This document shows positions 1 through 64,000 of a stretch of DNA of 64,000 nucleotides, piece by piece. Location: contig NZ_JARUKV010000005.1 in assembly GCF_029688865.1 (NCBI RefSeq), positions 124,001-188,000 on the forward strand. Reading direction: 5' to 3'. Below the pieces are notes generated by a model that was not told the DNA's origin, made no database searches, and saw only the letters and a program-made list of their open reading frames with translations. Within the stretch, counting starts at the first letter, position 1, and each line of letters begins with the position of its first letter. A program made the translations under genes and the position numbers. This DNA is from Natronococcus sp. A-GB7. Its GTDB lineage: Archaea > Halobacteriota > Halobacteria > Halobacteriales > Natrialbaceae.

Positions 1-27
1 TCGACGCGTGCCGCCCTCCCCTGGGAA

Positions 28-1101
28 GTGACGGCGGCCGCGATCGCACCGTTGCTCGCCGCCATCGTCGCACCGGAGCTCTGGAGCCGCCAGCTCGTCA
101 TCTACGGCGGCGCGGCGACGATCGCGCTCGCGCTCACGCTCGAGGTGCACGCGCTGACCGAGATTCGCCTCGAGCGGTGGCTCGCGATCGCGTTCGTCAC
201 GATGCTGTCGGCGGCGGTCGCGGCGACCTGGACGGTGCTCACGTGGACGGTAGATCTCGTCGCGGGAACCGACCTCCTCGCAAGCAATACGGAGGCGATG
301 TGGCTCCTGATCGTCGCGACCATTGCGGGGCTCCTCGCGGGCGCCTGCTTCGATCGCTACTACCGTCGCTTCCCGGGCGAGGAGCTCGTCTCGGCGCCCG
401 TCGACGGGATCGAGGAGGACGTCTTTGCGAGCGAAGCCGATATCGACGGCCACCCACCCCTCGAGGAACGGCTTCCGATCTCCGGACGCGCCCAGCACGG
501 GCTCGTCCAGGTGCTGCGGCTCGGGATGGCTGCGATCCTCGGCTACGGAGTCGTCACGTTCGATCCGGGAGTGATCTCCAACGCGGCCGCGATGCTCGCG
601 GTGACGTTCCTGCCGACGTTGCTCCGCCGGCGGTACGGGATCCCGTTCGACGCGGGGCTCACCCTCTGGATCACGACGGTAGTGTTCATGCACGCGATCG
701 GTTCGTTCTATATCTACGACCGGTCGTTCTGGTGGCACAACCTCACCCACCCCCTCTCGGCGACGCTCGTCGGCGCGGTCGGCTACGTCGCCGTCCGCAC
801 CCTCGACGAGCACCGCGACGAGATCCACCTGCCGCCGGAGCTCGTTCCGGGAACCATCGTGGTGTTCGTCCTCGCGTTCGGCGTCTTCTGGGAGATCGGC
901 GAGTTCGGGTTCGACGTCGTCGCCGCCTACACCGGCCTCGAGATGCCCCTCGCCCAGCACGGACTGGACGATACGATGACCGATATCGTGTTCAACACGA
1001 TCGGCGCGATCGTGGTCGCGCGCTGGGGACTCCCCTACCTCACCGACGTCACCGACGTCGTGACGGATCGCCTCGAGAACTGGTGGATTCTCGGCCGATA
1101 G
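28..1101 (+). CDS. Polytopic membrane protein, DUF2238/YjdF-like
   Basis: The protein is a multi-pass membrane protein with hydrophobic segments from about residue 3 onward and a soluble acidic loop near 115-155. The C-terminal half has motifs typical of the DUF2238 (YjdF) family: FYIYDRSFWWHNLTHPLSA, then GVFWEIGEFGFD, then LDDTMTDIVFNTIGA. The family has no established function. The GTG at 28 is the first start in the window, but the frame is open to the left edge, so the true start may lie outside and the gene may be 5' truncated here. It is followed after 60 bp by hpt on the same strand. Confidence 0.75.
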   Translation: MTAAAIAPLLAAIVAPELWSRQLVIYGGAATIALALTLEVHALTEIRLERWLAIAFVTMLSAAVAATWTVLTWTVDLVAGTDLLASNTEAMWLLIVATIAGLLAGACFDRYYRRFPGEELVSAPVDGIEEDVFASEADIDGHPPLEERLPISGRAQHGLVQVLRLGMAAILGYGVVTFDPGVISNAAAMLAVTFLPTLLRRRYGIPFDAGLTLWITTVVFMHAIGSFYIYDRSFWWHNLTHPLSATLVGAVGYVAVRTLDEHRDEIHLPPELVPGTIVVFVLAFGVFWEIGEFGFDVVAAYTGLEMPLAQHGLDDTMTDIVFNTIGAIVVARWGLPYLTDVTDVVTDRLENWWILGR

Positions 1102-1161
1102 CGGCCGTCGGTCGGCTTCCGAGAACGAACAGCTTTTACTCGGATTGGCCGAACCCACGCT

Positions 1162-1764
1162 ATGGAACGCCTGCTCGCCTCGCTCGACGACGCACCGATC
1201 ATCGACAAGGACGGCTACGAGTACCTCGTGCACCCGATCAGCAACGGCGTCCCCCAGCTCGAGCCCGCGCTGCTGCGGGAGGTCGTCGTCGAGGTCATGC
1301 GGACCGCCGACCTCGAGGTCGACAAGATCGTCGCCCCCGAAGCGATGGGGATCCACCTCGCGACCGCGGTCTCGCTCCAGACCGACATTCCGCTCGTGGT
1401 GATCCGCAAGCGCCCCTACGGGCTCGAGGGCGAGGTGTCGCTCCACCAGGAGACGGGGTACTCCGAGTCGGAGATGTACATCAACGACGTCGCCGAGGGC
1501 GACCGCGTGGTGGTCCTCGACGACATGCTCTCGACGGGCGGTACCTTGGCCGCGATCTGTGAGTCCCTCGACGAGATCGGCGCCGAGATCGTCGACGTCG
1601 TCGTCGTCATGCGGAAGGTCGGCGACTCCGCGCTCGACGACACCCCCTACGAGGCGACCAGTCTCCTCGACATCACCGTCGAGGACGGCGAGGTGATCGT
1701 CCACGACGTGCCTGACTCCGTCGAGGCCGACACGATCCCAGATTCTGTACACGATAGTGGATAG
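1162..1764 (+). CDS. hpt: Hypoxanthine/guanine phosphoribosyltransferase
   Basis: This is a type I phosphoribosyltransferase of 200 residues. It should join hypoxanthine or guanine to PRPP in cytoplasmic purine salvage. The PRPP loop is [12 protein letters not shown] at about residues 114-125, preceded by a typical core with VIRKRPYGL. The ATG at 1162 gives the length usual for haloarchaeal Hpt. The gene just downstream looks like the remnant of a nucleobase permease, which fits a former uptake-plus-salvage pair. The exact base specificity (hypoxanthine/guanine versus adenine) cannot be read from the sequence. Confidence 0.88.
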
Positions 1765-1864
1765 ATAGTGGCTGTAGTCAGCGAAATTTGATCGCGATTG
1801 CGAGACCTTCTGTGCGGCGGTTCGCAACCTGGCAGCCACAGATGTCGACCGAACGGGACGGGAG

Positions 1865-2128
1865 ATGGACCTCGAGTACGAACTCGACGACAAGCCGCCG
1901 CTGCCGAAGTCGGTACTGCTGGCGATTCAGCGCGCCGCGGTGATAATCGTCCCGGCGACGACCGTGGTGTACGTCGTGGCCGGGGACGTCGGATTCGACG
2001 CCGGAGACACCGCCTACATCGTCCAGATGGTGTTAGACACCTTCGTCCCCGGCGAGCAGAGTCCGCTGTTCGACGAGGCGGTCCTCGAGTCCGTGTCCTG
2101 GCCGACGATCGGCCGGAACGACGACTGA
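1865..2128 (+). pseudogene. Internally deleted NCS2 nucleobase permease remnant
   Basis: The 87-residue frame begins like the N terminus of haloarchaeal NCS2 xanthine/uracil permeases: an acidic start, DDKPPLPKSVLLAIQ, one membrane helix, then DTAYIVQM at about residues 48-55. Where an intact permease would continue for some 400 residues, the frame goes straight into TFVPGEQSPLFDEA and an acidic tail, which resembles the end of such permeases. I infer an in-frame internal deletion near residues 55-58. It lies 100 bp after hpt. It could instead be a genuine small one-helix protein. Confidence 0.55.
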
Positions 2129-2285
2129 TACGGGATCGCCGTCCGTTTTACCGGTGGGCGCTCCGATCGAACGGCGATCGCCGGGACAGCGACGACGGAC
2201 CGTACGAACCACCAGTTTTCGACGCTCGCCTCGAGCCCCTCGGAAGCGTACTTCGTCCTCCGCGGCGAAGACCTCGTAGAGGGCA

Positions 2286-2990
2286 ATGTCAGAGAGCACC
2301 GATCACGAACCGATCTCCGAAGACGATCTCGGCGGCGAGATCGCGAGCGACGTCTCTGAGACGAGTGCCGTCCTCGGGGACGCCTACCGCGGGGAGTTGG
2401 ATCGGGAGACGACCTGGCGCGGCCGACTCGACCAGACGACGACCTGGGCGGTGACGGTGATGGCTGCGATCCTCACCTGGGCGTTCTCGAGTCCCGACAA
2501 CCCACACTACGTGATCCTCGTCGGCGTGCTGGCCGTCGCCGCCTTCCTGCTGATCGAGGCGCGTCGATACCGCGACTACGACGTCTATCGGTCGCGGGTT
2601 CGACTGTACCAGGAGAACCTGCTCGCCGACGCGCTCGACCCCTCCCGAGAGTCTGAACACGAGGACTGGCGGAGCGAACTGAGCGACGATTACCGGAATC
2701 CGACGATGAAGATCACGATGCTCGAGGCGGTGGCAAACCGGCTCCGGCGTATCTACCTCGCGCTCGTGACGGTCCTGCTGCTGGCCTGGCTCTTCCGGAT
2801 CACCGCTTACGTCGGCGAGACGGGTGTCGTCGAAACCGCGTCGATCGGAGCGCTTCCCGGCGTCCTCGTTCTGGGGATCGTCGCGGCGTTCTACGGGACC
2901 GTCCTAGTGATCGTGCTCTGGCCCCACGAACGCCAGGCCAAGGGGGAGTTCGGGAATCGGGAGGTCGGTGACTGGAAGGAGACGAACTAA
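2286..2990 (+). CDS. DUF2270 family membrane protein
   Basis: A 234-residue protein with an acidic cytoplasmic N terminus (about 1-50), two close membrane helices (about 55-95), a soluble middle containing the EARRYRDYDVYRSRVRLYQ stretch, and two more helices near 155-215. The order, length and RRYRDYDVYR motif match DUF2270, a predicted integral membrane family in archaea with no assigned role. It stands alone, followed by a convergent regulator gene. Confidence 0.8.
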   Translation: MSESTDHEPISEDDLGGEIASDVSETSAVLGDAYRGELDRETTWRGRLDQTTTWAVTVMAAILTWAFSSPDNPHYVILVGVLAVAAFLLIEARRYRDYDVYRSRVRLYQENLLADALDPSRESEHEDWRSELSDDYRNPTMKITMLEAVANRLRRIYLALVTVLLLAWLFRITAYVGETGVVETASIGALPGVLVLGIVAAFYGTVLVIVLWPHERQAKGEFGNREVGDWKETN

Positions 2991-3031
2991 CGGGGTCGAC
3001 GCGCTCACCGAGAGAACCGGACGGTAACCGC

Positions 3032-3826
3032 TCAGGGCGACAGCGCCTCGGCCTCGAGCGGCTCGCCGGTTCGCCAGTAGTGGTCGTAGGTGTCCTCGGC
3101 CCACGCCCGGACGGCCGGATCGTCGGTGTCGACCGACGCCCGGAGGACGCCGTTCTCGTCGCGAAGGAGCAGGTAGACGACGTCGTCGACGATCATCGCC
3201 GCGATCGGGACCCCCTCGTCCCGAACTCTGAGTTCGGCCCGGTCGGACTCGACGAGCGACCGCAGTCGGTCCCGTAGCCCCGACTCCTCGGCGAGCGCCT
3301 CGATCGCGCGTCGGGAGAAGACGCCCCTGAACCGCTGGTCGCCCGCGGCCGTTCGCTCTTGGACGACCGTCAGCGTCTGCTCGTTGAACGCGTGGGAGAA
3401 CGTTCGAACCTCTTCGCCCTCGCGCAGTAGCTCGAGCAGACGGGACAGCGGCGCGTTCGGCCGCATCTGTGAGGGCTGGGTGATCGTCGCATCCGCCAGC
3501 CGCTGCAGGTCGACGTCCATTGCGTGGGTCGGAAGGTAGTCGACGACCTCCCGGAGTTTCATCTCGGCCTCGAGGATTTCCCGGAGGTCGGTAAACCCCT
3601 CGGCGACGAGTCGCCCTGTCGCCGTCGCCACGTAGGCGTCACCGTCGCGTCGAATCCACGATCGGTCCTCGAAGTCGCCCAGGATGCGTCCGAGCGTCGC
3701 CTGCGAGGCGCCGGTCGCCTCGCCCAGTTCGCCTCGAGTCCGCCGTCCGTCGGCGAGAAGTCCGAGGACCTCGACGCGGTTCGCCGACAGGGCGAGAAAC
3801 TCGATCTCCTCGAGCGTCGATTCCAT
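3032..3826 (-). CDS. Winged-helix transcriptional regulator
   Basis: A haloarchaeal regulator of 264 residues. The N-terminal winged helix (about 5-70) reads LALSANRVEVLGLLADG, then GASQATLGRILGDFEDRSW, a clear recognition helix and wing. The C-terminal part (about 110-255) is a putative sensing domain of the type found in haloarchaeal MarR/ArsR-like proteins and ends in YDHYWRTGEPL. I chose the ATG at 3826; a 13-residue extension to 3865 would run into the operator region. It is divergent from an EamA transporter, and the intergenic region holds three similar palindromes, so it probably represses itself and the transporter. The ligand is unknown. Confidence 0.8.
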   Translation of the reverse strand: MESTLEEIEFLALSANRVEVLGLLADGRRTRGELGEATGASQATLGRILGDFEDRSWIRRDGDAYVATATGRLVAEGFTDLREILEAEMKLREVVDYLPTHAMDVDLQRLADATITQPSQMRPNAPLSRLLELLREGEEVRTFSHAFNEQTLTVVQERTAAGDQRFRGVFSRRAIEALAEESGLRDRLRSLVESDRAELRVRDEGVPIAAMIVDDVVYLLLRDENGVLRASVDTDDPAVRAWAEDTYDHYWRTGEPLEAEALSP

Positions 3827-3857
3827 ACGGTCGCTGGGTCCTCCGAGTGTAAGTCGG

Positions 3858-3926
3858 TTTCGCACTGTGAAAGAGTTTCATACTATGAAATCTCCGCGCA
3901 GGACCTCTGCCTTTCTCGATATGAAA
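3858..3926. promoter_or_regulatory. Three phased TTTC-N7-GAAA palindromes
   Basis: Three 15-bp elements lie between the regulator and the EamA gene: 3858-3872 (TTTCGCACTGTGAAA), 3876-3890 (TTTCATACTATGAAA, a perfect palindrome) and 3912-3926 (TTTCTCGATATGAAA). Their starts are 18 and 36 bp apart, a multiple of 18, although no third copy is visible at 3894. Copy 3 abuts an AT-rich TATA-like stretch at 3925-3933 that could serve the EamA gene. They are likely binding sites for the adjacent winged-helix regulator. Confidence 0.65.
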
Positions 3927-4030
3927 TATTTTACGAACGAGCCTATACGTGCTGCGTTCGTACTCGATGTCAGGATGGAAGTTCTCGAACCCACACCATC
4001 TACGCTCGATCTCGCGGAGGTGTTCAGTCG

Positions 4031-5032
4031 GTGATCGACAAACGAACGATCGTCCTGTTCGCACTCGCGAGTCTCTTCTTCGGGGGGACGTTCGTCGCCG
4101 CGAAAGCCGGCCTCGAGTACTTCCCGCCGCTGCTGTTCGTGGCGCTGCGGTTCGACATCGCGGCCCTCATCATGGTCGCGTACGCGGCCGTCCGGTTCTC
4201 GCGGGAGGACCTTATCCCGACGACCACGGGCGACGTCATCGGGATCCTCGCGACCGGTGGGCTGGTCATCGGGCTGGCGAACTCGCTTCTGTTCGTCGGC
4301 CAGCAGTACGCCACCAGCGCCGTCGGTGCGATCGTCTTCAGTCTCAACCCGATCCTGACGCCCGTGTTCGCAGCCGTACTCCTCTCGAGCGAGCGCCTCT
4401 CCGCTCGCGGGGCGGTCGGGATGGGGCTCGGTCTGGTCGGCGTCGCGCTCGTCGTCAGCCCCGATCCCGCGATGCTGGTCGGCGGCGACGCCCTCGGGCG
4501 CGCGATCCTGTTCGCCGGAGCGGCCAGCGCCGCCCTCGGTGCCGTCCTCATCCGACGGGTCGACGCGACCCTCTCGAGTTCGGTCCGGATCGCCTGGGGG
4601 CTGCCCCTCGCCGCGGCGCTCTCCCACGCGCTGTCGCTGGCCGCGGGCGAGTCGGCGGCGTCGATCACCTGGAGCGCCGGTGCGATCGCTGCGCTGGCGT
4701 ACGTCAGCGTCTTCGCCGGCGTCCTCGCCTACCTCGCGTACTTCGCGCTGCTCGACGAGACGGGTGCGATCGAGGCCAACCTGGTATTCTACGTCGTCCC
4801 CGTCGTCTCGACGCTGGGCGGGTGGGCGATCCTCGGCGAACGGATTGCCCCGCTCGCGGTCGTCGGGTTCCTGACGATCTTCGCGGGCTTTGCGGTGCTG
4901 GGCAGCGAGTCGGTCGACGTCCGCTCGCGGCTGTTCGCTCGGCTCCCGCTCGAGCGTTCTCGATCCGACGCCTCGGAATCGACCGATCGGGCGTCGGTGC
5001 CGAACGACTCCCGACTCTCCCGCTCCGACTGA
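4031..5032 (+). CDS. EamA/DMT family transporter
   Basis: A 333-residue drug/metabolite transporter with about ten membrane helices in two EamA repeats. The first begins LFGGTFVAAKAGLEYF-like (SLFFGGTFVAAKAG, about 13-26) and includes FSLNPILTPVFAA; the second ends with YVVPVVSTLGGWAILGE. The substrate is unknown; members export metabolites or amino acids. The start is the GTG at 4031, the only in-frame start before the first helix, with GGAGGTG at 4016-4022 placed 8 bp upstream as a good ribosome binding site. An upstream in-frame extension overlaps the operators and is not believable. It is divergent from the regulator ending at 3032. Confidence 0.85.
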   Translation: MIDKRTIVLFALASLFFGGTFVAAKAGLEYFPPLLFVALRFDIAALIMVAYAAVRFSREDLIPTTTGDVIGILATGGLVIGLANSLLFVGQQYATSAVGAIVFSLNPILTPVFAAVLLSSERLSARGAVGMGLGLVGVALVVSPDPAMLVGGDALGRAILFAGAASAALGAVLIRRVDATLSSSVRIAWGLPLAAALSHALSLAAGESAASITWSAGAIAALAYVSVFAGVLAYLAYFALLDETGAIEANLVFYVVPVVSTLGGWAILGERIAPLAVVGFLTIFAGFAVLGSESVDVRSRLFARLPLERSRSDASESTDRASVPNDSRLSRSD

Positions 5033-5144
5033 GGCCGCGTGCTTGAGAGCGCTGGCCGGTTTCCTAATCGGTCGCTCCCCGTAGAGGCGGGTAGTTCAGG
5101 TTCGAGGGCGCGTCTCGCGTCGTCTCGAACTGATCTTCGAATCT

Positions 5145-6218
5145 ATGTCACTCTCGAACTACGACCTCCACGAACGACTCGATCGCCTCTCGAACGTCTC
5201 CGCCGACCGGGATATCCTGGTCTCGCTCGCGGTTCCGCCTGGCGACTCCATCGGCGAGGCCCGCCAACCCGTCGAGACCGACTACGCCGAGGCGACCCAG
5301 CTCGACGAGCAGTCGTCCCCGCAGCCGCTCGTCGACGCCCTCGAGGCGATCAGGGATCGGCTCGACGAGTACGACGAGACCCCCGACAACGGCCTTCTCG
5401 TCTACGCCGGCGAGCCCGACGGCGACCTGCTGACGGCGACGTTCGACGACCCCCCGGTCGAGATCCAGGAGTCGATCTACGCACACGCAAACGAGTTCGA
5501 CCTCTCGCCGCTCGAGTCAGTCACCGAGCCGTCGGCAACGTACGGCCTCCTCGTCGTCGAGCGCGGCGGCGCGGCGCTGGGCCGACTCGACGACGAGGGC
5601 GTCGAGGAGATCGACGTCTTCGACAGCGACGTCCCGGACAAGTCCGGCGCCGGCGGCCAGTCGGCCGAACGCTTCGAGCGCGACCGCGAACACCGGGAAC
5701 GAGAGTTCTTCGACGACGTCGCCGAGCGAACGACCGTCACGTTCCTCGAGGATGACGAGATCGACGGGTTGCTGCTGGGCGGGACGACCGGAACGATCGA
5801 ACGCTTCCGCGAGGAGACGGATCTCGACCACCGACTCGAGGACCTGGTCGCCGGCGAGTTCGCCGTCGAGTACGCCACGAAACAGGGTCTCGAGCGCCTC
5901 GCCGAGAGCGGCCAGGAGGCCATCGACGAGCGCGACCGCGAGGCGGTCAGCGAGGCGCTCGCCGAGTTCCTCGACGACGTCGGCTCCGACGCGGTCGCGT
6001 ACGGCAGCGCGGACGTCGACGACGCCCTCGAGTACGAGGCCGTCGACACGCTGTTGCTCTCGACGACGCTCGAGGGGACGACGATCCAGGAGTTAGGCGA
6101 GCGCGCCGAGGAGCAAGGCGGCGAGGCGCTGGTTGTACCCGACGACTTCCCGAACGGTGACCGGTTCGCCGACGTCTTCGACGGGATCGGCGCGATTCTT
6201 CGGTTCCCGATCGAATAA
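5145..6218 (+). CDS. aRF1/Vms1-like GGQ peptidyl-tRNA hydrolase family protein
   Basis: A 357-residue relative of archaeal release factor 1. The central segment KSGAGGQSAERFERDRE (about 166-182) has the GGQ tripeptide at 170-172 that inserts into the ribosomal peptidyl-transferase centre. The C-terminal part (TVTFLEDDEIDGLLLGGTTGT onward) matches the Rossmann and eL30-like parts of the eRF1 superfamily. The N-terminal codon-recognition domain of true aRF1 (NIKS, YxCxxxF motifs) is not visible. This suggests a Vms1/VLRF1-type ribosome rescue hydrolase rather than a stop-codon-reading factor. No operon partner is evident. Confidence 0.75.
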   Translation: MSLSNYDLHERLDRLSNVSADRDILVSLAVPPGDSIGEARQPVETDYAEATQLDEQSSPQPLVDALEAIRDRLDEYDETPDNGLLVYAGEPDGDLLTATFDDPPVEIQESIYAHANEFDLSPLESVTEPSATYGLLVVERGGAALGRLDDEGVEEIDVFDSDVPDKSGAGGQSAERFERDREHREREFFDDVAERTTVTFLEDDEIDGLLLGGTTGTIERFREETDLDHRLEDLVAGEFAVEYATKQGLERLAESGQEAIDERDREAVSEALAEFLDDVGSDAVAYGSADVDDALEYEAVDTLLLSTTLEGTTIQELGERAEEQGGEALVVPDDFPNGDRFADVFDGIGAILRFPIE

Positions 6219-6329
6219 CCGGGACGAGAGCGCTCGAGGAGGACTCTCGATCGATGTGAGTGGAGCCCGCGGGACGACAGAGAAAAGAAATCCTCATAGG
6301 AGCGGATCGCGATGTGAGGACCAACGTCA

Positions 6330-6986
6330 ATGAGTCCCGTCACTACCGGTGGCACCGCAGCGAGTATCGCCTCGAACATCGTCGCGTTCGACGCCACGTA
6401 CGGCGTCACGGTCGTCGCGACCGCCATGCTGGCGCTGTTCATGGTCATGATGGTGTTTCTCGCCGTCGCGCCGATCGTCTCCTCGAAGTGGAGCGAACAG
6501 CTCGGAAGCGACGTCGCCGTCGAGACGGCCGACGTCCTCCCGGAGGACGAGACGACCGACGCCTCCGCGGAAGACGAGGCGGCCGACGCATCGCCGGAAG
6601 CCGAGACAGCCGTTTCCTCGTCAGAGGCGGCCGCTGCGGGCGGCGCAGGCACCGACCTCGACGACGCGGACGACGTCGAGGAGGGAACGTTCACGAGCGA
6701 GGACCTCGGCAAACTCGTCGAGCGGGCCGACGGTAAGGTGATCGGCACCGTCGCGTCGGTCGGCGGCGAGCAGGCCCGCGTCGAGCCCAGCCCCGACGCG
6801 CTCGACCAGATCCTGATCCGCCTCGACCGGATGGAGGTCGGCGAGGCCTTCGTTCTCGAGGCCGAGGACGTCCGGGAGATCAGTAGTACGCGGATCCTCC
6901 TCGAGCGCGAGTTCGTTCGGCCGACGGGCGAACCGACGCCGGAGACCGAGACCGAGACGGACGACGTCTCCGCCGCGACGGAGTAA
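6330..6986 (+). CDS. Membrane-anchored PRC-barrel-like protein
   Basis: A 218-residue protein with an N-terminal membrane helix (about 28-50), a long acidic Ala/Glu/Asp linker (about 65-120) and a C-terminal globular part. The latter starts FTSEDLGKLVERADGKVIGTVASV, a pattern typical of PRC-barrel domains. Function is unknown; PRC-barrels often mediate RNA or protein contacts. The next gene, 116 bp downstream, encodes a shorter protein with the same opening, so the two may be related by duplication. Confidence 0.65.
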   Translation: MSPVTTGGTAASIASNIVAFDATYGVTVVATAMLALFMVMMVFLAVAPIVSSKWSEQLGSDVAVETADVLPEDETTDASAEDEAADASPEAETAVSSSEAAAAGGAGTDLDDADDVEEGTFTSEDLGKLVERADGKVIGTVASVGGEQARVEPSPDALDQILIRLDRMEVGEAFVLEAEDVREISSTRILLEREFVRPTGEPTPETETETDDVSAATE

Positions 6987-7102
6987 CTCCCTTCTACCGC
7001 TGGCGTCCCGGGTTCGACCGCGGAGGCCCACCACGTTCAGTTTCCTCGAGACCGACTCCTGCAGGCACCACGCTCTTTTCCGGCTGCCGTGAGGTCGCCT
7101 CT

Positions 7103-7600
7103 ATGTGCGACACGTTCACGGACGCCGATATCGGTGCGCGAGTCGAGACCGCCGACAGTGAGACGGTCGGCGTCGTCGCCGCGGTCGACGGCGCCGTCGT
7201 CCGCGTCTGTCCTCCGCCCGCGGCCGACGGTCCGGCCTCGACGGCTCCAGCCATGGCGACCGGTCCCGACGAGACGCATTCGCTCGAGCTAGCCGCCGTA
7301 GCCGAGCGGAAGGGAGACCGGCTCGTTCTCGAGCCCGATCGCTCGCTCGAGTTCGACGTCGAAAATCGGGACCGTGCGTCGTCCGGAGACGGGACCGACG
7401 CGCTCGAGGCAGCCGAGCCGACCGATCGCGGCGCCGAAGCGGACCCCGACGCCCTGACGGAGCGAGAGCCGGAGGCCGAACTCGACCCGTCGGATCCGGA
7501 CCGTGGTCCCGAGGTCGAGGTGTCAGTCGACGAGGAGCCGAGCCGGACGGACCGTTCGAACGGCGACCGTCGCGACGACGCCGACACGGAGAACCACTGA
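7103..7600 (+). CDS. PRC-barrel-like protein with acidic tail
   Basis: The first 80 residues of this 165-residue protein resemble a small barrel: FTDADIGARVETADSETVG then VVAAVDGAVVRV, matching the domain of the preceding gene. From about residue 90 the chain is low complexity and highly acidic, probably disordered. No catalytic motif is seen. It is soluble and cytoplasmic, and its role is unknown. Confidence 0.6.
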   Translation: MCDTFTDADIGARVETADSETVGVVAAVDGAVVRVCPPPAADGPASTAPAMATGPDETHSLELAAVAERKGDRLVLEPDRSLEFDVENRDRASSGDGTDALEAAEPTDRGAEADPDALTEREPEAELDPSDPDRGPEVEVSVDEEPSRTDRSNGDRRDDADTENH

Positions 7601-7760
7601 GTGCGAGCGACCGTCCGGATCGCCTTCTCGAGCACCAGAAGGGCCATCTCGACCGCATTTGATATCGCACACTGAGGTTTACACCGAGAGTCGGGGGCGG
7701 CTTTCGGTTGTCGTTGCCGGGCCGGGAACTAACGGTATCGTCGTCGTACGCCGACGGACG

Positions 7761-8558
7761 ATGGTGATATTCGACCGCAGCGATCTCGAGGGCGTCGACG
7801 TCGACGGTCCCGCGGACGCACAGGCGATCGTCTTCGTTCACGGCGCGATGTTCACCAAGGAGATGTGGCTCCCCCAGCGACGGGCGCTGGCCGACGAGTA
7901 CCGGGTCGTCGCGCTCGATCTGCCCGGACACGGGACGTTCGCCGACGAGACGTTCCGGATGGAGCCGGCGATCGACCGCCTCGAGGAGACGATCGAGACC
8001 GCGACCGACGGTAGCGCGGTACTGGTCGGCCTCTCGCTGGGCGGCTACGTGGCGACCGAGTACGCCTCCCGCCACCCCGAGCAGGTCGACGGGCTGGTGT
8101 TGACGGGCAGCAGCGCGAACCCCGTCGGCGGGATGCGGCTGGTGACGCGAGCCAACGGCACCCTCGCGCGCCTGCTCACCCGTCCCGATATCGGCAAGCG
8201 CGCCGTCGATCGGCTGGCGACGCGGTGGGTTCGCAACCGCGACCTGCCGCCGGATATCGAGGCGGCGATCATCGACGCGGGGTTTTACCCCAAGCAGTTC
8301 GGCGATGCGGGGCCGGACGTCCGCGGCGTGAACTTCCGGGAGAAGCTCTCGACGTACCCCGGGCCGACGCTGATCGTCAACGGCGAGCACGACAAGGTCA
8401 TGCGTCGCGGCGAGCGCGAGCACGGGGCCGCTGCACAGGACGCGCGGATCGAGGTGCTCGCGGGGGTCGGTCACATCTGCAATCTCCACCGACCGGAGAC
8501 GTACAACGCACGGCTTCGAAACTTCATGCACCAGCGCGTCGCGCCCCGGCAGGGATAA
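7761..8558 (+). CDS. Alpha/beta hydrolase
   Basis: A 265-residue alpha/beta-hydrolase fold enzyme. The oxyanion strand FVHGAMF is at about 26-32, the nucleophile elbow GLSLGG at about 91-96 (Ser93), the acid in NGEHDKV near 211-217, and the catalytic His in GVGHICN near 237-243. The substrate is not predictable. The ATG at 7761 gives the proper first strand; longer forms of the frame are non-coding in character. It is tail to tail with the phosphoesterase, the two stop codons being adjacent. Confidence 0.85.
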   Translation: MVIFDRSDLEGVDVDGPADAQAIVFVHGAMFTKEMWLPQRRALADEYRVVALDLPGHGTFADETFRMEPAIDRLEETIETATDGSAVLVGLSLGGYVATEYASRHPEQVDGLVLTGSSANPVGGMRLVTRANGTLARLLTRPDIGKRAVDRLATRWVRNRDLPPDIEAAIIDAGFYPKQFGDAGPDVRGVNFREKLSTYPGPTLIVNGEHDKVMRRGEREHGAAAQDARIEVLAGVGHICNLHRPETYNARLRNFMHQRVAPRQG

Positions 8559-9194
8559 CTACTCGCTCGAGTCGATCCCGTGGCTCTCGAGCGCCAGCGT
8601 CTCCGGATCGAGTTCGTAGTAGCGCTCCCAGGCCGGCGCGAGGCTTACGACGCGGGAGCCTGCGATCTCGGCCTCGCGGTGGCGGTGGTGGTGACCCACG
8701 AGACAGAGATCGGGTGAGAGCACCTCGAGCAGGTCGTCGACGTGCTCGCAGCCGGGATCGTAGCCGTACGACAGCAGTCCGGTCGGGGCCTCGTGGACGA
8801 GGAGGACGTCGACGTTCGAGAGCTCGGCCGCCCGCTCGACGTCCTCGCGAGTGAAGTGTCGGCGTCGGTCCCCGGAGAGCTCGGATCGGGGCAGGTCGTA
8901 CTTCGTCGGTGCGTGGTTGCCCGACAGCCCCGCCACGCGGACGCCCTCGACGGTCGCCGCCGTGCTCGCCAGCAGGTGGACGTTCCGGGTTCCCGCGGTC
9001 TCGCCGGCTCGCAACGCCTCGATCGTGTCGAACTCCTCGTTGTTGCCCGCGGCGAACCACGTCGGCGCCGGCAGCTCGTAGCACTCGAGGTCGCCAACCT
9101 GCAGGACGGCGTCGGGCTCGAGTCTGCGGTAGTGGTCGAGAAGCGTCTCCCGTCGGTCCGGATCGGAGGCGTGTGCGTCGCCGAGCACGAGCAT
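8559..9194 (-). CDS. Calcineurin-like metallophosphoesterase
   Basis: A 211-residue phosphoesterase with the full metal-binding series: GDAHA (residues 5-9), GDLE, GNNE, and GHHHRH near 168-173. The small size and GNNE variant place it with the YfcE/MJ0936-like group that cleaves phosphodiesters or small phosphoesters. The natural substrate is unknown. It is convergent with the alpha/beta hydrolase gene with no gap. Confidence 0.85.
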   Translation of the reverse strand: MLVLGDAHASDPDRRETLLDHYRRLEPDAVLQVGDLECYELPAPTWFAAGNNEEFDTIEALRAGETAGTRNVHLLASTAATVEGVRVAGLSGNHAPTKYDLPRSELSGDRRRHFTREDVERAAELSNVDVLLVHEAPTGLLSYGYDPGCEHVDDLLEVLSPDLCLVGHHHRHREAEIAGSRVVSLAPAWERYYELDPETLALESHGIDSSE

Positions 9195-9288
9195 ACCGTC
9201 TCGAGGGGGCGGATCCGGAAATACTGCCGGCCCGCGGGAGGCACATTCAGGGAGCGGGGTTTAGGCGACGGACGGTGACAGCGCCAGT

Positions 9289-9462
9289 ATGAGCGAGACG
9301 CCCGAACGAGACGACCTCGAGTCGCCCGTAGACCGCAGCCGGAGCGAGCTTCGAACCAGCCGACTCGCCGACGGCACCTGGCTCGTCGCGAGCCGTCCGT
9401 CTCGAGGGACCGAGCCGGATCGACGCCTCGAGGGGCGATCCCGGACGGACCCGGAGGTGTGA
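9289..9462 (+). CDS. Small basic/polar hypothetical protein
   Basis: A 57-residue frame starting at ATG 9289 and ending three bases before the GTG of the next gene. The middle reads LRTSRLADGTWLVASRPSRG, which could form a short beta hairpin. There are no cysteines and no membrane segment. The close spacing to the LLM-class oxidoreductase suggests an operon. It is not a family I recognise, and expression is unproven. Confidence 0.4.
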   Translation: MSETPERDDLESPVDRSRSELRTSRLADGTWLVASRPSRGTEPDRRLEGRSRTDPEV

Positions 9463-9465
9463 ACC

Positions 9466-10431
9466 GTGGCCGAGATCGGTTTTCACGCCTCTCATGAGCA
9501 GTTCGCACCAAGCGACCTGCTCGAGTGTGTCGAGCTCGCCGACGAGTACGGGTTCGACGAGGTGCTTGCCTCCGATCACTTCCACCCCTGGAGCGAGCGC
9601 CAGGGCGAGTCGGGGTTCGTCTGGTCGTGGCTCGGATCGGCGATGGAGCGGACCTCGCTGTCGTTCGGCACCGTCAACGCGCCCGGCTACCGCTACCACC
9701 CGGCGATCATCGCGCAGGCGGCCGCGACGCTCCGGGAGATGTACCCCGAGCGATTCTGGTTCGCCGTCGGGAGCGGCCAGCTGATGAACGAGGGGGTCGC
9801 GGGCGTGGAGTGGCCCGTCAAGGACGAGCGCAACGCCCGCCTCGAGGAGTGCGCCGAGGTCATGCACCGGCTGTGGGGCGGCGAGGAGGTCACCCACCAC
9901 GGTCGGGTGGACGTCGAGCAGGCGACGCTGTACACCCGACCCGACTCCCCTCCGCCGCTGTTCGGCGCCGCCCTCTCCGAGGAGACCGCCCGCTGGCTCG
10001 GCACTCGCGAGTGGGTCGGGGGACTGATCACGATCGCGACGCCCGACCACGAGGGTCTCGAGAGCCGGATCGAGGCGTTCCGCGAGAACGCCCCGGAGAA
10101 ACCGATCGCCCTCAAGGTTCAACTCGCCTACGACGAGGACGACGACGCGGCGCTGGAGGGCGCCTACGACCAGTGGCGCACCAACTGCGCGCCGGGATCG
10201 GTTACCCAGAAGCTGCGCACCCCCGAGGAGTTCGACGCACTGGGCGAGCAGGTCACCCGCGAGCAGGTCGAAGCGAGCGTCCGGATCTCGGCCGACCCGG
10301 AGGACCACCTCGAGTGGCTGCAGCGGGATCTCGAACTCGAGATCGACAAGCTCCTGTTGCACAACGTCACCCGCGAACAGGAGCTGTTTATCGAGGACTT
10401 CGGCGGGAAGGTGCTCCCCGAGCTCGAGTGA
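9466..10431 (+). CDS. LLM-class F420-dependent oxidoreductase
   Basis: A 321-residue TIM-barrel enzyme of the luciferase-like monooxygenase class, resembling F420-dependent glucose-6-phosphate dehydrogenase relatives. Recognisable parts are VELADEYGFDEVLASDHFHPW (split here: VELADEYGFDEV, then SDHFHPW), the substrate-side loop SFGTVNAPGYRYHPA, and FWFAVGSGQLMNE. It probably transfers hydride between coenzyme F420 and an unknown substrate in the cytoplasm. The GTG at 9466 is the natural start, three bases after the small preceding frame. Confidence 0.85.
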   Translation: MAEIGFHASHEQFAPSDLLECVELADEYGFDEVLASDHFHPWSERQGESGFVWSWLGSAMERTSLSFGTVNAPGYRYHPAIIAQAAATLREMYPERFWFAVGSGQLMNEGVAGVEWPVKDERNARLEECAEVMHRLWGGEEVTHHGRVDVEQATLYTRPDSPPPLFGAALSEETARWLGTREWVGGLITIATPDHEGLESRIEAFRENAPEKPIALKVQLAYDEDDDAALEGAYDQWRTNCAPGSVTQKLRTPEEFDALGEQVTREQVEASVRISADPEDHLEWLQRDLELEIDKLLLHNVTREQELFIEDFGGKVLPELE

Positions 10432-10512
10432 GGGGAGGTAGCCGCAAGGCGAGTTTCGTGATTCAGTATCGAAACCGGATCCGACCGGTCGAGTCGTTAC
10501 GTCGAGCGTATG

Positions 10513-10580
10513 AACCTAATGCCACCTCTTCGATCAGCTAATAGAGATGGTGAAAGAGCCGTGCTGAATACAGAGCGCGA
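10513..10580 (+). repeat. Repeat A, copy 1 (left end of locus 1)
   Basis: This 68-bp segment is identical, base for base, to 42811-42878. It starts AACCTAATGCC and ends TGCTGAATACAGAGCGCGA. Sequence on either side differs between the two copies. It marks the left boundary of an AT-rich segment closed on the right by repeat B. Confidence 0.85.
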
Positions 10581-10894
10581 GTCTTGCACGAGAAACTGGT
10601 TCCATTGAGACGGTCGAGATTGATTTATGTAGGTGAAGAGCACAGCGGCAGGTCCAGCTAAAATATACTGAAAACATCCAATATTCTATCAATATACTTA
10701 TCGTACTTCCCTTCTTTCTCCTCTTCTCCGTCGGGCGGTTTTGTATCCTTCCTGTCGCCAGTCATAGATGAACAGTTGACATGAGCAGAAATTAACTTTC
10801 TGGTCATAATAGACGTTCACTTCGCATGTTCGACTGAATGGCTGTTTTGACACAAAATAGGTGAAATAAACCGTCGCCGAGTGCTGAATACGTC
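10581..10894. other. AT-rich core of repeat-bounded locus 1; no convincing gene
   Basis: About 310 bp of markedly AT-rich sequence, unlike the surrounding GC-rich coding DNA. A minus-strand frame of 107 codons (10698-11021) spans it and repeat B but lacks haloarchaeal acidic composition and any known motif, so I do not call it. The core is unrelated to the core of locus 2. It may be a decayed mobile element. Confidence 0.5.
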
Positions 10895-10960
10895 CTCTAT
10901 ATTCAGCAGACATCTCTTGACAGCTACCGGAGGCATCGATCACTGCGCCGTTACCTATTT
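10895..10960 (+). repeat. Repeat B, copy 1 (right end of locus 1)
   Basis: A 66-bp segment matching 43640-43705 at 64 of 66 positions. It contains CTCTATATTCAGCAG, the inverted form of the TGCTGAATAYAGAG sequence that ends repeat A, so the core is flanked by short inverted repeats pointing inward. Confidence 0.85.
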
Positions 10961-10996
10961 GACCCATACGTAGCGCGAGAACGCCACCAGTTGCGG

Positions 10997-11818
10997 TTAG
11001 GCTTCGGCTTGATCGATCCACTCCCGTGCCCGCGAGGTCGAGACCGCCGCGACCTCGGCGACGGCCTCCGGATCGGACTCCGTCAGGTCGTCGACGGTCG
11101 TGATCCCCATCTCGGACAGTCGCTCGCTGGTCGTCGTCCCGATGCCGTCGATCTCCTCGAGCGCGCGGTCGGAGTCGATCTCGATCGACGTTCCCCCGGC
11201 GTCTCGAGCCTGCTCGGCTCGCTCCTCGAGTTGCTCCTGGACGGCGTCGATCTGCTCGGCCTGGCTCTCGAGGAGCTCCTCGACGTCCTCGGTTCGGTGC
11301 TCGAACTGCGTCTCGAGTTCGTCCTGCAGCTCCCGGGTTCGTTCGAGCTGGTCGCGCAGCTGTGAGGCGAGGTCGTCGACGTTCTCGACGGTCCGGTCCT
11401 CGAGCTCGCGCGAGGACTCGAGCAGTCGTTCGGTGCTCGCCTCCGTCGCGTCGACGAACTCCGCGGAGAGCTCGTCGACGCTCTCGACGTCGCGTTCGAA
11501 TTCGCGCTCGAGGGCGTCGTAGAACTCCGCGTGGGTGGTTTTCAGCTGGTCGAAGCTCTCATCGATTCCCTCCTGGATCGGCTCCTGGTTCCCGCCCGGG
11601 ACCATCGCGGTCATCGTTCCAATCGTTCCGTGGGCCATCGCCCGTGCGAGCTCGAGTTGCTGGCGCTGGAGCGACTCCTGGCTCTTGACTCCGGTGAGCG
11701 TCATCCGGCTGACGGTTCCGCGGGTCGCGAAGCTCTGCTCGACGAACTGCTGGCTCCCTTCGATCGCGGCTCGTTGGGCGTCGAACATCGTTCGGATCGG
11801 TGTGTCTGGCTGGCTCAT
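10997..11818 (-). CDS. Coiled-coil protein with C-terminal helix-hairpin-helix domain
   Basis: A 273-residue protein. The N-terminal part (about 8-75: MFDAQRAAIEGSQQFVEQS and following helices) resembles haloarchaeal phasin-like proteins that coat polyhydroxyalkanoate granules. A long coiled coil covers about 90-215. The last 55 residues form a helix-hairpin-helix pair of the RuvA/Pol-beta type (IDGIGTTTSERLSEMGI, then VAAVSTSRAREWI). I chose the ATG at 11818; the frame continues upstream in non-coding style. The combination suggests a granule- or DNA-associated structural protein, but the role is inferred. Confidence 0.7.
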   Translation of the reverse strand: MSQPDTPIRTMFDAQRAAIEGSQQFVEQSFATRGTVSRMTLTGVKSQESLQRQQLELARAMAHGTIGTMTAMVPGGNQEPIQEGIDESFDQLKTTHAEFYDALEREFERDVESVDELSAEFVDATEASTERLLESSRELEDRTVENVDDLASQLRDQLERTRELQDELETQFEHRTEDVEELLESQAEQIDAVQEQLEERAEQARDAGGTSIEIDSDRALEEIDGIGTTTSERLSEMGITTVDDLTESDPEAVAEVAAVSTSRAREWIDQAEA

Positions 11819-12013
11819 GCGTTTCCAGCCTGGCTCCATCGCTGGTGAGTATAAATCCCGAGCTTGCATCCTTCGACGTCGCCGCACTCTGGCGGTATCG
11901 CGTGGGCCGTTATCCCGAGAGCCCGCGCCGAGCCCGCTGTCGTTCCCGTCGGGTCCGATGACAGTCGGCGTTCCGACGACGAGCCTTAAGATCCCGGTCG
12001 TGGTCGATCGACT

Positions 12014-12532
12014 ATGGTCGACAGTCGAACCTACGAGTTCGAGGGCTCCAGTCCGTCGATCGACGACGAAGCCCACGTGAGCGGAGACGCCGTCCTCGTC
12101 GGCGACGTCGAGGTCGGGGCCGAGGCGAGCGTCTGGCCCGGTGTCGTCCTCCGGGGCGACGTCGGTCCCGTTCGGATCGGGCAAGGGACCCACGTGGGCG
12201 ACAACGCGACGCTGCACGCGGCGACGCTCGAAGATCGAGTGATGGTGGGACACGGCGCCGTCCTCAACGAGGCGACCGTCGAGACGGGCGCACTGGTCGG
12301 GTTCAACGCGACCCTAAACACCGATGCGACGGTCGGGTCCGGCAGCATCGTCGCCGCGGGGACCGTGATCCCTGACGAGTACGCGATCCCGCCGGAGTCG
12401 TTCGTCCGCGGCGTTCCAGCCGAGGTCACGCCCCTCGAGGAGACGGGGATCGACCCCGAGGCGATCTTCGAGGAGTTCTCCTCGGGGGCGTACACGGATC
12501 TGGCCCGCCGTCACGGCGACTTATTCGAGTAG
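12014..12532 (+). CDS. Gamma-carbonic-anhydrase-like hexapeptide-repeat protein
   Basis: A 172-residue left-handed beta-helix protein of the gamma-carbonic anhydrase/YrdA group, with repeats from about 18 to 130 and a C-terminal helix. Of the three zinc-binding histidines of the methanogen enzyme Cam, the first is present (TLHAAT, His68) and the second is present (VGHGA, His80), but the third, five residues on, is Asn85 (VLNEA). It may therefore bind metal weakly or not be a carbonic anhydrase. A TATA-like CTTAAGA about 30 bp upstream (near 11982) suggests a leaderless transcript. Confidence 0.8.
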   Translation: MVDSRTYEFEGSSPSIDDEAHVSGDAVLVGDVEVGAEASVWPGVVLRGDVGPVRIGQGTHVGDNATLHAATLEDRVMVGHGAVLNEATVETGALVGFNATLNTDATVGSGSIVAAGTVIPDEYAIPPESFVRGVPAEVTPLEETGIDPEAIFEEFSSGAYTDLARRHGDLFE

Positions 12533-12547
12533 CCCCTCCTCGCGCGA

Positions 12548-13723
12548 TCAGCGAACCGCGCCGGACTCGAACAGTCGCTCGATCGCCGCCTCGTCGTAGC
12601 CGACCTCGGCGAGGTACCGACGGGTGTGTTCGCCCTGCCTGGGGACGGTCTCGCTCGTTTCCGTCGGCGTCTCGCGGTGACGGGCCGGAAACCCGATTCG
12701 AGGCGGTGCGTCCTCGGGACGCTCGACGAGCCCGCGGGCCCGGAACTGCGGGTGCTCGTCTACCTCCGCGGGCGCGTAGACCCCGGTGACGGCGGCGTCG
12801 ACGTCCGAAAGCGCCGCCTCCCACTCGTCGCGGGTTCGCTGGCGAAAGAGGCCTTCGAGTTCGGCTCGCAGGGCCGCCCGTACGTCGGGATCGTCCGAGC
12901 CGTGCTCCGCGACGAGGTCCTCTCTGTCGACGGCCTCGCAGAACGTCCGCCAGAACTTCGGCTCGAGGGCTGCCAGGACCAGCCACCGCCCGTCGGCGGT
13001 CTCGTAGCTGTCGTACCACGGCAGCGCGCCCGTTAGCGGCGTCTCGCCCGGTCTGGGCTCGGCGGGGTCGCCGGTGAGCGACTGGTAGGCGACCGCCTGG
13101 GAGAAGGAGGCGACGACGTCGGCCAGCGCGATATCGACGTACTCGCCGTCCGCGTTGCCGAGTTCCCGTGCGAGGACGGCCTCGACGATGGCGAAGGCCG
13201 CGAACAGGCCGCCGGCCATGTCGCCGATCGGGTAGCCCGGCGTCTGGGGTTTCGCGTCGGGCGACTCGCGAGTCATGTCGAGCAGGCCCGCGATCGAGAC
13301 GTAGTTGAGGTCGTGGCCCGCCCGATCGGCCCAGGGACCGTTCTGGCCGTACCCCGTGAGCGAGCAGTAGATCAGCTCCTCGTTGTGCTCGCGGAGGGTC
13401 TCGTCGTCGATCCCCAGTCGGTCGACGACGCCCGGGCGAAAGCTCTCCAGGACGACGTCGCTCTCCTCGACGAGCCGGTAGAACGCCGCTCGGCCGTCCT
13501 CGCTCTTGAGGTCGATCGCGACGCTTCGTTTCCCCCGGTTCACCATCTCGAAGATCGCGCCGGTGCCGCGGTCGGTGAGCGGCTCCATCGCGCGGGCGTA
13601 GTCGCCCGCGCCGGTGTCTTCGACTTTCACCACTTCAGCTCCGGAGTCCGCCAGCAGCTGTGTCGCGTACGGGCCCGGCAACAGCCTCGAGAGATCGAGG
13701 ATTCGAACGCCGTCGAGTCGCAT
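12548..13723 (-). CDS. CaiB/BaiF family acyl-CoA racemase or transferase
   Basis: A 391-residue class III CoA-transferase fold protein. The opening RILDLSRLLPGPYATQLLAD is diagnostic. The active-site region GHDLNYVSIAGLLD, followed by PIGDMAGGL, resembles alpha-methylacyl-CoA racemases, which use the His and Asp in these motifs, more than formyl-CoA transferases. It likely epimerises or activates branched acyl-CoAs. The upstream thiolase gene on the same strand fits a fatty-acid or branched-chain degradation setting. Confidence 0.82.
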   Translation of the reverse strand: MRLDGVRILDLSRLLPGPYATQLLADSGAEVVKVEDTGAGDYARAMEPLTDRGTGAIFEMVNRGKRSVAIDLKSEDGRAAFYRLVEESDVVLESFRPGVVDRLGIDDETLREHNEELIYCSLTGYGQNGPWADRAGHDLNYVSIAGLLDMTRESPDAKPQTPGYPIGDMAGGLFAAFAIVEAVLARELGNADGEYVDIALADVVASFSQAVAYQSLTGDPAEPRPGETPLTGALPWYDSYETADGRWLVLAALEPKFWRTFCEAVDREDLVAEHGSDDPDVRAALRAELEGLFRQRTRDEWEAALSDVDAAVTGVYAPAEVDEHPQFRARGLVERPEDAPPRIGFPARHRETPTETSETVPRQGEHTRRYLAEVGYDEAAIERLFESGAVR

Positions 13724-13831
13724 ACCCGAACGGTCGCGGCGAGATTACTTTACGCTGGCCCGCTCGGAGCGGGACGGTACCGGATGTCGCTCCCCGCGTC
13801 GGTTGTGGATCGGGCGCCCGGCGTCCCCCGT

Positions 13832-14035
13832 CTAGCTCTCGGAATCGGACGACGTCATCGGGCCCCACACGACGATCAGCGCGCTCACGACGACGGCCGT
13901 CCAGAAACCGAACGCCGCGCCGGAAGCGACGCCGTCGCCGAGACCGTAGCTGACCGCCCCGATCAGCGGCGGGAGCACGACCAGCAGGAGTACTGCTTCT
14001 CGAACCGCCGGCGATTCGGCGATGGCTCCGAACAC
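13832..14035 (-). CDS. Small two-helix membrane protein
   Basis: A 67-residue protein with two membrane helices: EAVLLLVVLPPLIGAVSYGL (about 14-33) and the AFGFWTAVVVSALIVVWG segment (about 40-57). The GTG at 14035 lies 5 bp after the stop of the thiolase gene on the same strand, so it is probably the last gene of that transcript. Longer versions of the frame overlap the thiolase and are unlikely. No function is known. Confidence 0.6.
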   Translation of the reverse strand: MFGAIAESPAVREAVLLLVVLPPLIGAVSYGLGDGVASGAAFGFWTAVVVSALIVVWGPMTSSDSES

Positions 14036-14040
14036 CGTCC

Positions 14041-15210
14041 CTACACCCGCTCGACGATCGTCGCGATCCCCTGGCCGAAGCCGATACACATCGTCGAGAG
14101 CCCGACGTTCCCGCCCGTTCGCTCGAGTTCGTGGACCAGCTTCGTCAGCAGGGCAGCGCCCGTCGCCCCCAGCGGGTGGCCGTGGGCGATCGCACCGCCG
14201 TTGACGTTGGTTCGCTCCCAGGGGGCCCCCGTCTCCTCGAGCCAGGCGGCGACGACCGACGCGAACGCCTCGTTGACCTCGAACAGGTCGACGTCGGCCA
14301 GCTCGTAGGCCGACTGCTCGAGGACGCGCTCGGTCGCGGGGATCGGCCCCGTCAGCATCGTCACGGGGTCGACGCCGACGACCTCCGTTTGTCGAATCCG
14401 GGCCATGGGCTCCCAGCCGTGAGCCGCGGCGGCCTCCTCGCTCGCGATCAGTAGTGCCGACGCGCCGTCGACGATCCCCGAAGAATTTCCAGGGTGGTGG
14501 GCGCCGTCGCCTTCCTCGCGGAACGAGAGGGGAAGATTCGAGAGCGTCTCGAGGTCGGTTTCCGGGCGAGGGTGTTCATCCGCCCTGACCACGGTCTCTT
14601 CACCGCCCAGTTCCGTCTCGACGGGTACGATCTGGTCGTCGTACCGGCCGTCCTCCCACGCCTCGCCCCAGCGTCGCTGGGAGTCGACCGCGAGTTCGTC
14701 GAGCTCCTCGCGCGTGAACCCGTAGTTCTCGGCGATTCGCTCGGCGCCCTCGCCCTGGTGGGTCAGCTCGTCGAACTGCTCGAAGTAGGTGTCGGTGACG
14801 GCGCTCTCCCCGGCGACACCGTCGACGCCGTCCGAGCCCAGCGGCACGCGGGTCATGTGCTCGACACCGCCGGCGACCAACACGTCGTGCTGGCCCGCCA
14901 TCACGTTCGTCGCCGCGAAGTTGACCGCCTGCTGGCCCGAGCCGCACATCCGGTTGAGCTGGACGCCCGGAACGCCGTCGCCCCAGCCCGCGACCATCGG
15001 CGCGATACGACCGATGTTGAGTCCCTGCTCGTCGACCGGCGTCACGCAGCCGTAGATCACGTCCTCGACCGACTCCGGGTCGAACCCGTTGCGCGCCTCG
15101 AGGGCCTCGAGGGGTGCGGCCGCGAGATCCTGGGGGTGTGTATCCCTGAACGACCCGTCTCGCTTGCCGAAGGGGGTCCGGACCGCGTCGACGATCACTG
15201 CCGTTTGCAT
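14041..15210 (-). CDS. Thiolase (acetyl-CoA C-acyltransferase)
   Basis: A full-length thiolase II family enzyme of 389 residues that cleaves or forms 3-ketoacyl-CoA. The acylated nucleophile is Cys89 in NRMCGSGQQA, the catalytic His345 lies in GHPLGATGA, and the second Cys375 in MCIGFGQG. In most bacterial thiolases the last motif is CxGGGxG, so the Phe here is a minor variation. The ATG at 15210 precedes MQTAVIVDAVRTPFGK, the standard thiolase start. Confidence 0.92.
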   Translation of the reverse strand: MQTAVIVDAVRTPFGKRDGSFRDTHPQDLAAAPLEALEARNGFDPESVEDVIYGCVTPVDEQGLNIGRIAPMVAGWGDGVPGVQLNRMCGSGQQAVNFAATNVMAGQHDVLVAGGVEHMTRVPLGSDGVDGVAGESAVTDTYFEQFDELTHQGEGAERIAENYGFTREELDELAVDSQRRWGEAWEDGRYDDQIVPVETELGGEETVVRADEHPRPETDLETLSNLPLSFREEGDGAHHPGNSSGIVDGASALLIASEEAAAAHGWEPMARIRQTEVVGVDPVTMLTGPIPATERVLEQSAYELADVDLFEVNEAFASVVAAWLEETGAPWERTNVNGGAIAHGHPLGATGAALLTKLVHELERTGGNVGLSTMCIGFGQGIATIVERV

Positions 15211-15385
15211 GGCGTATACGTGCCCGACCCCGCGCATAATCGTTCGGGCCCCGGGTCGGATCGGTCTGCCCGCGGCTCGGTCCGCGGCCGCTTCCGAGCC
15301 CGCCGCGAGATCACGGGTCCGTTTCGTCCTCACCCCTCCCGGTCTTGGGGACCGTTTACGTTCCCAGGGTACCTATCAGGAGGTG

Positions 15386-15997
15386 ATGACGGACGATCCC
15401 GAGATCACGGCCGACCGACCCGACAGCCCGATCCAGCTCGCCGGCACCGACCACATCACCCTCATCGGCAGCAACGAGGACGACACGATCGAGTTCTACC
15501 GCGACCTGCTGGGGATGCCGCTGGTCCTCAGACAGCCCAACCTCGACGATCCGGAGTCGACGCACCTCTTTTTCGATACGGGCGACGGGCGGATCCTCAC
15601 CTTCTTCGTGAGCGACGACCGCCAGTCCAACGAACAGCCCCTGCGCCACCAGGTTGGCTCGGTCCACCACATCTCCTTCTCAGTCGAGCCCGAGCGGTTC
15701 ATCGAGACCAAGGAAGCGCTCGAGGATGCGGGGCGGGGCTACAACGAGTTCGACCGAGGTATCTTCCACTCGCTGTACACCCGCGATCACAACGGGCTGA
15801 CGATCGAGCTCGCAACCGACAAGTTCGACGTGCCGGACGATCGCCGGGGCGAGGTACTGGCGACCGCCCAGCGCCTGCGCGTCGAGGACGGTTCCGACTT
15901 CGCAGAGGAGCGCCACCTCGAGGCGGCCCTCGAGGAGCTGGGAATCGAGAGCGAGAAGTACGAACTGCCGGACGCGCCGTCGGGTGCCGGGCTCTGA
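15386..15997 (+). CDS. VOC (glyoxalase/dioxygenase fold) protein
   Basis: A 203-residue protein with a vicinal-oxygen-chelate domain: DHITLIGSNEDDTIEFYRDLLGMPL at about 22-46 (quoted in parts: TDHITLIGS, FYRDLLGMPL), VHHISFSVE near 93-101, and NGLTIELATD near 135-144. The His, His and Glu at these places are the usual metal ligands. It may be a ring-cleavage dioxygenase or glyoxalase-like enzyme. GGAGGTG directly touches the ATG at 15386 and is too close to act as a ribosome site; a TTTACG about 28 bp upstream suggests leaderless expression. Confidence 0.75.
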   Translation: MTDDPEITADRPDSPIQLAGTDHITLIGSNEDDTIEFYRDLLGMPLVLRQPNLDDPESTHLFFDTGDGRILTFFVSDDRQSNEQPLRHQVGSVHHISFSVEPERFIETKEALEDAGRGYNEFDRGIFHSLYTRDHNGLTIELATDKFDVPDDRRGEVLATAQRLRVEDGSDFAEERHLEAALEELGIESEKYELPDAPSGAGL

Positions 15998-16006
15998 AAC
16001 GCCGAG

Positions 16007-16657
16007 TTAGTCTCGGTCGGGCAACTCCTCGAGCACACCGCCTATGAGCGATCGAAGGTTTTCGCCCTCGTCGTCGAGGTAGGTCGGATAGACGCCGAGC
16101 GTCGCAACCAGGTCGTCGCCGGCGTCGACGGTCTCGGTGACGAGGACGTTCACGTCGACGGTTCGCCCGTCGAACTCGGCCTCGCCGGTGAACGTCGACA
16201 GCGTCGTCGGCTGCTCGAGCACGGTCAGTTCTTCGTCCGAGTCGTGGTCGACGCTTCCGAGTCCGTCGTACGTATCTACGACCAGGTCGACGAGGTCGCT
16301 CGCCGAGCGCTCCCCGATCGGATTGAGCTGTCGGCCGGCGATCCCGACCTGTGGGCTCGAGAGAACGACGAACTCCGCGCCCTGGTGTTCGCCCAGCAAC
16401 CCCATATCGATGGTCTTCTCGTACTCGGTGAGCGCGTTGACCAAGACGAGCTCCTGCGAGACGACTGAGACGCTGACCGTCTCTTCGAGGCGAAGTTCGT
16501 CGACGTCGGTTCGTTCGTAGCCCGTCTCCTCGCGGATCTCCGGATCGATCCCGGCCGGCGTTGCCTCGTGTCTGTCCAGCCCGACCGTCCCGAGACAGCC
16601 CGCGAGACCCGCGAGTCCGACCGTTCCCGCACCGGCGATCACCTGTCGGCGTTTCAT
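16007..16657 (-). CDS. DUF6517 family lipoprotein
   Basis: A 216-residue exported protein. The N terminus MKRRQVIAGAGTVGLAGLAGC is a Tat-type signal with lipobox LAGC, so it should be a lipoprotein facing outside. The rest matches the haloarchaeal DUF6517 family, which includes the stretches SVSVVSQELVLVNALTEYEK and a FTGEAEFDGRTVDVNV strand pair. Function is unknown. It is divergent from the aminotransferase gene at 16857. Confidence 0.75.
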   Translation of the reverse strand: MKRRQVIAGAGTVGLAGLAGCLGTVGLDRHEATPAGIDPEIREETGYERTDVDELRLEETVSVSVVSQELVLVNALTEYEKTIDMGLLGEHQGAEFVVLSSPQVGIAGRQLNPIGERSASDLVDLVVDTYDGLGSVDHDSDEELTVLEQPTTLSTFTGEAEFDGRTVDVNVLVTETVDAGDDLVATLGVYPTYLDDEGENLRSLIGGVLEELPDRD

Positions 16658-16856
16658 TCTTTCATATATATCTTCCAGTCATACAAGATCTTTTGGGGTT
16701 CTTTGTTTCGAACTATTTCGGGAAGACTGCGAGCCGGCTCGTCGATCGTTCGTTATCGAGGGGAGATGCGTCGCAGGTGTTCGGTGCGACGAGTGCAGTC
16801 CGTCGCACCGAGCGACGTCTAAACGCCTAACTGTGCTCCCGAAGAACGACCCGAGG

Positions 16857-18167
16857 ATGAACGATCCGAACGACGCCGCAGCAATGAGCGAACTCGTCGA
16901 CCGCGCACGCGAGCTCATTCCCGGCGGCGCACAAACGGGACTGCGGGCACAAGCGTACGACACGGGCGACGTCGCCTTCGAATCGGCGTCGGGCGCCACG
17001 CTGACGACCGTCTCGGGCGAGCGGTACACCGACTACCACCTCGGATTCGGACCGATCGTCCTCGGCCACGCACACGACGGCGTCGACGAGGCGGCTCGAG
17101 CGGCGATCGACGACGGCGTGCTGTACGGCGCGGGCACGACGCCGCTCGAGGTCGAGGTCGCCGAACGCCTCGTCGGTCTCGTTCCAAGCATCGAGATGGT
17201 GAACTTCTGTAACAGCGGCAGCGAGGCGACCTATCACGCGATTCGGCTCGCGCGTGCGGCCACCGGAAACGAGAAGATACTGAAGTTCGAGGGCTGTTAC
17301 CACGGCTGGCACGACTACGTCGACGTCAGCGTCTACCCGCCCGCCGACCGCGTCGGCGAGCGCTACCCCGAATCCGACGGGATGCTCCCGGCGGCCGTCG
17401 AGAACACGCTGGTCGCGCCGTTCAACGACCCCGACGCGCTCGAGGACGTCTTCCGAGAGCACGGCGACGAACTCGCGGCCGTTATCCTCGAGCCGATCCC
17501 CCACTCCGTCGGCTGTCTGCTCCCGGAACCGGCGTTTCTGGAGCGACTGCGCGAGGTGACCGAGAGCCACGACGTCCCGCTCGTGTTCGACGAAGTCATC
17601 AGTGGGTTCCGACACTCGCCCCGCGGTGTGCAAGCGGAGTTCGGCGTGACGCCCGATCTTACCTGCGTCGCGAAGGCGCTCGGCAACGGCTACCCCGTGG
17701 CGGCCGTCGGCGGCCGGAGGGACCTGCTGGCGCAGGCGGGTGGCGACAACGAGTCCGGCGTCGTCATCAGCGGGACGTATTCGGGGAGCCTGCCGGGGCT
17801 CGCCGCCGCTCGCGAGACGATCGATACGATCGTCGACGAGGACGTCCAGGGGTATCTCACGGCCCTCGGCGACCGCTACCGCGACGGTCTGAGCGAGCTG
17901 CTCGAGGATCACGGCGTGGAGGGACGAGTGGTCGGCCACCGAAGTATCTTCAGCGTGCAGTTCGGCGTAGACGGTGAGCCGCGAACCTACGAGGACGTGC
18001 TCGGTCTCGACGAGGAACGCTTCCGCGCGTTCGCGGCCGGGATGCGCGAGCGCGGACAGTTCTTTACGCCGAACCCGTACAAGCGCCACCACCTCTCGTT
18101 CGCCCACGACGGGAGCCACCTCGAGTCGTACCTCGACGCCGCGGACACGGTCCTCGCCGAGCTGTGA
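16857..18167 (+). CDS. HemL-like class III aminotransferase
   Basis: A 436-residue PLP enzyme of the class III fold, closest to glutamate-1-semialdehyde aminomutases (opening RARELIPGG, then NFCNSGSEAT and FDEVISGFRHSPRG). The PLP-binding lysine is Lys273 in VAKALGNGYPVA. It may be a true HemL for tetrapyrrole synthesis or a paralogue acting on another amino ketone; no heme genes are nearby, which favours a paralogue. I chose the ATG at 16857. An ATG at 16884 (MSELVDRAREL) is also possible, and a GTG at 16833 less so. Confidence 0.82.
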   Translation: MNDPNDAAAMSELVDRARELIPGGAQTGLRAQAYDTGDVAFESASGATLTTVSGERYTDYHLGFGPIVLGHAHDGVDEAARAAIDDGVLYGAGTTPLEVEVAERLVGLVPSIEMVNFCNSGSEATYHAIRLARAATGNEKILKFEGCYHGWHDYVDVSVYPPADRVGERYPESDGMLPAAVENTLVAPFNDPDALEDVFREHGDELAAVILEPIPHSVGCLLPEPAFLERLREVTESHDVPLVFDEVISGFRHSPRGVQAEFGVTPDLTCVAKALGNGYPVAAVGGRRDLLAQAGGDNESGVVISGTYSGSLPGLAAARETIDTIVDEDVQGYLTALGDRYRDGLSELLEDHGVEGRVVGHRSIFSVQFGVDGEPRTYEDVLGLDEERFRAFAAGMRERGQFFTPNPYKRHHLSFAHDGSHLESYLDAADTVLAEL

Positions 18168-18212
18168 GACGCAGTGTTTCGGTGGCGCCCTTGGTCGACG
18201 ACGAGCGGACCG

Positions 18213-18431
18213 CTAGTCGCGACAGGTCGAACAGCGCCGGCGTCGAACGATCAGCGCGACGACGCCGAGCGCGAGCGCGGTGACGAGCAGCTGGGCGCCG
18301 CCGGCTGCCAGCCCGTACGCGAGAGTGCCGCCGGAGACGGCGGTCGCTCCGGGGCCGAGACAGCAGAGACTCGCCAGTCCGGCCAGCCCGAGCTTCGTCC
18401 GTCGCGACGCCGTCTCCGATTCCGTCGCCAT
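18213..18431 (-). CDS. Small Cys-containing two-helix membrane protein
   Basis: A 72-residue protein with two membrane helices. The first carries LASLCCLGPGATAV (Cys pair at about 23-24), and the C terminus ends RRRRCSTCRD with a CxxC. Paired cysteines in a short hairpin membrane protein resemble MerT-like metal carriers, but it is not a clear member. It lies 74 bp downstream of, and on the same strand as, the disulfide reductase gene, so the two may share a transcript and a thiol- or metal-related job. Confidence 0.6.
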   Translation of the reverse strand: MATESETASRRTKLGLAGLASLCCLGPGATAVSGGTLAYGLAAGGAQLLVTALALGVVALIVRRRRCSTCRD

Positions 18432-18505
18432 CGTTTACGTCGACGGGAACGGTCCGGATATCGTTTGTGGCACTCGAGGGGGCTACGCCTCGGCGTCTCG
18501 AGCAG

Positions 18506-19999
18506 TCATTCGTGGTCGTGATCGTGTTCGTGATGGCCGTCGTGGCTGTGGTGGTGCTGACCGCCGTGGTCGTCCGTCCCGCCGCGGTGAGAGAACTGCC
18601 CGGCGAACGCGCGGTCGACGACCTCCGAGAGCGCGGGGTGGACGTGGACTGACTCGCGGATGTCCCACACCGTTCCGGTGCCGGCTTTCATCGCGACGAC
18701 GACCTCCTCGATCAGGTTCGACGCCTCCGGCCCGACGATGTGACAGCCGCGGATCGTCCCGTCGGGGTCGATCAGCACCTTGACGAACCCCTCGACCTTC
18801 ATCGCCTTCCCGCGGGCGGTGTCCTCGTACCGGTACGTTCGCGTCGCGTACTCCAGCCCGGCGTCCCGGAGCTCGCCCTCTCGAGCGCCGACGCCGGCGA
18901 CCTCGGGCGAGCCGAACACCGCGAACGGCATCGCCGTGTAGTCGACGGGCTCGAGTTCGTCGCCGAACAGGTTCCGGACGACGGCCCGCGCCTCGTGGTT
19001 CGCGTTGTGTTTCAGCAGGTGTTCGCCGACGATATCGCCGAGCGCCCAGATCCCGTCCGCGGTCGTCCGCAGGTACTCGTCGGTCTCGACGAACCCCGCG
19101 GCGTCGGTCTCGACGCCGGTAGCCTCCGGGTGCAGCAGGTCCGCGTTCGGCTGCCGGCCCGCGGCGACGAGCAGGGCGTCGCCGGTAACGGAGACGGGCT
19201 CGCGCTCGTCGGGAGCCGCCCACGCGGGGGGGTACGGTCGCGCCTCGACGGTCACCGCACCGTCCGATTCCGAGGCGGTGACGGCCTCGTACCCCGCATA
19301 GACGTCGAACCGATCGGCGTAGCGCTCGGTGAACGCGGCCGCGACCTCCCGGTCCGCCTGCGGGAGCAGGTGCGGGCGGCGGCCGACGATCGAGACGTCG
19401 CTCCCGAAGGTGCCGAAGAAGTGGGCGAGTTCGGCCGCGATGTACCCTCCGCCGACGACGAGGAGGTGCTCCGGCGGCGTCTCGAGCTGTAGCGCCTCGG
19501 TGCTGGTCAGGTAGTCGACGTCCTCGACGCCGTCGATCGGCGGGATCCACGGCCGCGTCCCGGCGGCGACGAGGACGGTGTCGGCCCGCGCGCGCTCGCC
19601 GGCGTCAGGGCCGTCGACGACCTCGATCGTTCGATCGTCGACGAACCGGCCCTCACCGTCCAGCAGCGTGTGCTGGTCTGAGGCGTCGAGCCCGTTGCGG
19701 ATCGACTCGGCGCTCTCCGAGACGTCCCGAGTGACCTCGCGGACGATACCGGCGAAATCGACGTCGGTGACGTCGGCACGGATGCCGAACTCGTCGGCGC
19801 GCTCGACGGTCTCCATCACCTCGGCATGATACAGCAGTTGCTTCGAGGGGATACAGCCGCGGTTGAGACAGGTCCCGCCGAGCGGTCCCTTCTCGACGAC
19901 CGCGACCGACCGTCCGCGGTTCGCGGCCGCGTTTGCCACGTCCAGTCCCGATCCCGACCCGATCACGAGGAAGTCGAACTCCGCAGTTCCGTCGGCCAT
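18506..19999 (-). CDS. Pyridine nucleotide-disulfide reductase with His-rich tail
   Basis: A 497-residue flavoprotein of the dihydrolipoamide dehydrogenase/glutathione reductase family. It has an FAD site LVIGSGSGLD (11-20), the redox pair Cys44 and Cys49 in GGTCLNRGCIPSK, an NAD(P)H-binding GGGYIAAE, and a catalytic His-Glu pair in HVHPALSE. The last 20 or so residues are rich in His and Asp. The HPxLSE motif and the absence of a terminal Cys pair argue against mercuric reductase. Haloarchaeal bis-gamma-glutamylcystine reductase, once annotated merA, is a good alternative to mycothione reductase- or lipoamide-type activity. Confidence 0.82.
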   Translation of the reverse strand: MADGTAEFDFLVIGSGSGLDVANAAANRGRSVAVVEKGPLGGTCLNRGCIPSKQLLYHAEVMETVERADEFGIRADVTDVDFAGIVREVTRDVSESAESIRNGLDASDQHTLLDGEGRFVDDRTIEVVDGPDAGERARADTVLVAAGTRPWIPPIDGVEDVDYLTSTEALQLETPPEHLLVVGGGYIAAELAHFFGTFGSDVSIVGRRPHLLPQADREVAAAFTERYADRFDVYAGYEAVTASESDGAVTVEARPYPPAWAAPDEREPVSVTGDALLVAAGRQPNADLLHPEATGVETDAAGFVETDEYLRTTADGIWALGDIVGEHLLKHNANHEARAVVRNLFGDELEPVDYTAMPFAVFGSPEVAGVGAREGELRDAGLEYATRTYRYEDTARGKAMKVEGFVKVLIDPDGTIRGCHIVGPEASNLIEEVVVAMKAGTGTVWDIRESVHVHPALSEVVDRAFAGQFSHRGGTDDHGGQHHHSHDGHHEHDHDHE

Positions 20000-20055
20000 A
20001 CCGCCACGTCACTCCCGAGCCCTATCGTTCTTCTACCGCTTTCGGCGATCGTCGT

Positions 20056-21645
20056 CTACCTCGCTCCGGCGACGACGGCGGGGTTCGCCGTCGTCGGCTC
20101 CGACGACTCGGTCTCCTCGATGACGTACCGCTGACCCAGCATCGGGTCGAGCAGGCTATCGACGGGCGCCCGGTCGTCGCGCAGGACGGGGACGTCGTCG
20201 GTCTCGGGGTCGGTCATATAGTGGTCGATCTCGTCGCTCAGGTCGACGCCCAGGTCGCGTTCGGTGTTTCGCGCCTCGAGGTCGTCCTGCGAGAGCGCCT
20301 CACCGTCCTTGGTTGCGACCAGCTGGATGTTCTGGACCGAGTTCTCGTCGGAGGTCCGGAAACTGTAGACCTCCGGGAACGCCGCCTCCATCGTCGCGTA
20401 CTCCGCGCGGTAGAACTCCGAGGCCGAGCCACTGGGGGCCGAGACGATGTTCGCGAGGAGGACGCCGTCGTCGCTCAACCGATCGGCGGTCACCTCCATG
20501 AACTCCTCGGTCGTCATGTGAAACGGCACCTGATCCTGTTTGTAGGCGTCCAGTACGATCACGTCGTACTCGTCGTCGGCGCCCTGGAGGAACTGCCGCC
20601 CGTCCTCGGCGTGGCTGGTCATCGTCTCGCCGTGCTCGAGACCGAAGTAGTCCTCCGCAGCCTCGGTGACCTCGGGATCGATCTCGACGACGTCGACGTC
20701 GACGTCGTACCGGTCCTCGAAGTCCTGGGGACCGGTGTACCCGCCCCCGCCAATAAAGAGGACGTCGTCGACCTCGGCGGGGTCGTCGACCATGAGCATC
20801 GGCAGGTGGAAGTACTTCGTGTACGCGAAGACGTGCCGATCGGGCTCCTCGAGGTCCATCGCGCTGTGGTGGGCGCCGTCTAGGTACATCGTCCGGACGT
20901 CGTCACCGTCGTCGACGACCTCGAGGTGCTGGTGGGGGGTCTGGCTCTCGTGGACGACGTCGCCGCGGTGGTCGAAGGCGACGGGGCCGCCGCCGGCCGC
21001 GGTGACGAGCAACAGGACGACGACGACGCTCGCGACCGTCGAGTTTCGCGGGAGCGACGGCAGCGTGAGCGCGAGCGCGGTGGCGACGAGCGTCAGCCCG
21101 AACAGCAGCCCGATCTGAGCGACACTCAGGTAGGGGATGAGGACGAACGTGGTCGCCGCCGAGCCGAGGATGCTCCCGATCGTGCCGAGCGCGTAGACGT
21201 GCCCGGAAGCCTCGCCGATGCCCTGCTTCTGCGAGAGCTGTGCGGCGTAAGGGCTGATGAAGCCGAGCAAGTAGGTCGGCGGCCCGAACAGCACGATCAC
21301 GGCCGGCAGCGAGGCGTACCGCGGCGGGATCGCCAGCGTCGACGTGTACGCCAGCAGAAAGTCGCTGCCGTAGACGACGACGGCGACGTACACCGCCGTT
21401 CCGAGCATGATCCAGGACATCTCGCGGTTGGTCGCTAGCGCCGCTCGTTTCCCGCCCTGCCAGTAACCGAGGCTCAGCGCGGCTAGAAAGACCGTCAGGA
21501 TGCCGCCGACCGTGTAGATGTGACTGCCGAACTGCGGTGCGACGATCCGTACCGCGAGGATCTCGAGGCCCATACTGGTGATCCCCGAGACGAACACCGC
21601 CATCTCGGGTTTCGTGGGCCGGTAGTCGGGGAGGGCGTTCCGCAT
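20056..21645 (-). CDS. Membrane-fused spermidine-synthase-like protein
   Basis: A 529-residue fusion. Residues 1 to about 215 form seven or so membrane helices, beginning EMAVFVSGITSMGLEILAVR. From about 260 on there is a Rossmann methyltransferase-like domain of the spermidine synthase type, with DDVLFIGGGGYTGPQDF and VDVVEIDPEVTEAAEDYF. Such fused proteins are common in prokaryotes, and their aminopropyl transfer activity is not established. The ATG at 21645 begins just before the first helix. No polyamine genes lie beside it. Confidence 0.82.
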   Translation of the reverse strand: MRNALPDYRPTKPEMAVFVSGITSMGLEILAVRIVAPQFGSHIYTVGGILTVFLAALSLGYWQGGKRAALATNREMSWIMLGTAVYVAVVVYGSDFLLAYTSTLAIPPRYASLPAVIVLFGPPTYLLGFISPYAAQLSQKQGIGEASGHVYALGTIGSILGSAATTFVLIPYLSVAQIGLLFGLTLVATALALTLPSLPRNSTVASVVVVLLLVTAAGGGPVAFDHRGDVVHESQTPHQHLEVVDDGDDVRTMYLDGAHHSAMDLEEPDRHVFAYTKYFHLPMLMVDDPAEVDDVLFIGGGGYTGPQDFEDRYDVDVDVVEIDPEVTEAAEDYFGLEHGETMTSHAEDGRQFLQGADDEYDVIVLDAYKQDQVPFHMTTEEFMEVTADRLSDDGVLLANIVSAPSGSASEFYRAEYATMEAAFPEVYSFRTSDENSVQNIQLVATKDGEALSQDDLEARNTERDLGVDLSDEIDHYMTDPETDDVPVLRDDRAPVDSLLDPMLGQRYVIEETESSEPTTANPAVVAGAR

Positions 21646-21707
21646 TCGTTGTTCCCACAGTGTCGCCGGGTTCGTGAGTACCTGTCGGCTCCAGTCGCGG
21701 CCTCAAG

Positions 21708-22187
21708 CTACCCGAGGGCGGCGACCTCGGTCGACTCGAGCGACCGGGAGGCTACGTCGCTCGCCTCGAGGACGGATTCGAGCTCCTCGAGCCCGCGGTC
21801 GACGTCGATCCCGACCCGGTCGACGTGGGCGTCCGGTGATTCGCTCGGATCGGTCTCGAAGTGCGCGGTCAGCTCGAGCCCCTCCGGGTGATGATATCCA
21901 CGGACGTGGACCTGCCACCACTCGTAGCCGCTCGGGTGGTCGGCGACGTACTCGACGCGTCTGAGGTTGCAGACCTCCCCGAAGTACGCAAAGGACATGT
22001 CCCAGTTCGGCGCGAAGTGGCACTCGCCGAGTACCCGTTCTACGTCAGACGACGACAGCGAGACGAGCAGCGCCGGCTCGAGCGGTTTCGGCCGCGTGAA
22101 AAACCGACCGCGTGCCGCGAGGAGCAGTCGTCTGCAGTCGCGGAGGACGACGTCGGTCAGGTTCGTTCGAGAGATCCGTCGTGGCAT
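21708..22187 (-). CDS. Conserved haloarchaeal hypothetical protein
   Basis: A 159-residue soluble protein with a basic N-terminal 35 residues and an acidic remainder. The middle contains WDMSFAYFGEVCNLRRVEYV and YEWWQVHVRGYHHPEGLEL, suggesting a beta-rich domain with several aromatic residues. No catalytic motif is seen. Its coding character (GC at third positions, acidic composition) is good. I do not recognise the family. It lies 62 bp upstream of the spermidine-synthase-like gene on the same strand. Confidence 0.65.
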   Translation of the reverse strand: MPRRISRTNLTDVVLRDCRRLLLAARGRFFTRPKPLEPALLVSLSSSDVERVLGECHFAPNWDMSFAYFGEVCNLRRVEYVADHPSGYEWWQVHVRGYHHPEGLELTAHFETDPSESPDAHVDRVGIDVDRGLEELESVLEASDVASRSLESTEVAALG

Positions 22188-22285
22188 GGTGCGAACACCA
22201 CCTCGAGGAGCCTAAAGGGAGGGCCACGTTGCAGTCACCGAGTCCGGGACGGTCGGTTATGCTCGTCCACGGTGTCTCCGGGAGT

Positions 22286-22903
22286 ATGCCGACCGTTCGC
22301 CTCCTCGAGGGCGAGGACACCGACCGAATCGACGGGCTGAGCGACGGGCTGTTCGCGATCGTACTGACGCTGCTGGTGCTTCAGTTCCAGATTCCAGAGG
22401 TCGCCGCGGATCGCGCGGCCACGGAGCTTCCCGCGGCGCTCGCCGACCAGGAGACGCTGCTGTTCAGCTACCTGCTTTCGTTCGCCGTCGTCGGCCTCTA
22501 CTGGATCGTCCACCACAACCTCTTCGAGCGGATCGAGCGCCACGACCGCGGGCTGTTGTACGGCAACCTCGTCTTCCTGCTGTTCGTCTCGTTCATCCCG
22601 TTCCCGACCGAACTGGTCGGGATCTACGGGACCCGGTTCGCGTGGACGCTGTACGCGTGCAACCTCGCGCTCGTCGGCCTCTCGCTGACGGCGCTCTGGT
22701 GGTACGCCTACCGTCGCGGGTTCACGAGCGACGGGATCACGCCGCGCGTCGGGCGTGCCGTCGCGATCCGGGGGCTGATCGGGCCGGCGGTCTTTCTCCT
22801 CTCGATCGGCGTCGCCGCCGTCAGCCTCCGTGCGGCGTTTCTGACGCCGATCCTGATCGTTCCGCTACAGGCGCTGTGGGTGCGTCGGTTTCGGAGGTCC
22901 TGA
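22286..22903 (+). CDS. TMEM175 family (DUF1211) membrane protein
   Basis: A 205-residue protein with six membrane helices. The first helix carries RIDGLSDGLFAIVLTLLVL, the RxxxxSDGxFAI signature of TMEM175 potassium channels, which assemble as tetramers in prokaryotes. It may conduct potassium across the cell membrane, which fits a salt-in halophile, though conduction is not proven from sequence. The ATG at 22286 gives a normal N terminus; an ATG at 22259 would add nine residues. Confidence 0.8.
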   Translation: MPTVRLLEGEDTDRIDGLSDGLFAIVLTLLVLQFQIPEVAADRAATELPAALADQETLLFSYLLSFAVVGLYWIVHHNLFERIERHDRGLLYGNLVFLLFVSFIPFPTELVGIYGTRFAWTLYACNLALVGLSLTALWWYAYRRGFTSDGITPRVGRAVAIRGLIGPAVFLLSIGVAAVSLRAAFLTPILIVPLQALWVRRFRRS

Positions 22904-22921
22904 CAACGGACGACGAGTCGC

Positions 22922-23146
22922 TCAGGGTCGCGTCATCACGAGCGTGAGCACGAACAGCCCGGCGGCGACCGCGACGACGGTCGTGAGACTGACCTCGACC
23001 AGCCCGACGACGGCCGCGCCGGCGACGATCATCCAGCCGAACAGCAGCGACAGCACCGCGTTGAGAACCAGCAGTACGCGCGGATCGCCTCGGGATGATT
23101 CGAGTCCCTCGCGGAACCCGTTCCGGTCGGCGTCGGGATCGGCCAT
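22922..23146 (-). CDS. Small two-helix membrane protein
   Basis: A 74-residue protein with a polar, acidic N-terminal 22 residues and two membrane helices (about 24-46 and 50-70). There are no cysteines or charged residues inside the helices. It is convergent with the TMEM175 gene. I do not recognise a family. Confidence 0.55.
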   Translation of the reverse strand: MADPDADRNGFREGLESSRGDPRVLLVLNAVLSLLFGWMIVAGAAVVGLVEVSLTTVVAVAAGLFVLTLVMTRP

Positions 23147-23232
23147 ATCCGAGTAGGCGAACGTGGCTCACTTAGCCGTTTCCGTCGGTCGCCGAGGCCG
23201 ACACTTATGCCGGCTCCGGCGAACGGTAGCGT

Positions 23233-23637
23233 ATGCGGGAAGTCACGGTCTCTCGACGGATCGACGCGACGGCGGTCGAGCTCTCATCGCGGTTCGACCC
23301 GCCGGCGATCGTCGAGGCCGAGGGGAGTTTCACCGTCGACCACGTCCACGAGGAGGGCGACGCGACGATCGTCGTCGCCAGCGGGCCCGGCATGCGGCTC
23401 CCGCTGCGATTCGAGTACCGCGAGGACGCGCTGTACTACACCCAGGAGGGCGAGCAGGGACCGTTCGAGCAGATGGAGACCTGGCTCGAGTTCGACGAGC
23501 GCGAGGACGGCACCGAGGTCGCGTTTCGGTCGTCGGTTTCGCTGGCGGCCCCGTTGCCGTTCGGCGACCGGATCGCCGCCTGGAAGCGCAAGGGCGAACT
23601 CGAGCGCGCGCTCGAGGCGATGGCCGACGCGTTCTAG
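23233..23637 (+). CDS. SRPBCC (START-like) family protein
   Basis: A 134-residue protein with the START/Bet v1-like arrangement: VTVSRRIDATAVELSSRFD at the start, the TWLEFDEREDGTEVAFRSSV strands, and a long C-terminal helix GELERALEAMADAF. The fold binds hydrophobic ligands. The role is unknown. The last codons have been duplicated downstream: see the repeat at 23608-23698. Confidence 0.72.
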   Translation: MREVTVSRRIDATAVELSSRFDPPAIVEAEGSFTVDHVHEEGDATIVVASGPGMRLPLRFEYREDALYYTQEGEQGPFEQMETWLEFDEREDGTEVAFRSSVSLAAPLPFGDRIAAWKRKGELERALEAMADAF

Positions 23638-23698
23638 AGCCCTCGAGGCGACGACTGACGCGTTTTGAAGGCCCTGAGGCGACGGCTGACGGGTTCTA
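23608..23698 (+). repeat. Three tandem ~30-bp copies of a gene 3' end
   Basis: Three degenerate copies lie head to tail: 23608-23637 (the last codons of the SRPBCC gene including its stop), 23639-23668 and 23671-23698. Each reads roughly GCCCTCGAGGCGACGACTGACGCGTT with 3-6 differences. The last bases of copy 3 are the stop codon of the convergent CobW gene. They look like slipped-strand duplications between two convergent genes. Confidence 0.7.
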
Positions 23699-24961
23699 CG
23701 GTTCGCGAAGAACGACCGGTTCGTCGTCCTCCTCCGGGAAGGGGTTCTCGAGCGCTTCCGCCCGCTCCCACTCCTCGTCGGTGACCAGACACTCCCGTAA
23801 CTTCGAGCGCAACGGTTCGCCCTCGAGGTCGGTTCCGATGAACACGAGTTCGGTCCGGCGGTCGCCGTGCTCGTCGTGCCACGCGAGGTCGGGGCGGTTC
23901 GACCGGTAGAGATCGCGCTGGACCTCCGGAAGCGCGGCGATCCAGGGACCGTCGCTCGTCGCCCGAACCGACGGGCCGGCCTGGGAGAGATCTACTCTCG
24001 CGTCGCTGCCGGCGATCCACGCGACGCCCTTCGATCGGACGACGTCGTCGGGCAGCTCCCGGAGGAACGCGGCGAAGCGCTCGGGATGGACCGGGCGCCG
24101 CTCCCGGAACGTCAGCGAGTCGACGCCGTAGACCTCGTCGGGGTGGCGGTGGTCGTGGTGGCCTTCGTCGTGGTCGCAGTCGTGGTCGTGTCCATGCTCG
24201 TCGTGATCGTGGCCGGGCTCGTCGGTTTCGGAGCTTTCGCTCTCGTCCTCGGCGCCCTCGAGCGCCCGCTGCCACCCCGCGCCCTCGCCCAGCTGGCCGG
24301 GATCGAACAGGTCGACGCCGAGCAGGTCGTCGGGATCGATCGCACTGAACTCCGTTCTTCGGAGGTCGGCGTCGGGCCGGAGCGCCTGGACCAGCGCCTC
24401 GGCCTCCTCGAGCTCCGCGGGCTCGCAGAGGTCGGCCTTGTTGAGCAAGACGAGGTTCGCGACCTCGAGCTGCTCGATCAGCAGGTCCGAGAGGGGGCGG
24501 TCGTCCTCGTCGGGGTCGGTGCGCCGTTCGGGAACGTCCTCGCCCGCGAAGGCGTCGAGGAAGAGTCGGGTGTCGAGCACCGTCACGAGCGCGTCGAGCT
24601 CGTAGCGGGCGGCGACCCGCGAGCTGGTGGTAAAGAGTCGGGCGACGGGCTCGGGTTCGGAGATTCCCGAGGACTCGACGATCAGGTGATCGAACGCTCG
24701 CTCGCGAGCAAGACGGACGACCGCCGTCTCGAGGTCGTCCTGGAGCTCACAGCAGATACAGCCGTTCGAGAGCTCGGCGACGCCGCCGGCGTCGAGATCC
24801 GACCCTTCGGCGACGAGTTCGGCGTCGACGTTGACCTCCCCCATGTCGTTGACCAGGACCGCGAGCTCGCGGTCGCCGGCGTTGCGAAGCAGGTGGTTGA
24901 GCAGCGTCGTCTTGCCGGCGCCGAGGCTGCCCGAGAGGACGGTAACGGGAATCGCTGACAT
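23696..24961 (-). CDS. CobW/COG0523 metal-chaperone GTPase
   Basis: A 421-residue G3E GTPase. The P-loop is GSLGAGKTTLLNHLL (11-25), the metal motif NGCICC has cysteines at 68, 70 and 71, and the base-specificity motif is NKAD. A His-Asp-rich loop (around 250-282) separates the GTPase domain from the C-terminal CobW_C domain. It should insert or deliver zinc, or another divalent metal, to a target protein in the cytoplasm. I chose the ATG at 24961. It ends within the third copy of the 30-bp repeat. Confidence 0.87.
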   Translation of the reverse strand: MSAIPVTVLSGSLGAGKTTLLNHLLRNAGDRELAVLVNDMGEVNVDAELVAEGSDLDAGGVAELSNGCICCELQDDLETAVVRLARERAFDHLIVESSGISEPEPVARLFTTSSRVAARYELDALVTVLDTRLFLDAFAGEDVPERRTDPDEDDRPLSDLLIEQLEVANLVLLNKADLCEPAELEEAEALVQALRPDADLRRTEFSAIDPDDLLGVDLFDPGQLGEGAGWQRALEGAEDESESSETDEPGHDHDEHGHDHDCDHDEGHHDHRHPDEVYGVDSLTFRERRPVHPERFAAFLRELPDDVVRSKGVAWIAGSDARVDLSQAGPSVRATSDGPWIAALPEVQRDLYRSNRPDLAWHDEHGDRRTELVFIGTDLEGEPLRSKLRECLVTDEEWERAEALENPFPEEDDEPVVLREP

Positions 24962-25055
24962 ACGGGTGTGTTGGAACTCGGCGACTAAGGTGCGTCGGCT
25001 TGAGGACGGCGAGAGCACGACACCTTTTAGCCTCGAGCCCCGAGGATCATCGACA

Positions 25056-25352
25056 ATGACGCTCGCCGAGCGGATCGCGCGGTTCCGAGAAACCCTCGAG
25101 GAGTGGCTCCGGGGACTCTACCACGGGATGATCACTCACCCCGCCTACGAGAAGGTCGAGGCCGAGGCCGAGGACCAGGAGGATGCGTTCATGCTGGCGT
25201 GTTTCCCCGACGCCTTCGGTATCCCGAGCCCGGTGTCGTACTACACGGCCGAGCTGTTGCCCTACCTCGAGGACGAGTACGAGGCTTGGGAGCGACGGCT
25301 CTGGGACCGGGGGTCGGTGATCGAGCGCAAGGGCCACCAGTACCACTTCTGA
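25056..25352 (+). CDS. Small conserved protein coupled to ArsA-type ATPase
   Basis: A 98-residue soluble protein, mostly helical, with a conserved-looking core DAFMLACFPDAFGIPSPVSY followed by LLPYLEDEYEAWERRLWDRG. The stop codon TGA overlaps the ATG of the next gene by one base, so the two are translationally coupled and probably interact or act together. It is not a family I can name, though this gene pair appears to be a haloarchaeal unit. Confidence 0.7.
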   Translation: MTLAERIARFRETLEEWLRGLYHGMITHPAYEKVEAEAEDQEDAFMLACFPDAFGIPSPVSYYTAELLPYLEDEYEAWERRLWDRGSVIERKGHQYHF

Positions 25353-26335
25353 TGACGGAGTTCGTCTTCTTCGGCGGGAAGGGCGGGGTCGGCAAGACGA
25401 CCGTCTCGAGCGCGTACGCCCTCGAGTGCGTGAACGCGGGACTCGAGACGCTCGTCGTCTCGACAGACCCGGCCCACAGCACGGCCGACGTCTTCGACCA
25501 GGAGTTCGGCGACGAGCCCCGCCCGGTGGAGGGGTACGACGGGCTCTCGGCGCTCGAGATCGATCCCGAACAGGAGGTACAGGACCACCTGCAGGGGCTG
25601 AAACGCCAGCTAAACTCGCAGCTGTCGGCGGCGATGGTCAACGAGGTGGACGTCCAACTCGAGATGGCTCATCAGACGCCGGGGGCCTACGAGGCCGCGC
25701 TGTTCGATCGGTTCGTCGACGTGATGCGGTCGGCCGAGCCCTACGACCGGGTCGTCTTCGACACCTCGCCGACGGGGTCGACGCTGCGACTGCTCGCCCT
25801 GCCGGAGTTACTCGAGCGCTGGATCGAGCGGTTGATGGACAAACGCGAGCGCAGTATCGACCTCTACGAGAAGGCCGCGATCGGCAACCAGGAGCCACGG
25901 CGGGTGATGGATGGCGATCCGATCCTCGCCCGGCTGCGAGAGCGCAAGGAGCGCTTCGAGTTCGCGGGCAAGACCCTGCGCGAGAACGCCGGCTTCTACC
26001 TGGTGATGAACCCCGACGAGCTCTCGATCCGGGAGACCGAGCGCTCGCTCGAGACCCTCGGCGAGGCGGAGCTACCGGTTCGCGGACTCGTAGTCAACCG
26101 GCTGACACCCGAGCCCGACCCCGACGAAGAGGGGCGGGGCGCACGCTATCTGCGCCAGCGGGTGGCGACCGAACGCGATCGCCTCGAGCGCATCGAGGGG
26201 GAACTCGCGCCGCCCGTGGTGGCCACCATCGAGACCCGCGTCGAGGAGGTGCGGGGAAGCCTGCTCGAGGACGTCGCGGCCGACCTCGAGATCGACGTCG
26301 ACGCGAGTGCGAGCGAGCGCGCGCGAACCGAGTGA
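25352..26335 (+). CDS. ArsA/Get3-family ATPase
   Basis: A 327-residue ATPase with the deviant Walker A GKGGVGKTTVSS (9-20), a switch region VSTDPAHSTADVF, and a DTSPTGSTLRLLALPE motif typical of ArsA and Get3. No As-binding cysteine triad is seen, and there is no arsenite operon, so an arsenic role is unlikely. It could be a Get3-like chaperone for membrane protein insertion or a related ATPase. The ATG at 25352 shares its A with the stop of the upstream small gene. Confidence 0.87.
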   Translation: MTEFVFFGGKGGVGKTTVSSAYALECVNAGLETLVVSTDPAHSTADVFDQEFGDEPRPVEGYDGLSALEIDPEQEVQDHLQGLKRQLNSQLSAAMVNEVDVQLEMAHQTPGAYEAALFDRFVDVMRSAEPYDRVVFDTSPTGSTLRLLALPELLERWIERLMDKRERSIDLYEKAAIGNQEPRRVMDGDPILARLRERKERFEFAGKTLRENAGFYLVMNPDELSIRETERSLETLGEAELPVRGLVVNRLTPEPDPDEEGRGARYLRQRVATERDRLERIEGELAPPVVATIETRVEEVRGSLLEDVAADLEIDVDASASERARTE

Positions 26336-26463
26336 GGGGTGCTGGTGGGGGCCGGCGACCCGCTTTCGCCGCCCACGTGTCGGATTACCCACCTTCTTCG
26401 GAATAAATACTTCACAAATGTGTCGCAATTTGCTGCCGTCGTGCGCGATCTGAACTCAATGAA

Positions 26464-26474
26464 TTATATTTATA
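26464..26474 (+). promoter_or_regulatory. TATA box of cstA
   Basis: TTATATTTATA lies about 40-48 bp upstream of the ATG at 26512 in an AT-rich intergenic stretch. Assuming the usual 25-bp distance, transcription would start near 26495, leaving a leader of about 15 nt. Confidence 0.6.
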
Positions 26475-26511
26475 GTGCCTCCCCGCAACCACCCGTCCGA
26501 GAAAGGATACC

Positions 26512-28398
26512 ATGGTAGGTGTAATTTGGATCGTGGCACTGGTGCTGACGACGTTTACCGTCTCGTACATCGTGTACGGGCGGTACCTGTCGCAGTTCGT
26601 GGGGCTCGACGACAGTCGAGAGACGCCAGCACACAAGTATCGAGACGGACAGGAGTACGTACCGGCGAAGAAGCCGGTGCTGTTGGGGCATCACTATTCG
26701 AGTATCGCGGGCGGTGCACCCGTGGTTGGACCGATCACAGCTGCGCTGATCTGGGGCTGGCTTCCGGCCGTGCTGTGGGTCGCGATCGGCAACCCGCTGA
26801 TGGGGGCGGTCCACGACTTCGTCTCGCTGTCGAGCAGCCTGCGACACGAGGGGAAGTCGATCGGCTACATCATCGGTCAGTACGTCGGCGAACGCGGAAA
26901 GAACATGCTGCTGTGGTTCGCGTTCCTGCTGACGATCCTGGTGGTGGCGGTGTTCGCGCTGGTCATCGGGGTCGTGCTGGACGCCTATCCCCAGGCCGCG
27001 ACCGCGAGCATCATCTACATCACGCTCGCGTTGCTGTTCGGTGTCTGGCTCTACCAGCTCGGGCTGCCGTTCTCGGTCGGGACGGTAGTCTTCGTTTCGG
27101 GCGTCTTCGCGTCGGTCTGGATCGGCATCCAGTATCCGCTCGCGCTCGTGCCGCCCGCCGAGGCCGGCGCTTACCCCGACGGAACGATCGTGTTGCTCGA
27201 TTCGGCACCGGCGATTATCCCGGCGCTGCTCGAGAGTACCAACATCGGCGCCTGGGTGCTGGTGATGCTCGTCTACGGCGGCGCCGCGAGCGTCCTGCCG
27301 GTGTGGATGTTGCTCCAGCCCCGCGACTACCTCTCGTCGTTCCTGCTGTACACCGGGGTCGGCGGGGGACTGCTGGCGGTTATCGTCGGCACCCTGATAA
27401 CGGGGATGGGGACCGACGCGGTCCATCCCGAGACGGGCGCGCAACTGGACCTCGACATCGCGATCGGCGCCTGGTACGGCTTCTTCGGTGAAGGCGGTCC
27501 CCTCGCGGCCGAGGGGCTCATCCCGCTGATGCCGCTGTTCCCGCTACTCTTCCTCACTATCGCGTGTGGAACCATCAGCGGCTTCCACTCGCTGGTTTCC
27601 TCGGGGACGACCTCGAAGCAGCTGAACAAGGAAAGCGACGCCAAGCTGATCGGCTACGGCGGCATGCTGGCGGAGGGACTGCTGGCTGCGGTCGCGCTCT
27701 GTGCCGTGGCGGTCATGGCGATCCCCGCCGCCGACGGCGGGATCGGACTCGCGTTGCCGAACTTCGCGACCGGTGGCGGCGCGATCCTCACTACCCTGGG
27801 GATCCCCTTCCAGTACGCCGCGCCCTTTATGGCGCTCGTGCTCGCGAGCTTCCTGCTGACGAGCATGGACACGGCCGTCCGACTGGGGCGATACATGGTC
27901 GAGGAGATCGTCGGCACGCCGGAGACCCAGGTCGAGGAGTACGCGGCGAACCGCTACGTCAACACGTCGATCATCGCGGTCGTCGCGTTCTTCCTGCTCG
28001 GTAGCGGTCGATGGGAGGACCTCTGGACGCTGTTCGGCGGCGCGAACCAGCTGCTGGCGTCGCTGGCGCTGCTGACCGGCACCGTTTGGCTCGCAAACTG
28101 GGACCGGTCCAAACAGCTGATCTCGACCGGCGGTCCGATGGCGCTGATGGGAGTCATCACGGTGGCCGGTCTCAGCTGGGTCGGTCTCTACCAGATCCTC
28201 GCTGGTCGGCTGCTCGGTATCACCGCCGAAGCCGAGACGGGGCTGCTCGGGCAGGCGTCGGCGGTCGTACAGCTGGTCCTCATCGCGATCCTCATCGGGC
28301 TCGCGTTGTCGCTGTTCAAGATCGGCTACGACAACCTGCAGGCGCTCGAGGACGCCGACGACGGCGTCGCGGCAGACGTCGGCGCCGACGACGACTGA
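26512..28398 (+). CDS. cstA: Carbon starvation protein CstA family peptide transporter
   Basis: A 628-residue protein with around 16 membrane helices. Conserved parts are GHHYSSIAGGAPVVGP (near 58-73), GNPLMGAVHDFVSL, FHSLVSSGTTSKQLNKE and FTGxxxxLLASLALL-like NQLLASLALL. CstA members import peptides or pyruvate in bacteria. The start is fixed by the TATA box and by the first helix beginning at residue 2. It has a short soluble C-terminal acidic tail. It is a single-gene unit. Confidence 0.93.
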   Translation: MVGVIWIVALVLTTFTVSYIVYGRYLSQFVGLDDSRETPAHKYRDGQEYVPAKKPVLLGHHYSSIAGGAPVVGPITAALIWGWLPAVLWVAIGNPLMGAVHDFVSLSSSLRHEGKSIGYIIGQYVGERGKNMLLWFAFLLTILVVAVFALVIGVVLDAYPQAATASIIYITLALLFGVWLYQLGLPFSVGTVVFVSGVFASVWIGIQYPLALVPPAEAGAYPDGTIVLLDSAPAIIPALLESTNIGAWVLVMLVYGGAASVLPVWMLLQPRDYLSSFLLYTGVGGGLLAVIVGTLITGMGTDAVHPETGAQLDLDIAIGAWYGFFGEGGPLAAEGLIPLMPLFPLLFLTIACGTISGFHSLVSSGTTSKQLNKESDAKLIGYGGMLAEGLLAAVALCAVAVMAIPAADGGIGLALPNFATGGGAILTTLGIPFQYAAPFMALVLASFLLTSMDTAVRLGRYMVEEIVGTPETQVEEYAANRYVNTSIIAVVAFFLLGSGRWEDLWTLFGGANQLLASLALLTGTVWLANWDRSKQLISTGGPMALMGVITVAGLSWVGLYQILAGRLLGITAEAETGLLGQASAVVQLVLIAILIGLALSLFKIGYDNLQALEDADDGVAADVGADDD

Positions 28399-28482
28399 GC
28401 GCCGGCTCGCGACTTTTTCGGCCTCGAATCCGGACAGCAGCCGCGCTCGAAGACTGGTGAAATCGGGGGCGGTGATAGCAGA

Positions 28483-29103
28483 CTACAGCTGTAGCCGCCT
28501 CGAGAGCAGATCCAGAAAACCCGGCTCCTCGTACTCGATCGGCTCCCAGAGGCGGAAGGCGGTCGCGACGTCGGCGTTCTCGCTTGCGACCAGCTCCTCG
28601 TCGTCGGGCGCGACGGCGACGAGGTTGATCTCGTAGTGGCCGTTGTAGCCGAACTTCAGGAGGGTTCGACCGTCGAAGTCGTCGATGCGCTCGCGGACGT
28701 CGTCAGGAATCGACGGTGCGATAGCGACGAACGTGAAGTCCGTCGAGAAGTGTTCCTCGTCGGTGTCGATCCACTCCTCGGCCAGACCCTCGCCGAGGTC
28801 GACGAACCGATCGAGCGCCCGCTCGTCGACGGACTCGAGACGCCGCACGAACAGGTGCTCGGTCGAGCCGTGCTCGCCGATCGAGATCGAGGGGTGGAGG
28901 AAGTGTTTCTGACTCCGCAGCTCCATCCGACCGTACAGCGTGAATCGCTCGCCGTCGACCCGATACGCCTTCTCGAGGTCGTAGTTGTGCAACAGCCGGT
29001 CGCTCACCCGGTCGACGTACTCGTCGTCCCAGTCGGGAACCTCCGCCGAGCGCTCGCCCGACGGCTCCTCGAGGTCGGGCTCCGGCGGCCCGTCGGTATC
29101 CAT
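28483..29103 (-). CDS. Conserved haloarchaeal hypothetical protein
   Basis: A 206-residue soluble acidic protein. Residues 1-25 look disordered; the remainder alternates beta strands and helices, including RFTLYGRMELRSQKHFLHPS and GRTLLKFGYNGHYEINLVAV. No catalytic motif, cysteine cluster or membrane segment is visible. I start it at ATG 29103; the 50-residue extension upstream is basic and not coding-like. The family is not one I can name. Confidence 0.7.
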   Translation of the reverse strand: MDTDGPPEPDLEEPSGERSAEVPDWDDEYVDRVSDRLLHNYDLEKAYRVDGERFTLYGRMELRSQKHFLHPSISIGEHGSTEHLFVRRLESVDERALDRFVDLGEGLAEEWIDTDEEHFSTDFTFVAIAPSIPDDVRERIDDFDGRTLLKFGYNGHYEINLVAVAPDDEELVASENADVATAFRLWEPIEYEEPGFLDLLSRRLQL

Positions 29104-29192
29104 GGTTGGAGCTACCACGCCGAGAGCAAAAGTCCGTCGGCACGGACTCGGCGAGCGAGTACGCTTTAGTCGCTCGAGCCCGACTCTCGCGT

Positions 29193-29417
29193 ATGGCCAA
29201 GGAACGCGAGTCCTGCGGTCGCTGCGGGGTCTCGACCGCGCTCGAGGCGGCAAACGCCGACCGCGACGATGAGGAGCGTGCCGAGCGCGACCCCTACGGC
29301 GAGGCGCGCATCGAGGTCGACGAGGACGAGCTCAGGCGTCTCTCGCCGGGCGCCCGGCTCTCGGGGGTCGCCGACAGGCTCGGCTCGATCGGCGATCGGC
29401 TCGCCTGGGGTCGCTGA
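29193..29417 (+). CDS. Small CxxC protein
   Basis: A 74-residue acidic protein whose N terminus has ESCGRCGVST, a single CxxC that could bind metal in a dimer. The C-terminal half is helical (LSGVADRLGSIGDRLAW). The stop codon is immediately followed by the stop codon of the convergent ychF. No known family. Confidence 0.55.
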   Translation: MAKERESCGRCGVSTALEAANADRDDEERAERDPYGEARIEVDEDELRRLSPGARLSGVADRLGSIGDRLAWGR

Positions 29418-30611
29418 TCAGTTGGTCGTGATGACCTCGAGGACGTCCCGCGATTCGACCGCGTAGTCCTTGCCGAGCTGGCGGTTCGACCGACAGTCGA
29501 TGGCGTGGAGGAAACCGTCGCCGATATCGGAGTGGAGGCTGTAGGCGAACTCCTCGGCGGTCGAGGCCGGCGGGATCAGGTAGCAGTCGGGCAGCACCTC
29601 GCCGCGCTCGTTGCCCAGACCGTTGGCGCCACCCGGGAACACCGGGACGACGCCGAGGACGTCGAACAGCGCCGTCTCGAGGGCGGCCTGGACCCCGGTC
29701 GCGCCGTACTGATCGAGGAAGTCGCGGATCTCCTCGAGGCCCTGTTCCTGCTCGCTCGAGATATCGCCCGTGATTTCGAACTCGTCGTCGCCGGGTCGGT
29801 AGTCGACGACGCCGGCCTTGTCGGCGGACTTCAGGGCCTTCTCGGCGTGGGCGCTACAGGGGACGATCGTCAGGTGGTCGTAGTCGGGATCGCTCGTGAT
29901 CTCCTCGTAGTTTTCCTGCGCTTCCGGCGTGTCCATCTTGTTCGCCGCGATCAGCATCGGCTTGGTCTCCGTGCGGATCTCGCGGGCGAGCGCGAGCCTG
30001 TCGTCGGCGTCCCACTCGGCGGGCTCGAAGCCGATCCCGATCCGTCGGATCAGGCGCTTGATCTCGTCCTCGTTGGTCTTGAACGCGCTCATCTGCTCGG
30101 CGAGTTCCTCCTCGATCGCGTCGTCCTCGGTCGTATACCCCGACTCGTACCTGTTGATCCCCTTCTCGAGGATGCCGAGGTACCACTGGTCGAGCTCCTC
30201 CTCTAAGAAGTCGATATCGTCGCGGGGGTCGTGGCCCTCGGTGGGTTCGCCCTCGAGGTCGGTTTCGCCGGAGAAGTCGACGACGTGGACCAGCACGTCG
30301 GTCTCGTTGAGGTCGGTGAGAAACTGGTTGCCGAGCCCGTTGCCCTCGTGGGCGCCGGGGATCAGCCCGGCGACGTCGACGAGCTTCGTCGGGACGAACC
30401 GCGTCCCGTCGTCGCAGTAGCCGACCGACGGCGTACACTCCTCGTCGAACTCCGGGGCGGCACATTCGACGCGGACGTACGCCTCGCCGACGCTCGGGTC
30501 GATGGTCGTGAACGGGTAGGCCCCCTCGGGGACGTCGTTCATCGTCGCAGCGTTGAAGAAGGAGGACTTGCCGACGGAGGGTTTGCCGACGAGTCCGATC
30601 CGATAACTCAT
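29418..30611 (-). CDS. ychF: YchF/OLA1-family GTP/ATP-binding protein
   Basis: A 397-residue Obg-family P-loop protein. The G1 motif is GKPSVGKSSFFNAAT (9-23), the G3 region has VDVAGLIPGAHEGNGLGNQF, and the G4 region has NKMD. The C-terminal TGS domain ends YAVESRDVLEVITT. Family members bind ribosomes and often prefer ATP. It is cytoplasmic, of normal length for archaea, and tail to tail with the small CxxC gene. Confidence 0.93.
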   Translation of the reverse strand: MSYRIGLVGKPSVGKSSFFNAATMNDVPEGAYPFTTIDPSVGEAYVRVECAAPEFDEECTPSVGYCDDGTRFVPTKLVDVAGLIPGAHEGNGLGNQFLTDLNETDVLVHVVDFSGETDLEGEPTEGHDPRDDIDFLEEELDQWYLGILEKGINRYESGYTTEDDAIEEELAEQMSAFKTNEDEIKRLIRRIGIGFEPAEWDADDRLALAREIRTETKPMLIAANKMDTPEAQENYEEITSDPDYDHLTIVPCSAHAEKALKSADKAGVVDYRPGDDEFEITGDISSEQEQGLEEIRDFLDQYGATGVQAALETALFDVLGVVPVFPGGANGLGNERGEVLPDCYLIPPASTAEEFAYSLHSDIGDGFLHAIDCRSNRQLGKDYAVESRDVLEVITTN

Positions 30612-30709
30612 TGCGTGGTCTGGTGCGGCGACGCCTAAACGGGTTTCTGTCCGGCGTCAGCGTGTCATGGAACGTCATATCAGATCCGCGGCCGGGAGAA
30701 GAGTCGGGG

Positions 30710-30988
30710 TTAGCTCACGATCGCGCGCCAGCTCCAACCGCCCAGCGCGAGTACGATCAGTGCGAGCACGCCGAAGGCGGCCCACTGTCCGGTCTCGGAG
30801 TCGGCAACGGGCGCGAAGACGTCCACGAGACCGGTCGCCTGCATCATACCGACAGCGAGCACGAGCAACGCGAGGATCGAGACGACGGCGATGCCGATCC
30901 AGTTGCGAGCCATCCACTTCCCCTCCCGTTCGGCTTCCTCCCTGTCGTTTGTCGGTTTCTCCGTCGGCTCCTTGTCGGGTTCGTCCAT
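30710..30988 (-). CDS. Small two-helix membrane protein
   Basis: A 92-residue protein with a charged N-terminal 30 residues, then two membrane helices: WIGIAVVSILALLVLAVGMM (about 30-49) and a second at about 68-88. Nothing indicates function. It follows the aminotransferase gene on the same strand after 71 bp. The ATG at 30988 gives the acidic start MDEPDKEPTE. Confidence 0.6.
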   Translation of the reverse strand: MDEPDKEPTEKPTNDREEAEREGKWMARNWIGIAVVSILALLVLAVGMMQATGLVDVFAPVADSETGQWAAFGVLALIVLALGGWSWRAIVS

Positions 30989-31059
30989 GCGTAGGTATAG
31001 CGGCGGTTCCGAGGAAACGGTTCCACCTGCAGGCTCCGGGTTCGGTGTCCGCCGACCCG

Positions 31060-32157
31060 TCAGCCGAGGACGTCCGCGAGGGCGTCCATCGTCCGTTCGA
31101 CACGATCGATTCGTGCGTTGTGACCCATGTGGCCGACTCGAAGAACGTCGTCCTCGAGGTCGCCAAGCCCCGTCGCCAGCAGGATGTCGTGCTCCTCGAG
31201 GACCGCCTGCTGGAGTTCCGTCGCCCGGCCCTCGACCGCGAGCGCGGTGACGGTCGGCGAGCAGTCGGCCTCGCTGGTCGGGTACGGCTCGAGACCGAGG
31301 TCGGCCGCGCGGGATCGACACGCCGACGCGGCCGCCTCGTGGCGCGCGAAGACGTCCTCGAGACCCTCCTCGAGCAGCAGGTCGACGGCGGCGTCGAGCC
31401 CGTACAGGTTCGAGGCGAGGTGGGTGTAGGGGAACCACTCCTCGTCGGCGGCCGTCCGCCAGGGCTCGAGGTCGGCGTACAGCGAGGGGTTGTTGACCGA
31501 CTCCATGCGCCTCCAGGCCGGGTCGCTGACGGCGCAGGTTGTCAGCCCTGGGGGCGCGCTGAGACACTTCTGGCTCGCGCCGAGACAGACGTCGATCTTC
31601 CCGGTCGGCACCGGCGTCCCGCCTACCGAGGAGACCGCGTCGACGATCGAGAGCACGTCGTGGTCCGCGAGGACGTCGAGGATCCCCTCGAGGTCGTTCA
31701 GCGACCCGGTCGGCGTCTCGCAGTGGACCATCGTCGCGACGTCGAACTCGCCGTCCCTGTCGAGGACGTTCGCAACGACGTTGCCGTCGAGGGTGTCGTG
31801 CCACGGAACCTCGCTGATCACCGCCTCGCCGCCGTAGTTCTCGACGAAGTCGGTGAAGCCGTCGCCGTAGAGCCCGTTCGAGAGACAGAGCACGCGGTCC
31901 CCGGGACCAACCAGCGAGGCGACCGCGGCCTCGAGTCCGAGGATCCCCTCGCCCCCGAGGACGACGACGTCCCGGTCGTCGCCCCCCGTTTCGTTGCCCG
32001 CCCGGTAGACGGTCTCGAGCTTGTCGGTCAGCGAGCGGTAGAACTCGAAGAACTCGGGTTCGAGATCCGGATTCGGCGTCGGTTCCCCCATCGCCTGCCG
32101 GACCGGCTCGGGAACCTCGGTAGGCCCCGGCGTCATCCGCAGCCTGTCGTCGGTCAT
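31060..32157 (-). CDS. Alanine-glyoxylate/serine-pyruvate-type aminotransferase
   Basis: A 365-residue class V PLP aminotransferase. The start reads RMTPGPTEVPEPVRQAM, the phosphate-binding region is LGGEGILGLEAAVASL, and the internal aldimine lysine is Lys197 in LGASQKCLSAPPG. Members use alanine or serine with glyoxylate or pyruvate. It probably acts in glyoxylate/serine metabolism. A methyltransferase gene lies upstream on the same strand, 42 bp away. Confidence 0.87.
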   Translation of the reverse strand: MTDDRLRMTPGPTEVPEPVRQAMGEPTPNPDLEPEFFEFYRSLTDKLETVYRAGNETGGDDRDVVVLGGEGILGLEAAVASLVGPGDRVLCLSNGLYGDGFTDFVENYGGEAVISEVPWHDTLDGNVVANVLDRDGEFDVATMVHCETPTGSLNDLEGILDVLADHDVLSIVDAVSSVGGTPVPTGKIDVCLGASQKCLSAPPGLTTCAVSDPAWRRMESVNNPSLYADLEPWRTAADEEWFPYTHLASNLYGLDAAVDLLLEEGLEDVFARHEAAASACRSRAADLGLEPYPTSEADCSPTVTALAVEGRATELQQAVLEEHDILLATGLGDLEDDVLRVGHMGHNARIDRVERTMDALADVLG

Positions 32158-32199
32158 GGCTCTACGGCCGGGTTCCGTCGCAATAAAGCTGGCCCGGAG

Positions 32200-32856
32200 T
32201 CAGCCACAGAGGCCGCCGCGGCGCCGGGAAAGCGTGCCGCGGACGATCGGCGTCGCGGGAAAGATCCCCACCCCGACGCGCTCGAGACTCTCGACGGCGA
32301 AGGCGTCGTCGCAGACGAACCGTTCGACGGTGTCTCGGGTGAGCTGACAACCGCCCGCCGCACGGCTCCAGAGCGGGTTCAGCAGCTCCTGGCCCGTCGC
32401 CCGCCAGCCGTCGGCCCGGACGTGCTCGAGAAAGCGCAGTTCGCCGCCCGGCTTCAGCACGCGGGCGACCTCCTCGAGCGCGCGGTCGGGGTCGGCGATC
32501 GTACAGAAGACGAGACTCGAGAGGACGACGTCGACGCTGTCGTCGGCGTACGGCAGCGACTCGGCGCGGGCGTCCCGCAGGGTGACCTCGCAGCCGACCT
32601 CGCGGGCCTTCTCGGCGGCCTGTCGGCGCATGTGTGGATCGGGCTCGATCGCCTCGTAGTCGATCTCGTCGCTCCCGTCGGCGACGTACGGGAAGTTCGC
32701 TCCGGTACCGGCCCCGATATCGAGGACGCGACCCGAGAGCTCCGCGGTCAGGTACTCCCGGTGGCTCCTGAACAGCAGTCGGTCGGGAACGACGGTGTCG
32801 TAGACGGCTGCGACCAACGGGTGAGCGATCTCTTCGGACTCCTGCGGATCGAGCAT
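32200..32856 (-). CDS. Class I SAM-dependent methyltransferase
   Basis: A 218-residue methyltransferase. The SAM-binding loop is VLDIGAGTGANFPYV (about 45-59), with EPDPHM as the acidic end of strand 2 and DVVLSSLVFCTIADPDRAL as motif post II. The C-terminal part, with RFLEHVRADG and GCQLTRDT, resembles methyltransferases of the UbiE/METTL7 type. The substrate is not predictable. I chose the ATG at 32856; the longer frame overlaps the next gene. Confidence 0.85.
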   Translation of the reverse strand: MLDPQESEEIAHPLVAAVYDTVVPDRLLFRSHREYLTAELSGRVLDIGAGTGANFPYVADGSDEIDYEAIEPDPHMRRQAAEKAREVGCEVTLRDARAESLPYADDSVDVVLSSLVFCTIADPDRALEEVARVLKPGGELRFLEHVRADGWRATGQELLNPLWSRAAGGCQLTRDTVERFVCDDAFAVESLERVGVGIFPATPIVRGTLSRRRGGLCG

Positions 32857-32909
32857 GACGTCCTCGACTCGAGGACGGGACGGCAAAAGCCTGCTTCCGA
32901 ACGAGTCGA

Positions 32910-33686
32910 TCAGCGGATCGTATCCGGAATCTTCTCGATGACGTCGGTCGCGAGGACGCCGGGACCTTTTTCGGCGGTCGCGAGTTCGCCGCTCTTCCCG
33001 AGGATCCACGCGCCGAGCTCGGCGGCTTCCTCGCGGTCGGAGCCCTGTCCCAGCAGCGAGGCGGTGATCCCCGCTAGCGTGTCGCCCGTTCCGGCGACGG
33101 TCAGCGCCGACGTTCCGGTCCGGTTTTCCATCCGTTCGCCGTGGGCGACGATCTCGTCGGTGTCTCCGGTGAACGTGAGGACGGCGCCGGTTTCCCTGGT
33201 GAACGCCTCGAGGGAGTCGTAGGCGTCGGTGATCGCGTCCTCTTCCGACTCGTTGGGCGTCAGTATCGCGTTCGAGAGATCGGCCTCGAGCGCGGGTTCG
33301 ATCGCGATCGCGTCGACGACGATCGGGACGTCGATCCGATCGATCGCCTCGCGAACCGCGTCGGGTTCGGCGTCGGCGAAGCCGGGGCCGATCACCATCG
33401 CGTCGGCCCACTCACTGACCTCGACGACGCGCTCGACGGCGACGGCGTCGAACCGCTCGCCCTCGTACTTGCTGGCGAGCAGGTTCGGATCGTGGCTCGC
33501 GACGATCTCGTAGATCTCCTCGGTGACCACCGTCCGAACGTGATCGGAGCCGGTTCGGAGCGCGGCCCGACCGACGACCGCTGGCTGGTTCGGGTAGTCG
33601 ACGCCGCCGGCGACGATGCCGACGCAGCCGTTGTCCGTCCCCGATTCCTCGCTAATGTTCGAGAGCGTCCGCTGCAGTCGTCCCAT
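32910..33686 (-). CDS. ADP/ATP-dependent NAD(P)H-hydrate dehydratase (YjeF C-domain)
   Basis: A 258-residue ribokinase-fold enzyme that repairs hydrated NADH and NADPH. The nucleotide-binding motif VAGTGDTLAGITASLLGQG is near 195-213 with the catalytic Asp in GTGD. The substrate-side motif is LTPNESE, where most homologues have LTPHxGE. The partner epimerase domain is not fused and not adjacent. An alternative is another member of the carbohydrate kinase group. Confidence 0.75.
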   Translation of the reverse strand: MGRLQRTLSNISEESGTDNGCVGIVAGGVDYPNQPAVVGRAALRTGSDHVRTVVTEEIYEIVASHDPNLLASKYEGERFDAVAVERVVEVSEWADAMVIGPGFADAEPDAVREAIDRIDVPIVVDAIAIEPALEADLSNAILTPNESEEDAITDAYDSLEAFTRETGAVLTFTGDTDEIVAHGERMENRTGTSALTVAGTGDTLAGITASLLGQGSDREEAAELGAWILGKSGELATAEKGPGVLATDVIEKIPDTIR

Positions 33687-33800
33687 ACCTCACCGTTCGT
33701 CGGCAGCGGGGTAGCCGTTCGGCAGGCGTCTCCCGGTCGCCGGCGTACCGGTCAGCGTGTGTGACGACAAGCCATAGTACGTCGGCGTCGTAGAACAGCT

Positions 33801-34427
33801 ATGTTCGCGAATCGATCCGACGCCGGCGACCGACTCGCGGCCGAACTCGAGGATCGTGGGGTCGAGGCCGACGTCGTCCTCGGAATCCCCCGCGGCGCGC
33901 TCCCGGTTGCGCGACCCGTCGCGGACGCCCTCGAGGCCGATCTCGGCGTCGTCGTCGCCCGGAAGCTCGGTGCACCGTCGAACCCCGAACTCGCGATCGG
34001 CGCGGTCGCAAGCGACGGCAGCGTCTGGCTGAACGACGACCTCGTCGATCGCCTCGGCGTCCCGGAGTCGTACCTCGAGGACGTCCGCGAGCGGGAAGCG
34101 ACGAACGCGCGGGAGAAAGCCGATCGCTACAGAGGGGGAGAACCCCTGCCCGAACTCGCGGGAAAACGAGTCGTCGTCGTCGACGACGGGGTCGCAACTG
34201 GGGCGACCGCGATCGCCTGTCTGCGACAGATCCGCGAGGCCGACGCTGAACGGGTCGTCCTCGCGGTTCCGGTCGGCTCGCCCGACACTGTCGCCGACCT
34301 CGAGTCGGAAGCCGACGCGGTGATCGCGCTCGTCGCTCCGGGGAACTTCCGGGCCGTCGGCCAGTTCTACCGGGAGTTCGGCCAGGTCACCGACGAGGAG
34401 GCGGTCGAATACCTCGAGGACCGGTAG
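33801..34427 (+). CDS. Phosphoribosyltransferase-domain protein
   Basis: A 208-residue type I PRTase-fold protein. It opens FANRSDAGDRLAAELEDRGV, then VLGIPRGALPVARPVA, and carries the PRPP loop VVVVDDGVATGATAIACLR (about 115-133). This arrangement is typical of stand-alone PRTase proteins sometimes fused to dienelactone hydrolases; substrate unknown. It is divergent from the NAD(P)HX dehydratase. Confidence 0.82.
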   Translation: MFANRSDAGDRLAAELEDRGVEADVVLGIPRGALPVARPVADALEADLGVVVARKLGAPSNPELAIGAVASDGSVWLNDDLVDRLGVPESYLEDVREREATNAREKADRYRGGEPLPELAGKRVVVVDDGVATGATAIACLRQIREADAERVVLAVPVGSPDTVADLESEADAVIALVAPGNFRAVGQFYREFGQVTDEEAVEYLEDR

Positions 34428-34439
34428 CGGTCCCGTCGC

Positions 34440-34583
34440 TCACTCGAGCGGTGTCCCTCGGTTTCGCATGTCCGCGCCGCAGCTGGGGCAGCTCCCGGGG
34501 GCCGTCGCGCTGACGACGACGGTCCCGCAGTCGAAACACTCGTATGTCGATTCCTCGTTCGGATCGAGTTTGACGTCCTTCAT
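34440..34583 (-). CDS. Rubrerythrin-like zinc-ribbon protein
   Basis: A 47-residue protein with two CxxC knuckles (YECFDCGTVV and GSCPSCGADM), preceded by MKDVKLDPNEES. It matches the short haloarchaeal rubrerythrin-like zinc-ribbon proteins and should bind one zinc or iron. A TATA-like CTTTTATTG lies near 34625-34632 on the minus strand. It is convergent with the PRTase gene, whose stop is 12 bp away. Confidence 0.75.
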   Translation of the reverse strand: MKDVKLDPNEESTYECFDCGTVVVSATAPGSCPSCGADMRNRGTPLE

Positions 34584-34690
34584 GAGTGGTGTGACGAGCG
34601 GTTCGATCGAGCTCGTATACTAACAATAAAAGGGATATTAGGATGAGCGTGTTCGTCAGATAGCTAGCCCCTCACCTCGGTTGGGGTTCA

Positions 34691-37546
34691 CTATTCAACC
34701 CCTACAGATGGCGCCGCCGGAAGGCCGATCTCCTCGAATAACACGGTAAAGAGCGTTCGCTGTACCCGCCGCACGTGGCGGTAGAACGCCGCCGAGGAGA
34801 TGCCGAGCGTCTCGGCGATCTCCGCCCCGGAGCGCTCTCGGGGCGACTCGAAGTAGCCGCCGTAGTAGGCCATCTGGACCACCTCGAGCTGGCGATCGGT
34901 CAGTCGCTCGAGCAGCTCCGAGCGCAGGTCCCGCGGCGCCGTTCGATCGACGGTGCGCTTCGAGCGAAGCTCGACGGCGGAGAAGACGTTCGCGACGACG
35001 TCGGCGCTGGCGGCGGGATCGACGCTGCCCGGCACGTCGACGACCAGTCGCGCGGTCTCCGGCGTGGCCTCGAGTCGGTGGAGGACGATCCCGTGGTCGG
35101 CGAGCCGAAGCGCCAGGAACGGCCGCGAGAGCTCGAGCAGCACCGTCGATCCGTCGCCGTCGCCGACGGCCTGGGCGCTTTCGACGGCGACGAGATCGGT
35201 TGCGGCCGCCGCGACGTCGGCCGCGGGAGCGCCGTCGACGGTGACGAACACCGCTACCGTCCCCTCGTGTTGGCGAACGCCGCCGTCGAACGAGAGCACG
35301 CAGTCGAGCTGGCGGGCCAGACGCGCGAAGACGAACTCCTCGTCGGCGACGTCGAACTCGAGTCGGGTCCGCGAGTCCGACAGCAGCGCTCGCTTGCGCT
35401 CGACCGCGGCGATCGCGGCAGCGATGGTCTCCCCGAGTTCCGCGAGCACCGCGCGGGTGGTGTCGTCGAACGCGTCGGGTCGATCGGCGTAGACGGTCAG
35501 CACGCCGTAAGTGAACTCGTCGTAGGCCAGCGGCACGCTGATGGCCGACTGGTAGTCCCGCGAGAGGGCGGCTCGTCGCCACGGCTCGTCGTGAAGGTTC
35601 TCGACGACGTTCGGGACGACGGTCACCGCCCGGCTGGCCGCCGTCCGCGCCGCGGGTTCGGTCGGTTCGGCGAGCGAGAGCGAGACGGTGTCGAGGTACT
35701 CCCGGCCCCGACCGCTGCCGTCGTGGGCGTTCGACTCGAGGACTTCGCCGGCGGCGTCGGCCGTCCCGATCCAGGCGAACGCGAACCGTTCGGCCGCCGT
35801 CAGCCGCTCGCAGACGGCGCGTTCGATCTCCTCGCGGGTCTCGGCGCCGACCAGCGCGGCGTCGATCTCCCGGATGATCTCGTTCATCCGGTTGAGGCGG
35901 GTGAGCTGGCGGTTCCGTCGCTTGAGCTCCCGGTCTCGGTCGCGCAGACGTCGCTCCCGTTCGACCCGGTCGAGGGCGGCCTCCGCGGTCGCCGCGAGCA
36001 GCTCGGTCAGCTCCCGCGAGACCTCGTCGAAGGCCCCGACCTCGGGCGAGCCGACGACGAAAACGCCGTGATCGCCCAGCGGAACGAACCCCACCGACCG
36101 CAGCTCCGTGGTCGGATCCGACAGCGTCGGCGACTCCCGAACGTCGGCGAAGAACTGGGCCTCGCCGGCGAGAAAGACCTGTCCGGTGATGCTGTCGTCG
36201 TTCGCCCGCCTGGTCGGAAGCGGACCGTGCAGCCGATCCATCCCCGGCGAGGCCGCCACCGGCCGCAACACGTTCTCGTCGGTGTCGAACCGCAGCGCCG
36301 CGCTGGCATCGAGGTCGAGGACGTCGGTCGCGTCGGCGACGATCCGGTCGGCAATCTCGGGCTCGGTCTCGGCATACAGCAGCTCGCGGGCGGTGCCGTG
36401 CAGCGCCGTCAGCGCCTCCTCGCGGCGCTTCCGGGTGGTGATGTCCCGACAGCTGTAGAGCATCGTGCCGTCCTGGATCGACACCTCGCGGACGTTGACC
36501 AGCAGGCTGTGTTCCCGGCCGGCCCTGTCGGTCGCCGTACACTCGATGTTCGTCAGCACCCCCTCGGCGGCGAGCTCCTCCCTGTCGAACAGATCGGGCT
36601 CCAGGAGCTCGTCGATCGTCCCCATCTCGTGGATCTCTTCGTCCGTGTAGCCGAAGATGAAGTGGACGTTCGGACAGACGTAGGTGAACCGCCCCTCCTC
36701 GTCGGTGATGAGGACGGTGTCGGTCATATGGTTGAGCGTTACCCGGTGGAGCTCCTCGGATCGACGGAGTTCGGTCTCGAGGCGGACGCGCTCGGTGACG
36801 TCGACCGCGCGGGCGAACAGCGAAACGACGGCGCCGCTCTCGTCCCGAACCGGCCGCACCGTGACGTCGAGGGTACGGGGCTCCGCATCGCCCTCGGCGT
36901 CGAGGGTCACCTCGAGCTCCCGGCGGGCGATCGTTCCCGCCGCCGCGCGATCGATCGCCTCGCGGATCGCTCCGTCGGGGTCCCACCACGCCAGCGACGA
37001 GAACGAACGCCCCTCGAGTTCCTCGGGGCCGGCGTCGAGCGCCCCGAGTGCGACCTCGTTGGCTCGACGGATCCGGCCGTCGGGCTCGAGGATCCACGAG
37101 TAAGCGTCGGGATCCGCGAAGATCGACTCGAACTGCCGGGCTCGCTCGCGACGTCGGCGCTCGGCGGTTCCCGTCGAGAGCGCGCGGTCGATCGTCGCCT
37201 CGAGGTCGTCGACGTCGCGACGGGGGAGGTACTCGGTCACCCCCGCGGCGACCGACGCGCTCGCGAGCCCCTCGTCGCCCGCCTCGGGAACGAGCACGAC
37301 CGGCACCACCGGATCGCGCTCGCGGACGCGCTCGAGCAGTTCGAGCCCCGTCGCGCCGTCGAGTCGCTGTGCGGTAACGACGCAGTCGATCTCGGTCGCC
37401 GACAACGTCTCGAGTGCGGTTCCGACGTCGGGAGCCGAGCGCACCTCGCCCGGCTCGAGTTCACGAGCGCGATCCTCGATCGGCGTCTCGGCGCCGGTCT
37501 CGGCGACGAGGAGCCGTGAATCGCCGCGGGTCCGTACGGAAGCCAT
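34691..37546 (-). CDS. Bacterioopsin-activator-type regulator (REC-like, PAS, GAF, HTH_10)
   Basis: A 951-residue multidomain regulator. In order: a receiver-like domain (about 10-120), two PAS domains (about 145-260 and 265-385), a GAF domain (about 390-540), a short coiled coil, a second GAF (about 575-725), the Bat-type module (about 730-880) and an HTH_10 domain (LTDRQLEVVQMAYYGGYF then EIAETLGISSAAFYRHVRR). The receiver lacks the phosphorylated Asp (Ala59 in VVTAQRLDG) and the conserved Lys is Arg (YLPRRD), so it is not phosphorylated in the usual way. It may sense light, redox or ligands. I chose the ATG at 37546. Confidence 0.87.
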   Translation of the reverse strand: MASVRTRGDSRLLVAETGAETPIEDRARELEPGEVRSAPDVGTALETLSATEIDCVVTAQRLDGATGLELLERVRERDPVVPVVLVPEAGDEGLASASVAAGVTEYLPRRDVDDLEATIDRALSTGTAERRRRERARQFESIFADPDAYSWILEPDGRIRRANEVALGALDAGPEELEGRSFSSLAWWDPDGAIREAIDRAAAGTIARRELEVTLDAEGDAEPRTLDVTVRPVRDESGAVVSLFARAVDVTERVRLETELRRSEELHRVTLNHMTDTVLITDEEGRFTYVCPNVHFIFGYTDEEIHEMGTIDELLEPDLFDREELAAEGVLTNIECTATDRAGREHSLLVNVREVSIQDGTMLYSCRDITTRKRREEALTALHGTARELLYAETEPEIADRIVADATDVLDLDASAALRFDTDENVLRPVAASPGMDRLHGPLPTRRANDDSITGQVFLAGEAQFFADVRESPTLSDPTTELRSVGFVPLGDHGVFVVGSPEVGAFDEVSRELTELLAATAEAALDRVERERRLRDRDRELKRRNRQLTRLNRMNEIIREIDAALVGAETREEIERAVCERLTAAERFAFAWIGTADAAGEVLESNAHDGSGRGREYLDTVSLSLAEPTEPAARTAASRAVTVVPNVVENLHDEPWRRAALSRDYQSAISVPLAYDEFTYGVLTVYADRPDAFDDTTRAVLAELGETIAAAIAAVERKRALLSDSRTRLEFDVADEEFVFARLARQLDCVLSFDGGVRQHEGTVAVFVTVDGAPAADVAAAATDLVAVESAQAVGDGDGSTVLLELSRPFLALRLADHGIVLHRLEATPETARLVVDVPGSVDPAASADVVANVFSAVELRSKRTVDRTAPRDLRSELLERLTDRQLEVVQMAYYGGYFESPRERSGAEIAETLGISSAAFYRHVRRVQRTLFTVLFEEIGLPAAPSVGVE

Positions 37547-37765
37547 TCGTCGTCGCTTCGGTCCCCGTCGGTGAGAACGTATCGGTCCGACGAACTGACA
37601 GCCGTTCACGGTCCGACCCCGTAGAGCCGGACACGCGCCTCGTGGTTACCGTCGAGGATCGAGAGCCGTCCGAAGTGAGCGTCGCCGTTCGCGCCCACGA
37701 CGACGTCGACGACCTCGAGGCGCTCGACGGGATCGGGTCGCGGTGAGCGCGGACGATACGCGCCG

Positions 37766-37873
37766 CGGTTCGCGGAACCGACCGATAGCGCGGGAACGAT
37801 TCGGGCCGTTTCACTCGTTTCACGATGTTTTACGCGGTTCGGCGGGGCGGAACCGAACTGGTGTTCGGTTCCG
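37766..37873. promoter_or_regulatory. Cluster of CGGTTC/GAACCG inverted repeats in a gene-free gap
   Basis: The gap 37547-37953 holds no convincing gene. Within it are CGGTTC-GCG-GAACCG at 37766-37780, a further CGGTTC at 37835-37840 paired with GAACCG at 37850-37855, and a perfect 11-bp stem CGGAACCGAAC/GTTCGGTTCCG with a 4-base loop at 37848-37873. The gap is between the bat-like regulator (minus) and an exported protein (plus), so these could be operators for either gene. AT-rich sequence at 37880-37930 probably holds the promoter of the exported protein. Confidence 0.5.
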
Positions 37874-37953
37874 AACCTATGTGAATTGTTCTATTAATCC
37901 CAATCATCTGTATTAACTGGATACTGATATGCGGTAGTTGAGATGTGCCGTGT

Positions 37954-38484
37954 ATGATAGAGCCGTATCGACGGAGCGTGATCGCGGGCGGATTCGCGCT
38001 GGTCGCCGGCAGCGCGATCAGCGCCGTCGGCACTGGCGACGAGGACGCCGACGACGGAGCCGACGCGGACTCGAACGATAACGGAACGGACGCCGAAGGG
38101 GCGGACGAAGAGGGCCGGGTCGACGAGTCCGGTGACGAGCTCGAGGGATCCGACGAGGAGTCGGGCCGCGAGTCCGTCGACGACCCCGCCACCGCCGCGC
38201 CCGCGCTCGAGCTATCCGTCTCGCTCCCGGGGTCGATTCCCGCTCCGAAGGGACGCGCCGAGTTCCTGATTACGGTGGGCAACCGCGGCGAGGAGACCGT
38301 GTCGACGCCGATCGCCCTCGAGGTCGGCTGCGTCGAGGACGAACTCGAGACGCCGACGCTGGCTCCCGGGGAGAGCGCCGACGCGTACGCGAGCTACGCG
38401 GGAACGCGCCTCGGACGGGGCACCCACGAGTGGTCGGTCGCCGTCGGAGCGGCGTGTGAGCGCGGGACGCTATCGGTGACGTGA
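37954..38484 (+). CDS. Exported acidic protein with CARDB-like domain
   Basis: A 176-residue protein. Residues 1-28 are a signal peptide (YRRSVIAGGFALVAGSAISA, possibly Tat dependent). A low-complexity Asp/Glu stretch follows to about 80, then a beta-sandwich-like domain (LELSVSLPGSIPAPKGRAEF, quoted to 20 residues, then VGNRGEETVSTPIALEV) similar to CARDB adhesion modules. No enzyme motif. ATG 37954 is preferred over GTG 37945. Confidence 0.65.
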   Translation: MIEPYRRSVIAGGFALVAGSAISAVGTGDEDADDGADADSNDNGTDAEGADEEGRVDESGDELEGSDEESGRESVDDPATAAPALELSVSLPGSIPAPKGRAEFLITVGNRGEETVSTPIALEVGCVEDELETPTLAPGESADAYASYAGTRLGRGTHEWSVAVGAACERGTLSVT

Positions 38485-38491
38485 TCGGCGA

Positions 38492-39346
38492 TCAGCGATC
38501 GGGGAGCTCGAGTTCCTCCGGTGGCAGCCACTCCTCGTCGGGATCGACGCGGCCGGCGAGCACCGCGTTTATAATAGCGCCGACCAGCAGACAGAGCGCG
38601 CCGAGGTAGACCCACGTCAGGATCAGCAGGATGGCGCCGGCGATCCCGAACAGGACGACGCTCTCGGAGGTCGCGATGTAGATCCGAAAGCCGACCGCCA
38701 GCGCCGCCCAGGTAACGGCGGCGAACGCCGTCCCCGGCAACACCTCCCGCACCGAGACGTCGGTCTGCGGGAACAGGTAGTACATCGGGAAAAAGACCAG
38801 CGGGAGGGTGATGAGGAGCCCGATCGAACTCGCGATCGCCGCTGGCAGCCCGCCCGCCTGGACCGGGAGGCTGATCCCGACGACGCCCACGAGGACGACT
38901 CCCAGCGCGATCGTGACCGTCGCGAGCAGGGTGTTGACCGCGGTCACGAGGGTTACGGTCGTTACGCTCCCCACGTACGACTGGTGCTCTCGAGAGCCGT
39001 AGATACCGGTAAACGCACTGTTTATCGCCTGAAACGCACGGGCTGCGCTCCACAGCAAGATCGCGAGCGCGAGCAACGCCGCGCGGATCCGGTCGCCGCG
39101 GTCGCCGGCGATCTCTTCGAGATCCGCGTCGGCCAGCGCGTCCTCGAGGCCGAACGTCTCGGCGACGCCCTCGAGGATCGGCTCGAGGGCGTCGACGAGC
39201 GTCGCGCCCACGAGCACGAGGATAACGAGCGGGACCAGCGTGTTGAACGCGTGGTAGGCCAGTCCCGCCGACTTGACGCTGATCTGTCGCTGTCTGGCGA
39301 CGGCGGCGACGTGACGGCCCACTTCGAGCCAGCGTGATCCTCTCAT
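38492..39346 (-). CDS. YihY/BrkB family membrane protein
   Basis: A 284-residue protein with six membrane helices. The start has KSAGLAYHAFNTLVPLVIL, the family hallmark, with later GGLPAAIASSIGLLITLPLV and FAAVTWAALAVGFRIYI. The YihY/BrkB family is widespread and its biochemical function is unsettled (transport or envelope protein). The C-terminal tail is acidic and soluble. Confidence 0.85.
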   Translation of the reverse strand: MRGSRWLEVGRHVAAVARQRQISVKSAGLAYHAFNTLVPLVILVLVGATLVDALEPILEGVAETFGLEDALADADLEEIAGDRGDRIRAALLALAILLWSAARAFQAINSAFTGIYGSREHQSYVGSVTTVTLVTAVNTLLATVTIALGVVLVGVVGISLPVQAGGLPAAIASSIGLLITLPLVFFPMYYLFPQTDVSVREVLPGTAFAAVTWAALAVGFRIYIATSESVVLFGIAGAILLILTWVYLGALCLLVGAIINAVLAGRVDPDEEWLPPEELELPDR

Positions 39347-39396
39347 CGACTACTCGGGACGAACTCGAGCGGCCCGAGGTAAAACAGCGTCGAGAG

Positions 39397-39603
39397 TTAC
39401 TCGTCGGGGGCGATCGACTGGACGTGGCCGACGACGCCGCTTTGCAGTTCGACGCGCGGCCCGTCGGGGGTGTCCTCGTAGACGGTGCCGACCTCGCCGA
39501 TCAGCGGCTCGGTGTCCTCGGAGTGGACGTCCTGGTCTTCCTGTACGATTTCGACGGTCAGTCCCTGTCGCAGCTCCTCGGCGGTTGGGCGTTCGCTCGA
39601 CAT
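39397..39603 (-). CDS. YwbE/DUF2196 family protein
   Basis: A 68-residue protein consisting of one KOW-like barrel: ELRQGLTVEIVQEDQ, a central IGEVGTVYEDTPDGPRVELQ (20 residues) and VVGHVQSIAP. It matches the DUF2196/YwbE family, small single-domain proteins of unknown function. Cytoplasmic. Confidence 0.8.
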   Translation of the reverse strand: MSSERPTAEELRQGLTVEIVQEDQDVHSEDTEPLIGEVGTVYEDTPDGPRVELQSGVVGHVQSIAPDE

Positions 39604-39692
39604 AGACGGTGGTGGGAGCGTGCGTTCGAAAAGGGTAGTGCCTGCATTCGCTTCGGGCCCTCCGTTTACGGGGCGACGTCGCCCGCTTCGGG

Positions 39693-40091
39693 CTACTCGC
39701 CGTCGAACTCGAGCACCGCCGAGTTGATGCAGTAGCGCTTGCCCGTCGGCTCGGGGCCGTCGTCGAAGACGTGCCCGAGGTGGCCCCCGCAGTTCGCACA
39801 CAGGACCTCCGTCCGTCGCATCCCGTGGCTGTTGTCGGGACGGGTCTCGACGCGGTCGTCGTCGACGTCCGAGAAGCTCGGCCACCCGCAGCCCGAGTCG
39901 AACTTCGTCTCCGAGTCGAACAGGGTAGTACCGCAGCCCACGCAGGCGTAGCTGCCGTCCGCCTTGTGGTCGACGTACTCCCCGCTGAACGGCGCCTCGG
40001 TGCCGGCCTCGCGGAGGATGCGGTACTGCTCCTCGGTGAGTTCCTCTTGCCACTCCCCCTCGTCGGTCGGCACGTCGGGTTCGTTACTCAT
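39693..40091 (-). CDS. msrB: Peptide-methionine (R)-S-oxide reductase
   Basis: A 132-residue MsrB that reduces methionine-R-sulfoxide in proteins. Two CxxC pairs (CVGC and CANC) form the structural zinc site. The catalytic Cys is in RYCINSAVL, and the WPSF and [10 protein letters not shown] motifs are intact. Residue [19 protein letters not shown] shows the standard N-terminal region. The ATG at 40091 is the likely start. No msrA is nearby. Confidence 0.93.
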
Positions 40092-40131
40092 ACGGCCCCG
40101 TAGGATGGTGAGGGCCAAGAGTCTGTCTCCC

Positions 40132-40284
40132 TCACCGATGAGTCATAACGTCTGTGCTCCCGCAGTCCGGACACTGGGTCATCCGACCGAGCTTCGGGAC
40201 CTCGAGTCGGACCCAGGCGTCGTCGCCGCCGGGCGCCTCGAACCCGCAGCTTCGACACCGCGACTTGCCGAGTGTGGATGCCAT
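40132..40284 (-). CDS. Small zinc-ribbon protein
   Basis: A 50-residue protein with two CxxC pairs, [11 protein letters not shown] and QCPDCGSTD, separated by about 23 residues, forming a zinc ribbon. I start it at ATG 40284 because a TATA box (AGCTATA) lies about 27-33 bp upstream, giving a leaderless transcript. A perfect 12-bp palindrome TACGGTACCGTA touches the start codon (40284-40295). Divergent from the TIGR00300 gene. Confidence 0.7.
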
Positions 40285-40300
40285 ACGGTACCGTACGTGA

Positions 40301-40317
40301 GGGAGTCCCATATAGCT
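40301..40317 (-). promoter_or_regulatory. TATA box and ATGGGACTCCC motif
   Basis: Read on the minus strand, AGCTATA (40317-40311) overlaps ATGGGACTCCC (40311-40301). The motif starts exactly 27 bp before the ATG of the zinc-ribbon gene. The same 11 bases, preceded by AGCTT, occur at 57191-57201, again 27 bp before an ATG. It is probably a core promoter with a shared control element. Confidence 0.55.
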
Positions 40318-40388
40318 TGATCCCGGGCTGACTCGCTCGCGAGCCGAGACGCACAGATTGACGGTCCCCGCTCGCCAACGGGACGGCA

Positions 40389-41630
40389 ATGACAGTCGCG
40401 CGAACCGTGGAGCTCGAGGGACACATCATCGACTCGGGGACGATGGGGGCCTGTTTCGGGGCCGTGATGGATATGGGCGGGGAGTTCGAGGTCGAGGAGT
40501 TCGACGTCGGCCGACACAAACACGCCGAGACCTACTGCCGGATGCGGGTGATGGCCGACACCGAGGGGGAGTTGCGGGCGATCCTCCACGAACTCAACCA
40601 GCAGGGGGCGACCGTAGCCGATCCTCGGGACGCGACCCTCGAGGCCGCGCCCGGAGACGGAATCGTCCCGGTCGACTTCTACTCGACGACGAACCACCCG
40701 ACGGCCGTCCGCGTCGACGGCGAGTGGCACGACGTCGAGGGCGTCGAGATGGACTGCGCGCTGGTCGTCGACCGCGAGGAGGGGGTGCGGGTTCGGACGA
40801 AGGTGTTGAACGCGATCGACGCGGGCGACCTCGTCGTCACCGGCGAAACCGGGATCAGAGTCGACCCGCCCGAGCGCCCCCGCAACGGCGGTGGCGGCTC
40901 GTTCGGGTTCATGCAGGGCGGGGTCTCGAGCGAGCGCCCCTCGGCGTCGCTCATCGAGGAGATCGCCGACGAGATGCGCGAGGTCAACGCCAACGACGGA
41001 ACCGTCCTCGCGGTCTGTGGCCCGGCGATCGTCCACTCGGGCGGGCGGGACGCGCTGGCCGCCCTCGTCCGGGCGGGCTACGTCGACGCGATCAGCGCGG
41101 GCAACGGGTTCGCCGTCCACGACCTCGAGCGCGATCTGTACGGCACCTCGCTGGGCGTCGATACGGAGAGCCTCGAGCACCCCCGGAAGGGCCACAAGCA
41201 CCACATCTACACGATCAGCGAGATCGCCCGCCTGGGCGGAATCGAGGAAGCGGTCGCGGAGGGGGTCGTCGACGAGGGCGTGATGTACGAGTGCGTCCAG
41301 AACGGCGTCCCCTACGTGCTCGCGGGCTCGATCCGTGACGACGGCCCGCTGCCCGACACGATCACCGACTCGATCGAGGCCCAGGACGCGATCCGCGAGC
41401 AGGCCCAGGAGGCCGATCTCGTGCTCATGCTCTCGACGCTGTTGCACTCCGTGGCCGTCGGCAACTGCCTTCCCTCGACCACGAAGACCGTCTGCGTCGA
41501 CATCAACCCCGCGACCGTCACCCAGCTACTGGATCGGGGTAGTGCCCAGGCGATCGGGATGGTCACCGACATCGGAGCGTTCATCCCGATGCTCGCGGAC
41601 GAACTCCTCGAGGGGAGCCACGAGCAGTAG
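40389..41630 (+). CDS. TIGR00300 (LOR/SDH-type) protein, ornithine cyclodeaminase candidate
   Basis: A 413-residue protein of the TIGR00300 family. The N-terminal part (EGHIIDSGTMGACFGAVMD) is an LOR/SDH domain with CRMRVMADTEGEL; the C-terminal part binds a nucleotide (AGNGFAVHDLERDLYGTSLG, then VDINPATVTQLLDRGS). Related archaeal and cyanobacterial proteins convert ornithine to proline or act in arginine breakdown, so ornithine cyclodeaminase is the best guess. No arginine genes are adjacent. Confidence 0.8.
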   Translation: MTVARTVELEGHIIDSGTMGACFGAVMDMGGEFEVEEFDVGRHKHAETYCRMRVMADTEGELRAILHELNQQGATVADPRDATLEAAPGDGIVPVDFYSTTNHPTAVRVDGEWHDVEGVEMDCALVVDREEGVRVRTKVLNAIDAGDLVVTGETGIRVDPPERPRNGGGGSFGFMQGGVSSERPSASLIEEIADEMREVNANDGTVLAVCGPAIVHSGGRDALAALVRAGYVDAISAGNGFAVHDLERDLYGTSLGVDTESLEHPRKGHKHHIYTISEIARLGGIEEAVAEGVVDEGVMYECVQNGVPYVLAGSIRDDGPLPDTITDSIEAQDAIREQAQEADLVLMLSTLLHSVAVGNCLPSTTKTVCVDINPATVTQLLDRGSAQAIGMVTDIGAFIPMLADELLEGSHEQ

Positions 41631-41686
41631 TCTCCGCTCGAGCCGGCAGCATCCTCCGCTTTCGACACCCTTCGATTCCGAACCCC

Positions 41687-41713
41687 AGCCCTGTGAGGGC
41701 TAGCAGTTTTATA
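41687..41713 (+). terminator. Hairpin and T-run, merging into the crtB TATA box
   Basis: A perfect 6-bp stem AGCCCT/AGGGCT with loop GTG spans 41687-41701 and is followed by AGCAGTTTT, a plausible terminator for the TIGR00300 gene. The T-run flows into TTTTATA at 41707-41713, which looks like the TATA box of crtB. The two signals are thus nearly superimposed. Confidence 0.5.
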
Positions 41714-41793
41714 CGCATCTCACGTATAGCCATTCCTGTTCGTCGTCCGGGAGCGCCGTGGAGGCGGGAGCTGTCGGACGAACGGAGTCGCAA

Positions 41794-42744
41794 ATGCAAC
41801 AGGAACATATCGACGCGGGCAAGGCGATCCAGAAGCGGACCGGCAGGACGTTCTATCTCGCGACGCGGTTTCTTCCAGAGCGAGTCCGCAACGCGACGCA
41901 CGTTCTGTACGCGTTCTTTCGTATTGCAGACGAGATCGTCGACGACGCTGCGGACGTCCCGGCGGCCGACCAGCGCGCCGAACTCGAGTCCCTCCGCGCA
42001 CAGGCCCTCGGTCGCGCCGAGCCCGACGATCCGGTCCTCGAGGCGTTTCGCGAACTCTGCGAGCGCTACGGAATCGAGGACGAGGAGATCGTCACCTTCC
42101 TCGATGCGATGGAGTCGGACATCGACACCGACCGGTACGAGACCTACGCCGACCTCGAGGGGTATATGCGGGGCTCGGCAGCCTCCGTGGGTGTGATGAT
42201 GACCGCGATTATGGAGCCCGACGAGCCCGAGACGGCTCTCCCCCACGCGGTCAAACTCGGCGAGGCGTTTCAGATGACGAACTTCCTGCGGGACGTCCGC
42301 GAGGACATCCTCGAGCGCGACCGAATCTACCTCCCCCTGGAGACGCTTCGAGCCCACGACGTTCCGGAGAGCCAGGTCGAGCGCCTCGAGTACTCCGAGT
42401 CGTTCCGCGACGCGATGGCCGAGGAGATGCGACGAACCGAGGACCTATACAGGGAGGGGGTCGCCGGCATCCGCTATCTCCCCGAGGACTGCCAGCTCCC
42501 GGTGTTGCTCGCGGCGGTACTGTACGCCGAACACCACGCGGTGATCCGCAACGAGGAGTACGACGTGCTCTCGTCGGAGCCGTCGCTGTCGACGGGACGC
42601 AAGCTCAAGTGCCTCGCGAAGACCCGCTGGCACTGGCACTGGAACCGCGATCCCGAGGCGGTGTTCGCCCGGGTGTCCGCGATCCCAGCCCTCGAGCCGG
42701 ATCGACGCGGCCCGGAGCACGGCGACCGCGTCCCGACGCGATAG
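41794..42744 (+). CDS. crtB: Phytoene synthase
   Basis: A 316-residue squalene/phytoene synthase. It joins two geranylgeranyl diphosphates to phytoene, the first committed step to bacterioruberin. The first Asp-rich motif is DEIVD (46-50) within FFRIADEIVDDAAD; the second is DVRED (167-171) in NFLRDVREDI. The opening KAIQKRTGRTFYLATRFLPE is characteristic. I chose ATG 41794; a GTG at 41758 is nearer the TATA box and would add 12 residues. The remaining carotenoid genes are 1.3 kb downstream on the other strand. Confidence 0.92.
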   Translation: MQQEHIDAGKAIQKRTGRTFYLATRFLPERVRNATHVLYAFFRIADEIVDDAADVPAADQRAELESLRAQALGRAEPDDPVLEAFRELCERYGIEDEEIVTFLDAMESDIDTDRYETYADLEGYMRGSAASVGVMMTAIMEPDEPETALPHAVKLGEAFQMTNFLRDVREDILERDRIYLPLETLRAHDVPESQVERLEYSESFRDAMAEEMRRTEDLYREGVAGIRYLPEDCQLPVLLAAVLYAEHHAVIRNEEYDVLSSEPSLSTGRKLKCLAKTRWHWHWNRDPEAVFARVSAIPALEPDRRGPEHGDRVPTR

Positions 42745-42810
42745 CAGTGCGGTTTCAGTACTCGGAGCCACTCCCAAAATCAGCCGGATTGCGTGATACC
42801 TGCAAGTGCA

Positions 42811-42878
42811 AACCTAATGCCACCTCTTCGATCAGCTAATAGAGATGGTGAAAGAGCCGTGCTGAATACAGAGCGCGA
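42811..42878 (+). repeat. Repeat A, copy 2 (left end of locus 2)
   Basis: A 68-bp segment identical to 10513-10580, starting 66 bp after the crtB stop. Flanking bases differ from those of copy 1. It ends TGCTGAATACAGAGCGCGA and opens a segment of lower GC that carries a cupredoxin gene. Confidence 0.85.
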
Positions 42879-42999
42879 ATGTATCGTGTTTTGATCCGTA
42901 GTTAGAGTGGGATTTAGTCAGGCGGTACGGACGAATTATATATAGTATGTTGACGTGCATTCCCCGGCTGAGAGCTTAGCAGCGGACGGGAGAAAGAGA

Positions 43000-43524
43000 A
43001 TGACAGATACTGCCTCCACAGATGACGGCATCTTGCGCCGAACAGTAGTGAAAGCTATCGTAGTCACAGTGGGTGCGTTCGGTATGATTGCGCCCGCGGC
43101 TGGCGACGATCACCATAATGACGATGATCATCATGACGGAGACGACCACCACGACGGGGACGACGATACCGATGATGAATCAGACGATGGAATCGAGATT
43201 GAAACCGGTATCACGATCATATTTGAAGGGGAGAGGTCAGGTTGGGTAGGCGCGGAACCCGAAGAAATAGAAGGAGAAGAGAATCCCACGCTCGTCCTCG
43301 AAGAGGGTGAAGAGTACGAGATCGGCTGGGAGCAGGGCGATGGTGCGTCCCATAATCTCGAACTCGTCGACGAGGATGACGAAGTCGTCGACGAGCATGA
43401 AACCGAAGTCACCGACGACCCCGGTGAAGACGATATCTTCGAATTCGAAGCTACTGATGAAATGGCCGAATACGTCTGTCGGCAACATCCAGACACAATG
43501 CGAGGGGAGATCCAGGTCGAATAA
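43000..43524 (+). CDS. Exported His-rich cupredoxin
   Basis: A 174-residue secreted protein. The N terminus has LRRTVVKAIVVTVGAFGMI, a Tat-type signal (RR at 13-14). Residues 37-55 are a His/Asp run with seven histidines. The C-terminal 90 residues are a single type 1 copper domain with ligands His118 (ASHNLEL), Cys160, His163 and Met167 (YVCRQHPDTMRG). Codon use is less GC-rich than the neighbours, and the gene lies between repeats A and B, so it looks acquired. I start it at ATG 43000; an in-frame start at 42955 adds 15 polar residues. Confidence 0.75.
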   Translation: MTDTASTDDGILRRTVVKAIVVTVGAFGMIAPAAGDDHHNDDDHHDGDDHHDGDDDTDDESDDGIEIETGITIIFEGERSGWVGAEPEEIEGEENPTLVLEEGEEYEIGWEQGDGASHNLELVDEDDEVVDEHETEVTDDPGEDDIFEFEATDEMAEYVCRQHPDTMRGEIQVE

Positions 43525-43639
43525 GCTGACGATGCTGTAAGGGAGCGAAAGAGAGTAACGAACTACTGTGGGAGACCGTCAGTTTGGAGATTTTGCGGAG
43601 ATAGACCGAAACAAATGAATTTGTATTGCTGCACTCTCG

Positions 43640-43705
43640 CTCTATATTCAGCAGGCATCTCTTGACAGCTACCGGAGGAATCGATCACTGCGCCGTTACC
43701 TATTT
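43640..43705 (+). repeat. Repeat B, copy 2 (right end of locus 2)
   Basis: A 66-bp segment matching 10895-10960 at 64 of 66 bases. It begins CTCTATATTCAGCAGGCATC, the inverted form of the end of repeat A. The stretch 43525-43639 between the cupredoxin gene and this repeat holds no gene. Confidence 0.85.
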
Positions 43706-43783
43706 CACCTGTATTGACCGTGGGTTCCACGCCCTCCTCCGAAGAACGAACTCGTATCACCAGCTGCCGACAACTTAAATGCC

Positions 43784-43795
43784 CCCGATATCGGG
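43784..43795. promoter_or_regulatory. 12-bp perfect palindrome after a TATA-like box
   Basis: CCCGATATCGGG lies directly after ACTTAAAT (43773-43780), about 40 bp upstream of the ATG at 43834. The position suggests an operator over the transcription start of the small membrane protein gene. The interval 43706-43833 otherwise has no gene. Confidence 0.45.
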
Positions 43796-43833
43796 ACTGT
43801 GATTTCGTTGTCCACAAGCTCGAACGATGAGTC

Positions 43834-43980
43834 ATGAGCACACAACACGACCCTCTCAAGCTCGACCAGGAGAACGCCCGCTTCGCCGCGACCGGATTGG
43901 CCATCTGGCTGGCCCTGACGGTCCTCGCGATCATCGTACTGATCCTGTTCGGACCGGCGATCAGCGCCGTTTTCGTCTGA
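43834..43980 (+). CDS. Small single-helix membrane protein
   Basis: A 48-residue protein with a polar N-terminal 17 residues (STQHDPLKLDQENARF) and one long membrane helix (about 18-47). It is too short for standard gene finders. The coding style is haloarchaeal, and a TATA-like box and palindrome lie upstream. It is convergent with cruF, 38 bp away, and may be linked to the carotenoid locus only by position. Confidence 0.6.
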   Translation: MSTQHDPLKLDQENARFAATGLAIWLALTVLAIIVLILFGPAISAVFV

Positions 43981-44018
43981 GCCGGTCCGACACCGAAGCC
44001 GTTCTCGCGCCGACCCGA

Positions 44019-44882
44019 TCAGCTCCCGCCCGGGAGCGCCGTTCTAACCATCTCGAGGTCGTAGCGGTCGGTCCGGAACAGTCCCAGACAGAACAACCCG
44101 GCGACCCCCGCGGCGATCCAGTTGCCGTAGAGCAAGTTGATCGTCCCCCATAGCAGGACGAAGCTGACCAGGTCGTCGAGGATGAACACGCAGGAGCGAA
44201 CGCGCTCGAGCAGCGCCGCCCGGTCGAAGGCGAGATCGACGAGGACGACGGCGACGGTGCCCGAGATCACCCAGCCGACGTAGTTCGAGACGGGGACGCC
44301 GTAGTACGCGCCCGACTCGAACGCCCAGAACCCGATCGCGACAGCCGCGGGATCGAGCACGAGGTCGATCGCGACGACCGCGGCGATCGCTGCCGGAATC
44401 CGGACGAGGGCGCTGTCGGCCCGTCCGCCGAGTACCAGCAGCGTCAGCAGGTAGGCGTTGAGCACCAGCGGGATGAAAAACAGCGGCAGCGCCAGGGGTA
44501 CCTCGCCGAGCAGCATCGGCCCGAGCTGGATCGTGTACTCGAAGGCGCCGTAGGGCCAGTCGGTCCGTACCCCGACGATCTCGATCGCGTACGTGTACGC
44601 CGTCAGGACGCCGAGACAGCCCGCCGCCCACCAGCCGATCCGCGGGAGGAGGCCGACGACCAGCGGCGATCGCATCACGGCCGTCCCGAAGAGGATCAAC
44701 AGCGGGTTGTACGCCAGCGGCTCCGGCAGTAGTCCCTCGGCGCTGGCCACCAGCGTGAGCGCGCCGATGGCCGGGAACACCACCGCGATCGTAAACCGGT
44801 TCTCGCGGATGACGTCCTCGAGTTGCCGCTGGAGGTCGGCTCGGTTCCACTCGGTCGGTCGGCCCGTCGTCAGCTCATCCAT
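44019..44882 (-). CDS. cruF: Bisanhydrobacterioruberin hydratase
   Basis: A 287-residue protein with about seven membrane helices, of the CruF/DUF422 family that hydrates the C50 carotenoid ends to finish bacterioruberin. Typical parts are YAIEIVGVRTDWPYGAFEY and FWAFESGAYYGVPVSNYVGW (20 residues). It is the last gene of the crtD-lyeJ-cruF set; its ATG overlaps the end of lyeJ by 8 bp, so the two are coupled. Confidence 0.9.
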   Translation of the reverse strand: MDELTTGRPTEWNRADLQRQLEDVIRENRFTIAVVFPAIGALTLVASAEGLLPEPLAYNPLLILFGTAVMRSPLVVGLLPRIGWWAAGCLGVLTAYTYAIEIVGVRTDWPYGAFEYTIQLGPMLLGEVPLALPLFFIPLVLNAYLLTLLVLGGRADSALVRIPAAIAAVVAIDLVLDPAAVAIGFWAFESGAYYGVPVSNYVGWVISGTVAVVLVDLAFDRAALLERVRSCVFILDDLVSFVLLWGTINLLYGNWIAAGVAGLFCLGLFRTDRYDLEMVRTALPGGS

Positions 44883-45759
44883 GCAAAATCACCCGGAGTG
44901 CGCCCATCGTCAGCGCTGCACCGACGACCGTGTTGATCGCCGGGAACCACCAGTAGGCCCGATCGACGGCCACGCTCGAGGTCGCGATCGCGACGACAAG
45001 CAGCGGGTAGACCGCCATCGCCGCGCCGAGACGAGGATCGAGCGCGGCGAACGCGCCCGCGCTCGCGAGCCAGCACGCGCCGCAGTAGGCGTAGGTCCGC
45101 TTCTCGCCGAGTACCGTCGCCGTCGTCCGAATCCCAGTCTCGCGGTCGGGTTCGATATCGGGAATCGCCGAAAAGGTGTGCATTCCCATCGCCCACAGCC
45201 AACCTCCGAGCACGGCGAGTACGGGCGGCTGCGAGCCGGCAACCGCGGCGTAGGCCGCTGCTCCCGGCATGATGTAGAGGCCGTTCGAGACCGAGTCCAG
45301 CAGCGGCGTCGTCTTGAACCGCGGCGGCGGGGCACTGTAGGCCGCCCCGAGGACGAGAAAGCCCGCGATCCAGGGCCAGGCGGCTCTCGGCACGAGAGCG
45401 AAGAGCGCGAGCCCGAGCCCACCCGTCAGCGCGACCGCTGGAGGGACCGTCCGCTGGCCCCGGTATCGGACCTCCCTCTCCTCTTTCTTCGGATTCGCCG
45501 CATCGACGTCGCGGTCGAAGATGTCGTTGACGCCGTAGAGGAAGACGTTCGCGGGCACCAGGAAGTACGCGAACAGCGCGACCGCCCCCGCGCCGAACAG
45601 CTCCTCGACCGACGAGGCACCGTAGGCCACCCCGACGAGTACGGGACCGGCCAGGTAGAGCCAGAACCGTGGTCGCGAGAGGACGAGCAGGTACGACAGC
45701 TCGTCGACGACACGCCCGTGCGCGCTGACCGCGTCGGCGGAGTTCGAGTCGTCGGTCAT
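44875..45759 (-). CDS. lyeJ: Lycopene elongase/prenyltransferase
   Basis: A 294-residue UbiA-family membrane prenyltransferase that adds C5 units to lycopene in bacterioruberin synthesis. The first Asp motif is NDIFDRDVD (78-86), and the second is DIEPDRETGIRTTATVLGE. About eight membrane helices. The ATG at 45759 follows a GTG one codon earlier. It sits 37 bp after crtD and overlaps cruF. Confidence 0.92.
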   Translation of the reverse strand: MTDDSNSADAVSAHGRVVDELSYLLVLSRPRFWLYLAGPVLVGVAYGASSVEELFGAGAVALFAYFLVPANVFLYGVNDIFDRDVDAANPKKEEREVRYRGQRTVPPAVALTGGLGLALFALVPRAAWPWIAGFLVLGAAYSAPPPRFKTTPLLDSVSNGLYIMPGAAAYAAVAGSQPPVLAVLGGWLWAMGMHTFSAIPDIEPDRETGIRTTATVLGEKRTYAYCGACWLASAGAFAALDPRLGAAMAVYPLLVVAIATSSVAVDRAYWWFPAINTVVGAALTMGALRVILHG

Positions 45760-45796
45760 CACTGAGGTGTCCCTCCTGCGACGTCTCGCATCCGGC

Positions 45797-47278
45797 TCAC
45801 CCGTGATCCTCGAGCACCGCCTCGGCCGTCAGTTCGCCGCTGATGAGACACATCGGGACGCCGATTCCTGGGGTCGTATCCCCGCCTACCATGTAGAGCC
45901 CCTCGACTCGCTTGGCGCGGTGGGGCGGCCGGAAGAGGGCAGTCTGTCGGAGCGTGTGGGCCAGCCCCAGGGCCGTCCCCTCGTAGCTGTTGTATCGGTC
46001 CGCGAAGTCCTCGATACAGAAGCGCTCCTCGAGGACGATCCGGTCCCGGAGGTCGGTGCCGGTGTGGTCGGCGAGGTCGTCGAGGACCAGCTCCCGGTAC
46101 TGCTCCCGCTGTTCGGGAGTGTCCTCGAGTCCGGGCGCGATCGGGACGAGCACGAACAGGGCGCTGTGGCCGTCGGGGGCGACGTCGTCGTCGGTCTCGG
46201 AGGGGACACAACAGTAGTAGGCGGGATCGTCGGGCCAGGCTGGGTCCTCGAAGATCTGATCGAAGTGCTCCTCCCAGTCGGTCGGCAAGACGAGGGTGTG
46301 GTGGGCCAGTTCGTCGACATCGCCCTCGACGCCCAGGTACAGCAGGAACGCGGAGGGGGCGTACGTGCGCGACTCCCAGTAGTCGGCGTCGTACCCCTGC
46401 CGTTCGTCCGGCAGCAGCTCCTGGTCGGTGTGGTTGTAGTCGGCGTTGCTGACGACCAGATCCGGCCGTAGCGGCCCCTCCGGGGTCTCGACGAGGAAGG
46501 CTCCCTCCCGACCCTTGATCCCGGTCGCGGGGCGGTTCGTCTCGTACTCGACGCCCAGCTCTCGGCCCATCTCGGTGATCCCGTCGATGACGCCGCCGAT
46601 CCCGTCCTCGGGGTACCAGACGCCGAGGTTGAAATCGACGTGGCTCATCAGGTTGTACAGCGCGGGCGTGTTCTTCGGTGACCCACCGAGGAAGACCAGC
46701 GTGTACTGCATGATCTGTTGCAGTTTGGGGTGATCGAAGTAGTCCTCGACGTGGCCCTGCATCGACCCCAGAAGCGAGAGCCCCCGGGCCTGTCTGGCGA
46801 CGTCGATATCCAGATAGTCCCGGAGCTTCGAGCGGTCCTCGTAGACGAAGTGCTCCATCCCGACCTCGTAGTTCTCCCGGGATTTCTCGAGGTAGCGCTC
46901 GAGAGCCTCCCCGGCGCCGTCCTCGTAGGACTCGAAGAGCCGCTTGGTGCGCTCGAGATCGGGCGTGACGTCGACCTCGTCCCCGTCTTTGAAGAAGATC
47001 CGGTAGTGGGGGTCGAGGTGGGTCAGCCCGTAGTAGTCGCTCGGTGTCCGATCGAAGTGCTCGAAAAAGCGCTCGAAGACGTCGGGCATCAGGTACCAGG
47101 AGGGCCCCATATCGAACCGGAACCCGTCGCGCTCGAGCCGGCTCGCGCGACCACCGAGCTGTTCGTTCTTCTCGATGACCCGCACGTCGGCGCCCGCGTC
47201 GGCCAGATAGCAGGCCGTCGAGAGGCCGCCGACTCCGGCGCCGATCACGACGACGGACTCTCCGTCAAGCGATTGCAT
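45797..47278 (-). CDS. crtD: Carotenoid desaturase of the CrtI/CrtD type
   Basis: A 493-residue FAD-dependent desaturase. The dinucleotide-binding motif VVVIGAGVGGLSTACYLADA is at about 9-28, followed by GGRASRLERDGFRFDMGPSW, and the C-terminal flavin region is GLYMVGGDTTPGIGVPM. Its place as first gene of a crtD-lyeJ-cruF operon favours 3,4-desaturation of C50 intermediates (CrtD), but phytoene desaturase (CrtI) is possible. ATG 47278 is supported by a TATA box 25-30 bp upstream. Confidence 0.88.
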   Translation of the reverse strand: MQSLDGESVVVIGAGVGGLSTACYLADAGADVRVIEKNEQLGGRASRLERDGFRFDMGPSWYLMPDVFERFFEHFDRTPSDYYGLTHLDPHYRIFFKDGDEVDVTPDLERTKRLFESYEDGAGEALERYLEKSRENYEVGMEHFVYEDRSKLRDYLDIDVARQARGLSLLGSMQGHVEDYFDHPKLQQIMQYTLVFLGGSPKNTPALYNLMSHVDFNLGVWYPEDGIGGVIDGITEMGRELGVEYETNRPATGIKGREGAFLVETPEGPLRPDLVVSNADYNHTDQELLPDERQGYDADYWESRTYAPSAFLLYLGVEGDVDELAHHTLVLPTDWEEHFDQIFEDPAWPDDPAYYCCVPSETDDDVAPDGHSALFVLVPIAPGLEDTPEQREQYRELVLDDLADHTGTDLRDRIVLEERFCIEDFADRYNSYEGTALGLAHTLRQTALFRPPHRAKRVEGLYMVGGDTTPGIGVPMCLISGELTAEAVLEDHG

Positions 47279-47302
47279 ACGTTCCCTGAACGTCGGCGCG
47301 GT

Positions 47303-47308
47303 GATAAA
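47303..47308 (-). promoter_or_regulatory. TATA box of the crtD-lyeJ-cruF operon
   Basis: On the minus strand CGTTTATCAC (47310-47301) places TTTATC 25-30 bp before the crtD ATG at 47278, giving a leaderless or nearly leaderless transcript. Confidence 0.55.
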
Positions 47309-47383
47309 CGTACGTCCTTCCCGCGCGGATTTCCGGACGTCCGCCGTCGATGGGTTCCTGTGGTCCCGGTCCGTACGGCGCCC

Positions 47384-48082
47384 ATGGACGAACTGACAGT
47401 CGTCGTGACGGGCGGCACCCGCGGGATCGGACGGGCCGCCGCCGAGGCGTTCGCAAGCGAGGGTGCGACCGTCGTCGTCGGCGCTCGAGACGGCGACGCG
47501 GTTGCAGAGACGGTCGACGACCTCGAGGAGAGCGGGGCGACGGCCGCGGGCGTCCGAACGGACGTCCGCGACGAGTTCGACGTCGAACGGCTGGTCGAGA
47601 CCGCCTCGAGAGCCGGATCGAACGGCGGGATCGACGTCGTCGTCGCCGCGGCCGGCGTCTACCACGGCGAGGCCGGCGCGACGCCGACCGACGGAGAGTC
47701 GTACTCGGCGTTTGACGATCACTGGCGGATCAACGGTCGGGGCGTGTTCGCGACGATCCGGGAGGCGCTGCCGCACCTGAACGGGGGAGCGCGGATACTC
47801 GTCCCGACCGGGGCGGTCGCACGGAAGGGAAAATCGGGGTACGGCTCCTACGCGATCTCGAAGGCGACGGCGGAGGCCGTCGCGCGCGGGTTCGCGGCCG
47901 ACACCGACCACGTCGTGGGCTGTCTCGATCCGGGCCAGGTCGAGACCCGGCTCTCGGGTGGGAGTGGGCGGGATCCCGACGACGTCGCGGGGATGTTCGT
48001 CTGGGGCGCGACCGACGCGCCGGCCGACGACCTCGACGGGTCCGTTCTCGGTCTTCGGGAGTGGAAGCAGGCGACGCGGTAG
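47384..48082 (+). CDS. Short-chain dehydrogenase/reductase
   Basis: A 232-residue SDR with the cofactor loop TGGTRGIGRA (9-18), VVAAAGVYHG in place of the NNAG motif, and the catalytic YAISK. The usual catalytic Ser is a Thr in LVPTGAVARKG, a known variant. It should reduce or oxidise an alcohol/ketone with NAD(P)H. Divergent from crtD, but a role in carotenoid metabolism is not shown. Confidence 0.85.
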   Translation: MDELTVVVTGGTRGIGRAAAEAFASEGATVVVGARDGDAVAETVDDLEESGATAAGVRTDVRDEFDVERLVETASRAGSNGGIDVVVAAAGVYHGEAGATPTDGESYSAFDDHWRINGRGVFATIREALPHLNGGARILVPTGAVARKGKSGYGSYAISKATAEAVARGFAADTDHVVGCLDPGQVETRLSGGSGRDPDDVAGMFVWGATDAPADDLDGSVLGLREWKQATR

Positions 48083-48382
48083 CTACTCGCCGTTCTCGTC
48101 GTCCCGGGTGTGTTCCCGGCCGAACTCCGACAGCGACTCCCAGCCGAGTTCGTCGCCCAGCATCTCGATCGCCTCGGCGATCGACGCCTGATTCTCGAGT
48201 TCGCGCTCGCTTCCCGGCCTGTCGACGATCGTCTCCCCGTCGTCGTACTCGCCCTCGAAGACGGCCCGACTCGCCGTGTCGAAAAACATCGGCGTTCCCT
48301 CGGCGGTCGAACCGACGTACTCGACGTCGTCCTCGCTGTGTTCGTCGAACTTCGCCTTCGCACTTCCGTCCCTAATATACAT
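48083..48382 (-). CDS. Conserved haloarchaeal hypothetical protein
   Basis: A 99-residue acidic soluble protein beginning MYIRDGSAKAKFDEHSEDDV. It has a beta-strand-rich first half (EGTPMFFDTASRAVFEGEY) and a helical end. No known domain. The stop codon directly abuts that of the SDR gene. No RNA or protein motif indicates function. Confidence 0.6.
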   Translation of the reverse strand: MYIRDGSAKAKFDEHSEDDVEYVGSTAEGTPMFFDTASRAVFEGEYDDGETIVDRPGSERELENQASIAEAIEMLGDELGWESLSEFGREHTRDDENGE

Positions 48383-48518
48383 ACACGGACAGCCGTGATC
48401 AAACCGTACAACCGTTGGTGTTGCACGAGCAATCCGAGACGGAGCCACCGCTCGAGCCCCGCCGTCGAGAGTCGCGGCGACGCCACTGGGAGGCGAGGGG
48501 AACTCCGCGATGAAAATT

Positions 48519-48803
48519 TCAGTCGATGTGACCTTCGCGGCGAAGCTGATCGGCGTCCTGGCTGGTGTAGCGCCACTCGATGGTCGCCTTCTCGTCCTGC
48601 CAGTCCCAGGGTTCGGCGACGACGATATCGTCTTGCTCGATCCAGGTTCGGTACTTCATTCGTCCCGGAATGCGGCCGAGCCGTTCCTCGCCGTCGGCAC
48701 ACTGGAGCTGGACGTGGTTGCCCCCGAGGTGTTCGGTCACAACGGCGAATACTTCATCGTCGTTGGGCATACGGAGGTTCCGTCGCCCGGAGTTTTCTGA
48801 CAC
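48519..48803 (-). CDS. eif1A: Translation initiation factor eIF-1A
   Basis: A 94-residue OB-fold initiation factor (archaeal aIF1A) that helps bind initiator tRNA and mRNA on the small ribosomal subunit. The start [20 protein letters not shown] and [20 protein letters not shown] match the archaeal family. The GTG at 48803 is preferred because the SGRRNLRMP stretch is conserved; ATG 48770 would drop it. Haloarchaea often have several copies. Confidence 0.92.
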
Positions 48804-48866
48804 AGGCTATCTACGACGGCCATACGTTTAAATGATTGGCGAGACGCAGTGCCGTGGGTCCCGATC

Positions 48867-49379
48867 TCACAGCTCCCGCTCGGAATCGGGGTTCTCGAGG
48901 TCCCACAGCAGCTCCGGCAGGAAGGCATCGAGGTTGTCGATCACGACCCGGTCGCTGACGTTTAGCCCCTCGCAGTGGTCGTGGGCCGAGTCTCGGATGT
49001 CGACGTGGAGGTCGCCGTCCTCCCGCCAGACGCCGAGCGGAAACACCGAACACCGGGTCGGTTTCCAGTCCTCCTCGAGGTGCAGCGAACACAGCCCGTC
49101 CTCTCGGAGGAAGGCACAGGCACAGCCGTCGTCGGCGACGTGGTCGTCGCGATTTTTCTCCTCGCGAGTGACGAACTTCTCGCCGCGAAAGTCGGTCGTC
49201 GTTTCGGTGAGGTTCGCCCGCTTTGCGAGTTCGAGGAGGTCGTCGCCGTACAGCAAGACGCCGTGCTGACAGCACCAGGTGCAGTCGTCGACGCACTCGA
49301 AGGTCAGCTCGGGGTCGAACTCGACGACGACCTCGCGGTCCGGATAGACCTCGACGCGAGGGGGAGCGTCGGCGCTCAC
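48867..49379 (-). CDS. YkgJ family cysteine-cluster protein
   Basis: A 170-residue protein with eight or more cysteines: FECVDDCTWCCQ, DGCACAF, LCSLH, RCSVFPLG and DHCEG. This matches the YkgJ/Fli-type CxxxCxxCC family predicted to bind iron-sulfur or zinc. GTG 49379 gives a normal start; upstream the frame runs into the halocyanin gene. It is 41 bp after that gene on the same strand and may share its transcript. Confidence 0.8.
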   Translation of the reverse strand: MSADAPPRVEVYPDREVVVEFDPELTFECVDDCTWCCQHGVLLYGDDLLELAKRANLTETTTDFRGEKFVTREEKNRDDHVADDGCACAFLREDGLCSLHLEEDWKPTRCSVFPLGVWREDGDLHVDIRDSAHDHCEGLNVSDRVVIDNLDAFLPELLWDLENPDSEREL

Positions 49380-49420
49380 GTCAGCGGGGAGGAGTCGAGC
49401 GCGGAAGTGTGTTCCCTTCC

Positions 49421-50332
49421 TCACTCGATCTCGATCGCACCGTACATGAAGCCGGCGTGAGGCGAGCAGTAGTACGCCTGGGTTCCCGGTTCGTCTGCCT
49501 GCCACTCGACGGTCGCTCCCTCGCTCGAGATCGTCGAATCGAACACCTCGCCACCGCCGCTCCGGACCTCGATGTCGTCGGTCGACGTGACCGTGTGGAA
49601 GACGCCGTCGGTGTTGACCCACTCGATCGTCGTCCCCTCGTCGACCGTGACGAACGCGGGGTCGAAGACGAAGTCGGGCTCGCCGTCCTCGCCCTGGCGG
49701 GTCTCGACCGTCACGACGTCCTCGCCAGTCACGTCGACGAACTCCTCGTCGACGGCTTCGTCCTCGTCGTCAGCGTCCTCGTCGTCGGCATCCGCATCGT
49801 CAGCGTCCTCGTCGACACCTTCGGGATCCTCGTGGATCTCCTCGGCGTCCTCGAACTCCTCGTCGTCGACGTCGCCGACGGCCAGCGTGCCGATCATGAA
49901 GCCGACGTGGGGCTCGCAGTAGTAGTGCTGGAGCCCCTCCTCCTCCGGGGTCCACTCGACGGTATCGCCCTCTGCGGCGAGCTCCTCGTTGAACTCGCCG
50001 CTCTCGGATCGGGTCTCGAGGGAGTCCGTCGACGTGACCGTGTGGAAGACGCCGTCGGTGTTGACCCACCGGACGGTATCGCCGGGCTCGAGTTCCGCAA
50101 TCGACGGATCGAAGACGAAGTTCGGCTCGCCGTCCTCGCCCTCGCGGGTCTCGATCTCGACGACGTCCTCGTCGGTTTCCGCGTCATCGGCTTCCGCGTC
50201 GCCGTCGGTTCCTGCGTCCTCGTCGTCGGCTTCCTCGTCGCCGACGCAGCCGGCGAGGGAGGCGAGCCCGACCGCGCCGGCGCTCGCCGCGCCGACCAAC
50301 ACCCGCCGACGACTCGGTGCTCGGTCGTCCAT
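49421..50332 (-). CDS. Double-domain halocyanin (tandem cupredoxin) lipoprotein
   Basis: A 303-residue exported blue copper protein. Residues 1-29 form a Tat signal with lipobox LAGC (RRR at 8-10, Cys29). Domain 1 (about 57-152) has ligands His97, Cys139, His142 and Met146; domain 2 (about 205-303) has His246, Cys289, His292 and Met296. The domains share FVFDP, WVNTDGVFHTVTSTD and PHxGFM segments, and an acidic linker joins them. It should carry electrons outside the membrane. It begins 6 bp after the stop of the other duplicated lipoprotein gene. Confidence 0.9.
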   Translation of the reverse strand: MDDRAPSRRRVLVGAASAGAVGLASLAGCVGDEEADDEDAGTDGDAEADDAETDEDVVEIETREGEDGEPNFVFDPSIAELEPGDTVRWVNTDGVFHTVTSTDSLETRSESGEFNEELAAEGDTVEWTPEEEGLQHYYCEPHVGFMIGTLAVGDVDDEEFEDAEEIHEDPEGVDEDADDADADDEDADDEDEAVDEEFVDVTGEDVVTVETRQGEDGEPDFVFDPAFVTVDEGTTIEWVNTDGVFHTVTSTDDIEVRSGGGEVFDSTISSEGATVEWQADEPGTQAYYCSPHAGFMYGAIEIE

Positions 50333-50338
50333 CGATCG

Positions 50339-51460
50339 TTACTCCTCGACGGGCGTGGGCATGAACTCCCGATCGATACCGACTTCGACGTCGCCCCACG
50401 GCATCTCGTGGCCGCGGGTCGCGTGGTGGACGAGCCACGTGCCCCACTGCTCGGGGTCCTGGGCGCCGTGGCCGGCCTCCCAGCTGTCGGCCTCGTGTTT
50501 GTGGAAGTGCGTGAACTCGTCCTCCTGGCTGGCGGGAATGTCGTCGCTCGTGAACTGACCGCGGACACCCATTCCGAAGTAGATCAGGTTCTCGGCTTCC
50601 TCGACGGCAGGCTCGTCCCAGTGGAGGAAGATGAACGTCTCCTCGCTGACCCACTTCCAGACGTGTGCGGGCGTGCCGTGTGGAGCGTCGTCCTGCCCGG
50701 TCGTCCAGCTATCGTCGAAGATCTCGAGGAGTTCGTCGCGGTCGTCGTCGTCGAGATCGTCCTCGCCGCCGTCGGGGGCCTCCCAGTCGACGTCGTGGCC
50801 CTCGCTTCCCTCCTCGGGCGGGGTCGGCATGAATCCGTAGTCGACCTGTGGTTCGATGGGCTCGTCGTGGAACGGGTACTCGATCTCCCGAACCGCAATG
50901 TGGGTGAGCCAGTACCCCTCGTCGCCGGTTTCGCCGCCGTGGCCACCCTCCCAGCTGTCGGCCGTGTGCTGATGGAAGTGTGTAAACTCCTCGTCGGGCT
51001 GGCTCTCCTCGGTGAACAGTCCCTTCTGCCCGATCGTGATGTAATCGAGCTCCGTCGCCTCCTCCGGGTTCGGCTCGTTGAAATGCAGGCCGATCAGGTT
51101 CTCGTCGCTGACCCACTTCCAGACGTGTCGGGGCGTGTAGCTGCGTCCGTCGCCCTCGACCTCGTGTTGGTCCTCGTTCATCGGCTGATCGTCGAAGGCG
51201 TCGACGAGCGCCTGGATGTCCTCCTCCGAAAGCGATTCACCGGTCGGCGTCTCCTCGAGACTCGCGAGTTCCTCCGCATCCTCCTCTTCTTCCTCGTCGT
51301 CCATCTCGTTGTCATCGACGTCCTCATCATCGCCCTCGTCGTCCATCTCGTCGTCAGCGTCGTCGTCTCCCGCACAGCCGGCGAGTGCGACTACCCCTCC
51401 AGCACCGAGCGCTCGAATCACACGTCGTCTGTCTATCGGCTCCGATCGGTTGAGCGTCAT
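50339..51460 (-). CDS. Tandem-repeat His/Trp-motif lipoprotein, unknown function
   Basis: A 373-residue exported lipoprotein: Tat-type signal RRRVIRALGAGG, lipobox LAGC (Cys29), then an acidic linker to about 75. Two homologous domains follow (about 110-214 and 265-371). Each has HVWKWVSxE, then FTHFHQHTADSWEGGHG (159-175) or FTHFHKHEADSWEAGHG (316-332), then a FMPTP end. The many His and Trp suggest metal or heme binding, but no known cofactor motif fits. It is first in an operon with the double halocyanin. I do not recognise the domain. Confidence 0.75.
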   Translation of the reverse strand: MTLNRSEPIDRRRVIRALGAGGVVALAGCAGDDDADDEMDDEGDDEDVDDNEMDDEEEEEDAEELASLEETPTGESLSEEDIQALVDAFDDQPMNEDQHEVEGDGRSYTPRHVWKWVSDENLIGLHFNEPNPEEATELDYITIGQKGLFTEESQPDEEFTHFHQHTADSWEGGHGGETGDEGYWLTHIAVREIEYPFHDEPIEPQVDYGFMPTPPEEGSEGHDVDWEAPDGGEDDLDDDDRDELLEIFDDSWTTGQDDAPHGTPAHVWKWVSEETFIFLHWDEPAVEEAENLIYFGMGVRGQFTSDDIPASQEDEFTHFHKHEADSWEAGHGAQDPEQWGTWLVHHATRGHEMPWGDVEVGIDREFMPTPVEE

Positions 51461-51535
51461 ACGTACTCGGCTACGACCGATCGGTCCATGTCCCTATGCC
51501 GGTCGTGCACTTCCGATGCACACTCCGGAACGTGT

Positions 51536-51541
51536 TTTATA
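51536..51541 (-). promoter_or_regulatory. TATA box of the lipoprotein-halocyanin operon
   Basis: On the minus strand CTATAAAAC lies at about 51543-51535, some 75 bp upstream of the ATG at 51460. Transcription would begin near 51510. The gap 51461-51720 otherwise contains no gene. Confidence 0.45.
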
Positions 51542-51720
51542 GGAGTCTGAGACGCCGTCGCTCGGCCGGTTTCCGGAGCAGCTCAGTCAACAACGAGGAC
51601 GGAAGGACGAGCTGCTCGAGCCGGTGTCTGCCGACGAGCCGGCTCGCGGGGACGCGTCGAGGCTCCGACCCGTTCCGATCTCCGACGCCGACGAGACGTG
51701 TGGCTCCCCTACGCCGCCGC

Positions 51721-52677
51721 TCACTCGAGGTCGGCGATTCCGGCCAGCTTCTCGCCGGCGGTGACCGACGACTCGCGAGTCAGCGAGTAGATCACGCCCG
51801 AGGTGGTGGCGGTGACCGACTGGCGCTCCTCGAACGTAGCGGGACAGTACAGCGTCCCGAGTTCGTCTCCCTCGGCGACGCGGTCGCCGACCGCCACGTC
51901 CGGTGTGGGTTCGAACAGTCCCGATCGGTCGGCACCGACCCGCCCCCCGTCGTCGTACAGCACCGTCTGTGATGGGGGGTCGGGTGGCTCCGTCCGGAGC
52001 GGTCCGAGCTCGCCCAGGACGTTCTCGATACCGTCGGCGCCCCGTCGGGCCGCCTCGTGGTCGACCTGCCGGCTGTTCGAGAGCTCCGGGACGATCACCG
52101 TCGTTCCCGCCAGCCGCGCGGCCGTTCGCAACGTTCCACGGTACTCCTCGAGCGAACGATCCGGCTTCGGGTCGGTCATGAGGTAGTCGGAACCGAACAC
52201 CGACGCGAGCCGTCGAGAGTCGTGCTCGCCGTTCTGGAAGCGGACGTGCTCGAGCATATCCGCGGTGCCGCTGTGGAGGTCGATAACGACGTCGGCGGCC
52301 TGGATCAGCCCCCAGAGGGAGGTTACCATCCGTTCCTGAAGCGTACCGTCGTCGTTTCCGGGCCACACCCTGTTGAAGTTCGGGTTGACCGCGTCGACGG
52401 CCTGGGGCGTCACGTAGGAGCCGTGATCGAACGCGAGGCTGTTGACCACCGGAACGGCGATCACGGTTCCTGCGAGTTCGGCCTCGAGCAGCCGCTCGTG
52501 GAGCCGACGCAGCGCCGCGGTTCCGTTCAGTTCGATCCCGTGCTGTGCGGCCTGCAGGTACACCGTTGGCCCGGGACCGCCCTCGTAGCGGTGGACGGTC
52601 ACCGAGACGTCCGTTCCCGACGGGAGCCGAGCGAGCGGGCGTTCGCTCACCGAGTGGGAGACGGTCTCGTGTTCCAT
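51721..52677 (-). CDS. Succinylglutamate desuccinylase/aspartoacylase family protein
   Basis: A 318-residue zinc amidohydrolase of the M14-like AstE/ASPA family. Zinc ligands are seen in AAQHGIELNG (His and Glu) and in VIDLHSG (His). The C-terminal part contains a small beta domain (PDVAVGDRVAEGDELGTLYC, 20 residues). It should hydrolyse an N-acyl amino acid or similar amide. I chose ATG 52677. It is divergent from ridA with 121 bp between. Confidence 0.82.
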   Translation of the reverse strand: MEHETVSHSVSERPLARLPSGTDVSVTVHRYEGGPGPTVYLQAAQHGIELNGTAALRRLHERLLEAELAGTVIAVPVVNSLAFDHGSYVTPQAVDAVNPNFNRVWPGNDDGTLQERMVTSLWGLIQAADVVIDLHSGTADMLEHVRFQNGEHDSRRLASVFGSDYLMTDPKPDRSLEEYRGTLRTAARLAGTTVIVPELSNSRQVDHEAARRGADGIENVLGELGPLRTEPPDPPSQTVLYDDGGRVGADRSGLFEPTPDVAVGDRVAEGDELGTLYCPATFEERQSVTATTSGVIYSLTRESSVTAGEKLAGIADLE

Positions 52678-52798
52678 ACCCGATGGAGCCAGCGCCCCCG
52701 CTTGTAACTTTGGTCGCGGCGGCCGTTCTCGCCGCTGAACCACCACGCTCGCGGAGCCGGAGCCGAATTTTAAGACACCCCGACCAGTATGTCGGGGC

Positions 52799-53179
52799 GT
52801 GAAACGAACGATCCACACCGACGACGCACCGGAGGCGGTCGGCGCGTACAGCCAGGCGACGACGAACGGCGACGTCCTGTTTACGGCCGGTCAGCTGCCG
52901 ATGACGGCAGACGGAGAGCTCCTCGACGACGAGTCCGTCGGCGACCAGACCCGACGGTGTCTCGAGAACGTCGAGGCGATCCTCGAGTCCGAAGGCGGCT
53001 CCCTCGAGGACGTCCTCAAGATGACCGTCTTCCTGAACGATATCGACGATTTCGACGAGTTCAACGAGGCCTACAGCGAGTTCTTCGACGAGGAACCCCC
53101 GGCCCGAAGCGCCCTCGAGGTCGGCGAGGTCCCGAAGGGGGCGGCCCTCGAGGTCGAAGCGATCGCGACGGTCGAGTAA
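52799..53179 (+). CDS. ridA: RidA family deaminase
   Basis: A 126-residue RidA/YjgF protein that hydrolyses reactive enamine/imine intermediates. The family features are VGAYSQATTNGDVLFTAGQL, TRRCLENVEAILE, and the catalytic Arg in PPARSALEVGEVPKGAALEV (20 residues). It starts at the GTG at 52799. The final VEAIA matches the family C terminus. Trimeric and cytoplasmic by analogy. Confidence 0.9.
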   Translation: MKRTIHTDDAPEAVGAYSQATTNGDVLFTAGQLPMTADGELLDDESVGDQTRRCLENVEAILESEGGSLEDVLKMTVFLNDIDDFDEFNEAYSEFFDEEPPARSALEVGEVPKGAALEVEAIATVE

Positions 53180-53430
53180 CGCTCTCTCGCAGCTATTTTC
53201 GTCGACGTGTGGCTCACTCGAGAGCCGCGGGTACGGGTTCGTGCGGATCGGGACGCCCCTCGAGACGCATTCTCCGCGCCTCGAGGCGCGACGAACAACA
53301 CGAAACAGAACCTGTTCGGTCCCCAAGAGGATGTGGTTGGAGTCGTCGATCAGCCGACTGCTCGAGACGAAATGGTATCGAAATCGGCCGAGCGGAGGAG
53401 AGGCCGCGGAACGCTCGCTACCGAGTCGCT

Positions 53431-54639
53431 TCAGCGCTCTCGTCGGAGGTAGTCGACGACGGCGGCGGGTTCGGCGTCGAGCCCGCCGCCCTGGGCGAGC
53501 GTCTCGCCCCCGCCGCCGCCTCCGCCGAACTCCGCGGTGACGTCCTCGACGATCCCGCTCGCGTCCGTCTCGCCGGTCGTCGCCGCCACGACGAATGCGC
53601 TTCCGTCGACGCCCGTCAGCACGATGACGTCGCTGACTCGTCCGACGCTCTCCTGGGCCCGTTCGGACGCGTCGTTCGGACCGATTCCGTCGACGCCGAC
53701 GGTGCCGACGACCCACTCCTGGCCGTCCCGCGCGACCGCGTCGTCGGCGAGGGTCTCGAGCCGGTTCTCGAGCAGCCGTTCTCGAAGCCCGTCGAGCTCG
53801 GCCTCCAGTTCGGCGTTGCGTTCGGCGACGGCGCTCGCCCGCTCGGGCAGTTCCTCGACGCTGGTATCGAGGGCCCGCGCGGCCCGCTTCGTTGCCCGCG
53901 TGCGATCAGTCTCGGCCCGGATCGCGGCCGGCCCGACCGCGTACTCGACGCGGACGAGGTCCGCGCCGGGGTTCGAGATATCCAGCACCGCGATCGGACC
54001 GATCTCGATCGTGTTTCGGACGTGGGTGCCGCCACAGGCCGCGATATCCCAGTCCTCGATCTCGACGATCCGAACGGTGTCGGCCCGCTCGGCCTCAGGA
54101 GTGAGGTTGAAGACGATCTCGTCGTCCGCCCTGGCCCGTTCGATGTCCATCTCCCGCCAGGTTACCTGCCGGGAGTCCCAGACCGCCTCGGCGAGCAGCC
54201 GCTCGAGCGAGAGGGCGTCGATCGCCTCGGGCTCGCTCGTCTTAAAATCGATCCGACACTTCTCGGTTCCGATGTCGAACCCGCCGTAGCCGTGGTCCTC
54301 GAGCAGCCGCCTGCCGGCGCCGTACAGCAGGTGACTGGCGGTGTGAGCCCGCATACAGTAGGTGCGAAACTCCTCGTCGATCGAGCCGACGACCGACTCG
54401 CCGGGTTCGAAGTCGGGGGCCGACGCCAGCGTGTGGACGACCTCGCCGTCACGGGTCTGGACGTCAGTCACCTCGGCGTCCCCGATGGTTCCCGCGTCGG
54501 CCGGCTGGCCGCCGCCCTCGGGGTAGAAGTACGTCTCCTCGAGTCTGACGTCGGTTCCGTCGACTGCTCGTACCCTCGTCTCGAACTCCGTTACGTAGGG
54601 CTCCGCGGCGGCGCGGCTCCCGGTGGCGTCCGGTGTCAT
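53431..54639 (-). CDS. Alanyl-tRNA editing protein, AlaX-L type
   Basis: A 402-residue stand-alone editing factor that removes mischarged Ser or Gly from tRNA-Ala. It has the N-terminal beta barrel (YFYPEGGGQPADAGTIGD), the zinc motifs HTASH and CGGTH, a coiled coil (about 250-300), and a C-terminal DHHA1-type domain with GGGGGGETLAQGGG. This length and the DHHA1 domain mark the large AlaX type. I use ATG 54639. It is divergent from the folCP gene. Confidence 0.9.
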   Translation of the reverse strand: MTPDATGSRAAAEPYVTEFETRVRAVDGTDVRLEETYFYPEGGGQPADAGTIGDAEVTDVQTRDGEVVHTLASAPDFEPGESVVGSIDEEFRTYCMRAHTASHLLYGAGRRLLEDHGYGGFDIGTEKCRIDFKTSEPEAIDALSLERLLAEAVWDSRQVTWREMDIERARADDEIVFNLTPEAERADTVRIVEIEDWDIAACGGTHVRNTIEIGPIAVLDISNPGADLVRVEYAVGPAAIRAETDRTRATKRAARALDTSVEELPERASAVAERNAELEAELDGLRERLLENRLETLADDAVARDGQEWVVGTVGVDGIGPNDASERAQESVGRVSDVIVLTGVDGSAFVVAATTGETDASGIVEDVTAEFGGGGGGGETLAQGGGLDAEPAAVVDYLRRER

Positions 54640-54722
54640 CGTCACGAGCATCGGCGCGCGCAGTCATAACCGTGCGGGGCGGTGTCAGTACTTTCATAAT
54701 GGCGCCCGGCACCACGGTTGGT

Positions 54723-57140
54723 ATGGAGTACCACGAGTCGGTCGACTACCTCGAGTCGCTGCAACGACGGCGACCGAAACTCGGGACGGAGACGACCGCG
54801 ACGCTACTCTCGGAGCTCGGCCGACCGCACGAGGAGATCGACTGCGTCCAGATCGCGGGATCGAACGGAAAGGGGAGCACGGCGCGGATGCTCGAGCAAG
54901 TGCTCCGCGAGGACGGCCACGACGTCGGGCTCTACACCTCGCCGGACCTCGACGACGTGCGCGAGCGGATCCTCGTCGACGGGCGGAAGATTCCGAAGGA
55001 GCGAGTCTGCTCGTTCGTCGACGAGATCGAGAATGCGGTCGAACGGCTCCGAGAGGACGGGGACGCGCCGACGTACTTCGAGGTGCTCACGGCGCTTGCG
55101 CTCTCACACTTCGCCGCCGAGTCGGTCGACGTCGCCGTCCTCGAGGTCGGGATCGGCGGGCGCTACGACGCGACGAGCGCGGTCGATCCGATCGCAAGCG
55201 CGGTCACCAGCGTCAGCCTGGAGCATACGGACCTCCTCGGCGAGACGATCGAGGAGATCGCCCGGGACAAGGCCCAGGTCGCGCCCGCCGACGCGCCGCT
55301 GGTCACCGGCGCCGACGGGGCGGCCCTCGAGGCGATCCGGACGGAGACGGACGCGATCTCGGTCGGCGGCGACGGTGCGGACGTGGTCGCGACCGAACAC
55401 GGGCTGGACTCGCCCGTCGAGAGCGCGATCTCGATAACGGCGCCGGAGTGGTCGGTCGAGACGAACCTCCCGCTTCCCGGCACCCACCAGGCGACCAACG
55501 CCGGCGTCGCGGCGGTGCTGGCCGACCAGCTCGCGTCGGTCGACCCCGAGATGATCGCACGCGGGCTCCGCAAGGCTCACTGGCCCGGCCGCTTCGAGGT
55601 CGTCTCGAGGGCGCCGATCGCGGTGTTAGACGGCGCGCACAACCCTGGCGCCTGCGCGACGCTGGCGGATCTCCTCGAGCGCTACGCGTACGACGAGCTC
55701 CACCTGGTCTTCGGCGCGATGACCGAGAAGGACCACGAGGGGATGGTCGAGGCCCTTCCCGACCCCGACTCGGTCTTTCTCTGCCAGCCCAACGTCCCGC
55801 GAGCCGAGTCGCTCTCGGTTCTCGCCGATGCCTTCGAGGGACGGGCGGGTCGGATCGACCGCTCGGGGTCGGTCCTCGAGGCGACCGAGCGTGCGCTCTC
55901 GCGGGCCGACGAGGACGACATCGTGCTCGTCACCGGCTCGCTGTACGCGGTCGCCGAGGCGCGCGATCGGTGGTCCCGACTCCAGATCCCCAAACGGACG
56001 GAGACGGAGTCAGAGGCCCGATCGGTTCTTCGGGGAATGGGCCTCGAGGAATCGACCGTAGCGACAACCGCCGAACGGGCCGTCAGCCGAACGGTCAAGA
56101 CGTACCTGCGGGGACCCCAGGCCGATCGAATCCACGGGGTGTTCGAGGCGATCGGCGGGAGCTGTACGCTCTCGCCGACCGAGACTTCCACCCGTCGGGT
56201 AACGACGGTGCTCTCGGGAACGTACGCCCAGTTTCGGGAGCTGATCGACGAACTCGAGGACGACGAACTCGGGCTGGCTCACGTCTCGAGTCAGCTCCGG
56301 CGGATCGTCGACAACGCCGACCGTAGGAGAGACGGCGGACCGCTTCCCTGGGACCGGGAAACCGCTGTTATGGGCGTCCTGAACGTCACCCCCGACAGCT
56401 TCCACGACGGCGGGGAGTACGACGCCCTCGAGGACGCCGTCGCTCGCGCGAAGGCGATGGTCGAGGCGGGCGCCGACGTCGTCGACGTCGGCGGCGAGTC
56501 GACGCGGCCGGGCGCCGACCCCGTCCCCGTCGCCGAGGAGATCGACCGCGTCGTCCCCGTGATCGAAGCGCTCGCCGACCTCGAGGTTCCCGTCTCGGTC
56601 GACACGCGGAAGGCCGACGTCGCCGACGCGGCCCTCGAGGCGGGCGCCGAGATCGTCAACGACGTCTCCGGGCTCGAGGACCCCGAGATGCGGTTCATCG
56701 CCGCCGACCACGACGCCACCCTCGTCGTCACGCACAGCCTGGACACGCCTGTCGACCCCGATCGGGACGTCGCCTACGACGACGTCGTCGAGGAGGTCGT
56801 CTACGACCTCCAGGAGACGGTCCTACTGGCCGAGCGGGCCGGCCTCGATCGCGATCGGATCGTCGTCGATCCCGGGTTCGGGTTCGGCAAGAACCCAACA
56901 GAGTGCTTCGAGTTACTCTCCCGACTGGACGAGTTTCGGGCGCTCGGCTGTCCGGTGATGGTCGGTCACTCTCGCAAATCGATGTTCGAACGGATCGGCT
57001 GCGAGCCCGGGGATCGCCTCCCGCCGACGGTCGCGGTCACGACGATGGCGGCCGAGCGCGGCGCCGACGTCGTCCGCGTTCACGACGTCGCCGAGAGCGA
57101 CGCCGCGATTCGGACCGTTCGGGCGACCGACGGCCGGTAA
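54723..57140 (+). CDS. folCP: Bifunctional folylpolyglutamate synthase / dihydropteroate synthase
   Basis: An 805-residue fusion. Residues 1 to about 430 are a Mur-ligase-like FolC with the ATP loop AGSNGKGSTARML (45-57), HTDLLGETIEEIA and DGAHNPGA. From about 540 on is a dihydropteroate synthase with MGVLNVTPDSFHDGG (550-564), GGESTRPGA, and VMVGHSRKSMF. A segment of about 100 residues links them. It catalyses pterin-pABA condensation and glutamylation. The fusion is known in haloarchaea. ATG 54723 is the natural start. Confidence 0.93.
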   Translation: MEYHESVDYLESLQRRRPKLGTETTATLLSELGRPHEEIDCVQIAGSNGKGSTARMLEQVLREDGHDVGLYTSPDLDDVRERILVDGRKIPKERVCSFVDEIENAVERLREDGDAPTYFEVLTALALSHFAAESVDVAVLEVGIGGRYDATSAVDPIASAVTSVSLEHTDLLGETIEEIARDKAQVAPADAPLVTGADGAALEAIRTETDAISVGGDGADVVATEHGLDSPVESAISITAPEWSVETNLPLPGTHQATNAGVAAVLADQLASVDPEMIARGLRKAHWPGRFEVVSRAPIAVLDGAHNPGACATLADLLERYAYDELHLVFGAMTEKDHEGMVEALPDPDSVFLCQPNVPRAESLSVLADAFEGRAGRIDRSGSVLEATERALSRADEDDIVLVTGSLYAVAEARDRWSRLQIPKRTETESEARSVLRGMGLEESTVATTAERAVSRTVKTYLRGPQADRIHGVFEAIGGSCTLSPTETSTRRVTTVLSGTYAQFRELIDELEDDELGLAHVSSQLRRIVDNADRRRDGGPLPWDRETAVMGVLNVTPDSFHDGGEYDALEDAVARAKAMVEAGADVVDVGGESTRPGADPVPVAEEIDRVVPVIEALADLEVPVSVDTRKADVADAALEAGAEIVNDVSGLEDPEMRFIAADHDATLVVTHSLDTPVDPDRDVAYDDVVEEVVYDLQETVLLAERAGLDRDRIVVDPGFGFGKNPTECFELLSRLDEFRALGCPVMVGHSRKSMFERIGCEPGDRLPPTVAVTTMAAERGADVVRVHDVAESDAAIRTVRATDGR

Positions 57141-57183
57141 TTTCGGTCGCTCTCGGACGGAGTGGCCTGGGGACCGACGACGA

Positions 57184-57203
57184 ATAGCTTATGGGACTCC
57201 CAT
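57184..57203 (+). promoter_or_regulatory. TATA-like box and 13-bp palindrome ATGGGACTCCCAT
   Basis: TAGCTT and the perfect palindrome ATGGGACTCCCAT (57191-57203) lie 27 bp before the ATG at 57218. The 11 bases ATGGGACTCCC recur at 40311-40301 (minus) at the same distance from a start codon. It likely covers the transcription start area and may be a control site. Confidence 0.5.
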
Positions 57204-57217
57204 GAGCAGTGTGTGAC

Positions 57218-57301
57218 ATGACCACTCGACTCATCAGCGACGGTTCTTCGAGCAGCCGCGTCGTCCACGAACGCCCTCCCCACGATCGGTCCGACCGCTG
57301 A
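57218..57301 (+). CDS. Possible 27-residue leader peptide or micro-protein
   Basis: A frame of 27 codons starting ATG 57218, rich in Ser and Arg (MTTRLISDGSSSS at its start), ending 3 bp before the next gene. Its support is the promoter motif placed as for a leaderless gene and the tight spacing. It could be translated and couple to the downstream regulator. It may also be an untranslated leader. Confidence 0.3.
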   Translation: MTTRLISDGSSSSRVVHERPPHDRSDR

Positions 57302-57304
57302 GCG

Positions 57305-57964
57305 ATGTCGATCACAGTCAAAGCGTACGCGGAACACGAGCACCTCGCGCTGGTGCCGACGTTGCGACGAGCGGACGACCTCGAGATCAAGGTCCTCACG
57401 CAGGCCAACACCGACCCGGGATCGCACGTCTTTCCGTTTCTCATCGAGTACGCTGACGTCGGCGACCTCGAGACGTTTCTCGAGGCGGATCCGACCGTCG
57501 ACGACTACCACCTCGTCGACGAGGGCGAGGACACCCACATCTACTACATCGAGCACTCGGCGGAGACGAAGCTCCTGAGCCCCGTCGTCACGCAGGTAAA
57601 CGGGTTCATGTCCTGCGCCGAGACGAAGTGCCGGGGCTGGTTCGTCACCCTCCACCTCCCCGACCGGGAGGCCCTGACCACGATCTGGGAGTACTCCGAG
57701 GAGGACGACGTGAGCTTCGACATCGTCGAGGTGTACGGCCGGGCTCGCAACGAGACCGGCGTCGCCTACGGACTGACCGAGGAACAGGTCGAGGCGCTGA
57801 CGGTGGCCTACGACTGTGGCTACTTCTGCGAGCCTCGAGAGATGGCCCTGAGCGACATCGCCGACGAGATCGGGCTCTCCTCGACGGCCATGAGCGGTCG
57901 GCTCCGACGCGGGATGCGAAACCTGATCTCCGCCGCGCTGATGGACGGCGAGGACCTCGAGTAG
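57305..57964 (+). CDS. HTH_10 bacterioopsin-activator-type regulator
   Basis: A 219-residue regulator. The N-terminal 150 residues are a Bat-like domain of unknown ligand with a Cys pair (MSCAETKCRG). The C-terminal HTH_10 reads LTEEQVEALTVAYDCGYFCE, then DIADEIGLSSTAMSGRLRRG. It should act as a DNA-binding regulator. It starts 3 bp after the micro-frame, at ATG 57305. The target genes are unknown. Confidence 0.85.
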   Translation: MSITVKAYAEHEHLALVPTLRRADDLEIKVLTQANTDPGSHVFPFLIEYADVGDLETFLEADPTVDDYHLVDEGEDTHIYYIEHSAETKLLSPVVTQVNGFMSCAETKCRGWFVTLHLPDREALTTIWEYSEEDDVSFDIVEVYGRARNETGVAYGLTEEQVEALTVAYDCGYFCEPREMALSDIADEIGLSSTAMSGRLRRGMRNLISAALMDGEDLE

Positions 57965-58001
57965 GCTCTCCGACACGCAGTTGCGAAACGGGGGCGAGCG
58001 A

Positions 58002-58724
58002 CTACTCGCTCGAGTCGACGATCTCGTTTCGCAGCGTGCCGACGCCCTCGTAGGTGATCTCGACGGTGTCGCCGGGCTCGACCAGCCCCGGGTTCGCGGG
58101 GCTGCCGAACGCGACGACGTCGCCGGGGCGGAACGTAAAGCGCTTCGAGAGGTAGGAGACGATCTCGTAGGGGTCGAACAGCATGAGCTCCGTGTTCGCG
58201 TCCTGGCGTCGCTCGTCACCGATGTCGGTGTGCATGTCGATCCCCCGCGGGTCGAGATCCGTCTCGAGCCACGGTCCGAGCGGACCGGAGCCGTCGAAGG
58301 CCTTTCGCGCCGTGCGGCCCTGCTGGTCGAGCGCGTCGACGTCGTTCATGATGGTGTAGCCACGGACGACGTCGGGGACCTCCTCCTCGGAGACGTCGTG
58401 ACAGCGCTCGTCGATGACCGCGGCGAGCTCGCCGGCGTAGGTCAGCTCCTCGGTGAACTCGGGGTACTCGATGGGGTCCTCGTGGGCCAAAAGCGACGCC
58501 GGCGGCTTGATGAAGAAGTCGGGCTCCTCAGGGCGCTCGTACTCCATCTGGTCGAGGGTTTCGGCGTAGTTGCGTCCGACGCAGTACATCGCCGATGGGT
58601 CGCAGGGCGGGAGGAGGTCGCCGTCGACGCCGACCTCGTACTCGGCGCCGTCGGCGCGAACGACGCCGTCCTCGTACTCGCCGGTTACCGGTCCGTCCGA
58701 TGTGTCGATCCGTGCAAGTCGCAT
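58002..58724 (-). CDS. Fumarylacetoacetate hydrolase (FAH) family protein
   Basis: A 240-residue FAH-fold enzyme. Metal-ligand regions are YAGELAAVID (Glu) and the GYTIMNDVDALDQQ stretch (Asp). The start of the fold is YCVGRNYAETLDQM; the end has FRPGDVVAFGSPANPG. Members cleave carbon-carbon bonds in aromatic breakdown or act as oxaloacetate decarboxylases. The ATG at 58724 gives a normal N terminus. Confidence 0.88.
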   Translation of the reverse strand: MRLARIDTSDGPVTGEYEDGVVRADGAEYEVGVDGDLLPPCDPSAMYCVGRNYAETLDQMEYERPEEPDFFIKPPASLLAHEDPIEYPEFTEELTYAGELAAVIDERCHDVSEEEVPDVVRGYTIMNDVDALDQQGRTARKAFDGSGPLGPWLETDLDPRGIDMHTDIGDERRQDANTELMLFDPYEIVSYLSKRFTFRPGDVVAFGSPANPGLVEPGDTVEITYEGVGTLRNEIVDSSE

Positions 58725-58830
58725 TGTCGGCGGTCTCGCGTCCAGCCGCGTAGCTCTACCGGTTTGGATTCGGACGTGTCGGCTCGGGCCGTGTTACGCT
58801 TTTCCCGCTGCTCGTCGGAGCACGCTTCGC

Positions 58831-59718
58831 ATGAGCGAGTACGACACCGACGTGTTGGTCTCGGCCGACTGGGTCGAAGACCACCTCGAGGAGTTCCAGG
58901 CCGACGATCCCGACTACCGTCTCGTGGAAGTGAACAGCCCCGAGTCGCCCGACGAGGGCGACTTCCCCTCGAGGTACGACGAGGGCCACGTTCCGGGCGC
59001 GATCGGGATGCAGTGGGACGAGGACCTCTCCGATCAGGACCAGCGGGACATCCTCAAGAAGGAGGACTTCGAGCAGGTCGTCGGCGACCGTGGCATCAGC
59101 GAGGAGTCGACGGTCGTCTTCTACGGCAACGGCTGGATCCCCAACTGGTTCGCGCTGTTCGCCTACTGGGAGTTCAAGTACTACGGCCACGAGGACGCCC
59201 GGGTCCTCGACGGCGGGAAGGACTACTGGGTCAACGAGGACTACCCGCTGACCGACGAGGAGCCCGACTTCGACGCCGTCGAGTACACTGCGAAGGGGCC
59301 CTTCGAGAGCATTCGTGCCTACCAGGACGACGTCGACAAGGCCCGCGAGGCCGGCATCCCGATGGTCGACGTCCGCTCGCCCGAGGAGTTCTCCGGTGAG
59401 ATCATCGCCCCCGAGGGACTCCGCGAGACGGCCCAGCGCGGCGGGCACATCCCCGGCGCCTCGAACGTTCCGGTGAAGACGAACCTGCGCGACGATGGCC
59501 GATTCAAGGGGCCCGACGAACTCGAGGAGCTGTACGCCGATTCGGGGATCGACGGCGACGAGACGGTCGTCACCTACTGCCGGGTCGGCGAGCGCTCGGC
59601 GATCGCCTGGTTCGCCCTGCACGAGCTGCTCGGCTATGAGGACGTGCACAACTACGACGGCTCCTGGACCGAGTGGGGGAATTTGATTCGGGCGCCGATA
59701 GAGAAGGGGGAGAACTGA
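58831..59718 (+). CDS. Two-domain rhodanese (sulfurtransferase)
   Basis: A 295-residue thiosulfate/3-mercaptopyruvate sulfurtransferase. The N-terminal rhodanese domain lacks the active Cys (YGNGW at 99-103). The C-terminal domain has it, Cys250 in TYCRVGERSA. Thiosulfate is favoured by the CRxGxR pattern. Cytoplasmic; likely sulfur transfer or cyanide detoxification. The last codons and stop form the first arm of a hairpin. Confidence 0.9.
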   Translation: MSEYDTDVLVSADWVEDHLEEFQADDPDYRLVEVNSPESPDEGDFPSRYDEGHVPGAIGMQWDEDLSDQDQRDILKKEDFEQVVGDRGISEESTVVFYGNGWIPNWFALFAYWEFKYYGHEDARVLDGGKDYWVNEDYPLTDEEPDFDAVEYTAKGPFESIRAYQDDVDKAREAGIPMVDVRSPEEFSGEIIAPEGLRETAQRGGHIPGASNVPVKTNLRDDGRFKGPDELEELYADSGIDGDETVVTYCRVGERSAIAWFALHELLGYEDVHNYDGSWTEWGNLIRAPIEKGEN

Positions 59719-59940
59719 GCAGCGCGAAGTTCTCCCAAAGGCGAGCGGGGAGCGAAAGCGACCCGCGAGAAAGGCGAGGGTGAGTGAGTGTAACGAATGA
59801 ACCCTCAGAAAAGCGAGCGGGGAACGAACGTGACCCGCGAGCAGGGGGAGAACGACTGAGCGAAGCGAAATGCTCCTGGAAAGCGAGTGGGGAACGGACG
59901 TGACCCGCGAGCGGGGGAGCACTTCCCCTCGAGAGCGGGA
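59701..59940 (+). repeat. Three ~70-bp tandem repeats downstream of the rhodanese gene
   Basis: A degenerate unit recurs with its conserved core at 59737-59769, 59809-59841 and 59879-59911 (periods 72 and 70). The core is close to AAGCGAGCGGGGAACGAACG followed by TGACCCGCGAG. Between cores are variable segments that fold as hairpins in at least three units. The rest of the gap 59941-60107 has no gene. Confidence 0.7.
59708..59736 (+). terminator. Nine-bp hairpin over the rhodanese stop codon
   Basis: GGGAGAACT (59708-59716) pairs perfectly with AGTTCTCCC (59728-59736) across an 11-base loop. The stop codon is at 59716-59718. No long T-run follows, so it may act as an RNA stability or processing element instead of a classical terminator. 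Confidence 0.45.
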
Positions 59941-60107
59941 CCGACGCGCGGACGTCGCCCCACTCGGTCCTCGAGTGGGGCGTGAGAACTGCGCGAATTC
60001 GGCTCTGTGGGCCGCTGAGGCGGGTTCGTTGTTCGAGACTGCTACCGGCGACTCGAGCACCCCTCGCTCGAGCACCGGCTGGGCGCAACGAGTCGGCTAC
60101 ACCGGGA

Positions 60108-60368
60108 CTACTCGGTGGGTTCGTCGTCGACTTCCCACTCGAGCGTGACGGTGATCTCCTCGCGGTCGCCCCCGAGCATCGGCGAGCGTTCCTCGACCTC
60201 GATCCCGTACTCGAGCGTCGAGGAGGGGGTCAGCGCCAGCGTCTTGTTGCCGACCTGGACGTCGATCGGGCCCGCTCCCTGTCCGCGGATCTCTCGGGCG
60301 AGGTCCTGTAGCAGGTCGGCTGCTTCGTCGCGCGAGACGTCCTCCTCGTAGTCCGTCTTCTCTGCCAT
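60108..60368 (-). CDS. amphi-Trp domain protein
   Basis: An 86-residue protein of the haloarchaeal amphi-Trp family: EDVSRDEAADLLQDLAREIR, then a beta region ending TVTLEWEVDDEP with the characteristic Trp. It is probably a small DNA- or protein-associated factor; the function is not established. Cytoplasmic. Confidence 0.82.
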   Translation of the reverse strand: MAEKTDYEEDVSRDEAADLLQDLAREIRGQGAGPIDVQVGNKTLALTPSSTLEYGIEVEERSPMLGGDREEITVTLEWEVDDEPTE

Positions 60369-60428
60369 GTACGTGTACCCACCGTGCGAACGGATATACG
60401 TTGGCGACGAAGTGGCAGGCTCGCTATT

Positions 60429-61553
60429 TTAGCGGAGTACGCCTGCGAGATTGCGGTACCGGATCGCTTCCTGTGCCGAGCGCTCGAGGTCGAAGCGGTC
60501 GAACAGCTCGAGCTGGGGGACTTCCTGACCGGGGTAGATGTAGTCGGTGCCGAAGATCAACTGCTCCGAGTGGGCCTCGAGAAACGCCTGCCCGAACGCG
60601 GGGTCGCGAGTGAGGGCGTTCCAGCCCGAGATCCCCGAGATGTCGCCGTAGAGGTTGTCGTATCTCCCGAGTAGCTCCGGGACGCGTCCGGGTTCGTCGA
60701 TCTCGCCGTCGGGGTAGTCGCCGAGATCGGCCTCCTCGACGTCGGCCGCGACGTGGGCCCACCAGCCGTGGGCGTGCGCGAGAAAGTCCACCTCCGAGAA
60801 GGAGGCGACCACGTCCTCGAGTCGGGGAAGTCCGACCTCGTCCATCATCGCCTTCTCGTCGGTGTGAAACAGGATCGGGAGCTCGTACTCGGCACACAGT
60901 TCGTAGATCCGTTCGGCGCGGGGGTCGTCGATCGCCACGCCGGCCTTCAGTTCGCCGAACCCGCGAGCGCCCCGCTCGACGTATCGCTCGAGCAGGTCCT
61001 CGGCGGCGTCCTCGCCGTACACGAGGGTTCGCGGATCGATCGTACAGAACGGGATCAATCGATCGGGGTAGGCCTCGACCTGGTCGAGTAGCCACGGACT
61101 CGAGGCGAGCACGGGGTAGGCCTCGGGGGAGTCGAGCGCGAGGACGACGGCCCGATCGATCCCGTTGTCGTCCATCCATGCCACCAGCTGATCCGCACCG
61201 AGTGGCTCTCTATCGAGGGTTTCTTCGGGAATCAGATGGGAGTGGCCGTCGATCAGCGGCAACTCGTCGGCCGCCCGTCGAACGACGGTCCGATCGGCGG
61301 TTTCGTCGCCCGGTTCGTCCGCCGTCGCGCCGACCGATCCCGTCGTTCCGATCGTCCCGGCAGCGACGACCCCGGCGGCTCCTTCGAGGACGCGGCGTCG
61401 TACCGGTTCCCGGTCGGACGACGTTCGGTCACCGTCGTTCGTCGAACCCGACGCGTCCGACGAGGGAGCGGTGCCTCGTCCCGTCGCGGCCGACGTTGCG
61501 GCCGCTCGCGAGTCTGTCCGGGTCGAGCCGCCGTCGTCTCGAGCGGGAGTCAT
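60429..61553 (-). CDS. Exported amidohydrolase (metal-dependent TIM barrel)
   Basis: A 374-residue amidohydrolase_2 family enzyme. A Tat signal (VRRRVLEGAAGVVAAGTIG, about 50-68) lies after a 48-residue Ser/Thr-rich N-terminal stretch. Metal ligands are in LIDGHSHL, ILFHTDEK, AHAHGWW and FGTDYIYPG. It could be a decarboxylase or hydrolase acting outside the cell. The true start could be downstream of ATG 61553, since the Tat signal begins late. Confidence 0.78.
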   Translation of the reverse strand: MTPARDDGGSTRTDSRAAATSAATGRGTAPSSDASGSTNDGDRTSSDREPVRRRVLEGAAGVVAAGTIGTTGSVGATADEPGDETADRTVVRRAADELPLIDGHSHLIPEETLDREPLGADQLVAWMDDNGIDRAVVLALDSPEAYPVLASSPWLLDQVEAYPDRLIPFCTIDPRTLVYGEDAAEDLLERYVERGARGFGELKAGVAIDDPRAERIYELCAEYELPILFHTDEKAMMDEVGLPRLEDVVASFSEVDFLAHAHGWWAHVAADVEEADLGDYPDGEIDEPGRVPELLGRYDNLYGDISGISGWNALTRDPAFGQAFLEAHSEQLIFGTDYIYPGQEVPQLELFDRFDLERSAQEAIRYRNLAGVLR

Positions 61554-61677
61554 AGGGGTTGTCCGACGAGCAGCGTGAAAACGCTCGGGGGGTCGGTCGT
61601 TGTGGGGACCCGTCACGCCACGACTGTCGGACTCGAGCCGGTACCGCTACACCGCCACACTACTAACGAGACGACCG

Positions 61678-62208
61678 ATGCCACGAAACGCCCTCGTTAC
61701 CGGTCCGCCGCGAAGCGGGAAGACGACCGCACTCGAGCGCACGATCACCGCGCTTCGAGACGACGGGGACGACGTGGGTGGGCTCGTCTGTCCTGAACTT
61801 CGCGAGGACGGCGAGCGGGTCGGGTTCGAGATCGTGAATCTGGCGACCGGCGAGCGGGACGTGATGGCACACGTCGACATCGATGGCCCCGCCGTCGGCA
61901 GGTATGGGGTCGACGTCGCGACGGTCGATCGGCTATCCCGGGCGGCGCTCTCGACGACCGTCGACGACCGCGACTGCGTCGTGATCGACGAAATCGCGCC
62001 GATGCAACTCGAGAGCGATCGGTTCGTCGCGGCCACGCGGCGCGCACTCGACTCGGGGACGCCGGTCCTCGCGGCGATCGCGGCCAGCGGTTCGGACCCG
62101 TTTCTCGAGCGGGTGCGGTCGCGCGCGGACATCGTACTCTTCGAGGTGGCTCCGGAGACGCGCGACGCGCTCCCGTGGGCCCTGCTCGAGTGGATCCGAC
62201 CGAACTGA
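61678..62208 (+). CDS. THEP1-like nucleoside-triphosphatase
   Basis: A 176-residue P-loop NTPase with Walker A VTGPPRSGKTTALER (7-21) and Walker B CVVIDEIAPMQL, the two hallmarks of the THEP1 (MTH1.) family of archaeal nucleoside-triphosphatases. The natural substrate is unclear; it may hydrolyse ATP/GTP or act on RNA. ATG 61678 is preferred over an upstream extension. Confidence 0.82.
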   Translation: MPRNALVTGPPRSGKTTALERTITALRDDGDDVGGLVCPELREDGERVGFEIVNLATGERDVMAHVDIDGPAVGRYGVDVATVDRLSRAALSTTVDDRDCVVIDEIAPMQLESDRFVAATRRALDSGTPVLAAIAASGSDPFLERVRSRADIVLFEVAPETRDALPWALLEWIRPN

Positions 62209-62652
62209 CCTCCCTCCACATTGCTTCCGCCCAGCCTCTCGGAACGACGTTCCGTTGGTCGGACGTCCCCGTCTGTCTGTGTCGTCGGTGACCTCAATAT
62301 CAGATACCGTACAGAAATCACCGAACGGTGTTTCTCTCCCGCCGTAACCGGCGAACTCTAGAGCTGCTCATCCTCTCGTTCACGCCCCCGGAACGTTCCC
62401 CAACCCGTGAGGAAACTATTACTGATTGGTTGTGGTGTCATCACATGGCTCGCTTCGGACGTCGATCGAAGCGAGTACGAGAGGGCACTACGATGGGCGA
62501 TGGTCCGATCAGTACCGGTACGCGATCCGTAGCACAGACAGCCGGCACGGCGAACCCGAGATGGGACGGGACGAACGGTGGAGATCGATCCGGTTCGAGA
62601 CGGGCGACGAGCACACCAGCAGCGATTCGGTCGAAAACGAAGGTGATACTCC
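62209..62652. other. 444-bp gap without a recognisable gene
   Basis: No frame here has haloarchaeal coding character; a 111-codon plus-strand frame (62328-62663) is basic and non-acidic. AT-rich sequence near 62408-62430 (AACTATTACTGATT) may be promoter material for the membrane protein gene. Otherwise I see nothing. Confidence 0.5.
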
Positions 62653-63816
62653 GTGCCGGTTGAGACGCTGGGGGCGGACGTCGTCGTCCTCCAGGTGTTC
62701 GGCTGGCCGATCGAGCTGTTACTTGCGATGCTCGTCGCCGCGTTCGCCGGCGGTGTTCTCGGCGCGGCGCTCGGGGCGCTCCCCGCGTTCGTGTTCACCG
62801 GGTTCATGGTGGTCACGGGCGAGATGGCCCGAATCGCCGGGATGGTCTCCCTCGAGGAGGGGTTCGGTCTCGGAGATCCCGCAGGAGCCGTCACTGCCGA
62901 AATCGCCTTCGGCGCCTTTTTCGGTCCGCACATCGCCTTCGCGGCGGGTGCCGCCGCGAGCGCGTACGCCGCGAAGAAGGGGTACATGGAGCCGGGATTC
63001 GGCGGGAACTGGGGCTACCACGACGGGAAGAACATCCTGATCGCGTTCGCCGGCAAACACGACGACGTGTTGCTCGTCGGGGGTGCGTTCGGCGTTCTCG
63101 GCTTCCTGGTGTTTTTCGTCTCCGACGGTCTCGGACTGCCCTGGGATCCGATCGCGATGGGTGTCGTAATCTCGGCGCTCGCACACCGACTCGCGCTGGG
63201 GTACGGTGCGATCGGGGACGTTCGTGCCGACGGGCTCCTCGACGTCTCCCCGTTCGAGCGCGAGGACGACCACGAGACCGAGGGTGAGGCCGGCGAGCCG
63301 AATCCCCGACTCGACGTCGAGCCGTGGCTGCCGTGGTTCTACCGGTGGTCCGGCGTCACCATCATCGGGTTCGCGTTCGGCGTCCTCGGGGGACTCACGT
63401 TCTGGGCGACCGGCAGTCCGTACCTGGCGTTCGGGATCAGCGCGGCCAGCCTGGTCTTTCTCAACCTCAGTATCACCGACGACTTCGCCATCTTCCAGGT
63501 GCCGGTGCCCGTCACGCACCATATCACGCTCCCGGCGGCGACGGCACCGATGGCCTACGCCGGTCTGACGCTGGCCGACGCCACCCCGAGCGCCGCCCAG
63601 GCGGAGCTCCTGCTGGCCGAGGCGATCGTCCTCGGGGCGATCTTCGGCGTTCTCGGTGCTCTGTTCGGTGAACTCTCCCAGCGGATCTTCTACATGCACG
63701 GCGACACCCACTGGGATCCGCCCGCGACCAGCATCGTCGCGACGACGTTCGTCATCGCGATCCTCGCGCTCGTCGGCGTCTTCCCGACCTCGGGCTGGGT
63801 CCCGCTCCCGGTCTGA
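62653..63816 (+). CDS. Polytopic membrane protein upstream of dhaK, candidate transporter
   Basis: A 387-residue protein with about ten membrane helices. The halves look related: helices with FGVLGFLVFFV, FGVLGGLTFWAT and FGVLGALFGE repeat the FGVLG motif, and a soluble acidic loop (about 200-225) splits them. I do not recognise the family. The gene starts at GTG 62653 and lies 125 bp before dhaK on the same strand, so I infer a role in uptake or release of dihydroxyacetone, glycerol or a related compound. Confidence 0.65.
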   Translation: MPVETLGADVVVLQVFGWPIELLLAMLVAAFAGGVLGAALGALPAFVFTGFMVVTGEMARIAGMVSLEEGFGLGDPAGAVTAEIAFGAFFGPHIAFAAGAAASAYAAKKGYMEPGFGGNWGYHDGKNILIAFAGKHDDVLLVGGAFGVLGFLVFFVSDGLGLPWDPIAMGVVISALAHRLALGYGAIGDVRADGLLDVSPFEREDDHETEGEAGEPNPRLDVEPWLPWFYRWSGVTIIGFAFGVLGGLTFWATGSPYLAFGISAASLVFLNLSITDDFAIFQVPVPVTHHITLPAATAPMAYAGLTLADATPSAAQAELLLAEAIVLGAIFGVLGALFGELSQRIFYMHGDTHWDPPATSIVATTFVIAILALVGVFPTSGWVPLPV

Positions 63817-63941
63817 TCCGACCGCGGTCGCTGACCGGCGGCGGAATCGTCGCCGTTCTCTACGCTTCGGCCCCACTTTTCGCTCGACGCGGGGACGAGC
63901 AAGCGTTATCGTGCTATGTGTCTACAATTCCCGTGAGGAGT

Positions 63942-64000
63942 ATGAAGAAACTCATCAACGAACCGGACGCGGTCGTCGACGAGATGCTCGAGGGGATGGT
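63942..64000 (+). CDS. dhaK: Dihydroxyacetone kinase subunit DhaK (partial, runs off window)
   Basis: Only the first 19 codons are present: MKKLINEPDAVVDEMLEGM, the typical start of DhaK, the dihydroxyacetone-binding subunit. GTGAGGAG upstream is a ribosome-binding-site candidate. The subunit would transfer phosphate to dihydroxyacetone with DhaL and a phosphodonor DhaM. The rest lies beyond the right edge. Confidence 0.8.
   Translation, partial: MKKLINEPDAVVDEMLEGM

Follow-up and report, generated by a model that had tools for sequence, protein, structure and literature searches.

A two-copy six-histidine lipoprotein encoded directly upstream of a two-domain halocyanin in Natrialbaceae

Haloarchaea carry several halocyanins, but for most of them no redox partner is known. 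One candidate put forward is NirK (PMC9240420). In the stretch of DNA analyzed here (the window, 64,000 nucleotides from Natronococcus sp. A-GB7), a halocyanin gene follows a gene for a lipoprotein of unrecognized type, and the locus raises the question of what this lipoprotein does and whether it works together with the halocyanin. Having one halocyanin with a fixed, undescribed partner makes a specific redox partner testable. No description of the lipoprotein-halocyanin pair was found in the literature.

A pair of internally duplicated lipoproteins

Both open reading frames lie on the minus strand, with the lipoprotein gene first and the halocyanin gene downstream, and their positions and 6-bp spacing are as given in a first-pass annotation of the window (Table 1). 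Each protein has an N-terminal twin-arginine signal with an AGC lipobox, confirming the Tat-lipobox signals proposed for both, and an acidic linker follows the lipobox in each. Both proteins would be lipid-anchored at the outer face of the membrane.

Table 1. Positions of the gene pair and its features within the window
Feature	Position	Strand	Basis or remark
Six-His Tat lipoprotein, 373 aa, two domain copies	50339..51460	-	Open reading frame; RR and AGC lipobox; no family match
Domain copy A, about aa 79-216; H112, H126, H161, H163, H174, H187, and D207 invariant	50813..51226	-	Coordinates derived from residue numbers
Domain copy B, about aa 240-373; H266, H280, H318, H320, H331, H345, and D363 invariant	50342..50743	-	AF2 model pLDDT 85
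Intergenic gap, 6 bp	50333..50338	-	Consistent with a single transcript
Halocyanin lipoprotein (type-1 copper), 303 aa, two-domain	49421..50332	-	PF00127 twice; CEPHVGFM and CSPHAGFM copper loops
TATA-like element CCTATAAAACACGT, possible promoter	51530..51543	-	About 70-80 bp upstream of the first ATG; read by eye

The halocyanin matched PF00127 over two stretches, with 92.4 bits against a cut-off of 21.2 (E 2.6e-26). Its copper-site motifs read HTVTS...YYCEPHVGFM and HTVTS...YYCSPHAGFM, and the His, Cys, His, and Met ligands of a type-1 copper site are kept in both domains, placing the protein in PF00127 and bearing out the claim that its 303 residues hold two complete copper sites. The cupredoxin halves share 59% identity over 101 columns (BLASTP E 4e-44), far beyond chance, and among the PF00127 hits in its own genome this is the only open reading frame with two such domains. 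The protein resembles the halocyanin and plastocyanin-azurin family (PF00127, TIGR03102) in its complete copper sites, Tat signal, and lipobox. It differs in its fixed position beside an undescribed lipoprotein and in falling narrowly below the TIGR03102 cut-off (87.7 bits against 93.8, over two stretches). In L042/L053, the start-proximal portion of the halocyanin gene is not in frame with what follows, through either a frameshift or an assembly error.

The six-histidine domain

The lipoprotein had no match in Pfam, NCBIfam, or PDB sequences, in agreement with the initial view that its domain was unrecognized, and the domain defines a protein family in none of these libraries. The two copies in the window are 51% identical over 113 columns (BLASTP E 3e-33), which is likewise far beyond chance; together with the cupredoxin halves, this substantiates the internal duplication reported for both exported proteins.

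Across 30 aligned domains, with identity down to 23%, every domain keeps the same six His and one Asp (in sequence order H, H, HxH, H, H, D), and both copies in the window carry the full set. L094, in which some of the conserved residues are missing, was left out of this alignment. Fourteen columns show no or almost no variation (P, H, H, A, G, H, H, H, W, H, A, D, F, and P), and the presence of six His among them is improbable from composition (binomial p about 1e-4). The motif FTHFHxHxADSWExGHG, by which the domain had been described, holds in the window. In the relatives, however, its HFHxH run does not keep the third His. The sole Cys of the window lipoprotein is Cys29, in the lipobox, and the same is true of the halophile orthologs (for L065, given a start at the Tat signal), leaving no Cys ligands. 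The six-His domain family is real, though uncharacterized. Because the six His and the Asp are invariant and the only Cys is that of the lipobox, we infer, with good support from the alignment, that these residues form a metal centre.

Cu,Zn superoxide dismutase uses a ligand set of six His and one Asp, including an HxH pair. The six-His domain is alike in all three respects, as an analogy of ligand sets only, but its ligand order differs, and it gave no Pfam hit to Cu,Zn superoxide dismutase. An SOD beta-barrel fold is possible; no entry for this enzyme was among the structure matches listed.

Structure prediction, which the first-pass annotation had proposed, gave a first AF2 model with a pLDDT of 74 and, with remote relatives added, a model with a pLDDT of 85 and a pTM of 0.80, but no significant Foldseek match (nothing at E<0.001 in the PDB or the viral library). 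In the model, about eight strands are accompanied by two helices, a short first one and a small second one, and the best VIA-align Z was 4.3. Judging from this model, the fold is possibly new. TTHB210 (PF18197) was rejected as a relative: raised by a motif and a noise-level VIA-align row, it gave an hhalign probability of 0.2 against two members, and PF18197 was absent from the 61 genomes of the family examined. A diverged cupredoxin was likewise rejected, with an hhalign probability of 0.1 against the neighboring halocyanin.

Distribution and gene neighborhoods

Of 391 Halobacteria genomes, 14 encode the tandem lipoprotein, and these all belong to the window's family; the named loci are all in Natrialbaceae. 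It is single-copy in the window's genome and occurs in four of eight congeners. A halocyanin gene lies directly downstream at every one of the 17 non-redundant Natrialbaceae loci (window included), and at the intact related loci the two genes are separated by -4 to +12 nt. As the flanking genes vary between loci, the pairing is not simply conserved regional synteny. Within Natrialbaceae, the cupredoxin link of the six-His lipoprotein is solid. No relative was present in viral contigs. The sole relative in the plasmid search was a Natronorubrum aibiense plasmid, and none was found on plasmids for two remote relatives used as queries. Bacteria were searched with two narrow peptide patterns only, and the distribution described here is that in archaea.

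Matching copy number had been taken as a sign of pairing. Six-His domains and cupredoxins stand at 2:2 in 12 of the 17 loci, 2:1 in four (L049, L050, L065, and L067), and 1:1 in one (L046). In an approximate tree, second copies cluster across genera, with the single L046 domain nested among them, which argues for an old duplication and for reduction (secondary loss) at L046. The deep branches of this tree are weakly resolved, and the L051 and L052 first copies stand apart from the remaining first copies. Given the 2:1 loci and a sole 1:1 halophile locus that reflects secondary loss, we reject copy-number coupling.

Several other genes recur nearby. Nine halophile loci have a TrmB-like regulator gene either next to the pair on its upstream side or one gene further away, and in L091 and L093 such a gene immediately precedes the six-His gene (regulator positions include L091 7424-7819, L065 7203-7577, and L105 about 9171-9509). 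Often just upstream of this regulator is a gene for a small protein with a YYCDTPMKLL motif and no Pfam match (L057 10986-11267; also L105). In the window's genome, a homologue of the TrmB-like regulator and the small YYCDTPMKLL protein are found on another contig. An upstream YncE-like beta-propeller lipoprotein is encoded at L056 (6164-7510) and L067 (10840-12147), and that of L056 has a weak, sub-cut-off Pfam hit to cytochrome d1.

The profile search suggested in the first pass did find relatives, all single-domain, in one archaeal family of the same phylum. mcrA is present in seven of the eight genomes with these relatives (the eighth is only 80% complete), which indicates methane- or alkane-cycling archaea; a Methanoperedens-like affiliation is a guess. 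L091 and L092 encode a hydrophobic N-terminal segment followed by a single domain in which no invariant residue is missing, and more remote relatives are found in L095 (hhalign E 6e-8), L094 (hhalign E 3e-6), L116, and L117. The proteins of L091, L092, L095, and L116 share with the window lipoprotein the same six His and Asp and are exported or membrane-anchored via their N-termini. They differ in having a single copy, in starting with a hydrophobic segment where the window protein has a Tat lipobox, and in the absence of a cupredoxin gene right next to them. Two further six-His genes are incomplete: that at L093 (8392-8829) is shortened, without the segment from the second His of the HxH through the WxxH His, and that at L079 (8871-9152) is damaged, without its 5' part.

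A halocyanin-trained profile detected no cupredoxin in loci L078, L079, L091-L094, L116, and L117. At L095, it detected a single-domain cupredoxin, confirmed by Pfam, about 2.8 kb from the six-His gene, in a cluster that also encodes a cytochrome P460-like protein, a DUF3179 protein, and two flavoprotein oxidoreductases. The mcr-bearing relatives mostly have no cupredoxin nearby. The proposed link of the domain to a cupredoxin holds at the 17 Natrialbaceae loci. In the mcr-bearing archaea, the domain partly occurs in the way that the first-pass annotation had named as counting against it, without such a neighbor. An adjacent cupredoxin is thus not needed in every lineage.

Candidate functions of the pair

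Our preferred reading, which we hold tentatively and derive from sequence and gene context, is that the lipoprotein is an exported redox domain protein with a metal centre, probably copper, that would exchange electrons with the blue-copper protein. The first protein would bind metal through the six His and Asp of its two copies of a small, mostly beta domain, with copper the most likely metal, possibly as two ions. The two-domain blue-copper carrier would then pass electrons between the membrane chain and the metal centre; this transfer, its direction, and the substrate are what we infer. Electron transfer between the two proteins would be the most economical function, and to call the pair respiratory is speculation.

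The observations that we count in favor of a redox function are the halocyanin neighbor throughout Natrialbaceae, the invariance of the six His and Asp, the restriction of Cys to the lipobox, the L095 cluster, a remote relative whose gene adjoins that of a CopB-like P-type ATPase, and the redox genes in several clusters (DsrE, DUF3179, dihydrolipoyl dehydrogenase, and NosZ). DUF3179 has selenocysteine-containing members (PMC9312934), and its presence suggests redox chemistry near the pair, which is no proof for the pair itself. Counted against a redox function are the mcr-bearing relatives that have no adjacent cupredoxin, the four loci at 2:1, and the lack of a matching solved fold with a known cofactor. 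A broader and doubtful extension is that this small secreted domain belongs to a new metalloenzyme or metalloredox class, with a six-His and one-Asp (possibly dinuclear) centre, a fold not in the PDB, an occurrence common to halophilic and mcr-bearing archaea, and a blue-copper redox partner.

The main rival, which we consider unlikely, is copper handling, whereby the six-His protein would be an extracytoplasmic copper buffer or a metallochaperone that loads or protects the halocyanin. The His-only ligand set and the cupredoxin neighbor are compatible with this, as is the genomic setting of the remote relative mentioned above, where an ArsR-type regulator accompanies the CopB-like ATPase (gene identities by eye). 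However, the protein lacks the Met-rich or Cys-rich motifs that exported copper chaperones typically have, and the remaining single-domain relatives have oxidoreductase rather than copper-export neighbors.

Rather improbable is a non-redox metal domain, for example a zinc domain with a structural or hydrolytic role, whose gene would merely be co-transcribed with that of the halocyanin. Six His and an Asp would suit Zn equally well, and relatives with no adjacent cupredoxin exist, but the halocyanin neighbor persists at 17 of 17 Natrialbaceae loci despite changing flanks.

We give still less weight to a halocyanin-fed accessory of nitrogen-oxide metabolism (N2O, NO, or hydroxylamine). On the Natronorubrum aibiense plasmid (L101, NZ_CP045490.1 185000-230000), the pair abuts nosL-nosY-nosF-nosD-nosZ, with genes for a DUF3179 protein, DsrE, and flavoprotein oxidoreductases on its other flank. 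Cytochrome P460-like genes also lie near six-His genes in two mcr-archaeal clusters (L095 11839-12348 and L079 8100-8609), one assigned by Pfam and the other by similarity to the first. Against this, nosZ occurs in 10 of the 16 genomes that carry the pair (one as a fragment) and in 13 of the 31 that lack it (p=0.23), and in the window's genome nosZ is on a different contig from the pair. With adjacency on one plasmid only and co-occurrence that is not significant, the denitrification link was rejected.

Finally, we rate as very improbable a domain that binds heme and is related in fold to cytochrome P460. In its favor, the P460 entries given by VIA-align span nearly all of the domain, at Z 3.4 (83 residues, rmsd 4.4 A) and 3.2, which is noise level. 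Against it, hhalign with a P460 protein gives a probability of 0.1, and CxxCH, the cytochrome P460 heme motif, is absent from the window lipoprotein, which also speaks against the heme dependence first offered as an option. Elsewhere in the window, an 835-aa open reading frame on the plus strand (54633-57140) joins, as judged by eye, a folylpolyglutamate-synthase-like part to a dihydropteroate-synthase-like part.
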